Shown here: piece by piece, positions 1 through 64,000 of the stretch
Position numbering within the stretch: position 1 is the first letter of the stretch
Layout of the letters: every line of letters begins with the position of its first letter
NCBI RefSeq assembly: GCF_001653235.2
Contig: NC_035790.1
Location: forward strand, 7,626,001 to 7,690,000
Origin: Pochonia chlamydosporia 170
Lineage: Eukaryota; Ascomycota; Sordariomycetes; Hypocreales; Clavicipitaceae
Direction of reading: 5' to 3'
Length of the DNA stretch: 64,000 nt
Translations under genes and position numbers: made by a program
Notes under the pieces: generated by a model
The model's database searches: none
Told to the model about the DNA's origin: nothing
The model's input: the letters and a program-made list of their open reading frames with translations, nothing else

Positions 1-3000
1 GTGCTTCGTCAACGACATGGTCCACAGACAACACTGGCATTCAAGAGACTCGGCAATGCAGATCAAATTCTCTCCGACTCGCAATTGTTTGAGGTATCTT
101 TAGTTTCGGAGACGGAGCACTGTGGCCTCGTAGGTATGTGCGGAGCGACAGGCAGCTACCTAGCTACTTTGCAACATGGCCAGTGAAGCCAAGGAAAAGC
201 TCAGGACAGTAGTTGCAAAGCGTCGCACTCAGAAGCGTGCATGTGAGTTCAAAGGAACAGGCTCGGTGTGGGTGGTGTGTTTGATGCGCTTGAATGTTAA
301 AAGGACACGATCAGCGCCGCCATGATTTGATGGATTTGCAGTGAACTTGATCTTGCAAAACGGCGCAAAGCTCTCCATCTGCAAATTCAGGTCCTAATTA
401 AAGGGCTTCTTAAATGCAGAACACGCAGTTTGCCAGATTTCCTCTTTGTAAAAACACCAAGGGCCATTCAAACACACGCCCATCTACCTGTGAACAGGTT
501 GAGTCCAGACAGCAGAACAGAGCCACACCAGCAATCAAATCGATTCAAATACTTGTACGGAGTACGGCACAGGCAGAAAAGACTCGACCTCGGTGGGGGT
601 TACATGCAGAGCTGCATTAACTAAAAGGCCATCAATCAACTTTTGGCAAAGGTGTGAGTGCATCCGTCCCCAGAGAGCATTTCGATTTGTGTGTTCAAAC
701 AGTCATCATCACGCCTCCGGCGCAAGTGCCCAATTGAGCCGGATAGCACTGTTCTGCTGTCATAACATCTGGTCAGGTATTCATTTTGTTATGCTGTCCA
801 GGTTCCGATTCCTTCTTCCTTTTCTCATTCTTGCCATCTTCAGGAGCATTGATCAGTGAAGCACAGTTGTGTGCTTTTGTTCTTTCTTTCTCCTCTCCTG
901 TTTTCCGTTTCTTCGTTTATCAAACTGACCAGACATCTGTGGAGCCAGCCGGACTCCGGTAGCGAGCTCACCTTACCTCACCACCTTTCAGTCTAAGACG
1001 TGTTGAAGCAGACCAAATAATTTCGGGGTTTGGCTGCCGAAACTCTCCACCAAACTGGACCTCTGGTCTCCATCAGAATCACAACCCACTGTGAGTAGTA
1101 CCTCTTCAGCGGCCGATGACGCGACCCTTCCGGGACTTCCTGACAGTAAGCCTCCAGTTTGCACACGCACGCGATGAGGGAATGCACTGCAAATGAAGAC
1201 TGACGTGAGTAATAGATTTGGTGTTTATCACGCCGCTCGGTTGACTCTTCATTACTGTCTCGGAAGCTTTTTGTTGTCGACCCCAAGCTCAACAAGCACT
1301 TGAGCCTGGTGCTTTTATGAAACTTTGCATTCACGAGTTTGGCATCTGATACTTGCAGATTCCGCTGCAACCTTTACCAGCCTTGACCACACTCCAGAAC
1401 TCGAGTCTCAGTTCAGCCAGAAAAGGGACCGGCGAGTCAGAGTCACCATTAGACGCATCCACCAGCCACGGGCGGGCAATAGTAGCGCCATTTGGTGTGG
1501 TTTTTTATTTTTATTATTTTTCATCACAGTTGTGTGGTCGCTGTTGATTACAGGTGAGTGCATGTGTGTGAAATGCGAGCGATGCCAATTGGTCTTTGGA
1601 CTCGCGAGGTCAAAGCTATCGATTTCCAAGGCTGGGACCGGCCCTCCTCATCTCGGTCAGCACCGATGGATTTGACCAGACCTCGCGCGGCAGTCCTCAC
1701 CTCCCAACTCCGTCTTTGATCGAAGAGGGCTAACTTGGCTTGAACTTGGCAGGACATTTAGTTGGCTGGTCCAGCGCTGGCGCAAAGAAGTGGTGACAGC
1801 TTGAGTGGGCCAGGGTCTTGATTGTCCAGGGTCTAACCTCAAATCTTGCCATCTCGTCGGAGTTTGCTTTCTTGACCACGTCTGTCTGGGATTTGCGTCC
1901 AAGTTCAAGCAGGCGTACGGAGTAGTATCCGCCAAAATCCGATCGGCGCAGCATTGACATTGGTTAGCATTGGGCATTCACGTCAAATCACGACCAACTT
2001 GATCCAATCCATCTGCCAATTACTAAGTAGTGTCTGGCCTGGCTCGCTGATCTCGCCGAACCTCTGGCCCCTGGCCGTCTCCCCACGAGCCGGTTTCGCT
2101 GGTTGTTGGAGACCCTAGAGACCGACCACGTCATTTGGCAGGGCCACCTTGCGACTTTGCCATTAGATCCAGGTCAAATCAATCGATCCATCCACTCCCA
2201 CTGGTCGAGCCAGTGAGGCGCATTTGTCTTTGCCTAACTGACCTTGGCTGACCTTGGTCTTGGCGTTTGGGGCAAGGTTTCCAACTCGGAAGGTTGTTGA
2301 GCTGAGGAGGCTTGCTGAGACTTTGCTGAGCGTGCGCTGCAGGAGTCCAGTCTTGAGCCTGCTGCTCCAGTGAACGCTGGGAGAGGCTCAGGATCAGGAA
2401 TTGACCTTGACCACACCAGACTTGACCAGACCAAAACAGACAGAACTTCACCACTAAACCAGGCTACCTGACAAGTGCTCCACGCCACTTCTACAGGCTG
2501 CTGAGTGCTGAGGCTGCCACACCACTCCTCCAGTCCTCAGTGCTCCTCCAGTCGCGCCAACGGCGGGCGACTGCTTATTTATTTTTTTCTGCCAAACCAG
2601 ACGTCGACTTGCTCCCTCCCTTTTGCGACCTTCACCATGCCGTCTTTAGTAGCTCTTCCAAGACAAGGTGTGTGATATTTGTTGTATTTTGCCCCAACTT
2701 CTACCTTGTTCATTCATTTCTTTGTCATCTTGCACGTCACCTTATATTTTGTTCCTGGCCTGTTCTCAACGGGACTGTGCTCTGTTGCGTCAAGAACACT
2801 CTCATCCTTTCTCTTTCTGCCCCTCCACCAGTCGAACTTTAAGCAGCCTGCGCCGCGCTACCAGCAGCTGGCTGACTTTCCCTTCTTGCCACTCAACTCA
2901 AAACGACCAGACATATAATACCAGCCTCAACACCCACGCATTCTTGATCCTAGCTGACTTGGACCTTGTTTTTTTCGTACGACTTAGACGTCGGTCATCG

Positions 3001-3034
3001 ACTCGCAAAACAGTCGGAACTCGCCAAGCTTGTC
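1..3034. promoter_or_regulatory. Long gene-free 5' flank of the PFK-2/FBPase-2 gene
   Basis: No open frame here has recognisable protein character. The stretch is pyrimidine-rich toward its right end (2540-2900) and contains repeated ACCAGAC-type hexamers near 928, 1674, 2420-2440, 2597 and 2907. The frame that opens in front of the downstream gene at 2966 begins with TTG, so it gives no alternative ATG. The region probably combines the promoter and a long 5' untranslated leader; leader introns are possible but not resolved. Confidence 0.5.
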
Positions 3035-5241
3035 ATGCAAAACCAGTTTGGTGCCGCCTCGTCTCGCTCGTCAACCTCGCCCACGTCCTCAGAGCCTGAC
3101 CAGCAATACGCTGTTCAGCCTCCTTCGCTCTATCATCGAAATGACACTCAATCGCACGGATCGACGCACCTCTATTCCGTCTCCGCACCTCTACCTATGC
3201 CCGCTATGGCTTCGGCTGTCAGGATGATGAATGACCTAACCGACACGCCGCCGTTGTCCCAGAGTGTCAATTCCACTGCTCCCAACTCACCGCGCATGTA
3301 AGTCCTGCCACTTGTTCCTGCAATTCTGCATCGCGCCACAAACACGATCTGCCCTCTTTCGCATCCTGTTCGCCATTTTCATACAAGTTCTCGAGTTCTT
3401 ACTCATACCCCGATTCCTCCATGCTCTCTCTGACATGATGATGTACTGACTGTGTCTCTTTTTTTCGCTATCAACAGCCCACCATTGCGCCAGAACTCGG
3501 GTAGCCAGACGCCCAGAGTACGGCCCCATGCGACGACCCTCAACATCCCTGGTATGACCAGGTCGCGCGTCTCTCCCGACGGCAGAATTCCCCAACGAGA
3601 TGTAGCAGCCAAGCTAGTCATTGTCATGGTTGGCCTCCCTGCCCGTGGCAAGTCATACATTACCAAGAAACTTCAGCGCTTTCTTTCCTGGCAACAGCAC
3701 GAGTCTCGAATTTTCAATGTTGGGAATCGGAGGCGCAATGCTGCCGGTGTCAAATCCTCAGTTCATCCCGGGCTTGCGCCAGAACGCCAGCAATTGGATC
3801 CTCCGGTTGAAGCTGCCACTATTCTACTGAACGGCATGCCCGCTGCTGACGGCGAAATTCCTCCCGAACAAGCAGAACCTACAACGCTAAACCTGAACGG
3901 ATCGGAGCAAGAGGAAGTAGATCAGTCTGCCAAGTTCTTTGACCCGAGCAACGAGAAGGCCTCTGCAATGAGAAACCAGGTGGCTATGGAAACGTTGGAC
4001 GAGCTCCTCGACTACCTTTTGAACCAAGGGGGTGCTGTTGGAATCCTCGATGCCACAAATAGCACCATCAAGAGGAGACAACAAATTGTTGACCGAATCA
4101 AGCAGCGGGAGCCGAAGCTTGGCATTCTGTTCATTGAAAGTATATGCAGAGATCCCCATCTCCTAGAGGCCAACATGCGCCTGAAGCTGTCCGGTCCGGA
4201 TTATCGCAACAAGGATCCCATGAAGTCATTGGAGGATTTCAGGGCCAGAGTTGCAGCCTACGCGAGTGCATATGTCCCCCTTGGCGATTTTGAGGAGGAT
4301 AATGACCTGCAGTACATTCAGGTGAGCTGAATCATTTGCGGAGACATTTTGCTATTGAGAAAACCTGCTGACCAATATTATAGATGATTGATGTCGGCAG
4401 CAAGCTTGTACAGCACCGACTGAAGGGGTTCCTCAGCAATGGAATTAGCACTTACCTCTCGAGCTTCAATCTTTCGCCTCGGCAAATTTGGATCACTCGC
4501 CATGGCCAAAGCGTTGACAATGAGCTTGGCAAGCTGGGGGGTGACTCCATCCTCACTGAGCGAGGTCATTGTTATGGCTTGGCATTGTACAAGTTCATGA
4601 CCCAAAAACGCAAGGAATGGCTCATGGAGCAAAAGAGCAAGCTGGCTCAAGCCACCTTCCCGCCTCTGCCAGGTGACAATACTCCTCCCTACCCAGACAT
4701 GCACAGAGACCTGGATGAAAAGAACTTTTGTGTCTGGACCTCGATGCTGCAGCGCAGCGTGGCAACTGCTGAATATTTTGACGCCGATGATGACTACGAC
4801 GTCAAAAACTGGGAAATGCTCAATGAACTAAACACGGGCCAGTTTGAAGGCATGACATATGAAGAGATCGCTCGAAAGTACCCCGAGGAATTCCATAAGC
4901 GTTCTGCAGACAAGCTCAACTACATCTACCCCGGTGTTGGTGGCGAGGGCTACCTCCAGGTTATTAGCCGCCTTCGCGACATGGTTAGAGAAATTGAGCG
5001 CATCACGGACCACGTCCTCATTATTGGACACCGCTCCGTTTGCCGAGTGCTCATGGCCTACTTTATGGACCTGACGCGAGAGGATATCACAGACATGGAT
5101 GTGCCCCTGGGAATGCTCTATTCCATTGAGCCCAAGCCATATGGCATTGCCTTTCACGCCTACAAGTACAATGAGGCAAACGGCTGGTTCGACGAAATGC
5201 CCAACTACCGGCCCCAAAAGGCTGCACGTGGAAGCGTCTAA
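3035..5241 (+). CDS. 6-phosphofructo-2-kinase/fructose-2,6-bisphosphatase
   Basis: Bifunctional cytosolic enzyme that makes and breaks fructose-2,6-bisphosphate, the activator of phosphofructokinase-1. Three exons: 3035-3297, 3478-4321, 4384-5241; introns have GTAAGT/CAG and GTGAGC/TAG ends. The product is about 654 aa. Residues 1-130 are Ser/Pro-rich and probably regulatory. The kinase domain has the P-loop GLPARGKSY (140-148), ILDATNSTIKRR and the substrate segment LKLSGPDYR. The phosphatase half begins with TRHGQSVDN and keeps the family catalytic set: His409 of the RHG motif, Glu517 and His585. Yeast has specialised paralogues, some lacking the catalytic His; here both active sites look intact, so both activities are expected. 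An acidic insertion of about 100 aa sits between the kinase P-loop and helical core, as in other fungal members. The start is the first ATG of the exon-1 frame. Confidence 0.95.
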
Positions 5242-6197
5242 TCGACGCAATGAGCAGCAACACGATTATAGTTACGATATTGATTTCCGTCCTGCTTTTG
5301 TTTTCAACGATGGCTGGGTTTCGCAGTCCCAGCCACACTGTACCAATACGTTTTAGAGGCCCAATCCGAAGGCTGACGAAAGATGATAACTTTTCAAAGG
5401 ATCAAATCAAGGGCGTTGGAAACCAAATGGATGGTATGGGGATCTAGACGGCACGGAGTCACAAGAAGGGCGACAAAAGGTGTTTGTAGAGCATTTTGCG
5501 ACTCCTTTTTTCCTATCAGTTTTGTTTTTTTCTTTCTTATTTTTGGCGAAACGACCGAATACCCCGCACTGGCACTTGCGAGTGCAGCCGCGACGAGCAC
5601 CTCTCTCGTATACTCTAGAGCTGCGTTTTGCACTTTTTTGTTTGTTTTAGGTTGTGTTGCGTTACGACTGTGTTGGTTGACACTTGACTGGGACGATTGT
5701 CGGAATGGACGGTTGGCGTTAATGGGCGTTTTGGACCAACCTTGGGCATTCTTGGCCTGGTATGGGTCTTGGAATTATGTCAAAAACTGGCAAATGTATA
5801 GCTTTCAATGTTAGATACATGTAGGCCATAAGTAACTGGGTTACCACCGCATTGTCTTTGCCTAAAGTGTGTGTTTTCGGTGTTGGGCGTCCAAGTTGTT
5901 GCAATATTTAGTCACTCCTGTTTCGTCTTATTTATCTGGTGCTTTGATATGCTCTCAACGATTCCTTGATAATAGTCCACATACAAAGTGTAGTATAGAG
6001 CTTCATTCCACTTGAACTGACTACTACTCATATTTCCACGTGTAGTGTTCTGCGAAGCTAGGGCCAAAATCCTTCCTATACATTGATCAAGCCCACATTG
6101 CAATGTACCAAAAACGCCATGCCATGCTCGTAATACAAACTCCAATATGACACTTCCCATTCCGAGGCTCTGAAAATAAAGACCCAACAGCAAAAAT
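5242..6197. other. Convergent 3' flanks, no gene seen
   Basis: This is the space between the convergent PFK-2 and SOF1 genes. A 143-codon frame at 5383-5814 has no recognisable domain and lies in what is likely 3' UTR. It is T-rich around 5510-5540. No terminator or RNA gene could be identified. Confidence 0.5.
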
Positions 6198-7538
6198 TTA
6201 CTTTTCCCTCGCCAAGACCATCTTTTGACGCTCATTCTTCCTCCTCTCGAACTGCTTCTTGGTGTGTCTCCGCTCATTCTCTTCCTTCCTCTTGATGCTC
6301 TTGATTTCCTGGCCCTTAATCTCGCCTGCCTTCTTGACCACCTGGGGAACATGTCTGTGCCTGGAGATGCGTCTAATCTCGGGCATGTGCGAGAATCTCT
6401 GGGTAAGAGCGTCGTTGTACTCGAGGGCCTGGCGCTGTCTGGCGGATTTGATGCCCCCGCTCTCGGAGGCGTTTGCGCGCCAGATGCGAATGTTGCCGTC
6501 GTCGGAGCCGGAGAGGATGTACTTTGCGTCGGGGGTCCATTTGGCGGCCATGACGCGCTGCATGCGCTTGGTGTGGTAGATGTCGCGGGAGTGGCCGCGG
6601 TCGCGGTTCCACAGACGGACGGTGCGGTCCCAGGAGGCGGAGACGAGTTCCTCGCCCGTGGGGGAGAATTCCACGTCCATGACGGCGGCGACGTGGTCCT
6701 TGAGGACGTTGAGGGCGCGGTCCATCTTGCGCATGTCGAAGAGGTAGATGTTGTGGTCTTCGGAGGCGGTGGCGAAGTTGAAGGCCTCCATGGGAGACCA
6801 GGCGATGTGGTTGCTGGCGAAGCTGAGGACGGTTTTGGTGACGGGCGTGGAGGTGCGGAGGTCGTAGATGACGAGGGAGCGGTCGTTGGAGCAGGATGCC
6901 AGGACGGAAGTCTCGACGTAGTTGAAGGCAACGTTGGTGATGGTGTCAACGGATGTCGGCCACTTGAGGACTTCTGGCGCCGCTGTGTGTCGTTCAAGGT
7001 CGTAGATGGATATGACGCTTGATGCGGCGGCAAAGGCGTTGCGGGAGCGGTGGTGCGATAGACTGGTGAATGCGCCGTCTCCGAGCCACGAGGAGATGGG
7101 TTTTGATTCTGCTTTCGTGTGGTACGGGTCGAAGAGTTTGATGGTGCGGTCAGCGGCGCAGGTGAGGAGCTTCTGATCGCGCGTCCATTCCATGCCCTTG
7201 ACGATGTTTTCGTGTGCGGTCGTGTGCCAGATGGAGTTGTCGCGGTCGGTCAGGTCCCATACTTTGACGACGCCGTCACCGCTGCCACTGGCAAATCGTT
7301 CTAGGGAGTTGGGGTCCTTGGCGATGGAGTAGACCCCATCGACGTGGCCTCGTCCAAGCTGGCCGACGAAGGGCTTGGCGTGCATTCGTTCCAGTTTGAC
7401 GGCATTGAGAGCGCGTTGGTACTCTCGTGCTCGCTCGAATGGGTGGAGGGCTGAATCGAGGTTGCGAGGCAGTTTGGCGGCGTCGGAGCCCGGGGGTTGG
7501 TGGTCGGCCAGAGACCGATTGAGGGCTTTGATCTTCAT
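6198..7538 (-). CDS. SOF1: SOF1/DCAF13-like WD40 protein, U3 snoRNP component
   Basis: Single-exon gene, 446 aa. The N-terminus (MKIKALNRS) and the basic C-terminal Sof1 tail (ending in RRKNERQKMVLAREK) are characteristic. Between them lie about seven WD40 repeats, visible from units such as FASGSGDGVVKVWDL, LVSASWDRTVRLWNR and ILSGSDDGNIRIWR. Family knowledge: Sof1 is part of the small-subunit processome and is needed for 18S rRNA maturation in the nucleolus; the animal homologue is DCAF13. The length matches the family. It is transcribed away from RPB3, with a shared promoter of about 0.5 kb. A large frame on the opposite strand is its shadow, produced by high GC content. Confidence 0.95.
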   Translation of the reverse strand: MKIKALNRSLADHQPPGSDAAKLPRNLDSALHPFERAREYQRALNAVKLERMHAKPFVGQLGRGHVDGVYSIAKDPNSLERFASGSGDGVVKVWDLTDRDNSIWHTTAHENIVKGMEWTRDQKLLTCAADRTIKLFDPYHTKAESKPISSWLGDGAFTSLSHHRSRNAFAAASSVISIYDLERHTAAPEVLKWPTSVDTITNVAFNYVETSVLASCSNDRSLVIYDLRTSTPVTKTVLSFASNHIAWSPMEAFNFATASEDHNIYLFDMRKMDRALNVLKDHVAAVMDVEFSPTGEELVSASWDRTVRLWNRDRGHSRDIYHTKRMQRVMAAKWTPDAKYILSGSDDGNIRIWRANASESGGIKSARQRQALEYNDALTQRFSHMPEIRRISRHRHVPQVVKKAGEIKGQEIKSIKRKEENERRHTKKQFERRKNERQKMVLAREK

Positions 7539-8048
7539 TTCAGATTATCTTATCCAGGAGTCGCCCGTGGAGCACGTCTTGAGCGGCAGAGGTGCTTCAG
7601 TTGAACCAAACTGGAATGCGGGCTTAGGTCTTCGATTTGCACAAGCTGAATGTTGTGGAAAAGTCGAGCAGCTGTCACGCAGCTGCCAGGCAAATTGGAC
7701 GACGGGGATTTTTTTTTTGCTTATCGTGTTTGATGGGCAGTCCGATAAGAAGTGTGTCGGACTATTGCTTCTCCGGATGGCACCAAGTGCAATGGGGTGC
7801 ACCGTTGGTGGTGGCACGGCGGGCGCCTGCAAGGGCTGGTGCATATTGCTTATGAAAGCGCTGTGCTTTTGCTGAACTCACCTACTGTAAGACCAGACGC
7901 TTCCCAACTTTCGCCCTCAACGACACTCCAGCTTGCCGCCTTTGCCACGATCCCCAGCGCATCGAGAATTTCTTCCAGAGCCTTGGCATACCGTACGACG
8001 TGCTAATAGCGTTGGTCCGCGCCTGCGGCGTCTGCCGACTCGGCCAAG
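7539..8048. promoter_or_regulatory. Shared promoter of SOF1 and RPB3
   Basis: A 510-bp divergent intergenic region between two growth-linked genes (ribosome biogenesis and RNA polymerase II). A poly-T run lies near 7710-7718. No TATA box or other known element could be assigned with confidence. The head-to-head arrangement suggests co-regulation, but this is inference only. Confidence 0.5.
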
Positions 8049-9257
8049 ATGGACGGCATGGATTATGATCCCATGGTGATGGACGGCGAGCCTGAGCAGC
8101 CCCAGGTCACCATCTCAGCTGTAAGGCGCACTTGAACCCAAGATACGCTGTATCTCTTGTTCGGTAGACAGATTCTAACGTGTTCCTCGTTCCTTATTGT
8201 AGGCCGACAACACACGCGTTGACTTTGCGCTCTCCAAAACCAACCTCTCCTTCGCCAACTCGATACGCAGAATCATCCAGGCCGAAGTGCCAACCATTGC
8301 CATCGACCTCGTCGAAGTCGAGGTTAACACGTCAGTACTTGCCGACGAGTTCATCGCCCACAGACTGGGTCTCATTCCCCTCAACGCCAAGGGTGTAAAC
8401 GAACTCAACTACTCACGAGATTGCGACTGCGAGCAATACTGCGAACAGTGCAGCGTTACCTTGACTCTGCATGCGAGATGTACCAGTGACGAGATTATGA
8501 AGGTGTACGCGCGGGATTTGGTCGTTGACGGCCGCCATGCCAGCCAGGTCGGGACGCCGGTCATCAACGATCCTGAGGGAATGGGATGTTTGATTGCCAA
8601 GCTGCGCAAGGACCAGGAATTGAAGCTCACGTGTATCGCGAAGAAGGGCATTGCCAAGGAACATGCCAAATGGATGCCTACGTCTGCCGTAGGTTTCGAA
8701 TACGACCCTCACAATAAGTTGCATCACTTGGACCTGTGGTATGAAAACAATACGGATCCCAATAAGGAATGGTATGTATCGTTGCGCTTTCTAGATTCAC
8801 ACCTTTCGGTCCTCTAACAGATGCAACTCGCAGGCCTAAAAGCAAATACGCCGAATGGGAGGATCCCCCTCAAGAAGGAGAGCCGTTCAACTACGACGCA
8901 GTCCCCGATCGATTCTACTTCGAAGTCGAAACGTCAGGCAGCATGGAGCCCGACCAGATTGTGCAAGGCGGCATCCGCGCTCTCCAACAAAAGATTGGTG
9001 CGCTCCTAAAGGGCCTGGATCCCAAGAAGTACGGCGGAGAGGAGCCGGCCGAGTTTGACGGCCCGAGAAGTCCAGATATGAATATGGACGGTGGCACGAC
9101 ACCCTGGCAAGACGGAGGATACACCACTCCCTACGGCGGCAACATGACTGCCTATGGTGGGGGAAACACTGCGTACGGAGGAGGCAACAACACGGCATAC
9201 GGAGGGGGTGCCGGCGCATACGGAACCACGCCCTATGGCCAGTCGTCGTGGCAGTAA
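8049..9257 (+). CDS. RPB3: DNA-directed RNA polymerase II subunit RPB3
   Basis: Three exons: 8049-8120, 8203-8771, 8835-9257 plus the base at 8834; the second intron splits a Trp codon (TG|G) and ends at 8833. The product is about 354 aa. After a short N-terminus the alpha-like dimerisation domain starts at [20 protein letters not shown]. The zinc loop is [10 protein letters not shown] with Cys 98, 100, 104 and 107, as expected for Rpb3. The insert domain is followed by the conserved [13 protein letters not shown] helix and a dimerisation helix. Beyond this core the protein carries a low-complexity tail of about 60 aa made of TPYGG and TAYGGGN repeats; yeast Rpb3 is shorter. Function by family: Rpb3 pairs with Rpb11 to seed polymerase assembly in the nucleus. 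Confidence 0.96.
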
Positions 9258-9745
9258 ATCGGAAACCGGCGTTTCTTGGGCTGATTGGGAGGCTAAAGGG
9301 GAAAGCCATTTATGGAAAGTATTGGTTGCAACAGTAAATTTAGGCAAATATTTAGCGTACGGGTAACGTCGCTTCTGGTTTTTGTACAGTATGGTAATCC
9401 TTTGGCACAAAAAGGAGCACGGCGGCAATTAGAAAAACAAGTCAATTTAGCAGGGTGTTGTGTGCAAGGTCTCGACTTTCGTATTCCTGTGAAAGTACAT
9501 GTCCAAGAGGGTGCGCAATTCTTAATGTAACTTTTCGTATATACATTCCATGTAAATAGCCAAGCTGTTGTCTAAAATGCCCTCCATGTCTTCCACCCCT
9601 GGCAACACGCAGTATCGCATGTCAAGAATCCGATTATCATCAGTGAATGCTAGTGAGAACAGAAACAAATAATGCAAAACGGATATAGCCTCCCCAAGTC
9701 TAAATGTAACGCCTGATCTGTATGTATACAAGGACTGTCCCCATT
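9258..9745. other. Convergent 3' flanks of RPB3 and the carrier gene
   Basis: About 490 bp between two convergent stop codons. No coding frame or RNA gene is recognised; the sequence presumably holds both 3' UTRs and polyadenylation signals. Confidence 0.5.
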
Positions 9746-10883
9746 TTAAAGCTTCTTCTCTTCCAAACCCTTGACTTTTCGATACGTTTTGCGGTGCATC
9801 TCCAAAAAGATGAATGTGCAAATAGTGTGCCTATGAAACTCAGTTAGCCATTCTCACTGATGCGCTTGTAAGGCGAGCAAAACTTACGGTCCAAGTCTCA
9901 AAAAGCTAGGCACCCACCCCTTAAACATCCATCTCAGACCATCAGTCTTGTAAATATCCCCCACTATTCGAAGAATGCCCTGCTTCTGCGTAGACGACAT
10001 GACCCTCGTCTTGATCACATCAATGGGGCTCGTCGCCGTCGCAGCAGCCAATCCCGCCAAAAACGACGCCGAGAAATGCGTCGTCAGCGTATCCCCCAGC
10101 GGCGTATAGTCAATAAGCAGCCGCTTGAAGGTGTCGTACGTCGCCAATTGGCCCGCCGTCATGACAGCAGCACGACTACTGTTGGGGAGCCAGCCCCTGA
10201 ACCAACTGAGCGCGCCTTCTTCCCTCGCCATGCGCACCATGCCGTCGATGGCGTGCTTGTAGTTGCGCCGCTCGTTCACGGGCAGCGCTGCGTCGTGCTG
10301 CATGCGCACGTTGAGCACGTCGGCAAAGTTTCCTGCTATGCCGCCTAGGAAGCCGGACGTTACGGCCATGGCTGTCAGGGCGGGGAAGGAGGGCTCGCGG
10401 CCGGATCGGGTGTATCGGGCCTTGATTTCTTCGTAGACGCCGAATCGTACGGTCGAGTAGGTGAGTTGCCGGAGGAGGGAGGCGGATATGCCGTTGTATA
10501 GGCCGAGGGGACCGTCTGACTTGACGATGTGGACGAATGTGCCGCTCATGGATTTGGGGGCGTCGCCTTTGCGCATTTGTAGCCGGACCTGTGGGTTGTT
10601 AGATGTTCATGTTCATGGTTTGATGTTGATGTATGCGGTTCATGTCGCGGCGGAGTGAGTCGTACTTTTACTATTCGCAAGTTAGCAACAAATTACTATC
10701 ATGGCATCAGATACACTTACCCAGATCTAGAGGATGGGTAACACACGCCGCCATACTGCTCGCACTTCCTCCAAACCAAAACGGATACCGGATGGGAGGT
10801 CCTCTCTTCTTCTTGCGCTGCTCGGCCCGCTCCTCCTTTGTGAGTTTGCGGGCCGGCGTCGACTCTTCAGCCGTGGAGGTCAT
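9746..10883 (-). CDS. Mitochondrial dicarboxylate carrier (DIC1-like), with 5-nt microexon
   Basis: Four exons read right to left: 10883-10721, 10670-10666, 10588-9888, 9830-9746. The product is about 317 aa. The three carrier repeats are clear: PLDLVK (51-56), FADVLNVRMQ and SPIDVIKTR, each followed by hydrophobic helices, which places it in the inner-membrane SLC25 family. The second repeat's ADVLNVRMQ and the overall pattern match dicarboxylate carriers (exchange of malate or succinate for phosphate), although the oxaloacetate carrier is a near relative. The N-terminus is basic and Lys-rich. Exon 2 is only five bases (TAAAA): it completes the Val codon and supplies the Lys of the first signature motif. 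Introns 1 and 2 both have CTAAC branch sites. The last exon encodes the conserved end HTICTFIFLEMHRK. Confidence 0.92.
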
Positions 10884-11939
10884 GATGTGTGGGTTTTTGC
10901 TCGTCACAGCCGGGAAGCTTACACCTGCATCGCACGGCTTCGGCAAGTTCGCCGCCGTTTGGTATCGATCCAGTCGGCGCGTTGGAGCTTCTGATTCCCC
11001 AATTGCTCAAGCAGGTGAGCCGGCTGGTTTGCGCAAACAATGCGAGGCAGTGGACCAAGATGCGAAGCAGACGATGAGGTGAGTGAGAAGCATCGGGTGC
11101 CAAATACTTTTCGGCTTACAATCTCGGCCTTGACGTCGGCTGAAGGTGGCAGAAAAATGGGACCCGATGGTAGGCGGTGACGTAGGTGTGTCTGGAATCA
11201 GGAACATGCCGCCTGCATGTGAGGCGGGTTTATTCCACTTGATGGGTCATAGATTTGGTGGTTGTGTTTCTGAGACGAGGTGTATTGGGGGTACTATCTT
11301 TGTTCTTTCAATTGCCTTGGATTGATTCTACTTGAATGTCATAGCAACATGGCCTGCTCTGTGCTTGGCCTGACTTATAAGGCGACGGATATTCTCCGTC
11401 AGTGTTCAATTGATCTGAAATGATAGAACAACCGTTGAGAGTAATGAGACGGATGAATATGACGCTAGACTAATTTTAATTAAACATGAGACGTTGGCAA
11501 CAGCAGTAGTTGGTGTGATTTCTTGGATCTTTCTTTTTGACCTTTTAAGCTTGGTCCACGGATTGTGCTGTTTCACATCGCACCAGTTTGGTTAGATCCC
11601 TTGCAAGCTTATTGATTAATTGATTTGAGGTCTTTACAGCGCAATTCACAGATTGCGCTATGGTATACAGTATTCATTAGTGTGATTTGTTGGATCCTTT
11701 TCGATCTTATGATTGATTGATGAAGATTTGTTGAATCACAAATCCACAGACTACTATAGGGTAGCCTGCATCCTCAACCATCTCAGGTCCATCCAGACTT
11801 TGGACTTCAACCTTGTTCAAACAAAATTGCGTTCAGGCTCCCCACGAACAATTGGCGCCGAGGCCGTCGACACTGTGGCGCATAATGTAAACTACGGCAC
11901 ACAATTACACATACGATAATGTCGATACGAATTGGGACT
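10884..11939. promoter_or_regulatory. Divergent promoter between the carrier and mitochondrial PheRS genes
   Basis: About 1.05 kb between two divergently transcribed genes whose products both act in mitochondria. It is AT-rich around 11440-11750, with runs of GATTGATT. No RNA gene or open frame with protein character was found. Upstream in-frame ATGs for the carrier exist at 10946 but the shorter start is preferred. Confidence 0.45.
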
Positions 11940-13446
11940 ATGCGTGGCCTCTTGAGGTGCAGCCGCCAAGCCTACAATGCACAAAGCTCGCTGCGACAAC
12001 CATGCGCATTTCGTCATTTTGCCTCCTCGGGTTTGTCCTCCCTACCCTCTACTGGTCCAATTGAAGCCATACTCATACTTCAATGCGCACACAGGAGTTC
12101 TACTCTCGTCGAAACTAGGAAACGAGGCAAAGACATCAGTCTCGATCCGCGGCGGCACATACAAAACGGATCCCGCATGGTTCAATGTACCCTCAAACGT
12201 ACTAGATGCGACGTCAAGGAGACTTCACCTTCAAAAAGATCACCCCGTGTACATTACCCGACAAATTATCGAATCCAACTTCCCCTCTCCCACATACAAG
12301 TACTATAACGAATACAACCCAGTTGTATCGACGCACCAAAACTTTGACTCACTCGGCTTCCCCCCAAACCACCCAGGACGAGCTTTGTCTGATACTTACT
12401 ACATAAACGACAAGACTCTCCTTCGAACACACACCAGCGCTCACCAGGCCGATACCTTCCGAGCCGACGAAAGCGACGGTTATCTGATTTCCGCAGACGT
12501 CTACCGACGAGATGCGATTGATCGAAGTCATTACCCCGTCTTCCACCAAATGGAGGGCGCCAGATCCTGGGATAGAAGCAAGGTTCCCAACGGAGATATC
12601 GCTGCCGCCGTGCGAGCTGACTTGGAGAGCCTGCCGAAGCACAACGTCGAAGTGGAGGACCCAAACCCGCCTTATCACGATGAGCGCAACCCTCTACAAG
12701 ACTGCCATTCTGCAGCTGAAGCCCAGGCTATCGGGGAGCACTTGAAACGATCCCTGGAGAACATGGTGGTGGACGTATTTTCCAGAGCCAAAGCAGCTGC
12801 TCTGCGCGAGGATCCCAACTTCATCGACGAGCCACTACGCATGCGCTGGGTGGAGGCATACTTCCCATTCACGAGCCCCTCATGGGAGCTGGAAGTGTAC
12901 TACGCAGGAGACTGGCTAGAGGTACTAGGCTGTGGTGTGGTCAGGCAAAGCCTCTACAACAATGCCGGTGTGCCATCGCAACTGGGCTGGGCTTTTGGAA
13001 TTGGCATCGATCGCATTGCCATGCTGTTGTTCAAGATTCCCGATATCCGGCTCTTCTGGTCCCAGGACCAGCGGTTCCTTTCCCAATTCACCGGCGTATC
13101 TGACAACCTCGACAACCTGAAGAGGTTTGCGCCATTTTCAAAATACCCGCCTTGCCCCAAGGACGTTTCTTTCTGGCTGGCGTCCACATCGGCTGCAGGA
13201 GGAAATACAAAGGGAAACTTTCACGAAAATGATGTCATGGAGATTGTGCGCAACGTGGCAGGCGATGTTGTCGAGGATGTCAGGCTCATTGACGAGTTTG
13301 TGCATCCAAAGACGGGTCGTAAGAGCATGGCGTATCGCATCGTGTATCGCAGCCTGGAGCGTACTCTGACTAACGAGGAGGCGAATACGTTCCATGAAGG
13401 TGTGCGGGAGGCTCTTGTTAAGGAGTTGGGTGTTGAGCTACGGTGA
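11940..13446 (+). CDS. Mitochondrial phenylalanyl-tRNA synthetase
   Basis: Two exons: 11940-12030 and 12095-13446; the intron has a GTTTGT donor and ACAG acceptor and joins a Gly codon (G|GA). The product is about 480 aa. Exon 1 encodes an Arg-rich mitochondrial presequence starting MRGLLRCSRQAYNAQ, rich in Arg, Ser and Ala. The class II core follows: VFHQMEGARSWDR, the FTSPSWELEVYY strand and motif 3 in GWAFGIGIDRIAMLLF. The C-terminal FDX-ACB anticodon-binding domain begins near residue 373 (FAPFSKYPPCPKDVSFWL). This monomeric layout is typical of the mitochondrial enzyme, unlike the alpha2-beta2 cytosolic form. It charges mitochondrial tRNA-Phe in the matrix. An in-frame ATG at 11919 would add seven residues; the one at 11940 gives the better presequence. 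Confidence 0.93.
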
Positions 13447-16400
13447 AGCCGCGCGCGTGTGTGAGGGAAGGGATGGTCGGCGTGACCTGTTGTACGGTAT
13501 GGGTAGCTTGTTACATTGTAAGATATGTATATTACACCGTGGTTCTGGGATCCAAAACAGCGTGTTCATTATTGTAGAAACAGTCAGCTCATCAATGCTC
13601 ATTTCGGTCTCATCTCTTCCGGAACTGGAAAAGTCACGCATCCAAGACTTCACTTCTTCGCAGAACGCAACACTACCAATGTCCGTCCTTCCAATCTCTC
13701 GCACCCAAGCGGTCATCATACATAAGTGCCGTGCTGCAGAAGATATAACGGTGGGGTTCATTGAGGCAGTGTCGTCTTGGCATTGCTTGCAGTTGAGATG
13801 TCACTTCTTCAACGACTTACACGCGACGGTGGAGCTTGACGATTAAAGTATGTTGCCACATTGACAATTTCTACATGCATATGCACAAACTTCTACATTG
13901 GTACGAGCTATCCCTTGTAAAGTAGCTACCTGGGTGAACAACTATCAAGTAGAGCTCTCATGGAGTGGCGTGCAACTTCCCAGGTGACATACCAACGACG
14001 AGATAAACCTCATCCTCCATCCCAACATCTCATCCGTCCACGGAATACCATACTAAGCTCCAGGTTCCTCTACTGCCCAACCCGGTGTCTGGAAACGACA
14101 CCGTTCAGAACATCTGATGTCCCACACTGAACGCCTTCTTTCCAATATACCAATGCATAGCTTCACACAAACGTGTACCGGGTCGCACTGCATCAGCTTC
14201 GCCCCGATTACACAGAGTAACGCAAGTCAACGTCCAGACGGATCTTGTCCTGTTATGTTTCTCACACCGTCCTCCAGCGCCAGGAGGTGTCCATCCGTTG
14301 GGAGTAGCATAGCACACCGCCTGGTTACCCAGTTTTATGGCCATATTGTTGATATGTTGAGCCAAAGAGGTGGAGTTGCTTGTGTTCGCTTGTCTGTGGT
14401 GTATACATCCTTGTGCTCGGATATTACAGACGCCTCTTGTATTTGCTTGCAACCGAGCGGGATGTATTGAGTTGGGTAAATTAGTCTTGCGGGATGTGTT
14501 CCACAGCTTATCGGTTCCGTTCTTCCATGCCGTATCGGGACTTTGCTTGATTGTCTTGCGTTCGTTCAGATCAACTATAATTTGCTCTCTGCTGGATCGA
14601 GGGCCACTGATAACAGCTCTTTGTTGGACCTGGCTTGCGAGCCCATTGCTCCGTGCTCACAGACCGTAAATATGCCGTACTTTCGGGAAATAGCGGCGTT
14701 ATGACATAGATGAGACCACTGGCAACCTAAGGTACCGGTTTCTATTCTTCTATACCTTCATGTGAGTCGTCTGCATCGCGGTACGTTAATGGTGCAGAGC
14801 ACTTGTGTTTGCACTGTCAAAAGCCATTTCAATCTGGCCCCGGTGCACGTATTCCGACACCGCCAAATATCTCCCAATTCAGTACTCTGATAAGGGTACT
14901 TCCGTTGATATCAGCGGGAGTGCCCTTGCCTCGCATGACTAGTAGCACGGCAGGACACGTCGACAGGATTATCATTCGAGTGACACATGCGCCAAGTAGA
15001 TCATTGCAAAAGCTTAGTCACATAATACAACCAATGCAGTCTCGATTTTGCTTTCGAATTGGGTTCAGAAGCCTTGGTGCCAGCCAGAAGGATGGCGGAA
15101 CCGGAGTTGACAGTCGGGAAGACAGTGGACAGCGCTATGCCCAGACATTCAAAGTCTTGAGGGAATTCCTGTTCTTGTTTCATAACTTGTAAGTTTAATG
15201 GTAAGCCTGTTAGCCATGAGGCGGTGAAGAACTGTAGCTAGACCGCAAGCGTATTGAACAACTGAGGCGGATTCTCAGGCGTATTGGAGGCGCAACCGGC
15301 CCTACTGAAGATTCCTCGACGAGGAGTTATTGCAATTGGAAGCTACCGAGATGATTAGTTTAGTTTGGAGCCATCACTGCCACAGGGAAATGCCACGATG
15401 ATTGGCTCCTGGGATCCATCTACGTTGCAGGTTAGTCCAGATGTATGGAGTAGTTGATATGGGTATTTTTCCACATCTTGGAGCTCCCGCTGTTAGCGGC
15501 ATGCTAAAGCGTATCGAGAGGGACCGAATCCATGCAGATTTGACTCCATATACTTTCATTCATTTGCAATACCTGTCTCCAAAGCTAATTGTTAGCTTGT
15601 TGATACGGTGGATGCTGTATGCATCGCGATCATGCATGGGATTCTGGGTGGTTGAACACGGAACCGTACTTACATTGCAGACTCATGCGAAACAAGACGA
15701 AAACGTTGAAAAGTTAGGAACAATGTATTCTGAGGCGAAGCAATTTCAAATTTGAGTGCACCAACCTCCGCAATGTCACTTTATTGTCTTGTATCCGCCC
15801 GGATGCCCGCTCATTGCCTAAACTGTATTGCTGAGGTGGCTGTGCAAAGCGACAGAACCGAAACGAGGACATTCGATGCCACAACAATCTCACGACACGA
15901 TCATGGCATGCCAAGCACCGCATCTCAACTCGTCGTCATTCACCACAGCCTCAATAATACTTTCCATGCTTTTATGCCAAATGCCATTTACCTTTAGGCC
16001 AGCATTTCCCGAGCAGCTCACGCCACTGCCTCTCGCTTGTCGCACAGGCAAAGGCATCTCCATCAGGATCTACTTCAGAGTCAAGAGGCAAGGCTCAGTT
16101 GCTGCCAAGGCCTTGGTATTTGGCAGCACAGCCCCGTCCATCGGTACTCACAAGTCCCCATTTCCCGTGGCATCACGCATATGCGACTGAATCGTCTTGC
16201 ACGTGGCATGAGGCCAGTCGTGAAGAACGTGCTGCAAAAAGTATGCAAGGACACCATGACACTTTGCTGGCTACGGCGTGAAGAAGCCGTGGGAACCTGT
16301 TATCATGGCATCCAGCCGCACACCACATGCTTAAGCCGTTGACATGGCTCCAGATAAGTCTTGGAGAGTAAGCCGACCTTGAGGCTTGGATATTGGAAAT

Positions 16401-18743
16401 GAAACCCATGACCACTTTCAAGGTCGAAAAGTCACGGAGCTGTGGTGTTTGCAGCCACGTTGCTTGCGAGTCGTTCTTGAAGTGGGTAGAAATCAACACA
16501 ACTCGGCTGTGAATTTCATACGCGGCAATTAAAGCACTGAAGCGGTTCCAAGACGAAAATTTGTCCTGCGGTAGGCCGAAAAAGGAAATATTTGTTTTCA
16601 AGTGTAGTGTCTGAGGCTGTCGGAAACAAACAGTCAACCGTTGTTTGATAGTCGGTCATGGCTAAGAACTTGAGAAACGCTATCAAACTGTGAAACACAG
16701 GTCTCATCCCTTTAAAGCTGTCATTAGACTTGCTGCAAAGTCCGAATCCTTGGCAGTCATGAAAATACGGTTCGTTGTAATGATGCCATTGGCCGCAAGG
16801 TACTTCATTGACAGACAGCAATGTGGCATATTGAACATCAACGATGCCAAGCGGGATGAAGCACATACCCGCAAGCTTAGCATCAGCTCCGATCCCCTCT
16901 ACCTTCTGCTAACTGCGAGCTTACTTAATTGGTCGTTAGCAAGCCGTGTCGTCCTGAACGGTGAGATATGTCTTGCTAGTGGAAGCCATGTTCTTGAGTA
17001 GTTGGGACGTTACGCGGGTTAGACACGGACCAGTTGACTTATACAAAGAGTTACAAAAGCAATACGCCCTGACCAATTATCATGTCGTCCGGTTTAATCG
17101 GCAAGCTCATCTTTGGAAGTCGGTCGTTAATCTGTCACATTTTGTTGTCGAAACGAGTTGTGACACAGAGCTAACAAGCGTGGTAAAACCGTCCAAAGCC
17201 ATCGGGTGAGTTCCGCATGCATGTAGGCAGACTGCAAGAATTCAAATTGTTGCAACACTGACAGTTCATCCTCGAGCGTTGATGTTACTCCATGCTGTTT
17301 CAGGTTCGATCCGCACAAAATTTCTGGTATCACGCTCCTGATCGGCACCGTTGCACAAGGATCCGTTATCAAGATACAAAGGCCATGGCCCATGATACTG
17401 TTGCAGTCTCAGGGTGTCACGTACGACACAGCCTACATTCAGACCCAACAGTCCAAGACAATCGTATTTCGCAGGCCGTCTTCGTACCTTGCATATCACT
17501 GCGCCGACTTGGTGACGGAAACAAGTGGCTTTTGCCATGCGAAGCTGACGAGGCTGAATATCTAGATCTGAGGCTGAACTTCGCATTCCACGCAATAGCA
17601 TCAAATGCATTGCGCAAGGTACGGAAGTCGTGGGATAGTGGGTGGCAAAGGCGGCGATGCAGAAGCACAGTCTGCTGTCTGGTTTGCTCCATCAGGTTGT
17701 TTGCCTCCATGTCCATGTCTGTTGAAACAGGTCTGGTCCAGATGAAAAATGAAAAGCTTTTGTTGCACAGCCCGGTTCTAGCTGCTGGGCAAGGAGCTTC
17801 TCCGTGGTTGCAGAAGGAATACTCCGAGGCAGGCATTGCGGAGCGTCGTCCATCCCGTACACAGTGATTCCTGTCGTGCACTGAGTTCTAGAATTGTAAA
17901 AGCTTGCACCAGACCAGATGGAATCAGACCAGTTTGCAACTGAAGCGACGGGGATCGGAATGTTGGCCATCGGGGGTTAACTGGTTGGCTGCTTGAGCAG
18001 AGTGCCGCCACCATCATTCCGCGTGCATACTTTGGCTTTTGGTCCATGTGGTGACGGCCGCCCGTCGCTCCTTCGACTTCGTCGGGATTCCCTTCCTGGG
18101 TGGGCGGCTGCTGCGCCGCACCTTCCTCGCCGTCACTCATGACAAAGACCGCTGCTGCCGCACTTCAGCATTGGTAATGGAAGGAAGGTGCGGCCGCTCT
18201 GGTTGGTACGGAGGAGTACATGAGTACCTGGTGTACCTGGTTTGGCGGGTGCACCTGGGTACCTTGCCCAGATGCCAAGACCTCCGCATGCTCAAGTGCT
18301 CAGAGCCCCACTCTTGCGCTCACCAGCGATGTGTCAACTGCCACTTTGGGGCTGGGCTTGCGCCATTTCAGACATGCTACTGACCACTTGAACACCAATG
18401 GCTGGTGCTTGATGTCCTGCCCTCTTCGCCTCTCCATTTGTCCACTTCCCCACGCCATCGTTGAGACATTCTTTAAAGTTGTGCCTCCCTCCCATCTGGC
18501 CTTGACTGATCCGGCCTCCTTTGTGATCATTGACATATCTTCTAGGCATCTCATGTACAGCCTTTGAACTACGTATTCACAGTCCCAACGGACCTTTCAC
18601 CACAAATATTATTTGATAGTCACGAGCCGACATTCACCTCTTTGCCACCAACAGTCGACCTTTGGTCCTGACCGCCGAATAAAGCTCCCATCGACGTCGT
18701 ACAACTTGACGACAACCGACCAAACACCACAGCTACGCACATC
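13447..18743. other. 5.3-kb gene-free stretch
   Basis: No frame on either strand shows a recognisable domain, and no frame extends beyond about 190 codons. Base composition is mixed rather than strongly AT-rich and CA/TG dinucleotides remain common, so there is no obvious sign of RIP-destroyed transposons. No terminal repeats, tRNA or rRNA were recognised. Two near-identical short blocks (GTACCTGGTGTACCTGG and GCACCTGGGTACC) lie at 18223-18262. The right end is presumably the calcipressin promoter and leader. Confidence 0.4.
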
Positions 18744-19502
18744 ATGGAGCTCTCTCCTCGCCCTTCGCGGTCATCTTCGTCGGCTTCGCGCAAGTCTGGC
18801 CTTACTCTTGACCTCTCCAACTTGCCACCCTTGACGCAACCCACACCGCCATCGAACACTCTCCTCTTTACCGGCCTGAACAACACAGACATCTTCCGAC
18901 CAGACAACTTGGAGCGAATCCGGGGACTGATTGCCATGACGGCGCCTATCCATGCCTTTGCGCCGCTCAAGTCTTTCCGTCGCATTGTCATCTCCTTCTT
19001 CGATATCGATGCCGCCATCGCCGTCCGTGGGGTCTGGGATGGAGAAGCCATCATTGGCGATCGCTGCCGAGTCTACTTTGGACAGCAGACAAATGTCGAA
19101 GCCAAGGACGAGCATTTAGCCCTCCCTGACGCTGGCAAGCTGTTCTTCATCTCACCACCACCCAGCCCTCCTCACGGCTGGGAGGTTCGTCTTGAGGACG
19201 CCCCGAACAAGCTGGTTCATGCTGAGGACTTGGCGGAAGCCCTCTCCAAGCTGCACAACACTCGTCCTGGAATGGAGTCTCCCATTAGCCCTGCGGACGG
19301 ATCTATTTCTGGGGGACGCACTAGGAGTCGTAGCTCGACCCTCATCTACCATCCCCAAGAGAACGGGTGCAGCCCAGACTTGCCCGCAGTGTTCGTTGAG
19401 GACATGACCGAGGAACCTGAGGCTATGAGCCCCATGGACGACTGCCGACCCATTATGGCGCATACGGCTCGCCCTCCAGTCGAGCTGATGCACGATGCAT
19501 AA
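18744..19502 (+). CDS. Calcipressin / regulator of calcineurin (RCAN family)
   Basis: Single-exon gene, 252 aa. An N-terminal RRM-like domain (residues 35-130) has the fold pattern TLLFTGLNNTDIF and RIVISFFDIDAAIAVR. The family hallmark follows at 134-143, FFISPPPSPP, a phosphorylated SP repeat in homologues. The C-terminal quarter is acidic, then ends with RPIMAHTARPPVELMHDA, the position where RCANs carry their calcineurin-docking segment. Family knowledge: RCAN proteins bind and modulate the phosphatase calcineurin, the Ca2+ stress-signalling enzyme, in the cytosol. The start is the only ATG before the conserved part, in context ATCATGGAG. Confidence 0.92.
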   Translation: MELSPRPSRSSSSASRKSGLTLDLSNLPPLTQPTPPSNTLLFTGLNNTDIFRPDNLERIRGLIAMTAPIHAFAPLKSFRRIVISFFDIDAAIAVRGVWDGEAIIGDRCRVYFGQQTNVEAKDEHLALPDAGKLFFISPPPSPPHGWEVRLEDAPNKLVHAEDLAEALSKLHNTRPGMESPISPADGSISGGRTRSRSSTLIYHPQENGCSPDLPAVFVEDMTEEPEAMSPMDDCRPIMAHTARPPVELMHDA

Positions 19503-20120
19503 ATACCCAACCTCTGGTTTCCTCAAGGACCCAAGAGACCGAAAATTCAAATTAAAGCATAGGCGTATTCAAGGCGTTGCGGCTATAGGTGCAATCAAAA
19601 CTTGGCGTTTTTATTTTTTTTGCTGAGCTCAAGCTCTGGGATCATGGAACAGGAATTGCATACTGCATTGGAGGTTTAATATATTTGATTTCTCGTTACC
19701 TTTGCTCTAGAACCCGGCGAAACATTGCCATGGGAATAGAATGCTTAGAGTTGTATAATATAGGGTCGTATGACCAGAATTCAATACATGTCTATTTTGG
19801 ATTTTACGGCATGTACGCTCCCGCTTGCATGCATTTGGAGCAGTTTAAAATGTTTAGTTTGCTATACTTGTTGTTGGCAAGGATCTGAGAGCCTCAGGCG
19901 TGATGGCAGACTTGAAATGCACCGTTGACGACTCCTGTCCGTCTGCTCCTGTATTGATGATGCGGACCCACCAAGACCCCTGCCACCCATTCGCCTGCCC
20001 CGTCATCCAAATTATTAGTCCCTATCCGCCAACTTTTCTTTTTCATCATCGAACATTAAACATACAAAGGGGGAATCAACGCGGCGAGCTGCACGGCTCC
20101 TAGACGCCCTCCAGCACAAA
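19503..20120. other. Intergenic, nothing recognised
   Basis: About 620 bp between the calcipressin stop and the RRG9 start. The left part is AT-rich and probably 3' UTR; the right part is the RRG9 promoter. No coding or RNA feature was seen. Confidence 0.45.
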
Positions 20121-21071
20121 ATGCATTGCCAATGTCGTGCAGCACCCTGGAGAACTTTCATCCAGGGCTTGGCACAAGTTCACAGCCTACAAATCTCGAC
20201 CAGGACAGCTCGACCATGGCGTGCAGCGTCGGCACTCCCGTCTCCCGCGAGATATAGTCGGGGATTCACGGCTTCATCGGGCTGGAGACAGGAAGCTACG
20301 AGGTCGGCAGTCGCACCTGAAAACGCGACCGTCTCTGACAAAGATGCTGTCGCGGATGCAGCGGAACGGCCAACTGTGGCTGGGGCGAAACGCGCGCGAA
20401 GGAACCGAATGACCGATGGGAAGGCTGACAGTGAACCTTTGCCATGGAAATCGACGAAAGCTCGTGCGAACGATACTTCGCCCGCGGTACCAACGCCGAA
20501 ACATAAGCATAACAAGTTCAAGCCTCTCGATCAAACATCCGACCCGAACGCCCTGAAGCCCAAGACTCCCGATTGGAAGAGCCAAAAGGCTGCTTTGAAG
20601 GAGAAATTTCCCGAGGGCTGGCAGCCTCGCAAGCGGTTATCCCCTGATGCTTTAGCGGGGATACGTGCGCTCAACGCCCAGTTTCCAGACACATACACTA
20701 CAGAGGCGCTGGCAGACAAGTTTGAAGTGTCTGTGGAGTCGATACGGCGGATTCTCAAGAGTAAATGGACGCCGTCCGCGCAGGAGGAGCAGGATAGACA
20801 GGAGAGGTGGTTTAGGCGGGGGATGCAGGTGTGGGAGAGGAAGGCGGCTCTTGGGGTGAAGCCGCCGAAGAGATGGAGGCGGGAGGGTATTGTGAGGGAT
20901 AGCGCGTGGCATGACAGGAAGAAGGGAGCGATTAGGCGAGAGAGGAAGTGGGAGGAGCAGGAGAGGGAGGATGAGAGGACGAGGAGGAATTATGGCGAGA
21001 AGGGCGGTGACGATTTTGCTAAGACGGGTGGAAGTGAGGACGGGAACGAGAATGGGAAAGGGGGATGGTAG
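20121..21071 (+). CDS. RRG9: RRG9-like mitochondrial protein (Neugrin-related)
   Basis: Single-exon gene, 316 aa. Residues 1-55 form an Arg/Ser-rich mitochondrial presequence with no acidic residues. A disordered Lys/Thr/Pro stretch follows. The conserved core is at 151-260: DWKSQKAALKEKFPEGWQPR, then the helix-turn-helix-like part RLSPDALAGIRALNAQFP and FEVSVESIRRILKSKW, then the Trp/Arg-rich WFRRGMQVWERKAALG. This is the pattern of yeast Rrg9, required for respiratory growth and mitochondrial genome maintenance; the animal relative is neugrin. The tail is a charged Arg/Glu/Gly run whose codons switch to AGG/GAG, unlike the upstream half. The molecular role is not established. Confidence 0.88.
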   Translation: MHCQCRAAPWRTFIQGLAQVHSLQISTRTARPWRAASALPSPARYSRGFTASSGWRQEATRSAVAPENATVSDKDAVADAAERPTVAGAKRARRNRMTDGKADSEPLPWKSTKARANDTSPAVPTPKHKHNKFKPLDQTSDPNALKPKTPDWKSQKAALKEKFPEGWQPRKRLSPDALAGIRALNAQFPDTYTTEALADKFEVSVESIRRILKSKWTPSAQEEQDRQERWFRRGMQVWERKAALGVKPPKRWRREGIVRDSAWHDRKKGAIRRERKWEEQEREDERTRRNYGEKGGDDFAKTGGSEDGNENGKGGW

Positions 21072-21829
21072 GATTGGGCGGTCATGTACGATATTGGACT
21101 CTCTTCATAATTGGATACTGGATTCTTCTCATGAATTTGTGCTTGATGTGTTTGTGGATTGGGATGTGATGACGTTTACACGGTATTATAAGAGGACTGG
21201 GTTGCTGAGATTTGCTTTTACGTTTTGTAAAGATGTCATGTTTGGAAGCTGTGGGTTGCGAATCTTTGACCCGTCCGAGTCTTGTGTTACTCATTGCGAG
21301 CTACGTCAATCCATTGATGTCGATGTGGAGTTGCACAATGGGACGATACCAAGCCAACTGGCTCAAAGCTGTGCGGGCATTCAACAAGCAACACTACTCC
21401 CATGTCAAACGGTCATCACGAAAACAAAATCAAACCTCTTGAGCATTGACCTCTTCACGCCAGACCTTTCATCCGTAAAGTCACAAACACGACAAGGCTG
21501 CGGTCCCTGAGATCCACGCTCGGTAGCCGCCGCCTCAAACCAGGGTCCCACCAGACATTCAAGTCGACCCATTCGTCAACTCGAGAACTTGCAGCTAACG
21601 ACTAGCTCTAGAAACCAGGGGGTACGTTGGCGTCCAGCTTGTGCTTCACATGCCTCCAAAAATGTTTCAACCTCACAGCTAGTCAATTCAGTCCACGTCT
21701 TCAACCCATCTTCTTCCCATTCTTCTTCTCAACAATCTCTCTTTTCAACTTTCAATTCCTCCCCAAAGTCTCTGGTGCTACGTACGCACCGACCAGTCTT
21801 TATCCTCCCCATCACATTCTGTCGTCACC
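21072..21829. other. Intergenic, RRG9 3' side and dehydrogenase promoter
   Basis: About 760 bp. The left part is likely 3' UTR. The right part (21680-21820) is a C/T-rich leader typical of expressed fungal genes. Nothing else was recognised. Confidence 0.45.
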
Positions 21830-22958
21830 ATGTCTTCAAGTCGCTACCGCCCACCACAGCGCGACTCCTGGTTCGCACCTCTATCCATCGATCTCCTCGT
21901 CAAGGTCCTCAACGTGACCTTCCTGCACCCCTTTGTATGCTGGATCATCCCGCTGTGCTTCCGGGCGCAGACCGTCCGGTGGGATGCCCCCCGCATGATT
22001 GTGTCCATAGTCTGGGCGACCTTCATCACGCTTTGCTGGGTGGCGGGCGTGGTCAACCAGCGCATTGCGTACGGGCTGCCCAGGGAGGTTGATCTCAGCG
22101 AGGAGGTTATTGTGATTACGGGCGGTGCCAGCGGCCTGGGCATGCTGGTCGCTGAGGTGTATGGCATGAGGGGTGCGAGCGTGGCCGTGCTGGATGTGAA
22201 TGACATGGAGAATGAGGAGGCGCGGGGGGTGACGTATTACAAGTGTGATGTTGGTGATAAGGAGCAGGTGAAGAAGGTGGCGGGCGAGATTGAAAAAGAT
22301 GTGAGTTTATTTCATGATGGACATGAAATTCGGACGTGAAACTGATACTCGGTAGCTCGGAACACCCACCGTCCTCATCAACAACGCTGCCGTCGTCATA
22401 GGCAAGTCCCTCCTCAACTTGACATTGGACGAAATCGACACCAGCCTGTCCACCAACCTCCTCGGCCCGTTCTACTGCCTCAAGACGTTCCTCCCGGCCA
22501 TTATCCGCGGCGGCACCGGCGGCACCGTCGTCAACATCTCCTCTGTCATCGGACACCTTGGCGCCGCTCAACTGACAGACTACGCCGCCGCCAAAGCCGG
22601 TCTGACTGCTCTGCACCGCTCTCTAACAGCTGAGCTGCGCGAGACACACCCAGAGATTCGGACCGTTCTCATCACGCCTGGGCAGTTGAGCACGCCGCTG
22701 TTCTATGGGGTCCAAACGCCGAATACGTTCTTTGCGCCCGTCGTGGAGCCCGTTGATGTGGCAAAGGAGATTATTGCCGCTATTGATAATGGCAGAGGCG
22801 CGACGGTCGCAATGCCGCTTTATGCGCGGTGGGTGGATTGGTATAATGTGTTGCCGGCCGGGATGCAGGTGCTGGCGAGGTTGGTGGCCGGTGTGGATAG
22901 AGGGATGAAGACGTTTATTGGGAGACAGGGGCTAAAGGATGAGTTGAAGACGAGGTAG
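21830..22958 (+). CDS. Membrane-anchored short-chain dehydrogenase/reductase
   Basis: Two exons: 21830-22300 and 22356-22958; the intron has a GTGAGT donor, a CTGAT branch and a TAG acceptor. The product is about 357 aa. Residues 1-80 contain two hydrophobic segments (about 28-45 and 55-75), so the enzyme is probably held in the ER or lipid-droplet membrane. The Rossmann fold has GGASGLG (98-104) and LINNAAV (164-170). The catalytic set is Ser219/220 in ISSV, Tyr233 and Lys237 in DYAAAK. This is the classical SDR layout seen in retinol dehydrogenase and 17-beta-hydroxysteroid dehydrogenase 11 relatives. The substrate cannot be read from sequence; a lipid, sterol or retinoid-like alcohol is likely. 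The start sits in a good context, GTCACCATGTCT. Confidence 0.9.
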
Positions 22959-23857
22959 ATTTACTGGCGCTGGACGCTGTTATGTAGATAATGTATATGT
23001 ATGATGTATGCTTGGGTTGGATGGTGAAGTAGGATGAGAGCTGTCATGATAGAAATAGGACACGAGGGATATTTCTAGGCCAAACTACCTGTTGTTAGAC
23101 ATGCGGGAGGAGGGAATTTAATAGACATATCCTGCCTTGTGTAGCAATTATCTGATATTGAGGGCTAGTAGCTTGTGTAAGCAGGTGATTTCAGGAACCG
23201 AGGTTGAGAGCTCAATGACAATGACCCAGAGGTAGGCTGAACCTTTGAAGCTCAGGCGACATCTAGCTAGACATGAAGGCGTACAACTATGTTCGTGTTA
23301 GTTTAACAACCTTGGAACCTAAACGGCCGCATCCTGTCAGTTGTATGCGGTACCATTCTTTGGGTACACAAAGCAGTCGTCTTGGCTTGCTGTCATGACG
23401 GATACCACTTGGGTACATGACCACTGCACGATTGTTAAAAAGTCACTTCAGCGCTCAATTGTCACTAGCACTTTCTCGACTGAACTTGTAGTTTTGCACC
23501 TGTGCTTGAAAGCGATTACCCCACCGTCATGTGTATAAGTGTTGTATGCGGCTGATAGTCTGGTTGTGCAGCCACATTGTTCCCAGCTGAGAAACCACAA
23601 CTCGATAACAAGGCAACAATAGAATAAGGACATGCGGATTGAGTTCTAATTTGTTTCCTGTCCTGCGTGGAATTTTGGATAAAAACTCTTGAGAACTTCA
23701 GCCTCATTACAGGGGTTCCTAGTAGTAAGACGGGCATATCTTTTCCCGGCTGAACATAACGACGATTTTAAAACAATTTCTTTCAAGATATAAGCTTCAA
23801 TTCTTGGACAATGATTCATTGCACTTCAAAAAACAGCTCTAAGAAACATCATACAAA
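22959..23857. other. Intergenic before the HET gene, nothing recognised
   Basis: About 900 bp of AT-leaning sequence. Short frames carry no recognisable domain. The last 150 bp before the HET gene are AT-rich and are probably promoter and leader. Confidence 0.45.
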
Positions 23858-26349
23858 ATGTCGGACAAGGCACCCCCGCAACGTGGAGCTGCTCATCGCA
23901 TCCTTGAACTTGAAGACCAAGTTAAAGGGCTGATGGAGACGGTCACCCTCCTTCATCAGATGTACCATCTTGACGCCCTGAACATCCCGAAGCCAGACCA
24001 ATATGTCAAACAAGGCGGATATACAATGCCTGAGCTGCAGCAACGATTTGCCAATCCACCAGTCCAGGCGGGTCAGTCCACGACGACCACAGCACCAACT
24101 ACAGCTCCGGCGGCGAATACTGAACCGCAAGAGGTCAATCAGCCGACAACATCTACTGCTCTTACGTTGGCAGATGTTCAAAATTTGCCACAATATACCT
24201 ACTCGCCGTTAGATGAGGCATCTTCTGAGATCCGACTCCTAGCCTTGGACACATCCGGCTCCGGAGATGATGCTATCTCATGCAGACTCATAACAGCGAG
24301 CTTGGACGATGCCCCCGAATATCATGGAGCTGGGAAGTTCAACAAAAGCCCAATTGAGTGCTTTACGCCCTTATCATATTGCTGGGGATCGGCATCTTTC
24401 ACGGAGCACATTATTGTAGACGGACATTCGTTCCTTGTCACGCCATCTTTACACACGGCCCTGCGGCACTTTCGCAATGTCATTGAACCACCTGAAGATC
24501 CCTTCAATAAACGAGACAGAAAGAACGAGACTTACTGGTGGGTTGATGCCATATGCGTCAACCAAAAGGATGTTGCTGAGAGAAACAGCCAAGTTGGTCT
24601 CATGACGCGGCTGTACAGGGTGGCCCGAATGGTGCATGTTTGGCTGGGAGAAGAGAGGGATAATAGCTCGCAGGCTATGAACCTCATCAAGGACTTGGCA
24701 TATCTTCCCTCAAACCCGGACGACATGGAATCTTGGAACTACATACCGAAGAAGGCTGGACAGACTCATCGACCAGACGGGCCGGGTCGGCGAATGAAGA
24801 AGCTTCCGGTGCACGACACCACTGTGTTGTCGGACGAGGAGAAACTGGAGAATTATACTGCGCTTGTTAGCTTCTACCAGCGCCCTTGGTTCTCTCGAAT
24901 TTGGATCAGGCAGGAAATAGCGCTTCCGGAGGACGTGGCTTTCCATTGTGGTGTTGAGACGTGCAACTGGAAAGATCTTATGCGCACGGCAGACATTCTG
25001 ACGTACCTGGCTGATGAGTATCATTTGCCGACTTTGCAAATCGACGGGTTGCGAGACCAAGACTCGTACGGTTCCTGCTTTCAAAAAGCGTTGGGATTGT
25101 ATGAGCTCCGCGAAGAGATGGGCCGCCGGGGAGGGCAAACGTACGGCGAGCTTCATTCTCTGGCACTGAAATGGAGAGATTGCCAGGCCACCGATCCAAG
25201 AGACAAGGTGTTTGCCATGTTGCCACTGATAAACCCTGATGAAACTGATATTCAAGCGGATTACCACAAAGATAAGCTCAAGGTGTATAAAGAAACGACA
25301 CTGAGTCTCTTGAGAAGCAAGACGGACTTTTTGTCAGGCTGTCAGAATCCTTCCCGGTCAAATGGTTTGCCATCATGGGTCCCGGACTTGGAAGTAGCTT
25401 CCAAGCCTCTGTTGACAGAAACAGATTTTGGTTACAACAAGAGCCCTGACCAATGGGGAGATGAACCAGATGACGTGGCCAATTTTGTTTACATTTCTGA
25501 TCAAGAGAGACTTGACATTGAAGGTGTCATCTTTGACGAGGTTCAAGACATTAGCAAAGATGATTACATCTCCCCAGAATCGTCTAATGAGAATATACGC
25601 ACAATATCAGAGCAGTGGCGGGAGTTCTACGAGACTCGCAGAGACGCCTTATTTGAAAGCTGGGAAGCCCAGGGCAACTGGGATGGAAGGGACGAATGCA
25701 TATCCATGTTTGATATTCCTTTCAACGAAAGTAACTGGAAGTGGCAAGTCCTGCGTAACACGGACGTGGACAGATACCGACTAGGTGGTGACCGCGATGG
25801 GGTTCGCTTCAAGCGATGGGATGACGACACTATAGATCATGACCCCGTACTGAAGAAAGTCAAGCGGCTTCTGCCATCAGATGACAGTCCGTTCTCTTCT
25901 ATTCTTGGCCAAGAGGACGAATACTTTGCATATTTTCGTCCGTTAGCCATTGGACGAAGAATGTTTTTCTCATCCAGAGGAGCTATTGGCCTAATCCCAG
26001 CTGAGGCCCGGGTAGGAGATGCGATCTGCTTCTTTGACGGATGTGGTTGCCCGTTTGTTATCCGAAAGGCTGAAAACGACACATGGGTGATTGTTGGACA
26101 AGCCTGTAAGTGAATATCGGTTGGTTATACCGTGTAACAGTGTACGAAAGACTGACACTTGTGACAGACTACTTTGGCAGAATCGTGTTGTATCAGTCTC
26201 TGAAGAAGCTGCAAAAAACGGCAATCCGTCGTGTAAACGGCGATCACTCGAGGTACCGGCTGCGTCGTATACTGGCTCGTATTATGGTTGTAGAATATAT
26301 GAGACAATATTACTACGTGGTGTGTAAGACTCAGTTGAAATCACTCTGA
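23858..26349 (+). CDS. HET-domain heterokaryon-incompatibility-type protein
   Basis: Two exons: 23858-26105 and 26168-26349, giving about 809 aa. The intron has GTAAGT, a CTGAC branch point and CAG. Without it the frame stops one codon after the donor; with it a further 60 residues follow. An N-terminal heptad segment (about 14-40) may oligomerise. A Thr/Pro-rich linker leads to the HET domain, residues about 165-350, with LSYCWG (172-177), WWVDAICVNQ (227-236), VWLGEE (261-266) and RIWIRQEIALP. The central and C-terminal regions (RDKVFAMLPL, CGCPFVIRKAENDTWVIVGQA) match the long fungal HET class. Such proteins trigger cell death when incompatible hyphae fuse, but many genomic HET genes have no proven role. 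The partner is unknown. Confidence 0.92.
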
Positions 26350-28086
26350 TGGTTGAGTCGTATTCGTAACAAGATCTGTGCTGAGAAGAATACTGTATCA
26401 GCATTGAGCAATTGAAGTGAATGATAGTCTCAAGCTGTTCAATCAATGTTGTTTGGCAAGGCGCGGACTCCAAGCTCCAGATGAAACATTAGGACGAGGA
26501 CTGGTGAGTTGTGACGTGCGTGATTGGGCATGACAAGGATCTGGTTGAACATGGAGGTGCGGGTGCAACGCCATTGAGCGATTCTCTTGCCTCTTCAATG
26601 GCCCTTCAATGTCGAATGAGTGCCTAGCAGGAAACCTGGAGAAGCTCTTCGTGGCATCCATTCATGAATTGGCCAAAAGGTTAGAAGAGCTCACCTCGAC
26701 ACTTTAGGCTGTATTATACAGAGCACTAGAGTACTTGTCGTCATATCGGGCCTGTTAGCCCGCCTCGTATTGTGATGGCACCAAACAAGGCAATATACAT
26801 GGATGTGTCTGAACATCAAATTGATGAATGCAATAAAGTACGAGGTACCTAGGTAGGCAGGTTTGGGTCAGGACTCAGGAGAATACGGGTTGCTTGCCTT
26901 AGCGTTGCCTTGATATCGCCTAGCTCCTTCCGAAATTAATTTCAGGGCCAGGCGCTTGTTGTGGAAGGAACCAGACTCGACCAGAGCTCAATGTTCATTC
27001 AAATGTTATGACCAGACTGGCCATTGCATTGAGACTCCAGCTATGATGGAAGGTAGGTTGAGAGAGTGCCTTTGCAAGAAGGCATGTGGCAGAGCCAATG
27101 CGAGGGAACAAGTTAAAAGCAGGTCGACGATGCAGCATTCTCAAATCAAGATTTTTGTCTTTGTTTCATATGCAGCGTATTTCGTCATCTCGTCACTGGG
27201 TGCGTAGCTCTATTACCGTATCCATTTTCTTGGGGAAGGTGGCAAGCCCAAATAGACCATGGCCGAACCCCAGGCTGGCATCAACCAGACATGGACCAGA
27301 CATGGACCTTCTTCAATTTCCCCTGGTCTTCTGTTCATCCACCAATGCGCCTAACCAGACTTACATGGGTCAGCACGTTACCAGTCCAAATGAAAGCGCC
27401 ATGAGACGGAAAAAAAGCTTCTAGGGTGTTTTTAGCACATTCTGAAGTTCACTAGCTAACGACTTTGGCCCACTGAATTGCTCCTCGTGGCTCGAAAACT
27501 GTGGATTCTTTCATCATCATGGATTGATTCATGGCCCCCCTGCCCCGTCATCTAGGTCCAACGGTAACAGATTTGAGCCAACGGCCAGCAGAGTCAGCAG
27601 CGACCATGGATCCCGGCGATTACTATTTAGCGGTAGTCATGTCCAACACGAGTTGGTCGCGATTGCGATCTTTGATCAGAACTGCCCCAGCTCTTTCCAG
27701 GTCGTCGTGATCGCAGTTACCCGTCGTTCGTTTCTCCGGGTAACCCGTTGGTTCGACTTTTGTCCACTCTTCGTTTTGCAATTTCGCGCAACCTTGCCGA
27801 GTACTTGTCTCACCGTGGCATTTTGTGTGCTTTTGGACGCAATACGGATTACACTACCGTCGCTCATCCGTTTCGGATTTCGCTTACCACTTGGGGATTC
27901 TTGGGACTTGCTGCTGAGACATTTTGGGCTTTGTCTTCTCTGGTAATAATCCAGGGAAATTTTGAGTCGGACGTTCTATCTATGCTTTGCTTTGACTCGA
28001 ACCAATTTTCGGTCCTTGTGCGGTTCTGTTTGAAATAGAGCAGGTTACCCGACTGGGAAAACCTCCCCTTTTAACCACAGGTTACG
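26350..28086. promoter_or_regulatory. Long 5' flank of the GH72 gene with clustered ACCAGAC motifs
   Basis: About 1.7 kb without a recognisable gene. ACCAGA(C) hexamers cluster at about 26970-27020 and 27285-27360, five or more copies within 400 bp. The last 350 bp are T-rich with short pyrimidine tracts and are presumably promoter and leader. No RNA gene was seen. Confidence 0.45.
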
Positions 28087-29554
28087 ATGAAGCTCACTAC
28101 CGTCTGCACGGCATTGTTCGGCTTGGTTGCTTCTGTTGCTGCTCTTGATGCCGTGGAGGCCTACGGAAACAAGTTTTTTAACAAGAATGGAACACAATTC
28201 TTTGTAAAAGGTAAGCCGAGCGGTTCGGGGACACTCTCTAACCAAGTGTTGTTCTAACAATAAATAGGCGTTGCCTATCAACTTGTCCCCGATGATCCCC
28301 TCGTTGACACTGAACAATGTAAACGGGACTTTTCTCTCATGAAAGAATTGGGTGTCAATACAATCCGAGTCTATCACGTTGATGCCAAAGCTAAGCACGA
28401 TGGGTGCATGAAGGCTTTGGATGATGCAGGAATTTATCTCCTTGTTGATATGGATACCTTTGACACGTACATTGAGGCTGTAAGCATACTTTCAAATTGG
28501 GACCTACGCATAGTCCCTCCTCCATCCATGTTTAACAGTTACGCAGAAAGGACTTTACTGGAACTCGACTCAGTATGAAAGGTACTCTGAAGTCATGGAC
28601 GCCTTCCACAGTTACGACAACGTGTTGGGATTCTTTGTTGGCAACGAAAACATTGCCAAAAAGGACGATTCCCCAGCCGCTCCTTTTCTCAAGGCCGCTG
28701 CTCGCGACATGAAGGTCTACCGGGACAGAAAAGGCTACCGTACTATCCCAATTGGGTACTCCGCCGCGGATATCGTGCAGCTTCGCCCTATGCTACAGGA
28801 CTACCTCACGTGCGGTGGTAATTCGTCCGAGATTGTCGACTTCTTCGCCCTCAACTCCTACTCCTGGTGCGACCCTAGCACATTCGAAACATCCAGCTAC
28901 GACAAGCTACAAGAGTATGCCAAAAATTTCCCCGTGCCAATCTTTTTTAGTGAAACAGGTTGCAACGTTCCCGGTCCCCGGTTATGGGATGACCAAGACG
29001 CCATCTTTAGCAAGCCAATGATTAACGACTGGAGCGGTGCTATTGTCTACGAGTGGATTCAGGAACAGAACAACTACGGCTTGATTTCCTATGGACCTAA
29101 GGTCGACGCTTCCCAACAGGGCCAAGACGTTGTTGACGGCTTCACTCGCAAAGGCAAACCGACCCCAATTAGTCCCGACTTTAACAACCTCAAGACTAAA
29201 TGGGCGAGTATCCATCCCACCGGTGTGATGAAGAAGGACTATGATCCCAAAAAGGTGTCGACCCGGGCTTGTCCGACGTCAACTGCAGGTGGATGGTGGC
29301 AAGTGAATGGAAATGTACAGTTGCCAACGGTTGGTGAGACCTTGACGGGCACCTTTACCAGTCAAGCCAGTGCCACTGCCGACCCATCAGATAAGCCTAA
29401 ACCTACCGACAACAGCAAGGGTGGCAGCGGTAGCAGCAATGGCAATGGTAGCGGCAAGAAGGACGAGGACAATGCGGCTACCCACGACAGGCAAGTTGCC
29501 GCCGCCGGAGTCAGCATTGCGGCTGTTGTGTTGCTCTTCGCTCTGGTGCTGTAA
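28087..29554 (+). CDS. GPI-anchored beta-1,3-glucanosyltransferase, GH72 (Gas/Gel family)
   Basis: Three exons: 28087-28210, 28268-28479, 28547-29554; the last acceptor is CGCAG at 28546, chosen because only it keeps frame. The product is about 447 aa. Residues 1-19 are a signal peptide. The GH72 barrel shows [10 protein letters not shown], the acid/base Glu146 in GNEN and the nucleophile Glu248 in FFSETGCN. The enzyme elongates beta-1,3-glucan chains at the cell surface by transglycosylation. It lacks a C-terminal X8/CBM43 Cys-box, so it belongs to the shorter Gel1-like group. A Ser/Gly/Lys-rich linker is followed by a C-terminal hydrophobic tail ([15 protein letters not shown]), the GPI-attachment signal. 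Confidence 0.94.
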
Positions 29555-30520
29555 CCAGGAGTGACTTTTGCTTCGGAGAGTTTGTGAAGGTTGTAGACGA
29601 CTTCCCGGATACCCAGCTCACGATGCAATTGTTTTGCTGCCTTTTAGAGGGCACAGCTTACCTGCTGGCAAGCGCTGTGGCCACTGCATTCTTGGTACAT
29701 ATGTCTTATTTTCTTGTTCATATACAACTTTTGTGGACTGGTGTGAATGTAACATACATGATGAATGGATGGATGAATTGGGGTTGATGTATGCAATATT
29801 ACAGATAGACAAATTTCACGAATTGGCGACTTAGCATTATGTGTTTGAGTTCTCACAGGTGACGTGCTCATCATGCTCTGGAATTTGACCGTGGGAATCA
29901 AGAGTCGTCACTGTGAATGGAATCCAACAGGAGCGCTCTTTGTTCGAACTTGTACTGCGAATCACCAAGGTGGATACTGGAGCGTCTTCTGAACAGTGAT
30001 GATGACTAAGTTCACTTGCCCAGCCACCCATGACAACTAGTACCATGCCGCCGCCGGCTTTGTCCATGAGGTCGAGGATGGGGGATACGGAACTGGGAAT
30101 GGAAGATACATGGAGCGAGAGATACTGTAGTACGGACGCATCTACAATCACAATCAAGAATACGCCGTCTTTTGTACCGGCATAGTCTGTGCAGAGGCAT
30201 TTCCCTCTCGTGCATGTACGAAAACAGCCAATTTTGAAATTTGGTGGCGACGAATAAATTTTGCTCAAATGCTGTGTCGGTTGTGTATCTAGTCCGGCAG
30301 AATTTTGGGGCACGATATAAGGGCAATCGAGTGACTGACTCAGCAAATTTTCTCCGACCGCCCGCCATCATTGAACCCATTGCCGCGCCGCCTCAGTCAG
30401 TAGTAGCCCGCCATCGAAAAGAGCTGCAACGAACTCGACTTTTGCCATCTTGCACCCAATTTTCGCTGGCACACCACGTCGCATGCATTCCTCGCTGCTG
30501 CAATCGACACAATTGGCATC
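29555..30520. other. Intergenic between GH72 and TBF1-like genes, one doubtful antisense frame
   Basis: About 970 bp. The minus strand holds an uninterrupted 169-codon frame, 30346-29837, with a plausible hydrophobic centre but no recognised domain and no homologue that I can name. Its start would lie 175 bp from the TBF1-like start in divergent orientation. It could be a small orphan gene or chance. The rest is 3' UTR of GH72 and the promoter of the next gene. Confidence 0.3.
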
Positions 30521-33500
30521 ATGGCCGAGTCGGCGTTAGCTGCGGCCAGTGCCGTTCCTGCCGCGACAGGTATGTCTTTTGCCTTGCTCCGACAGATGGA
30601 CATCGGTCCCGCCACCAGGACAACTGACTGTCGCAAATGGCGCGCGGGGCCCTGGATGCGACGACGTCATTGTGAATGGAATTGTATCCGGGTACAGTGT
30701 TACTAATGAAGTTTTCTGCAGATATAAAACAAGAAAACGACCCGACTGGCTTGGAGGGCCTCGACTTTGCACTGCCGCCAGAGCTCGCCTCGAAACGACC
30801 ATTCGAAGATGTCAGCACCACTACCGCGGCACCAGAGGCCAAACGAGCAAAGACGGAGACTGAAACGGAAGAAGCTTCACTTGAGGATGGGTTGGCACTA
30901 TTGGTACAGAATGCGCTGTCAAATGTTGGCGATCTAGTCGATCAATTTACGAGTGGCAACCATTCGTTACCAGAACCACCCGCATCTGATCCTATGGAAC
31001 TGGACACGGCTATACCGCTGCCTGAGCCGCCTATTGTTCTAGCGACATTTGCATCAGATCCCCAAAAGTACATTCGCGACGCCAATGTCCATGCGCTAGG
31101 CAATCTCGTAAGTCGTTGCACTACCAAGCGACCAAAAACATCCTTGACTGACCGGCGCATTGCCTAGGCCTTGTCGCTCTTGCTTATTCTCGTACAACCG
31201 CCGTTCGAAGATACCATCAAGCTAGTTCGAGGCTCAGCATCACAACACCAACAATCATATCGCAAGCTAAAAGGCTCGTTCGAGCACGTCCGCGAACTGT
31301 ACTCAACAGGACCAGTCTTATCCGCCGATCAACTTGAATTACGAGATTTTGATTCCAGAACCTTTATCGAACTAGCAAACCTTGCGCAGTTGGGCTCATG
31401 GTTGGTTGATGGAACGCCCAAAGCACTCTCTGAAGCCGACGAAAATTTTCTGGCAATGTTCCAGTGCCAGCTATCCGACCTGCCTGCTGGAATGACGGAA
31501 CTGTATTTGGGCATCAAGACTCAAAGAGCGATTGAATTTCTCGTTGAGAAGGAGCCGGAAAAGCCATCGGAGGAGGTTATTGGAGAGGTTTTGACACAAG
31601 GTCTTGAAGATGCGTTGAAAGAACAACACGGTGGCGGGGAGTTGACGACTGCGGACCAAAGCTTTGTGTCTTCGGTGCAAACAAGGAAAGAGACCTTGCA
31701 AGGGGAGGTAAAGGAACAGTCGGAGCCAGGTATGTTTTCAACGGGATGGGGTTACGTTGATGGATGATGGTGGCTAACTGGCTATTGAAGCTGCACTTCG
31801 AGATAAACATCCCGCGGAAGACCTTTTGAGAAGCTACTTGGAATACGCCGCCGACCGACTGAAATCATTGACAGATTTGGGTAGCAGATTAGGAGTTACG
31901 ATAGAGCTCAGCAGTGGCGAACCGCAACCAGAAGTCATCGAGGACGCGTCTGGCGAGGCCGATTTGGATCTGGACGATTTATCTTCCTTCTTCGAGAAGA
32001 CGGCTTCTGGCCTTGTCCAGAATGCCTTGGCGGGATTGTCAGAGGAGCCTCCCGAGGCGATCCCAGCAGCGGGCGGAGAGGCAGCAGCGCAAGCTTCAAA
32101 CGCTGAGAATAAGACAGAAACCGCTCCGGCACATACCAACGGCAAGATTGATCTGATGACGGACTACAAGGAGCTGGAGGCTCTTGTTGCGGAGAGCACA
32201 TCAAACTATGTAAAGACGACGCTTCACGGACTCTCACCCGTTCCCTACCAACCCACCGTCCCTACCAGTACCAGTAAGTTTGTCGCTCAATATCGCGTCC
32301 GCATCAACCTTCTAATGCAGTTTCACAGCCGAGAGCATGGCCGCTCAATTACCCTACCTTACGCAACTGCAACACCATCAAGCGCAACATCCATACTACA
32401 CCTATACACAACCACCCCCAGAGCCGCAACAACCGCCAGCTCCTGGTGAAAACCTGCCGCCCAACCAGACGTTCCCTAGTGCGATACTGTACGACAAGGC
32501 GCGGCAAGCTGCCCTCTCGAAGTCCTCTGCTCACACTAGAAGGGAGGGACTTCACTCAACTCGTCGACCTTGGACTCAGGAAGAAGAGAAGGCGCTCATG
32601 GCTGGCCTCGACATGGTCAAGGGACCGCATTGGAGCCAGATCTTGACGCTGTTTGGTCAGAATGGCACAATATCAGATATACTCAAGGACAGAACGCAGG
32701 TGCAGCTCAAAGATAAAGCCAGGAATCTCAAGCTCTTCTTCTTGAAGACTAATTCTGAGATGCCGTATTACCTCCAAGCTGTGACGGGCGAGCTCAAGAC
32801 CCGAGCACCAACGCAAGCTGCGAGGAAGGAGGCCGAGGAGAGAGCCAGGCTGAACTCGGAGGAAGACCAGGCCAAACTCCAAGGGATCATGGCTCTGGCA
32901 GGCGGTCTGCAACATCCTCCTCATGGTCGGACTTCAGCCAGCCCTGCCAGTGCTGTTGGATCGGGAGTCGTGACGCCGGCGCAGGCAGCTCAAGCTCACG
33001 CGGCTTCGGCCCCTGCGCAGCATCATGTCGGGCATCAAGGTCATGGAGCAGGACAAGCAGGCCATGCAACGACGATGCCTCGGCCGCTGGTGACACCGGC
33101 ATCTCAAATTCGCCCAGGTGTCCAGACTAACTCGCAGCAATTGTTGCACTCTGTTGCTCAAGCTCAAGCTCAGGCACATGCTCGTCCTCAAGCGCAGCTG
33201 CCACCGCAGGTTCCTCGACCGCAAGGCCAGCCACAGCATCAGCAGCAACTTCAACATCAACATCAACAGCAGCAGCAGAGACAGCCTCATCCTCAGCCGA
33301 CGCCGCAACACACACAACCGCAGCCACAGGCGCAACAAGCCCAGCCAACGCAGCAACATCAAGCTCAGCAGCCAACACGTACACCTCCTACACCACAGGC
33401 GGCACCAAACGCACAAGCGCAAACAAACACAGCTGCAGCCCAGCAGCAGCAACATCATCCTCCAGCAGCAACAACATCTACCAACGCAAGCACGCCGGCT

Positions 33501-33776
33501 ACGGCTGCAGCTACGGCGCCGCCTCAACCCACGGCCTCAGCTACACCGGTGCAGCCACCGCAAGCAGCTCAACCCGTCAAGCAAACGCCGCCTGTCCCGA
33601 CGCCTTCACCAGCACCTCCAACTCCGCAGACGCCTTCTCTTCCTCAGGCGTCTCCGCCCCAGGCGGCACCAAAGCCAGACGGACCGACAAACCAGGAGCA
33701 AGACGACAATGCCGCAGAGGCAGCTCTCCTCGAGGGCCTGCAAGCCGTTGTAGCACAAAGTCTTGCCTCGTCATGA
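30521..33776 (+). CDS. TBF1/TRF-type telobox Myb DNA-binding protein
   Basis: Five exons: 30521-30569, 30722-31107, 31168-31729, 31791-32273, 32329-33776, all with consistent phase; the product is about 975 aa. Residues about 120-330 resemble the TRF homology (dimerisation) domain: ASDPQKYIRDANVHALGNL and DSRTFIELANLAQLGSWL. A single C-terminal-type Myb repeat lies at about 573-632, starting RPWTQEEEKALMAGLDMV and containing the telobox VQLKDKARN at 618-626. That ordering is typical of yeast Tbf1 and its filamentous relatives, which bind TTAGGG-like repeats at telomeres, subtelomeres and some promoters. After the Myb repeat comes an unusually long, Gln/Pro/Ala/His-rich tail of about 300 aa (33000-33700), partly CAG/CAA repeats. 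The acidic middle (31900-32150) may be an activation or linker region. Nuclear protein. Confidence 0.9.
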
Positions 33777-34426
33777 TTGTTTGCCAGAGTTGGGGTTCAA
33801 CGACCGTATTCTCGCCCTACTTTTTTGCAGTATGGAACGACTAGTACATGAATGAATTTATCTGTTTTCTGTTTATTAGGACGACTTATGATAATCAGCT
33901 ACATAGCTGAGAATGGGTACTCGGCGCAAAGGGGACCATGTTTCTACAACGTACGAAAATGCTGGAGTAGTTTTTTTTTCTTTTTCTTCCCTCATTCATG
34001 ATTTATAGAATCGGGCACGCGTCATTTTTCCCCCTCAGTAATGATACCACGGGAAGGGAAGAGAAGGGAGGTAGGAAATCTTGTCACTTTGAAAAGTTAA
34101 CTCGGGTCGAATATGTGGTCGCGTGAGGAACCAGGCTTTGTGCGTGCGTGGAGACACGTGTAGTGAGCCTTGTACGAGGGTGTCGAGCTGCGGTTTCTAT
34201 CCGTGTCGACGACCGGTGAACTTGGTGTCTGTTTTTATTCGGCGATGACCGGGGTGAGGTGGGTGAGGCATCAGGGCGACAATATGTAGCTTTCCGTTCG
34301 ATGGACAGGCTGTTGTTGTCGGGTAGTTGCAATTGTATCGCCTCGTATAAGCATAAATAGCACACCGTATCCTACCTTGATCTTGCCAGTTCCTCATCTG
34401 TTTCTCACAGCATTGAATCGACCGAT
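33777..34426. other. Intergenic, nothing recognised
   Basis: About 650 bp between the TBF1-like gene and the Cys/His-repeat gene. It has a T-rich stretch at 33967-33986. Short minus-strand frames here have no recognisable character. Confidence 0.4.
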
Positions 34427-35747
34427 ATGGCGGGCCATCGTGCGCGGCATATCTGCACGAGTAGACACTCCCACTCCCATGTGTCTCCATGCCCTGGGAA
34501 TAGCGGCACATGCGGCCAACGACGCTGGGAAGGTCAAATTCTGGGATACGATCGACAGGTTCAATCGTTGCACTGTGAACAGCATACGTGTCGGTTCGTC
34601 ACGGAAGGTTCGTTATGTCACCGCCAGAAACGGCCGGGGGATAAATGTTGCCCGCACCGTATGCCTCAAGAATACTTACATGGTTGCTTCGGTACACTAA
34701 CTCGAGGCAGATCTTCGGTGTGAGGCGTGGATTGGCGAGGAGCGATGCAGGAATGAGGTTCGAGATGGTGATGGTATCAGATTTCGATTCTGTCAGGAAC
34801 TTCGTACGTTTTCTTCCCGTCACAAGCCCTTATTCTAGGATCGAGATACTGAGTGTAAAATTACTGACCGTATAGACTCCTGTATTGAGCGGCAATGCCG
34901 GAATGAACGAATACGTCTACATGATCGAGACCTTAGGTACTGTGACTCCCATCGCTGCCATACGGATGGATGTCCGAACCGGCATGGCACATCACACACC
35001 TGCGAGACCATCACTCGTACCGCCGTCACTACTGAACAGACAGAGTCTCACTCTACCCGAGTGTGCTCCGCTCATCCGTGCCGTCGTCCCTGTCACGGTC
35101 CTGCAGCGTATTGCGCCACTCATACTTGTGAAGTCGTGATCTGCTACGAGAGAAGAACGCGAGGACACTTCTGTGCCACCCATGTCTGCAGCGAGAGCGG
35201 CTGTGAGAGTGTTCGAGGAGCAGGTATCTTCTGCGAGACGCATACCTGTCGTCGGGGAGGATGTACCGATGGCCATGGCGGCTTTCTATTCTGTCAGAGA
35301 CATAGGTGTGTTTCACGGGGCTGTAGTGCCGAAGCTATGTTCGATGGTTTATGTTCAGGGTGTACGGGAGTGCGAGTTCAACCAACATTTCGAGAAGGTG
35401 AGCTTCCTAAATGCATGTTATTCGGAAGGATACTAAGATTCGCAGACCTTTGCAGGAACTCTGCCCCGAGTCTTGACCCCCCTGGACAGGGAACACATTT
35501 CTGCACCAAAAATCTTTGCCAGCTTCGATCGTGTGGTAATGGGCGTGAAGTGTCGTTTGATTGCTATGGGATGCATGGGTGCGGTTATGGTGTTTGTCAT
35601 AGGGTGCGTAAGATGGAGGCCTCGGGTCTGTTGGACGGTGTTGTGATGGAAGGGGGGACGATTTATGGGTTTCGTGATTTGCATGTTTGTGGGCATGGGG
35701 TGAGGTGTGAGAGTCGTGTTATTGGGGGGGATGTTTGTGGGAGATAG
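34427..35747 (+). CDS. Cys/His tandem-repeat protein, putative zinc-binding, unassigned family
   Basis: Four exons assembled by phase and repeat continuity: 34427-34658, 34711-34803, 34876-35397, 35446-35747, about 382 aa. Introns have CTAAC, CTGAC and CTAAG branch-like sites. I do not recognise the family. The protein is built from roughly ten units of a repeat, best seen at 35060-35380, with a 20-residue period: C-x2-H-x-C-x4-C-x8-[FYL]-. Examples are FCATHVCSESGC, FCETHTCRRGGC, FCQRHRCVSRGC and YCDSHRC. Each unit offers one His and three Cys, enough for a zinc site. There is no signal peptide, membrane helix or catalytic motif. The third intron is 48 nt and has no in-frame stop, so retention adds 16 residues. 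The extreme C-terminus loses the repeat and becomes Gly-rich. The 5' start is uncertain; an upstream exon is possible. Confidence 0.7.
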
Positions 35748-35804
35748 TTGATGTTGGTGTTGGGTGATGGGATGTGGTGAGGTTTTGGTGGTGGTGGTTG
35801 TGAT

Positions 35805-36557
35805 GTGGAAAATGAGGTGTTTGTACTCCACCACCTCCTGGATATTTTCTTGCAGCTCGTCCACCCCGATCTGGACCGAGGCCCCTTTATACTGAACCAT
35901 TTGGACTTGCGCAGCCCCAACATCATTGTGGACAAGAACTTGAATATTCAGGGTATCATTGACTGGGAATTTTCGAGTACCATTCCCCGGCAATTGTTCA
36001 CGCCGCCATCCTGGATTACCGCGCATGATTCGATCAAGACACCAAAGGAAATGCATGTCGAATTCCGCCAAGTTTTGGACGAGAAAAGCAGCACAGATAG
36101 CCGATATGACCGGCTTCGAAGAGAGTGGTATGATCCACCAAACCGCCCAGATACATCAGGCATTGGTCATCCAAACTTGGCATTCTGCATTGCCCATCTC
36201 ATACGACGGCCCGAGGATGCTGTTTACACATTCCACGATTATTTTGCTCCCAAGCTCTACGAACGGCCTATTATGGATGTAACTACTAAATTCTTGAAAG
36301 CGAACGAAGCTTGTGCCTCGGAAGTGCGGCGTCGGGTGGAGCAAAATGAGCTCTATACTCAATACCTGAAGGATACTGGGCTATACGTGCGAGACTGGAG
36401 GTTGGATCTGATTGAAAAGTCAAAGGCTCTCAGGGCGGAAATAGAGGCGGCAGAATTGAAGGAAAAGATGGAACTTGAGGCCGCACAGCAAGGCGAGCGC
36501 ATCGGCAACTTGAAGATTGATGAGACGGAAACCCTGAATGGAGACCAATCGGTTTGA
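35805..36557 (+). pseudogene. 5'-truncated aminoglycoside-phosphotransferase-like (APH family) remnant
   Basis: A 250-codon open frame with the C-lobe of a fungal APH/choline-kinase-like protein: the catalytic-loop motif HLDLRSPN (Brenner pattern HxDxxxxN) followed by GIIDWEFSS, whose Asp normally binds metal. Everything that should precede it is absent: no N-lobe, no nucleotide-binding Lys, and the frame opens with GTG without a nearby in-frame ATG. It starts only 58 bp after the Cys/His-repeat gene's stop, within a G/T-rich patch. The C-terminal part (SKALRAEIEAAELKEKMELE) is a charged coiled coil. It is best read as a broken copy left by a rearrangement. An unseen upstream exon is unlikely but not excluded. 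Confidence 0.7.
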
Positions 36558-36647
36558 CAGGCATCAATTTGCCAAAGTCGTAATATGTGTTTACATGGAT
36601 GATGAAATTACGCGTATCTCCGGCATAAAAATGCCCTTTTAGTTTCA

Positions 36648-37753
36648 TCACGAAGAAGCTTGTTCCTCAATCTCACTAATCCTCTGCCGTAGCCTCTTAT
36701 CTTCCACCTCAATCTCCTTCAACCGCTCCAAAAACCATCGTTCCTTTTCCAATTCCGTCCTTCGTTTACGAAGCGCATCCAGCTCTAGAGTATTTCTCCT
36801 TTTCTGGTCATCCAAGTCAACACCGGTGACAACGTCTTGCGTCTCCTTATCAGACATGATTGAGTGTGGCTTTTCCCGCGGCACTTCCGGCGTTAGACAG
36901 AATGCAATGTGACTCTTCGACCTCATTAGCCTCTTTAACTGCGGCACCGGCACTCCCGGTGTCTTTGGCAGTGGTTTTGAGTCTATCTCGGGAATGTGTC
37001 CAGTGATGTCAACAGACTTGGGCTTCGACGGTGCGATTGAGTCCAGTTCGTGGACTAATTCTTGCGAACCTGCTTTACTAATCAGCGTTTTGTACATACA
37101 TACTTGCTTACAACGTACCTGATAACTCTGCATGGCCGGGTACAATTGAACTCAAATCTTTATCCCCTGTCGCCAAAGCCTTCATTTCCGTTGGGGTTGC
37201 TCGCTTTCTCCGGCGTCGCAAGTACCAGTATAATACCCCTGCGAGGATGCAGAAAAACACCACAACCGCAACAACGATGATTACTATGAAAGTGATTGAC
37301 AGACTGGAACTTTTCCGCTCCGTGGATGGGGTCTCTATCGGAGTGTCAATAGAGTTGTTGGTCGGCACACTTGTCAACGTGTTGGTTGAGGTCGCCCAGA
37401 CCGAGCTGTTCAGCGTCGTATATGTTGTTGGTCGACTCGAGACCTGCAAGGCCTTTGTTGTGCCGGGACTGGAACCAAGCTCTTGGCCCCTTGGACGAAA
37501 ACGGCCTCGATCCCTGCACATATCGCCAGCTGTCGCCTCGTTTGCACCGTAGCTTAGAGATACACTCGTTGATATCGTCGAGATGCGAAAACGGGAGATC
37601 ACCCCCACAAGGGCAAGAGTCAGCGTTCTCAGAACTCCCATTGCACCGATGATGGAGCGTCTCCTCGATGCAAAGCCGTACGCAGGCGTCGATGTCGTGG
37701 CTCTGGGATGTGGTGATGCTTGTGATGACGACGAGGCTGACGACAAGCTTCAT
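36648..37753 (-). CDS. CFEM-like Cys-rich single-pass membrane protein
   Basis: Likely three exons, right to left: 37753-37520, 37443-37119, 37069-36648, about 326 aa. The N-terminus MKLVVSLVVITSITTS is a signal peptide. It is followed by a CFEM-like Cys pattern: DACVRLC, HHRC, DSCPCGG, NEC and KLRC. A Ser/Thr-rich stalk leads to one membrane helix (SITFIVIIVVAVVVFFCILAGV, about 22 residues, centred near 37245), a basic stop-transfer RRRRKR, and a cytoplasmic tail ending in a Glu/Arg-rich coiled coil (ELEKERWFLERLKEIE). The 49-nt second intron is well supported. The first intron (37444-37519, donor GTGCAG, no clear branch site) is weak: the alternative is a one-base frameshift after SWRY, which would restore an eighth Cys. 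The role is unknown; similar proteins are surface sensors or adhesins. Confidence 0.6.
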
Positions 37754-39459
37754 TTTCCAGCTGCCATACCAGTAGGTACTGGGAAGATGGGTACAGAGTG
37801 AAAGATTGAAACCCATGCACGTAAAAGGAGGTCAGGGTGACCCAGGCTCGTAGACGAAGACGTAATAAGAAGGGGAAGCAGTACGACTTGAATAATTTTC
37901 CGAAGAAGGCTGTTCATTTACGGAAAAGGATCCCATGTTCTCGGTTGTACCAATTTAATGGCCGCTTCCTATGTTTTTTGGTCAAGGCACATGGGTTTTA
38001 TTGGGTGGTTGTTGTGTACCAGCGGTGGTGCTACCAATTTGGGGGGCCAAGGGGTCGCTTGACGGGTTGGGTGGTTGTCGGTGTTATGTTGTATGACCTT
38101 GGAGATGCTGCTGCTCTTTGCGGGTGGAAGGCTGTGGGTTGTGTATCACCAGTGGGCTATTTCCGTTGACTCTGATGGGTGAGTTGTGTTGGACAGAGTT
38201 ATGAAACGGCGCCGATTTTCATTTCGTAGTGGCAACTTTTGTAGCCACTGAGAAGTTTCAACGGATTCTTACTAAAGCTATACAAGTTGAGTGCTCTTAG
38301 CTTGGCTTATACCGCGGCTCTATTATTCCAGACTTTGCAGTTGTTGACTCAGCGACTGCTGTGTGTTGTAGCGTGGCTGTTGGAAGTTTACAACTATTCA
38401 ACCCGCCTTATGAGTCGTCTCTTTCTGAGCAAATCTAGGAAGGCGCTGCTGTTTACTTTTTGTGTTGGTTTTGTGTAAGTCATGAACCATACATGATTGC
38501 TTGAATGTTTTTCATATGTGGAAACCATACCAGAGAAACGACAAGCAACCACTCACAACTATACGGCCGCATATGAGAAGATACAGTACCAATTAATTTC
38601 GTCTGAGCCATCAATTTCCTATACCAAAAGCCAAATACTGAAATGGAAATACCAATCAACATGTCGGGATCTTGGCACATTTCACGGAACCGGAGCCAGA
38701 GCCAGGCAAGACGTCCTTTCTGCGAGACAACGTGGGGAAGAACGTAACTAAATGGGGGCCAAAGACTTGAATTTGGCGGGGTAATGAGTGTCAATGGAGG
38801 GGTCAATTCGGTTCGTTCAGGTACAGGCACAATAAATTGACACAACAAGCTCCTCGACAAAGCCGTCACCACAACCAGCTCAACATGCTGTTCCACGTAC
38901 AAAGCATCTGAACTTCAAGCAACACCCAATTCATCCTTCTTTACAAAAGATCTGCTTCTAATGCCACGTGACGATTGCAATCAGGCTAAACGACTCCCAT
39001 CTCGTATCTTCCCCACAGCAGCTCCTAGTGTCAGCACCGTTTGCAGCTGGGAAGACGCTTCCCCATTTCACATCCCACACCGTCCAACTCAACCCCCCGG
39101 CACCAAAGCTGGCATAGTCAAGGTGTTTAGGACCGCCATTAAGGAGTCGTGCTAGTCATGGAGGTTAATTAGATATGATGCCTCTACACAGGATGCATAG
39201 ACTGCACAGTAAATTTGATATTACTAGTGTTAATTAGCCGCTGTTTTTCTGACTCTTTACATAGCAAATGCAAGTAAAAGCTGGTGTTAAAACCCACGAA
39301 ATTCCTCGCCGCTGCTACCATGTACCCTCTATTCTACCGCCGCACAATACTCCTGTATCCTTTAGGGGTGCAAAATATTGTATGGCAAAGGCGGCCAAAC
39401 CCAAGAGCTACTCCTGTTAATCCTCCAAGTTGCGTGGCTTTTACGCTTATGTCCCCCTT
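37754..39459. other. Intergenic, nothing recognised
   Basis: About 1.7 kb. The part next to 37754-38170 is G/T-rich on the plus strand. Short frames show no domain. No RNA gene was identified. Confidence 0.4.
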
Positions 39460-40277
39460 CTAGACGGCCATAATAGCGATAAAAGCCAAGACTGTTATAA
39501 CAAAACCCCAAAGTATCACTTTTCCACGGCATGTTATTCTGTCTGGAACGTAGAGGCCAACACCCTGCACTAGCGTTCTCTGTGAATGGTGGTATGGAAG
39601 CGGCGAATGAAGTTTTTTGGGGAGGAAATTTGAGGTCCATAGAGCAGGGCGGGCTCCTAATGGGTTCCGAAAATCGCGAAATGCTGCAGCCATAGCTACT
39701 GTTGGCAATGACTTCTCTAAAGGCGAAGTATAGTCATAGTTAGACTCAAGATCTGCCTGAAGAGAGTCCTCTAGTACTAGCGGAACATCTTCTACTGTTG
39801 ACTTCATAGCCATAGCGTATGGCTGGCCGTCTTCTGTTGTCCAAGGTTGCATCTTAAACTGCTACTAGTTAGCATCAGGTAAGAAAATATTTTGTTAGAT
39901 CTTACCGTGACAACTGAAAAAAAAAGTGGAGGTAGAAGCCGCATCCACCTCAGCTGACCAAGATAACCGGAACGTGTGTACACCCAGTTGAAGAACTTGT
40001 TTCCACGTTCGTGAAGGTACGTGTCCCGGATCTTTTGGAATACCTCTCTATCTGACTTGAGCCCAGTAAGATTAAGATTTATAATCTTTACCATTTCAAA
40101 ATCATCTTGATCAAGGCAAAGTGCTAGAAATTTGAGACGAGTATCATCGGCATCTATAGTCATGGTGAGATCGCTTTCCCCGGGCTGATCAGAGTCTCCT
40201 CCTAGCAGTGAACTGTCGGTAACGCTTGGCACATCACTCTCCGTCCCAGCACCCTGTGAGGTATAACTTTTAGTCAT
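39460..40277 (-). CDS. Small fungal protein with a C-terminal membrane helix, function unknown
   Basis: Two exons, right to left: 40277-39906 and 39858-39460, about 256 aa. The 47-nt intron has GTAAGA, a CTAAC branch and CAG, and the reading phase is kept (VVT|FKMQPW). The protein has an acidic N-terminus, then an Asp/Leu-rich helical part and the segment VFQKIRDTYLHERGNKFFNW, which resembles a fungus-specific family I know only by its pattern of Arg, Gly and Trp. The middle is Pro-rich. A hydrophobic helix (VILWGFVITVLAFIAIMAV) closes the chain, suggesting a tail anchor. No catalytic residues are visible. The start ATG is the first in the frame. Confidence 0.65.
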
Positions 40278-42079
40278 ATCAGCAGAACTGTGCTGGGATT
40301 CGAGGTTGGCTTGGGACGAATGGGTTTGATAGCTGTAGGATGGTAAGCTTGTGCTAACTACTTAAGTAGCCATGGTTAAACTGACCTGTGTCCTGTATAG
40401 TCCGGTGGGATAAGAGACAAAGGATATTCTTCCCTATAGCTTGCAAGGAAGTCTGGCTCATCCGGTAGGAGCGAAAAAGATTGTGCGTTGGAGTGCGTCT
40501 TTATACCAGCAAGTTTTCTCCGTCGAAGCTTTGGCTAGCTGCCCCGATCATCATAAACTTTGCTCGAAAAGCCGTGGACTGGAGTGGCACTTGAGCTTGA
40601 CGATTTTGGTGATAGATGCCATAGCATAATGGAAGGTTTTGACTGTGGAGACGATGATTTTGCTGACATGATAGTGAAAAAGTATATTGGAGGCTTGCTG
40701 ATAGTGACAAAGTAGATTGGAGGCTTGCTTGAAAAAGTTGTGTGAAAAGAAGAGAAAGAAAACCTTGGGTGGATGAGGGGTAAAAGAATTTCGTTGTAGT
40801 GGCCATGCTATTTCGATTTGGGAAGGAAAGTTCGAAGACGCTCCGGGTCCACAATGCTGTCGGCTGTCCATAGTCTTTCACCACCCGTTATACAACGCTT
40901 GACGTAAGATGGATGGTCCTTGGTATTCGCCCATCCTTGACAATGCTATTGTGGCCTGACACTGTCTCAGGCGATATTGCCCCCGCGAAGATCCAAGTCA
41001 TGTCTCAAGGTGAACGTTTGTATTGGCAATCTTCCCGCCTTGCAGTCGTAGTGTATTGTTTCTTTTGTGCAGTTGACAGGCACAGACTGAACAAAAGTTT
41101 GCCGGCGTTTGGCTGCCCAGCTGGGCGGATGACTTTGGTCAACGGACATGGCTGGATTCTGCGCTCGGTTTCTCCTAATAAGCTAATGCACTTGGCATCG
41201 TGAGAGAATAAGGGTCTGGTGGGTAGTCTGAAGCTGCCATGTTACGTCGTTGCTCTTTTCTCAAATATGTAGTAGATTGTTTGTCTTCACATGGTCAACA
41301 TTGCATGATGTTGAAAGCATTGATGAATGACCAATATTGAACGGTCGAGGTCAAAGCCATTGCTCCTGCCCATTTCGTACTTGCCAATGCACACTACCGG
41401 CAAATGGTCCAAACTGGCCAATCACATACCTGTTCCACACAGGTGTTCCCTGTGCCAAAGCAAAGGGCGTAAGGCGCAAGTGGCGCAATCTTCTTCCAAC
41501 TCAAATCCAATCCATCCAATCCAAACCGAACGGACCAAAACCGTCTCCCATCACCAACCAGATGGACCACCACATGGACCTTTATTCCCGCCATTGCTCC
41601 GGCTTCGGGGGTTTGTTTCCATCCACAACAAGTCCACTTGACAACCACCAACGCCCTCTCCTCGCCTCAATGCAGCCCGACACACCAGCTCCAAGAGCCG
41701 GCTGCTATCGAACCTGTGAATCTACCCCTCAAAAGTTCAAGCAACCGAACTTCGGCCCCACACGTCGCCGTGAAGGTGGAGATGCCCATGGCTTTTTGCA
41801 AAAGCAGTTGCCGAGCTAAAGCTCTGGCTCTGCGTCAGGCTTTGCTACTTATTTAGTTGCTCCTCATTCCCGGAGGAGCAGAAATTTTGCCCAACATTGA
41901 TGGCCGTTTTGCTTTCCCTTGCCACTTTCTGTTGGTATATTGGCTTGGCTTTCCACGCTTCCCATGTCCGTTGCTAGCCAACTTCTGCAAAAGTGATCGA
42001 GCGCACTTGGACTTAATAGAATCTGTTTGTAACGCAATTGGACTTTGTGACTGTGATTTGATGAGTCCGTTCCTCCATC
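40278..42079. other. Intergenic between divergent genes
   Basis: About 1.8 kb. It includes a 30-bp tandem duplication (40670-40729) upstream of the minus-strand gene. Frames around 41330-41820 are Pro/Ser-rich without domain character. The last part is the MFS gene's promoter. Confidence 0.4.
40670..40729. repeat. 30-bp direct tandem duplication
   Basis: Two adjacent 30-bp copies, 40670-40699 and 40700-40729, each beginning GATAGTGA and ending GGAGGCTTGCT, differ at only two positions. The duplication is recent or conserved. It lies about 400 bp upstream of the minus-strand gene start at 40277, in its promoter region. Confidence 0.9.
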
Positions 42080-43979
42080 ATGGTGCACTCTGATGTCCAG
42101 GAGACGGACATTCCTGTTCGACAAGATGAGCGTAAGTCGTTTCGTACAAACACAACCAGACAATCCGTACTAACATTTTCTAGATGGCAGGGAGATAGAA
42201 GGTTATCCGCTGGATCAGATTCACACATTAAATGAGAGAGATGCAGCAGACCAGTATGCCCTCGAATCGATGGATTACGGGGACGGTGTTCTCTCTGGTA
42301 TTCGCTCCAGAACACGCAGCCATACGGATCACATCGTCATCGGATGGGAGGTTGACGACCCCGAAAACCCTCACAATTGGTCTACGGTATGTTTTCCCTG
42401 TTCTTTACGTCTGAGGCATGGCTGACAGTTCATAGTCCCGCAAAACTTGGATCGTCCTCATCACTGTTCTGCTGGTCCTCAACTCGACCATGTCGTCTGC
42501 CCTGCCGAGCATGGCTATCCCCAGCATCACCGCAGCTTATGGCATTACTGACTCCACGGGAAATGTCTTGCCTATTAGTATATTCCTGATAGGGTACATT
42601 TTCGGACCGCTTATCTGGGGGCCCTTGACGGAACACTATGGACGGAGAAACCTCACTGTTGTCACGTTTATGGTGTTCACCCTGTTTACAATGGCGTGTG
42701 CGCTAGCACCTAGCTGGGGGAGCTTTCTCATCTTTAGAATGATTTGCGGTGCGTGTGCAGGGGCACCAATTGCCATTGTGGCAGGAATCTTGGCAGATGT
42801 CTTTGGAGATCATAGGACCAGAGGCAGGGCGTATGCCATCTTCATGGTCGTAAGTGTTCCTGTCCTTTAATGTATTTTACTGATCTATCCTGAAGGATAG
42901 AACCAAATACCACACATACTGACTCTTCACAGGCCACCGTCTGGGGACCCCTATTCTCCCCCATCATCTCTGGCTACACCGCCATCACCATCGGCTGGCG
43001 CTGGGCATTCTGGATCGGCCTCATATACGCCGGCCTCACCCTCCTCGTCATAGTCTGGCTCCCCGAGACCTTTGCCCCCATCCTCCTCGCTCGACGAGCC
43101 CAAAAGATGCGCAAGCAAGATCCCACCCTCCGCGTCATCGCGCCCCGAGAGCTCGAGGAAACAAGCATCAGCCAGCTCCTCACCGTCGTCATCACCAGAC
43201 CCATCCGCATGTTGGCGTCTGAGCTCATCGTCACAGCTACCTGCGCCTACCTAGCCCTCGTCTATGCCATCTTCTACATGTCCTTCCAGGCTTTCCCCAT
43301 CATCTTCCACGACCTATATGGCCTCAACCCCGGCGAAACTGGCCTGACTTACCTCCTCATCGGGGCAGGTGGCATGCTCTCCCTCCCCGTCTTCTGGTAC
43401 TGGGACGTGGCACTCGTTAAAGCCCAGCTAAAGGGCTCTTCATGGTCTAAACGGGAAGAGTCACGCCGTCTACCTCTTGCGTGTATGGGCGGTCCTCTAT
43501 TCGTCGTATCCCTCTTCTGGCTGGGTTTCAGTGCCAAAATCTCTATCCCCTTTGTCGCGCCCATGCTGGCTGGCATACCGTTCGGGATGGGATACATGCT
43601 GATATTCATGGCGCTGCTAAACTATCTAACTGATTCGTATGAGATTTTCGCCGCGTCCGCCAACGCAGCTGCCTCGTGTTGTCGGTCGATTCTGGCGGTG
43701 GTGCTGCCTCTTGCCACGACACACATGTTTCGAGAGTTGGGTATCGCGGGGGCTTGCTCGCTGATTGGGGGATTGAGCGCGGTGATGTGTGTGATTCCGT
43801 TTATTTTTATATGGAAGGGCGCGAGTATTCGGTCGAGGTCCAAGTTTTGCATTGCGTTGAAGGAGCAGAAGGAGGTGATGCAGCGGAGGGCGGATGCGCA
43901 GAGGGCGAGGTTGGAACGGATGAGGGGAGAGAAAGGCAAAGGGGAGGAGGACAAGGAGATGAAGACGGAGGAGGTTTAG
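42080..43979 (+). CDS. MFS transporter, DHA1 drug/polyamine:proton antiporter type
   Basis: Four exons: 42080-42131, 42184-42386, 42436-42849, 42933-43979; about 571 aa. The cytoplasmic N-terminus has the WEVDDPENPHNW box just before helix 1, typical of fungal DHA1 carriers. Helix 2-3 carries the MFS signature GPLTEHYGRR. The TM4-5 segment WGPLFSPIISGY resembles the antiporter motif C region, and PETFAPILLARRA follows helix 6. Twelve membrane helices are predicted from hydrophobicity. The C-terminus is a charged Glu/Lys/Arg tail. Relatives export polyamines, fungicides or own metabolites across the plasma membrane using the proton gradient. The substrate is not predictable. There is no biosynthetic gene cluster beside it. 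Confidence 0.9.
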
Positions 43980-44647
43980 CATTTGTGAGAGTTGGAGCAT
44001 TTCAAAGGCGTTATTTGCTGGTAGGTTGCTATGATGAACTAGATACAGATTGACGTATTGCATGCACGCATTAATGAGTAATAATTGATACACACTTGAT
44101 GCCTAAACAATGTACTCTGTTTCATCAGACATAGACTCTTCCATCATCAGGAGGCGACACTTGTTTGGCTATGATGTGCACTTTGATAATCCTAAATAGG
44201 ATACGTCTCACAAGCATGACAAAAGAAGGCAGGCCGAGCGCTTTGTTATAGCAGCTACACATGATTAAGACGTAAGACCTGCCTCTGTGTCAGAACGTGC
44301 CACACTGTAGTACGAAGCCCCTTCGCACCAACCAAAAGGATGCTTGTGAGTTTCTGTTTAAAGGCCGAGTCTATTCCAGGTCGATGGGACTGTGCCCGTC
44401 TCACCAAAGGAGCGTCCTGAATGCTGCACAGCAAGGCACTGTATGTTGTTGCCCAAAGGTCGGTTGCTAGACAAGAAAGTGAGGTGTAGATCCTAGAGTG
44501 CTACTTGTTAGTATCAGACTATAAAAGTACCAGACGCCATTGACTGACCGTGGAGGAAACTAAATTTAGGTGTGCAGCTATGGACAGTTTAAATCTTGTA
44601 AGGCTACGAAAATGCACGAAAAAAGTGCAACACCATAAATTCTATGA
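43980..44647. other. Convergent 3' flanks, nothing recognised
   Basis: About 670 bp between the MFS stop and the 3' end of the frameshifted BTB gene. No coding or RNA feature was recognised. Confidence 0.4.
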
Positions 44648-45795
44648 CTACATCGCAAATTTTAAGCCAATAGAGCGACTTATCCCCGCAAATTCAGCAA
44701 GGTAGCCACGACGTTCAATAAGGCCCTCCAATTTTTCTATCAATTTTTCTATCAGGAAATATCGTGCCACCTTGAGGCCGTCGTAGCAATCCTCAGGTGT
44801 CTTGTAGTCGTAAGCTCCCGTTGTGACAAAGTGTCCAAAGACTTTTATGAATGATTCGGTGGTAAACTCATCATTGCTGTCGAAAACGAGGGTCTCAGGA
44901 ACCGGCCATCGGCCAGAGAACCGGCGTTTAAAATATTCCGACCAGTAGGCTAAAACATCCCTTCGGACTCTAATTTCGCTCTTGCCCTTTTTCAGGGTCA
45001 CCCAGGCAATACTGGGGTCGGGATCTTTGGTTATAGCGTCGGAGAGCCATGTTCGAAAGAGGGGAGATATTTGGTAGCGCTCTACGCTACGATTGACTGT
45101 TTGTGATAGGATTTCAAGTTTCGCTTCAAGAAGACTTAGAGTAGAACGATTGCGTTCTACAGTTACGCCCCGGCTTTTTTCTTGCTTTATCAAAGCAAAA
45201 TAAAATACGAGCATTCCTGTGTCCTCGAGCAGAATTGAAAGTGGGAGTTCGTCGTGATTATAGACATCCATAGCAAGACCCCATGCTTCGTTATACCGTC
45301 CTTCAACTTCAAGATAAGAGAGCTGGTGCTCCGTTAGAAAGCAGAAGTTTCCAGAAGCTCCATTTTTCTTGTACTCTTTATCACGTAGGATTTGCAAACG
45401 TTCTCCGTCAAACTGAGCACCTTGTTCCATGAGAAAATAGGCTTCCTCAGGAGCCATGACTCCAGAACTGTTAACCACACTTTCCAGTAGGAGCGGCAGA
45501 TGTTCTGGTTTAAATCGGGCACCTTGATCCATCAGAATATAGATGCATTCAGTAAGTCCCCAGATCTCAAAATGATGCTCAAGCAGAATGGCAGACGGTT
45601 TGGGTCAAAGCGAGCACCTTGTGCTATGAGAATTATGGCTCCCCGAGGAAGGTTCTTCGCTACACATGTTTCGAGAAGTTTTGGCAAATCTTTCGGGTCG
45701 AGCTTAGCACCCTGCTCTTGCAGACGCTGGTATTCGGGATGGGCCGGTCCGTGCTTTATGAAGACATGTGCGAGTTGAGTGTTTAAAGAGTCCAT
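44648..45795 (-). pseudogene. Ankyrin-like repeat plus BTB/POZ protein with one-base frameshift
   Basis: Two overlapping frames make one protein. The first runs from the ATG at 45795 to about 45589; the second continues to 44648. Degenerate ankyrin-like units of about 33-35 residues repeat the pattern [IL]-QGA-x-[FL]-DP-x2-LP-x-LLE: LQEQGAKLDPKDLPKLLE, IAQGARFDPNRLP, LMDQGARFKPEHLPLLLE and LMEQGAQFDGERL. The third unit changes frame right after RLP, where one base is missing; an intron cannot explain this. The C-terminal third is BTB/POZ-like: GKSEIRVRRDVLAYWSEYF, then FGHFVTTGAYDY and VARYFLIEKLIEKLEGLI. BTB proteins often serve as adaptors for Cullin-3 ligases. It is disrupted unless the base is a sequencing error. 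The TTG at 45813 is not used as start. Confidence 0.7.
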
Positions 45796-46873
45796 GATAT
45801 CGGAGGTTGACAAACGATTGAAAGATACATCGAATAAAGAAAATCAGTGAGAGTGGCGTCGTGCTCTAGCTGAACCAAATGGACTAATGTCAGAGGAAAG
45901 CCCAAGATATCAATAGACAAGGATGGTCATGACCAACTACTTAGGTTCTTGATCCAGCTAGCTGCGTTGACCGGGGGCGGAACTGGATTATATACTACGA
46001 AGGCGATCAACAAAATCCTTGCTCCTGAACAATATACCTGCTATGAATGAAGACTATTCATGAAAAGACATTGTCTGGGGGTGCCCACTATTTGTGGACG
46101 CCGTAATTAGGAGATGTTCCATGAGAACTGGTAGAAGACTGTGAAGCCTTTGTCGCCGAAGAGGCAGATGTTTTTGAACCCGTAGCAGAAGCTCAAGTCT
46201 CGTTTCAGTGACAGTTCAGGGACGCTTATGACCTGCGGGACATACCTTTGGCCAAGACCGGCTTGTGGCTGGCGACCGTGAGACCAGTACGTGGTATGAT
46301 CACGATGCAAGAACGGTACTCAGTTCAACTGTTTTCCTGGTGTTCATGACCCCCCGTACGTAAGCCATCTCACAACACCCCACACATCAATTGCTATATC
46401 TGGGATTCCTTTTGAGGTCAGGGGCTGACTGACCTCTCATTTGCGAGAAGAAACCAGTTGCCCAGCCGGTGTTGTGAGTGCAAGGGAATCGAACATTGCC
46501 GCAGGCATTGGAAACCCATCACGAAGTCTCCGATATTTTGCAGCCAATTTCACTGAGTCTACCTCTCCACAATCGCAATTGCTTCTCAGTGAATCTGCGT
46601 ATACACAAAAGATCGATTGTTTTCCGTCAGCGTAGGCCCAATGTCTGTGCAGAGAGCTGGGAGACGACAAACAGTGAACCAGGTCAGAGTAAAAGGTTCT
46701 CAGTGAATGACGAAACTTTGCTTTTTCTCGCCAAACGGATCACTAACCACCCCGCTGCCCTCTGTCTTATCGAATGTTCTGGTTCTCTCCTTGCAACGTA
46801 GCCATATATAGGCCAAGCAACCAAAAAGAATCAACAAATTCAATCAATCCGATCAGTAACAGCGTCAGCAATC
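45796..46873. other. Intergenic between divergent genes; one orphan minus frame
   Basis: About 1.08 kb. A 67-codon minus-strand frame at 46310-46107 ends in an aromatic-rich run (LFGDKGFTVFYQFSWNIS); it might be the remnant of a coding exon but has no recognised family. A B-box-like GTTCGATTCC on the minus strand near 46485 lacks the rest of a tRNA. The right part is the promoter of the RBR gene. Confidence 0.35.
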
Positions 46874-48229
46874 ATGTTTGAGGCCCCTGACCAGGAGACT
46901 CTTAATTTGATCATTGAACTTCAGCTGCAGGACGCCAAGGCATTGATCAAAGGAAAGCACAGGGCAGGGGAACCCCCAGACAGAGAGCTTGCAGCAGAGC
47001 TGTTCAAGCAGGACCTCGAGTCCCTCGCGTCCTTTCATGCCGACCGGGCCATGTGCCGCAGTATCGCTCAAGCGGTCTTGGCAGATGGTGAAGCCATTCA
47101 AGATCACATCGGCGCGGAACAACAGGCCGTGGCTGATCGCAATTATGCTCTTCACGGCGAATCTTCGACAGGTGCATTGGGCACCGTATTGCCCACCGCA
47201 TTGCCCGATGTAGTTATTGACGATGAAATGGTCAAGAAACTTGCCGCATTGTACGTTGCTGAAGACCATCCCGATGCCGCCGCTGCGTCTTCATCCAAAC
47301 AGATAATACGAGCGAAATCTTCGACCTCGGCCAGCGATACACGAAAATGCGTGGCCTGCGTGACAGACGTCCCATACTTCGACACGGTGCGATGTCCCTG
47401 CTCACATGAGTATTGTCGTTCATGTTTGGCGGATCTTTTCCAATCAACGATGAATGACGAGTCATTGTTCCCTCCTCGGTGCTGTGGCCAGCCGATACCC
47501 TTGGGCCTGAATCAGATCTTCCTGCCAGCAAAGCTGGTGGGGCTATATCGAGCAAAGGAACTTGAGTACACCACCAAAGACAGAACATACTGCCATGTAG
47601 CAACGTGCTCTACATTCGTCCCGCCGTCATTTATTCGAGGAGAAGTCGCCGTGTGCGTCAAATGCAAGAGTAAGACCTGTACCATTTGCAAGGGCTCGAC
47701 GCATAACGGGGACTGCCCCAAGGACATGGCTACATTGGACCTTCTCAGCGTTGCAGCCGAGAATGGTTGGCAGAGATGCTACTCATGCCGCAGCATGGTG
47801 GACTTGAGCACCGGTTGCAACCATATAAGTAAGTGCCATCGCTTCTTCCGTCATCTCCCTCATGATCACCAGTTAACAAGCATGATACTAGCCTGTCGAT
47901 GTGGCGCTCAATTCTGCTACATTTGCGGCGTACAGTGGAAAGATTGCAGCTGTGCTCAGTGGGATGAGGAGCGATTGGTAGATCGAGCGAATGATATTGT
48001 TGATAGGGTCGCAGATAGACGAGAGATCGAGGCGCATCAGAGAGCCGCTTTGGTGGAACTTGCGAGGAACAACTTGGTTGAGAATCATGATTGCCAAGTT
48101 CATAGCTGGAAGTCTCGTCGAGGTTCGTTCCGATGCGAGGAGTGTCATCATTTCCTGCCCGAGTTTATATACGAGTGTCGAAATTGTCGGATTCTGGCCT
48201 GCCGCCGGTGTCGATACAATCGACTCTAA
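46874..48229 (+). CDS. RBR-type E3 ubiquitin ligase (RING-IBR-RING)
   Basis: Two exons: 46874-47828 and 47892-48229, about 430 aa. The intron is 63 nt, has no in-frame stop, and sits inside RING2; removing it gives GCNHITCRCGAQFCYICG, the canonical motif. RING1 begins at Cys159 (CVACVTDVPYF, then CPCSHEYCRSC). The IBR domain spans about 240-281 (CHVATC, CVKCKSKTCTIC, CP). RING2 starts at Cys302 and its predicted catalytic Cys is Cys320 in ITC. RBR ligases take ubiquitin from an E2 onto that Cys before transfer. The N-terminal 150 aa are helical (LELQLQDAKALIKGKHR), as in other fungal RBRs. An extra C-terminal cluster (FRCEECHHFLPEFIYECRNC) may bind another zinc. Confidence 0.92.
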   Translation: MFEAPDQETLNLIIELQLQDAKALIKGKHRAGEPPDRELAAELFKQDLESLASFHADRAMCRSIAQAVLADGEAIQDHIGAEQQAVADRNYALHGESSTGALGTVLPTALPDVVIDDEMVKKLAALYVAEDHPDAAAASSSKQIIRAKSSTSASDTRKCVACVTDVPYFDTVRCPCSHEYCRSCLADLFQSTMNDESLFPPRCCGQPIPLGLNQIFLPAKLVGLYRAKELEYTTKDRTYCHVATCSTFVPPSFIRGEVAVCVKCKSKTCTICKGSTHNGDCPKDMATLDLLSVAAENGWQRCYSCRSMVDLSTGCNHISKCHRFFRHLPHDHQLTSMILACRCGAQFCYICGVQWKDCSCAQWDEERLVDRANDIVDRVADRREIEAHQRAALVELARNNLVENHDCQVHSWKSRRGSFRCEECHHFLPEFIYECRNCRILACRRCRYNRL

Positions 48230-49187
48230 TGTACAACATGGGTGTGGACATGCGAGACCTTAGGATAGATCACAGGAGGTCCATATCATTCGCCTTTTAG
48301 CGAAGTTGGCGATGGAATCTGTAGCGTCTAGTAATTCTGTTAGACTGCAACCCGAATGAGCTCTGAAGGGTGTTTGCTTCTCTTAACTTGTGGTGTCGCC
48401 GGAGCACAGTGCCATTCAACAACACGGCGCATCATCTCTTCTGCGCACAACGCCACACTATCCAAATAAACAGTCACCGCAGGATTCTCAGTCAACGGGC
48501 CATGAGCGAGTCTAAGTTTTATTTTGTAACAGAATGAGGCGTCGGTCTGCGTCACCGATTGCCAACCCACGGCACCTTCTTTTTGTCGTTCTTCCACATT
48601 GTGATGCCCCACCTGCCAGTCGCACTTGCCGTGCCATTGTCAAATCTCGCGGTATCAATCCCAAAGAGGCCTAGCCAAGCGGGGTCGTCCGCCTGCACCA
48701 TGTGGCAGGCGACTCAGAGGGCTGAATCTGTGTCTCGCTGGTGGATACTAAGTGACCAGCCGATGTCGACGCTTGTGGCTGAGAAACCACGCTTTTACGT
48801 TTTGGGCATGATACAACGAGTTGATTGGGCATTTTCGGCTTCTGTGATTCGTCTAATCGGCTCCCGGCAACGAATGGGCCATTTGACATGTTAGCTAGAC
48901 GTCAGCTCGGTGCAACATTCTGTGTTGGGAACTTGGGACTGGATGCGGGAGCATTTTTAAGTGTATGGTGGGCGCTAGTATTAATATTTGCGTCTGGTGA
49001 TGGGAAGTATTTATATATTGACCTTGTGGTTCCCTCCTTGTTCGTGAATTAAAAGAATAGGAATTCCATGTTGAAAATTGAGACGAATGCTCACGACAAA
49101 CTAGGCACCTAAAATCGAGAAGCAAGCACATCGAACCACAACTTCCACATTAGTCACTTACACCAATCATCGTCAACCACCACAACA
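48230..49187. other. Intergenic, nothing recognised
   Basis: About 960 bp between the RBR stop and the start of the next membrane protein gene, in the same orientation. No coding frame with domain character and no RNA gene was recognised. Confidence 0.4.
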
Positions 49188-50200
49188 ATGGTCAATCCTC
49201 ATCTTTCGCTGGGCATTGCCCAGACCATATTTTACCTGCCAATGCTACCATTAGCAATCTGGCTAATGATTAGAAATGGCAAGATCCGACCGAGAATGGC
49301 TTGGTGGCCACTCATCCCCTTCACACTAAGTGAGTCCATTACCCATACGTAACAACACAATGTCAATATCAGCGACTTATTAACACGATGCAGTGCGACT
49401 TGCTGGCGGCCCCGTCATCATAGCCATGGTCGCAAACATGGAAAAGAACAACGGCCACCCAGACGTAGGCCTGACCATCGCCGCCATCATCCTCCTCAAC
49501 GTTGGTGTAATTCCCCTTATTGTCGCCGATTTGGGCCTCACAAGAATCATGTACGTCGCAACATTCTCTCACCAGATCCTACCGTAAGCAACCGGCCGTT
49601 AAACTAACGACTCCATTGTCACAGCCTGATGGATAACTTTGGAGATGGCCCGTTTACGCACCGAATCACCGTCGGCCTCCGACTCACCTTCGTAGCCGCC
49701 ATCGCACTACTTGGTTCCGGCGGTGGCATCGGCTCCCAGCCCGACCCAAACCTCGTTCACATCGGACACAATCTCGTGCTCGCCGGATATATCATCTTCG
49801 CCGTCGAGCTCGTGGTCCTCACCCTGATGCAGGTGTACTACTACTCACGCAAGTCCAGCCTTCTACCGAGCGGGCATCAGGTACGTAACACCCCGTCACA
49901 TAGAGTAAAACGCAGACATCTAATCATTTATAGGTCCTTCGAGGCGCTCTCATCGCCAGTCCGTTCATCATGGTCCGAACCATTTATGGCCTCATTGAGT
50001 CTGCCCATGCACAGGATGCGAGCACGCTCTGGAATCCAGTGTTTGGATACCCAGCCACTTCTTCCGCCATTTTGTTTGCCTTTATGGCACTCGTTATGGA
50101 GTATATTGCTCTGATCGTGTATCTGTGGTCTGGGTTCTCCATTGCGCCGGATCGCGGGTTGGTGGCTAGTAGAGACGCTGAGGCTCTGGCCAAGCCATGA
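49188..50200 (+). CDS. Multi-pass fungal membrane protein (DUF7702-like), function unknown
   Basis: Four exons: 49188-49329, 49394-49550, 49625-49880, 49934-50200, giving about 273 aa. The chain has about seven hydrophobic helices, e.g. IAQTIFYLPMLPLAIWLMI and LILFAFM-type segments, and a conserved-looking GxG in LLGSGGGIGSQ. A short extracellular or cytosolic tail ends LAKP. The overall layout, including an AQ-x-IFY first helix and VRTIYGLIES sixth helix, fits a fungus-specific seven-helix family I associate with DUF7702; this assignment is from pattern memory. The donor at 49551 (GTACGT) was chosen over one at 49586, which would leave a 39-nt intron and add 12 residues. Confidence 0.72.
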
Positions 50201-50540
50201 GAGGGAGGATTGATACCCAAATTGACAAAGCTTTGATAGCTTCAGTTTCAAGCGTTGCAGTGAATCACTTAGATACTTCGTTTTGTTTTATTTCTGTAAT
50301 ACGATAGAGCTACAATTTCTGAATACATCCCGTTGTGTTTACTGTTTGCTTCACCAGGACACTCCAATATCCTTATGCATCCTTACGTCCATGACAACCT
50401 CTCACATTGCGGTCACGTCCAGCTGCTTCATCGATAGATTTTCTTTCACGACCAGAAATCATAGATGATATGTAGTGAATCCATATTTTGAAACAACCAC
50501 AGTTCCGGAGGCACAGATCGGAGGCAGAAGCACCGAATCT
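50201..50540. other. Short convergent intergenic region
   Basis: About 340 bp between two convergent stops. It is AT-rich and probably 3' UTR sequence. Nothing else is seen. Confidence 0.4.
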
Positions 50541-52109
50541 TCAGGTCTTGTCGCCTTCAGCATCCTTCTTCCCATCACCATCATCCCCAGTCTTTTCCAA
50601 TACACGATTCCGCGCATCCGGACAAACACTCCATAAAACTCCTTTCGCTCTACGTGGTCCATATTCTCTCACCCGCCAGCCAAGCCAACCAGGAGCAACA
50701 ATATCCGAGTGGTCTATCAAAACACCACTTTTCCAGTTATTTTCCTTTGAAGGTTGAGGGAAAGCAAACCCAACCTGCCAAAGGAAGTCCAGCACCGACT
50801 TCACATCGTCGATTTTGTTTTCACCCTCTTCGATATACTCGTAAACTACGGCCGTGTACTCCATGCCTTCATAAATGCAGCGCTTTGTCTTCAAGTCTAG
50901 TTTCATCACCGGTGGGAATAAGCCGCGCGGTATGCGGTCCAATTCGTTGCTTGAAAACTTCAACCACCCGTAGCACTTTCTCATGCGTGGCATCGTCGTG
51001 ATAGACACGAGATTCTCGGTGGTGGACACCCTCCGTTTCTGACGAACTTCGTTGGAAAAGGCACGCAAGTTGGACTTTGCAGCAGTCTCCGAATCGGGGT
51101 TCGGGTCTATCAGGATCGGGCCATGTTGAGGATCCGACAACGCTGCCGCTATCATTTGTAACAGAGCCGCATTTTGACATTCTCGCTGAGCAGCAAAGTA
51201 ACTTGGAGGAGGAGGCTCAGTATCCCAGAACTGGTTAAGAAGTTAGGATGGCGTTTTGTGTGGGAAGTAGGACAAAACCTTACCAGCTTCATGATACGGG
51301 TTGGGCCACCTTTCTCAAGGCGAACTTTCCAATTATACCCATCAAGTCCGCCGTCAGGTTCTCCGAAATTTGGATAATGATACCCCCCCGGGTTAACACG
51401 CCCGACGAACTTTATGTCGCCTATGTCCACGGGGCATCGTCGAAGCTGCGGTAGCCGAAAGTCCTTCTTTTCACAACTTGGGGGAGTAGAGTCCATAACT
51501 TCATCATCGAGAAATGGCTCGCTCATCCATTTACGCCAGTACTCTATTGACTGCTCCCAAGTTGGCGGCGCTAACCTGCGCGGCCGAGGTGCATCCTCTG
51601 ATGGCAAGCCATTACTCTCACCACCCCCGTCATAGAGGTCCTGAGGCATGAGTAGGTAGACAGAGATGTCGTGTATTGTCGAGGGTTTAGAGTGAGGCTC
51701 AGGCTTCGACGAGTGAACAACGTATCTAGGTGGTCAAACGTGATAGCTGACGTGATCCTACTTGCACCTGCCATGTAGCATGTTCGGTGGAAAGGATTGC
51801 TCTTGCAAGTTTGGGGCGAAATCCTTTGGAAGCTCCCAAGGGTTAGTTCGTGGGGGCCTGAGGAAAAAAAGTTAAGGAAGCGGTGTGTGCTAGTTCGGAC
51901 CAACACGCCAGTTTGTCAATGTGTGGTGACGTGACACAAACATTGAACAAAACAAATGCACGGCTGTCAATGGTCGTTGGCCGTACAGCAATAAGACATT
52001 CCCCATGCCTAAGTTGAACAAGCCTCCGATGCTTCAGTTTGTCTTCCATATCTACTCCTCTAGTTTCAATTTGTCGAGGTGTTCTTGCCTTGTGCTTGGG
52101 TTGCTTCAT
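50541..52109 (-). CDS. Conserved fungal hypothetical protein, possibly kinase-like fold
   Basis: Likely four exons, right to left: 52109-51907, 51857-51768, 51725-51284, 51230-50541, about 474 aa. The last two exons are well supported by GTAAGG/CAG with a CTAAC branch. The 90-nt exon reads PPRTNPWELPKDFAPNLQEQ and is joined to YVVHSSKPEP through a short 42-nt intron. The first exon, with donor GTGTTG, is tentative. Recognisable segments are IKFVGRVNPGGYHYPNFG, TRIMKLFWDTEPPPPSYF, AAQRECQNAALLQ and YTAVVYEYIEEG. The pattern (Gly-rich strand, later VVYEYI hinge-like strand) hints at a degenerate protein-kinase-like fold with no visible catalytic Asp loop. No function is assigned. Its promoter is shared with the next gene, 162 bp away. 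Confidence 0.6.
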
Positions 52110-52271
52110 GTTACTCCTTTGGCTCGTACGTCATTCACTGTTGACTTAAGAAATTAGCTCTCCGTCGTTTTCACTGCTCTCGCCGTAGCGGTTCATGCCA
52201 ACAAAACTGCTCTGCAAAGCGTTTCGTTAACCGAACCTCATTACCAAAATACGTTATAGGCAAATCAAAAA

Positions 52272-53605
52272 ATGAGGTGGTATGTGCTTCACCAAGATAG
52301 AGGGAGAGAAGGCATAAATCTTGACAATTCCGCAGATTATTATTGCCATCATGGGCCAGCCCAAGCCAGACCCGTCTACACGACAGAGCTTGCTCCTGCT
52401 TCTCATTGCCTACCGTGTAGAACCGGTACCAGACGACTCTTTAGCATTCTGAGCGCAGAGTCCTTGTAAGCAGGAAATCCATTCACACTATTAACGTTTG
52501 CTAACTTGCTAACTGTTTTCAGGCACGTTCTCGATTCCACAATGACTTTTACAGTTCTTGAGGCTCTTTCATGGCCTGTCGAAGCGACCATCAAGCCTTC
52601 CAAGCCAAGTCACTCTGCAACAAGAAACGATTCGCAAATTGTTGTCAGTGACTGGAAGGAGTGGACAGAGTTTGACTTCCAATATGTTATGTCTGCGTTC
52701 GGCTCTCTCCTCTACCTCTCCTACCAGTTTGACCAAGAGCAACCGCCGCTAAGACAGGATTTGGAGCTATTTAATGAACACTCAGTTGATTTTGTGCTAC
52801 GAAGATGTATCATTCCGGTCGTCAACAAAGCTTTAAAGTCTGTCCTGACAATGCTAAATAGCAACAGCTCTCCCTTTTTGGCTTTGGAGCAAACTGCATT
52901 ACCGAGAATTATTTTCCTGATTGGTCGTTAACGTCAAACATGGCAAAATCTGGGGACATGTTTCTAAATGTTGTTCCAGGTGATAGCAAGCCCAGTTGGA
53001 CAGTGAGCTCTACGAAGATTGGCAACTCAGCAGACCTGGATGCTGATCCAGTCGGTCCCCAGGCAGCTTGGGCGAAGGCGGTACGTCAATTGGGCTCGTA
53101 CGTCGCCCCTTGGTTCGTTCGATATGGCTTCATTGCTACCGACGAAGAGGTTATTGTTCTCAGGTACACAAGAGAGCGTACTGGTCCTGGGCTGGCGGCA
53201 AGCCGGCCCCGGCGCCATATTCAGAGAACACGGTCATCTTCGGACTCTTCAACGGGCATGAATGATGGTGAACATCTATCTAGCGATCCGATCATACCAT
53301 CAAGCTCACCATTCAGAGATGACAATCCTCTAAATTGGGATTACCATGTTGAGTACAGAGCTCTTCCATGGTCCACGCACAAGGAGAACGAGCTCAATGG
53401 CAGGATTGCTCTATTCTCTTTAGCACTGATGGCTTTGCATGGAGATCGTGACATCAGCTATAGTTATCCCGGGCTGAGTACTTGGAGCTTACAGTCTGGT
53501 GAGCGCGACGAATTGATCAGACACAACACAACGGGTCAGCTCATGCCAGCTGGTACAAGGGGCATCGAAATGGACGACAGGCGGAATCATGCTCAGGATG
53601 ATTAA
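52272..53605 (+). pseudogene. Fungal PD-(D/E)XK-like hypothetical gene with one-base frameshift
   Basis: Exon 1 is 52272-52465 and exon 2 starts at 52523; the intron has GTAAGC, a double CTAAC branch and CAG. Exon 2 reads one frame through SDWKEWTEFDFQYVMSAFG and NEHSVDFVLRRC, then must shift frame within a TTTTT run at 52875-52879 to continue as FGFGANCITENYFPDWSLTS and NVVPGDSKPSW. Both halves are convincingly coding and no intron fits the junction, so one base appears lost from the T run. The PGDSK segment and the following YGFIATDEEVIVLRYTRE resemble the core of PD-(D/E)XK nuclease-like fungal proteins, but that is tentative. The intact length would be about 425 aa. It is a decayed gene unless the read is wrong. 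Confidence 0.65.
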
Positions 53606-56600
53606 GAGCCGTTTCGGGAGAAGAGAACCATAGTGACGCCGATGCATAGAGGCCAAGGCTACGACAACACTCGGCAAAATCCTCTCTTCCATCGAGGGTA
53701 GCCCAAGCTGGTGCTGTTCATCTAAATTGAGGTCAATCACTCACTGCTCCTAGACCAGGTTCTTTCCCTCCCTGATAGCTTGCACCCTTCATAATTCCTG
53801 GCGGTGGATTGGAAGTCATGATTTTTATTCATTCCTCATTTTTGTCGTTATCTCTTATATTCTTTTTTGTTTCTATTTCTTCTGCTTTATTTACTTGTGT
53901 GATTGCAAATAGCTGAACTTAAGATCGTGATTAGATATGAAAAAAAAAAATTGTTTTGCGACGGATTGCTAAATTCTGACACGCTACCGGCTGAAGTTGT
54001 GACGCTGACTCGGAGGAGACACAGACGACTCTGAATACCCACGCTGCCCATTCTCAACTCCCCTGGCGGTGTGACTTTTTGCTTCGCCATGTAACGCTAA
54101 CAGAGTCTCGTAGAAGTTTGCTCCAGGTCACTTGACCGTGTGGTGAAGTTCCGGGAATATTTCGTACTCGAATATGAGGACGAGTACATCATGTCCAGAT
54201 AGGTTCCATCGGGTGACGGCTCTGCTTATGTCTGTATCCCGCCCTTTGCTTTCATCTTACATCTAGCTTGTTGAACATTTTTGACGTGAAGTTGGCTGTT
54301 GGCTGGACTGTGCCACGTACTTCTGGTGCAATGCTTTGTCCCAAAACGTTGAAGACTCGAACAGAGCTCGAAAGTAAGGCAGCGGCTTATAAGCTCATGG
54401 TACTGCCACTGGACGCTGCGTACAGGACAATTGAATACAGTTGTCTTGTCCGCTATTTGTTATGTTCGTCTTGATCAACTTCAGTTTTGCTCTTCTTGGC
54501 TCTTGATTTCCTCTTTTTCCTTACTACAATTAGCAGTGATGCTTTATACACTTACTCTATTCTCTCTTTTTGCTCTTTTCCTGCTACTGAGTGTCTGCTC
54601 TCCAACGCTACATTTGTTGCGATATCAAACCTAGTTAGTCAGAAACCAATGCACCGCGCTCATGCAACTCATATCTGTCAACCTTTTCCTGGTACTACAT
54701 ATCAACAGTGGACATGGATTTGTTGCTACTCACATGACGCCGCCCCTGTTCGGCCGTCAATCATCCTCTAGCGGAAAAGGACATTTCTACTAGTGCGCTT
54801 ATGAGTTGGTATACTAGCGCCTTCCGTTGCCTCGGCCAGATGGTAAGTTTTTGAGGCGGATAAATCTGTACTGGCTCCATGAAAAGACTCAGACATTCGG
54901 AACCTTCTCCTTGCCTTAGTCAATGAAGAAGTGGGTTTAGATAGATAGCGCCACGATTGTATTTATGGTCGCTTGGTCGATAGAGCATCCAGTGAAAGAA
55001 CTCCTGGTTGTTTCGCAACGCAACACCGCCTTTGTTAAAAGAAAGCAAGATCGGATAAGCGGCCGGCAACGTTCAACAGACAGCCAAAACCCCAACTCAT
55101 TGACCCATAAACATTAGAATGGAGAGGTTATTTTAAAAAAGGACATCTGGACAATCTCCTCGCAAAATATTCTTACCTAAGCAAACAGAGATGTGATACT
55201 GGGGGTGGACCAAAACCGGCTGCTTGAGCACATCAAGCCAAATCTGTTTGTGCATGGATCTCAATTGACGGTGGATTCTCAGGCCGGAATCCGAAACACG
55301 AAAGGTTTGTTCATGTCGATACAAGGCACCAGAGCCATTAATGGGCCAACGGCACTGATTAGGTCGAACCCAAGATAGGCAGCTTTGTCGTGAATCAGGG
55401 GCAGGATGCGGCGCAACTACCTGGCAACATGCGTTTCGTCGAAGGCGTGGCATTCTGTGCCTGGATGCATACAATTACATCCAAGTATACACTATCGTAA
55501 AAAAATGCGCAATAGCGTCAGTGGGCGATAAGTCGCAACTTTGTGCATGTGGGCAGATGCTCTTCTGCCTGGTTACAGTTCATGGAGATGAATGTGACTT
55601 GAGAGTCAAGTGGGTGCCACCAATCCACACTCACACTGTATGTATTGCTGCCTTGGGTCGAATCAATGCACGTGAAGGGCTTGAGGCCGCATGCTATCCA
55701 CAGTGCGAGCAACTTCGCTGTTGCCAAATTCGCTCTCAATCGTCTGTCAAATGACCTTGCACCAGACTGTCGCCTGAACCACATGTCCCGTCATTTCATC
55801 CACATGTTCATGTTCCTGATGATTGATACCTCTCAAGGCTATCCTCCACGTCCAGCTGAAGAACGGAATGCCCCATCTCCAACTTGACCAGTCGGCGATG
55901 GCCACGACGATGCCAACCAGTTCGCATACGGGTATCGTGCATTGCCCCTGCGTTGCCCTTGCATTTTCCCGCCCGGCCCATCAATCACAACGACCGAAGG
56001 TTATGGTCCCTCGCGGCTAAAGAGCTTGCAGCATGAAAATGGAACAACTATCTTGAGCATACTCCGTTCATTTGAATTGAAAACGGCCATGTCGACCGCC
56101 CGGAAGAGGGCGCAACAAGCCTTGACAAGGGAAACTTGAGGCTCGGAGCTCCTTTTGCACCAACAGACAAAGGCGGCCTCCAGTCAAAGGCAGATGATCC
56201 AGATGAGACATGGGTGACTCTGTGACTTTGTACGAGGCCCGCGTGCTCTTACAGGCCACGCACCTATTTTTCTTTCATGGCCCGCGTCCGCCTTGCAAGG
56301 TGGGACATGGAGGATAATAATAACAGTAAGCACGCGAGATTCTTACGTGCATGGTAATCTGGGGTGGGCTCTGCTATTTCTTGCATCCCGCGTCACCCCA
56401 GCCTTGATCCATCACCATCTCCGTCCGGACCGTTCCATTTTCACTCACCTTCACGTCAAGCCGCCACAGCCTCAGCCACAAGTTCGACACCACCAGCCGG
56501 CCGACCTGGCGGCCATCTGCTACGATCGCGTGGCACACTTTGTCCTCTTTGAATTCCCCATGTGGCCGCAGTATGAAAGACGTTACAAGTAAGGCTGGCC

Positions 56601-57090
56601 GAGGGGGCCAAGGAGTCTTGTACAAAAGGATGACCCATGCCTCATACACTTGAGCAGCGCCTTTGTCGTGACCTTGCGAGACGCTCATTAGATATATATC
56701 ATTCTTTCTTCCTTTGATCACCTGCCGTGGTCGAGTGCCTCTCACTTACACACTTCAACTCTATCTCATCCGTCTTCTTTTCACTTTGAAGATATTGAAG
56801 CAAGTCACCCGCCAACTGCCTGACACATATTCGTTTTCGGTGCGCATTCTACATTAAGACAGCTGTCCTACCCTCTCTTTCAGTTTCCTTTCAGAGTCTT
56901 TCTTTTAAGGAGTCACTGTTACTGTTAAAGTTGGTGTTTTACATTGTAAGTTTTTTGAAGCTCGCCGACGCGTCCCGTCTTGTCTCGAAGAAAGACGGGA
57001 TAGCAAGACCTTGAACAACCCCAAGCAAACACCGCCAAGGTGGGTGCCCAACAAAGTCAACCGAAACCGAAAGTTGAGATAGACACTCGA
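53606..57090. promoter_or_regulatory. 3.5-kb noncoding stretch upstream of a coiled-coil gene
   Basis: No frame with protein character was found. A poly-A run lies at 53940-53950. The last 350 bp are C/T-rich and contain a possible leader intron, donor GTAAGT at 56946. The leader ends at CCGCCAAGGTGGGTGCC, where the coding frame is already open. Confidence 0.4.
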
Positions 57091-57765
57091 ATGTCTCGGC
57101 GTTTCTACCTCGAAACGTCAGCAACTGGCAAACAACAATTCGTTTCAATAAAGCGCTCCCGCTCCCACGGCCACCACCACCATCATCATCACCATGTCGA
57201 ACAAGACTACTACAAAGTCAGTGTTGAAGAATGGAACCAGATAAAGGAGCGGGAGCGATGTCTCGAAGAGACCAACAAAAGCCTCGTCGCAGAAGTCAGT
57301 GCTTTGAAAGCCAGTCTAGCCGCTGCGCAAGGAGAAGCACATCATCTGTGCCATGTCGTTGTGCCACAACTACAACACCAAATACACCTTCTCACCGTCG
57401 ACAATGAATCTCTTCGAAAGACTCTTGACAATGCGTGCCACCATCAAGGAAAGCGTTGCCGAGACGAAGACAAACTGAAGCAGACCATTGATAAGCTCGA
57501 GAAGGACAAGAAGGATCTCAAAGACGAAAACTGCAGTCTCAAGGACAAGATCAAGCACCTCCAACGGCAGCTTGAATCCGGCTGTGGGCGAAGAACATCA
57601 GAGCTCCTTCGGGAAATAGACTACTGGCGCGATCAATACCGATATTGGAAAGACAGGTACGAAGATACTAAGCGTAACCATGACGACATTTGCGTCACGT
57701 TGGATATTAGGACAGAGAAGATGAGGGCATATGAAGAGATTCTGAAACGCCGGCGCATAATCTGA
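57091..57765 (+). CDS. Coiled-coil protein with poly-His tract, function unknown
   Basis: The open frame starts at 57040 with GTG; the first in-frame ATG, at 57091, gives 224 aa. An upstream exon supplying MG-type N-terminal residues through a leader intron (56946-57039) is possible. The N-terminal part contains eight consecutive His (57170-57195) next to RSRSHG. Then YYKVSVEEWNQIKERERCLE begins a long heptad region (about residues 55-190) with LVAEVSALKASLAAAQGEA and KQTIDKLEKDKKDLKDENC. A Trp/Tyr-rich segment, YWRDQYRYWKDRYED, precedes the end. There is no signal peptide, membrane helix or enzyme motif. It is likely a structural or scaffold protein; His tracts can bind metals. The family is fungus-type and unnamed. 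Confidence 0.7.
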   Translation: MSRRFYLETSATGKQQFVSIKRSRSHGHHHHHHHHVEQDYYKVSVEEWNQIKERERCLEETNKSLVAEVSALKASLAAAQGEAHHLCHVVVPQLQHQIHLLTVDNESLRKTLDNACHHQGKRCRDEDKLKQTIDKLEKDKKDLKDENCSLKDKIKHLQRQLESGCGRRTSELLREIDYWRDQYRYWKDRYEDTKRNHDDICVTLDIRTEKMRAYEEILKRRRII

Positions 57766-59542
57766 TCCAACACGACAAGTCAAGTCTTTCATCTCTTTTA
57801 CGATTGTCCACGTCACCTGTTCATAATCATGCCAGGCTTGGAATTCGACGACGCTTTTACGCTTTTAACGATTGTTACGACACTATTTCGATGCATCACA
57901 ACAACGTTTAGAAATTGGGTTGGTACATATCCAACCGTGGCACCCTACCTCAGTGCTAACAATATCTTCAGTTGTTCTTTAATGGATTTCTTATGGATAC
58001 CCATCAAGGAGGACCTGTTTGCGCAGTGCATTCCTTGAACCTGCTGTTGGCCAGTTGCCGATACATTTTTGTTGTTGTAAATTAGTGATGATGGGGGTAG
58101 CATGTCACCCCCACACACTTTTTCGCAGTGCCATTTTCTTTTTGGTTCACTTAGATAGATTTTACATTTTACCAAATACACCGTACAGAGGTACTTTGGC
58201 TATTTGCAGCATACACTAGTCTTGTGATGAACTCCAACAGCTCAGGTGTTCGTCCGGCCATGCGGCCACACCAACGACCAAGCTACTCGACCTGTCTGCG
58301 ACCAAGTCCCTACTTAGGCACTTACACCCAAACCGGACGAAAGATCTACACAGTAGCGCAGCTTCGAAATTCTGCAACAAGCTAGCGTAGGACTCGCATC
58401 CCACCAGACGACTTCCCTGTATTATTAGCGGGGGCTGCGCAAGCACCCAAGATCGCTTCTGTTCATGCGGCTGTACCCCAGGGCCAGGGTAGTCCTTCAC
58501 CGGAGATTTTGAGCCGGGAGGCCTGCAATTGCTTTTCAAATCCCGACATGGTTACAATAGAGGGCTGCTTATTTACATCTCTTTACATGGAGTGCTAGCC
58601 GGAATTTGGTTTTATTTTGCGATCTTTTTAGACAAGGGTGGCTGGTAAATTGCCGCACCAGGCAGACTGGAGGCGAACGATGGACTTGGCGCTCGTAGAA
58701 TGGTCATCAGACGCGCGGATGGTGACGATTACGGATGATCGGAGCAAAGGGAGCGCCTGTCGCGTCTGTAGTGAGAACAAGTTGGGATTGAATGTGGTAG
58801 GGCGGGATATTCGCCGTACATGTACGAATATTACGATGGATGTTGGGGTTGATCGATTCGGCTTGTTGCGAGCATATGCAGGTACATCAGGTCTAGGGTG
58901 GCGATGATACTTTGTGAGGTCTCGCGGCAAGCTACAGGTTTGACTGTTGCTCTACGTAAATGAAGAAGTTCCTGTATAATCCCAGATAGCATACACGACG
59001 AATCAATATCCAGATGTCGCATTGTGATGTGCTCTTTTCATTTGCGCTTCATCCTCGATGGTGGACTCAAGCAGCGTGGATTCAGCCAACGGCCTCCGAC
59101 TGGGGCTCTGAGTGCCATCGCACCTGTCAGATTTTAAGCTGGAGACCAAACTGACTGAAGAAGGAAGGAAGGGCGGGAAGGCCCGCTCCACTGACGCCAC
59201 AGGCGCGGTTGGCCCTCTTTCCTTGGTTGAGATGGGCATGGCTGCCGTCCCGCTATCGACATCCCATCGATGGTGGAGCTGCCCAGTCATGGACGATCAA
59301 ATCAATCAATCATCCTCGGGTTCGTTCATCCTCAAACATCACAATGCAGCAACCAGGCTGCCAGGCTCCAACCAGACACTAGCACCAGAAGGCAGACGCC
59401 CATCAGCCCTATCAAGCGGGTTGGGGTTTGGCGGATGCACCAACGACATTAGAGTCACAACAACGTGAACACGTCCTCATGTCCGCGCCCTGCAAGTGCA
59501 CGCAGTGTTTGTGCCAGTGCGCCATCACGAAAGGCATGGCCG

Positions 59543-59561
59543 TGTCATGTCATGTCATGTC
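59543..59561. repeat. TGTCA pentanucleotide microsatellite
   Basis: Nearly four perfect copies of TGTCA in a row in noncoding DNA. This is a simple repeat with no known function. Confidence 0.85.
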
Positions 59562-60446
59562 GTTGCGGCTGCGGCTCATGATCAGTGAAGGGGGGATGAT
59601 CGCCACTCACTCTTTCGATCTTGTTCCATCTTGGCCAAATCTGCCTACCGGACCTGTCCACACGGTTCCACCACTATCTAGCGTTGCGCCTTTCGATCGA
59701 GTCCCGGCATGAACCGGCATGGCAAAGTCACGATCCCCATGATCGCCGTCCTTCATTCACGGAGACTGACAGGCGCAGGCTGTGGGGGAGACTCGAGAGG
59801 ATGTCGAGGGTCAAAATAAAGGCAAACCGGACTGTCACGAGCTTGAGCCAGCTTGCGAACAGTGATGATGCCCGTGAGTCATGCCGCAAGTGAGGTCATT
59901 TCTCTTGGCCGCTGCGGGCGAGGCTCTCAGGCTCCAATGATGGCCAGCCAGCCTAGAGCTGCCTCGCAGAGAATCAAATGAGAAAGCGTGGGGAATGCAT
60001 CGAAACTCTAACGCACTGGCTGGGGAGCTCGGCCATCGGCCATGAGTGGACTACCCGGGTCCAGCAAAGGGGATTGGAGAATTGCGTGGGCGAACCGCCT
60101 GACGGGCCGCCTTGGGGGGAGCCAGGGTCAAAAATGGCGATGAGTGTGAGGATTTGACGACGACCGAGGTGGTGAATGGTTGAAGGTCGAAGGATGGTGC
60201 GGGAGGGGCATCGCGACAAGGCAACCAACCAGACTACCAGTGCTAGTTGGAAGTGGCGGCCGTTTGACTCTGGCTCAGCCACTCATCTTCAATTGGATCA
60301 AGGTGAGCGTCGTTGCCATGGTCATGATCCTCCTCTGGTATCAACTTTTTCGACTTTCTCTTCTCCATCACCGAAATAGCGTGTACGACCGGACCAGGAC
60401 CAGCCAGGGTGGTGGGTCAACTGGTTTTTTTTTTTGAGTACCTAGT

Positions 60447-60480
60447 ATGTGGGAGTATGTGGGAGTGGGTGGGAGTTGGT
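60447..60480. repeat. GTGGGAG minisatellite
   Basis: Imperfect tandem units TATGTGGGAG, TATGTGGGAG, TGGGTGGGAG and TTGG in noncoding DNA. The strand is G-rich with several GGG runs; four-run clustering could allow a G-quadruplex, which is only inferred. Confidence 0.6.
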
Positions 60481-61553
60481 CTTGATACCAAGTTGGCCTG
60501 CACAAAGTCCTATATTCCAGAACGCAAGGCTGGTACCACTACTTGCGATCAGACCCTGACAAAGCCGAAATCCTTGCGCTTTGAAATCATAATCCTGGAA
60601 GTCCCGACATGCCTAGGATTATGGGTGAGCTGGCGACGACACTAGGTTTCGCCAAAATCTTATCTGAGCAGACGGCAGTGGTGGGTGTTCAGCCCGCCTT
60701 GCAGCAGCGCAACCAACCTGAGAAACAATGGACAGACTGCCCATTCCGGACCTGTGCGTGTCCCGGGAGTGTCAAACTGGTAGGCGGCACTGCAAAGATG
60801 CAGGTTTGTTCCAGGTTTGCTGCGATTTGGTGTCCGCCCACCCCTAGAGTCCAGAGTCAGCCAAGACGACGCACGCCGCCCACCTCCCACCTTACCTCTC
60901 CCACAGCAATCTGACAGGCTGCCTGCTAGAACAATAAATATATTTCACATCCTCCCATTCTTCCCTCCTCCTTTCCTGTATTCATACCATCACATCGTTT
61001 TAGTTTCCTTTTCACAGAAAAGCTGCACACACAACTGTCATCCTGTTGGGCTTCTACTGTCATCAACCCTGGCCAAAACCCAACAGTGACTGTCCAGCTT
61101 ATACTTGTCATACCAGACCAGGCATTTCCTGTCTTGTCCTGTACCCTTGTCACAACTTTTTTTTTTTTTTTTTGCCTCGTTACCGCCAGTCTGATCCCTG
61201 GCCTGGCCTACAAGTAGCCACAGGTGAAATTACAACCCACCAGACCGCACTGGCCAGTGACTGCCTCTTTGAGCTGAGTCGACAACAAGCGAAGGAAGGC
61301 GCGAAAGAAAAAATTAAAGAAAAAGTTTCTCTTCAGATCCCAAGAGCGTTTGAGGATATCTTCATCTACAAGTGCCTTGGCTGCCTAGCGCAATCATCCG
61401 CCGATTCAACCGGTGTCCGCGCCGGGCTAGTGGAGCAAAGGCTTGTTTGCTTGCTTTTTGTTCGGTGTGCCTGCATCAGAAGAACCAGAAAAGCAAAAAG
61501 AAGAGCAAGCAACTTGGGGACGCTGGCAACCAAAGTTACGAAACCAAAAAGTC

Positions 61554-62582
61554 ATGCCGTCGTCTGCGCAGCGAGCATCGGCAAATATTAGCCGCAACAT
61601 GAGGACTTACACAATGAGTGGTGCCGTTGGAACACCACCATCTCCATCGCCCTCACGACGCAGAGTTTCCTTATCGATTCCCACTGACGAGAACCCACGT
61701 ACAAGTGCAGCCTACGAATATGACGACGAAGTTCCTGCTCGAACACAATACAATACCGAATTGAACAAGGCCCGCGATGAATGCGACCGATACAAGGTGC
61801 TATTGGACCAGGCCTACGCTGAGATTGATCGATACAAGAAGCTGTTGGAGCAGCCCTACGGTGAATGCGACCGATGCAAGAAGGTGGCGGAGCAGGCCAA
61901 CAAGAAGCTGCTGGAAGAGCAGAAGAAGCAGGACGGTTTAACCTTGCGTCTGGCGACTTGCGAAGAGGAAAACGCCGTCTTAGTCAGAGAGCTTAGACAA
62001 TCCAGGAACGAAACGGCCGAGCTACAAGAACTAAATTATGTGCTCGAAGCGTCGTTAGGCGGCGCTGGCGGTGTCCCTCCAGCTGCTCCATCACCAGCTT
62101 TTGTTGGGGCAACTACCGTCCTTCCGGAGCGGACAAAGTCGTCGCACAAGTCGAGCAAAAAAGAGCATCGTGAGGAGCGTGGGCACAAGAAGGACAAGAG
62201 CCGAGAGATGAAGGAGCAAAAGGCAGAAAAGGAACGACTCAAGGGACGGTTTGAAGAAAAGCCAACATCAGCATCAGCATCCAACGGCCAAAGACTGAAC
62301 TTCATCGAGGGCTGGGGTTCCAGGCTTGGTGCTGGTGCTGGTGTACCTGTGCCTGGTGCATCACCCATGCAGCCAACTGTGCGGCCAAACCGCATCAGCT
62401 CTACACAGGTCCCAGCCATGTCACGGGGCTTCAAGGACGTTGCTTACTCTACGGTGCCGCGCACAGCAGGCAGGCCGATGAGCTCAGGCATGTACGGCGC
62501 TGGCCACGGAGCATCATACCCGCCCGCATCGGAGGACGACTATGAGAATGGTAATTATCAGCCGTTCCCAATGACCAGGTAG
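61554..62582 (+). CDS. Coiled-coil protein with Lys/Glu-rich region, function unknown
   Basis: The open frame extends back to 61443, but that part looks like leader sequence. The ATG at 61554 gives 342 aa and the next one, at 61599, gives 327; the choice is uncertain. A Pro/Ser-rich N-terminus (TPPSPSPSRRR) is followed by a 14-residue repeat in the coiled coil: ECDRYKVLLDQAY, EIDRYKKLLEQPY, ECDRCKKVAEQAN. This runs into a further helix (LATCEEENAVLVRELRQSRN). The central part is highly charged (SSHKSSKKEHREERGHKKDK), and the last third is Gly/Ser/Pro-rich and disordered. It has no domain I recognise. Together with the protein encoded at 57.1 kb it forms a tandem of coiled-coil-only genes; they share no clear sequence. 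Confidence 0.72.
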   Translation: MPSSAQRASANISRNMRTYTMSGAVGTPPSPSPSRRRVSLSIPTDENPRTSAAYEYDDEVPARTQYNTELNKARDECDRYKVLLDQAYAEIDRYKKLLEQPYGECDRCKKVAEQANKKLLEEQKKQDGLTLRLATCEEENAVLVRELRQSRNETAELQELNYVLEASLGGAGGVPPAAPSPAFVGATTVLPERTKSSHKSSKKEHREERGHKKDKSREMKEQKAEKERLKGRFEEKPTSASASNGQRLNFIEGWGSRLGAGAGVPVPGASPMQPTVRPNRISSTQVPAMSRGFKDVAYSTVPRTAGRPMSSGMYGAGHGASYPPASEDDYENGNYQPFPMTR

Positions 62583-64000
62583 TTGGGAGAAAGGACATGG
62601 ATCAGCCATCATGTACTACATACACCACGCGGCAGAAGCAACGCAACATTTGGGGAATTTGGCTTGTGTGAGTGTGTACTTTATGCAAACCCATAATGTA
62701 TTATTCACAACTAACTTGTGTAACAGAAGGCTTGCATTGACGGTGGCTTAGACCAAACATGGTCTTAAGAGCCTGATTAAGGTTTTTGGTCACAGTGAGT
62801 GCTGTGCGGCCGATTTGTCGTTGGTGGACGACTGATGTGTTGACGTGCTGATGTGCGTCAGTCAGTCGGTCAGCTTGAACATCAACTTCTTGGAGCTTGT
62901 CGTTGACAATTGATGTGGGAAAAGTGGGCCAGTGCTGCTGCCTGCCCACTTGAGCATTCTGGTGTCCATAATTCTCATTGTCATTGTCACCCTCAATCAT
63001 GACCATCACCCTCATGGTGGGGGTGGGGAATCCGTGCTTCGACTTGCAGGCATGAAGAATTGATGGTTTGATGGCACAAGACATGGACGGCATGAACAAC
63101 TTGGCAGTCAGAACGTGCCAGACCACGCCATGCCATCATTGATGTGCCCCCGCACCACTCTGTACAGAGCCATTGTTTGTCTATCTAGTACACGTTGGCA
63201 TGTCTCGGTTACAACCTTGAAGGCGCGCAGTCAGTCATGGTATACAAGTGCCGTGTCTTGTGTGTCACTCAAGCTTGCTGCAGGCCGGACCGTTTCTTGA
63301 CGCAGGCACAATAAGACGGAGGGAGGACTGGGCACCTGGGAACATTGACCATTGACCATTGAAAAGAACGAGGCATGTTGGCGGTCCAGCAGTGGATCAG
63401 CGGAGAAACGGCCCGTTGCAATGATTATTAACTTATTATGCCAAGTGTTGAACGCTCTTGGGGAAGTTTGGTCCAGCGGCACAAGTCTGGTGTGGTATGG
63501 TTTGGTACGGTCTGGTGTGGTCAAAGTCAAGGGTGGTGGTGACACTGGCGAGTCCAGTCATCTCGGTGTCCGATACCGCCTCCGTCTCCAAGACGCCAGC
63601 CGGAACAGACTTTGAAGCGGAATGGCCAAACAGAGCTTGAGCCGAGTTACACGCAGGATTGAATTGGGCACATGTAATTCAGTGAGAAGGGCGTTGGAGT
63701 TAATTGGCCTCAACTCGTGTTCCTCGTGTTCTGACATTTTTTCTCTGGTTGTAATGTGTATTTTAGATGTACCCATTTCTGTGTTTTTTAACTTGAAGTT
63801 AGTGTTGACAAACAAACCACCCCTCACTCTACTTTTCATGCTACTTGTACCTTGACTTGTTGTATGCAACAGACTAGTTTCCAACCCTTCAATTTGTCCA
63901 AGGTGCAATCTGGGAAATGGAATGCTGTTGTTGTTTACAACGTTGACGGCTTTAATCATCACTCGAAAATTATAATCACCTCACTTTCGTGCAGCCAACG
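62583..64000. other. Terminal intergenic stretch, nothing recognised
   Basis: About 1.4 kb to the window end. It has a patch of TGGTCTGG/TGGTATGG-type motifs at 63470-63530, the reverse complement of the ACCAGAC family. No coding frame with protein character and no RNA gene was seen. A neighbouring gene may begin outside the window. Confidence 0.4.

Follow-up and report, generated by a model that had tools for sequence, protein, structure and literature searches.

The window analysed here, a 64,000-nucleotide stretch of DNA from the fungus Pochonia chlamydosporia 170, harbours on its forward strand a gene with four exons (34427..35747) whose predicted product consists largely of small Cys/His modules. 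The next gene upstream (31168-33773, +) encodes a TRF and Myb protein (TBF1/telomere repeat binding factor) with a C terminus rich in Gln, Ala and Pro; among the best 120 of its 991 matches, the closest named ones come from Trichoderma, Fusarium and Ophiocordyceps, and its TRF domain is nearest to that of Ophiocordyceps (58.5%) among six relatives compared. Of the P0011/P0065 pair of entries matching its Myb region, the one from Golovinomyces is 99% identical to the hypocrealean sequence and likely reflects contamination, and the one from Colletotrichum bears the name 'tenellin synthetase', which looks wrong. Directly behind the array gene lies the C-terminal part of an APH/choline-kinase-like protein (35805-36554, +; Pfam APH positions 152-201 of 239). 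The N-terminal part of its nearest paralog (C3:1206359) finds chance-level matches at most in the 64-kb window, and the gene therefore looks 5′-truncated. A G/T-rich stretch (35500-35875, +; GC skew +0.58, AT skew −0.33 to −0.41) covers the last part of exon 4 and the adjoining 3′ flank.

The four exons (34427-34658, 34711-34803, 34876-35397 and 35446-35747, +) together make 1149 nt that, from an ATG start, form an open frame of 382 codons plus stop. All three introns are of the GT..AG type. Intron 1 (34659..34710, +; 52 nt, GTATGC..CACTAAC..CAG) interrupts the Cys/His block CCPH|HLRC, intron 2 (34804..34875, +; 72 nt, GTACGT..TTACTGAC..TAG) interrupts FCQEL|HSC, and in each of the three, including intron 3 (35398..35445, +; GTGAGC..ATACTAAG..CAG), the internal motif near the 3′ end is a putative branch site. 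The 48 nt of intron 3 are a multiple of three and contain no in-frame stop, so that retention in frame is possible. Alternative models were enumerated from GT-AG pairs for introns 1 and 2 with intron sizes of 40-120 nt; 273 of the 2025 two-intron combinations proved open into exon 3. The join proposed by the sequence-only reading carries nine C-x2,3-H-x1,2-C blocks, the maximum among the 273 and tied with one other model, and it is one of two open models whose donors and acceptors pass a filter for fungal-like splice sites. Exons 3 and 4 lie in a stop-to-stop frame of 302 codons, compared with a maximum of 269 in 2000 dinucleotide shuffles. The proposed join thus appears sound in its continuous frame, its intron borders and its splice signals, and the gene structure, which rests on sequence grounds, probably represents a real intron-bearing gene.

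Codon usage lends no support to the coding status of the gene. The 382-residue frame scores −0.068 versus −0.050 and −0.043 in the other two frames, exons 1-3 alone score −0.022 and exon 4 scores −0.280, with a GC3 of 0.486. In the calibration of this score, 2 of 14 training genes were likewise negative in frame, and two intergenic stretches ranged from −0.065 to −0.142.

The regular core of the array lies in exon 3 (34876..35397, +) and is better read in the register C-x4-C-x9-[FYL]-C-x2-H followed by one linker residue, here called the CCCH module, than in the register in which it was first noticed. Three modules follow this pattern strictly, C193-x4-C-x9-C-x2-H211 (35127..35183, +), C213-x4-C-x9-C-x2-H231 (35187..35243, +) and C233-x4-C-x9-C-x2-H251 (35247..35303, +), each with a Phe ahead of the third Cys. 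A fourth, C253-x4-C-x9-C268-x2-C271 (35307..35363, +), has a Cys in place of the final His, and the residue ahead of the third Cys is aromatic in all four of these regular modules. The remaining modules, beginning at C22, C55, C81, C111, C177 and C307, follow the pattern more loosely, in either loop or knuckle, and the one at C136 has no His. Exon 1 (34427..34658, +) encodes C22-x6-C29-x20-C50-x2-H53 and C55-x8-C64-x9-C74-x2-H77, and exon 2 (34711..34803, +) encodes C81-x8-C90-x14-C105-x3-H109, which is finished across the junction. Upstream of the strict modules, exon 3 adds C111-x4-C116-x14-C131-x2-H134 (34881..34952, +) and a short module, C177-x3-C181-x6-C188-x2-H191 (35079..35123, +); exon 4 (35446..35747, +) contributes one clear module, C307-x4-C312-x9-C322-x3-H326 (35517-35576, +). 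Between the second and third Cys, the spacer measures 9 residues in the core modules, 14 in two of the looser ones and 20 in the first.

The periodicity of the array far exceeds chance. The motif C-x2-H-x-C occurs seven times in the protein, where shuffles average 0.39, and four copies in exon 3 are spaced exactly 20 residues apart (starts at 188, 208, 228 and 248). In 20,000 composition shuffles the longest run at this exact period was two, a run of four never arose, and no shuffle matched the real protein on any of four counts; the tandem array of 20-residue Cys/His units described earlier is hence confirmed. Elsewhere in the six frames of the window there is no run of two or more C-x2-H-x-C motifs at period 20. 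Looser Cys/His blocks number 10 in the whole protein versus 1.3 expected (0 of 20,000 shuffles). Broken down by region, the block count of residues 1-112 was reached by 91 of the 20,000 shuffles and that of exon 3 by none; exon 4 alone shows no excess (3093 of 20,000 shuffles reach its count), and its place in the array is doubtful.

At the DNA level, any two of the four regular units agree at 21-30 of 60 bases and at 5-8 of 20 third positions, the latter near chance, and no DNA tandem repeat of the 20-residue unit was found; an origin as a DNA tandem repeat was rejected on this ground. The modules have been kept in the protein while the DNA diverged, which suggests an old array whose Cys/His frame has been retained. 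This retention bears on the idea that the locus is decaying or unexpressed, a once-coding array adrift with exon 4 now partly noncoding. Such decay would account for a codon score no higher than in the other frames and worst in exon 4 (−0.28), for exon 4 blocks that are not significant, for the strong G/T strand skew at 35500-35875 and for the truncated-looking APH gene that adjoins it. It is harder to reconcile with 382 open codons and three well-formed introns, with a frame longer than in any of 2000 shuffles and with modules that persist despite the divergence of their DNA; we consider decay unlikely, albeit worth keeping in mind.

Searches with the fungal protein returned very little. None of 24736 Pfam models matched the whole 382-residue protein at E≤10, as the sequence-only reading had led one to expect of curated families, and five pieces of it yielded one PMG match (E 3.4), which we read as chance. 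Among 5.8 billion protein sequences no match was found for the whole protein at E≤0.001 (399 candidates) or for residues 165-272 at E≤10 (65 candidates). The same collection covers fungi, as the 991 matches of the neighbouring Myb/TRF gene attest. It is important to point out that this search requires shared five-residue words and that distant relatives could escape it; 'orphan' may therefore just mean 'undetected'. A second copy was not found in the 44 Mb genome with DNA, whole-protein, array or bacterial-array queries, in searches that score the best candidates only. Across six frames of the weak matches within the genome (L002, L006-L018, L020-L026 and L028-L032), tandem blocks occur only in the genome's own NF-X1-type zinc-finger gene (L013-L017), which lies at G000:C1:1061074-1062183; the frame common to L029 and L030 has one single, non-tandem C-x4-C..C-x2-H match, and L274, in the middle one of its three frames, shows no array. 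Viral relatives were absent by sequence at tblastn E≤1e-3, and PADLOC and NCBIfam gave nothing relevant. In the literature searched, which is weighted towards open access, no fungal array of such motifs was found, and the motif forms lead to plant CCCH proteins, WRC and one archaeal RPA.

The layout of the module is nevertheless familiar. The earlier suggestion that no named finger family has this spacing does not hold, since a shift by half a step produces the ligand layout of Zf_WRKY19 and EsV_1_7_cys, which is also near that of WRC. A plant WRKY19-like fragment, an approximate query, matches Zf_WRKY19 (PF24906) at E 1.9e-19 and, below the cut-off, EsV_1_7_cys (PF19114, 4.5e-5) and CxC6 (PF18721, 0.007); these models consequently overlap on C-x4-C..C-x2-H. 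In this fragment, WRKY19 fingers share the tandem layout, C-x4-C-x10-F-C-x2-H, and the three strict fungal copies, with C-x4-C-x9, are one residue shorter; their linker, however, has about five residues including Gly, which gives a period of about 25. Membership in Zf_WRKY19 (cut-off 27 bits) was rejected, as the fungal protein has no match at E≤10 and the best score in its own genome, 16.7 bits, falls elsewhere. The EsV-1-7 motif, C-X4-C-X16-C-X2-H, is known from Ectocarpus IMM and from viruses and has a longer loop and linker. It likewise forms repeats of the C-x4-C..C-x2-H type, and one fungal module reads C-x4-C-x14-C-x2-H; however, its spacer of about 16 residues differs from the 9 in the fungal core, and the locus is not among the EsV_1_7_cys matches (cut-off 25 bits).

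NF-X1 fingers (PF01422) also start with C-x2-H-x-C, and the fungal unit C172-H182 resembles them, but they continue with C-x3-C-H (as seen in L013-L017); with this difference in spacing, and the array locus not among the matches, membership was rejected. The CCCH finger of phage HNH and endonuclease VII proteins is small and has the same ligand order, but it stands singly and is joined to a nuclease. The fungal protein matched no nuclease family. EsV-1-7 genes are reported to be patchily distributed across eukaryotes and viruses (PMC7457493). WRC is described as an atypical C3H finger, CX9CX10CX2H, that binds DNA and occurs once or twice per GRF alongside a nuclear signal (PMC7380329). The fungal modules of exons 1 and 2, C-x8-C..C-x2,3-H, resemble this WRC/HRT finger of plant GRFs (PF08879), for which the fungal protein has no match at E≤10 and the bacterial protein L269, introduced below, has one below the cut-off (E 0.91). 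Neither zf-C3Hc3H (PF13891; no fungal match, bacterial L253 at E 0.95 below the cut-off) nor CxC6 was accepted as the family of the fungal protein. With the ligand layout of Zf_WRKY19, EsV-1-7 and WRC, the failure of their models and a shorter linker, the fungal array seems to be a variant, as yet uncatalogued, of a known kind of zinc finger rather than a wholly new one.

Nor is the spacing without relatives, as had been thought: tandem arrays with a one-residue linker are also encoded in Clostridia. Scans for a DNA pattern of two units at period 20 brought at least 120 viral and at least 115 genome loci, and in 189 of these 235 loci, counts that are lower bounds, the two-unit motif lies in a stop-free frame. 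The majority of the stop-free frames listed consist of five-residue Cys repeats (SNHRC/CDYRC) of 60-195 residues, as on the viral and bacterial contigs L038, L044, L054, L064, L085 and others; these could be either true genes or out-of-frame readings of 15-base repeats. An NCBIfam RiPP model with Cys at every fifth position matches L253 weakly (E 1.2). A filter that capped Cys at 7 and required 11 or more residue types let nine frames pass; sorted by eye, three were judged real arrays (L166, L197 and L253), and L057, L075, L100, L149, L183 and L226 were dismissed as low-complexity. L197 derives from a member of the Clostridia from dairy cattle colon, L166 from an Oscillospiraceae and L253 from an Oscillospiraceae from water deer colon. 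Among 394 sampled genomes of the order of L197 there were three matches. Besides the genome of L197 itself these are L271, a clear array at 41% identity, and the weakest, L272 (E 2.3e-4), which shows no tandem blocks; the array is rare in this order. Among phage and plasmid records, L197's protein had no match.

All four bacterial arrays finish with C-x2-H, starting with C-x4-C in L253 and L269 (a fuller version of L166) and with C-x2-C in L197 and L271. Their N termini appear lipoprotein-like in L197 and L271 and resemble a membrane anchor in L253. In L269 (1255-2232, −) the array seems to follow a stretch with one membrane segment, presumably akin to an anti-sigma factor anchor though without Pfam support, and the product is possibly a ligand-sensing surface protein; all Pfam matches of the bacterial proteins lie below the cut-off. 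Near the C terminus of the same protein sits a lone CCCH module, C-x4-C-x9-C-x2-H (residues 139-157 of L166), set apart from the array, which matches a PHROG HNH protein at E 1.2e-4. These proteins help to decide the register. The finger could instead be the compact C-x2-H-x-C-x4-C block of the sequence-only reading, joined by flexible linkers of 8-20 residues, and this block has the merit of being short and contiguous, with the variable spacer falling between blocks. The shared C-x2-H ending of the bacterial arrays, the lone module of L166 and the existence of curated fingers with the order C-x4-C..C-x2-H all speak for the CCCH register, and we judge the compact block improbable.

The likeness between the fungal and bacterial arrays reaches beyond Cys and His. 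Both have C-x4-C-x7..13-C-x2-H modules in tandem with a one-residue linker, 15 of 19 bacterial modules have F, Y or W ahead of the third Cys, and 15 C/H columns are invariant in a joint alignment (A5) with the fungal array. The bacterial arrays differ in being 28-39% identical to the fungal row, in being acidic or Lys-rich rather than Arg-rich and in apparently following lipoprotein-like or membrane-anchor N termini. With phmmer, in a database of three sequences where the bits alone are meaningful, the bias-corrected scores of the fungal protein are 61.5 bits against L197, 29.8 against L166 and 21.1 against L253. At positions other than Cys and His, 1 of 20,000 shuffles attained the module-wise score of 19 bacterial against 4 fungal modules, and a second round of 20,000 gave none; once the residue ahead of the third Cys is left out, 271 of 20,000 attain it, and much of the extra likeness thus sits in that position. 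A profile of five bacterial rows from four proteins scores the fungal protein at 57.9 bits, versus a maximum of 49.3 and a mean of 21.3 in 1000 shuffles with every C and H fixed, with the mild circularity that the rows had been aligned jointly with the fungal row. L271, a query never aligned to the fungal protein, ranks the array locus best in the 44 Mb genome at E 4.1e-7, the next match having E 0.18. Common descent of the fungal and Clostridia arrays is plausible from these comparisons, though convergence could also account for the likeness of such short modules, and intermediates were not found.

The same likeness weighs against a metallothionein-like store or buffer that takes up Zn, Cu or Cd. 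The 44 Cys and 30 His among 382 residues would suit such a role, and the irregular outer modules are no obstacle to storage, but exact spacing in the core, Phe ahead of the third Cys in three of three strict modules and resemblance to the bacterial modules beyond Cys and His point to a folded module. Clusters of C-x-C, a feature of metallothioneins, do not occur in the fungal protein, and storage is a rather improbable role.

Structure prediction is consistent with folding. The regular 85-residue array (35109..35363, +), modelled with five bacterial rows, gave a best model with pLDDT 89.0 and pTM 0.69, the five models ranging down to pLDDT 42; AF2 from the single sequence produced no useful model. 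The best model supports a folded string of small modules. In a viral fold search a Barrevirus protein superposes on it (TMq 0.63, prob 1.00, E 1.2e-3), phage HNH and endonuclease VII proteins follow at E 3e-3 to 0.16, and EsV-1-7 appears at rank 14 (E 0.038, TMq 0.22, prob 0.14).

How might such a protein work? Most likely, each module would fold round one zinc held by the two Cys of a first knuckle and the Cys and His of a second, and with the next module beginning one residue on, the modules would stack closely into a semi-rigid string. The protein has 47 Arg and 4 Lys with a net charge of +11, and hydropathy reveals neither a signal peptide nor a membrane segment (maximum 19-residue mean 0.68). 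It may therefore act in the cytosol or nucleus as a multivalent binding scaffold whose variable Arg-rich loops would touch either nucleic acid or an acidic partner protein, both of which would fit the charge. That this 382-residue protein is an Arg-rich intracellular binding scaffold of CCCH modules with one zinc each is the account towards which we lean, with somewhat more confidence than doubt. Metal binding by the modules is well motivated; nucleic-acid binding is conjectural. By analogy with the DNA-binding WRC finger and the modules of phage HNH nucleases, nucleic acid is a possible ligand, though not the sole one, since the bacterial arrays follow membrane or lipoprotein anchors.

That the protein is a secreted effector with a ZiF-type zinc finger is far less credible. 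The bacterial L197 protein has a weak PDB sequence match to AVR-Pii (E 0.081), yet neither the fungal stretch 34839-35396 nor the joint alignment A5 matches it, and the N terminus does not resemble a signal peptide by hydropathy. The ZiF ligands are given as C-X2-C-X12-H-X-C (PMC9618136), and the fungal modules differ from this published form in ligand order and spacing; we regard an effector as very improbable.

Returning to the intracellular scaffold of CCCH modules, a broader and more speculative picture can be drawn, in which an uncatalogued tandem CCCH family (C-x4-C-x9-[FYW]-C-x2-H with a one-residue linker) would span fungi, Clostridia and giant viruses, perhaps via gene transfer, and would have become in the fungus a spliced, Arg-rich intracellular modular binding rod with variable loops and a fixed metal frame. 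We put this forward tentatively, as a possibility more likely wrong than right. In any case, a tandem form with tight linkers, missed by the curated libraries searched, joins the small CCCH fingers, and a fungal protein without detected relatives is linked to bacterial proteins of a surface type. If the modules bind zinc singly and the loops select the ligand, the array would amount to a compact repeat scaffold that spends only 20 residues on each unit.
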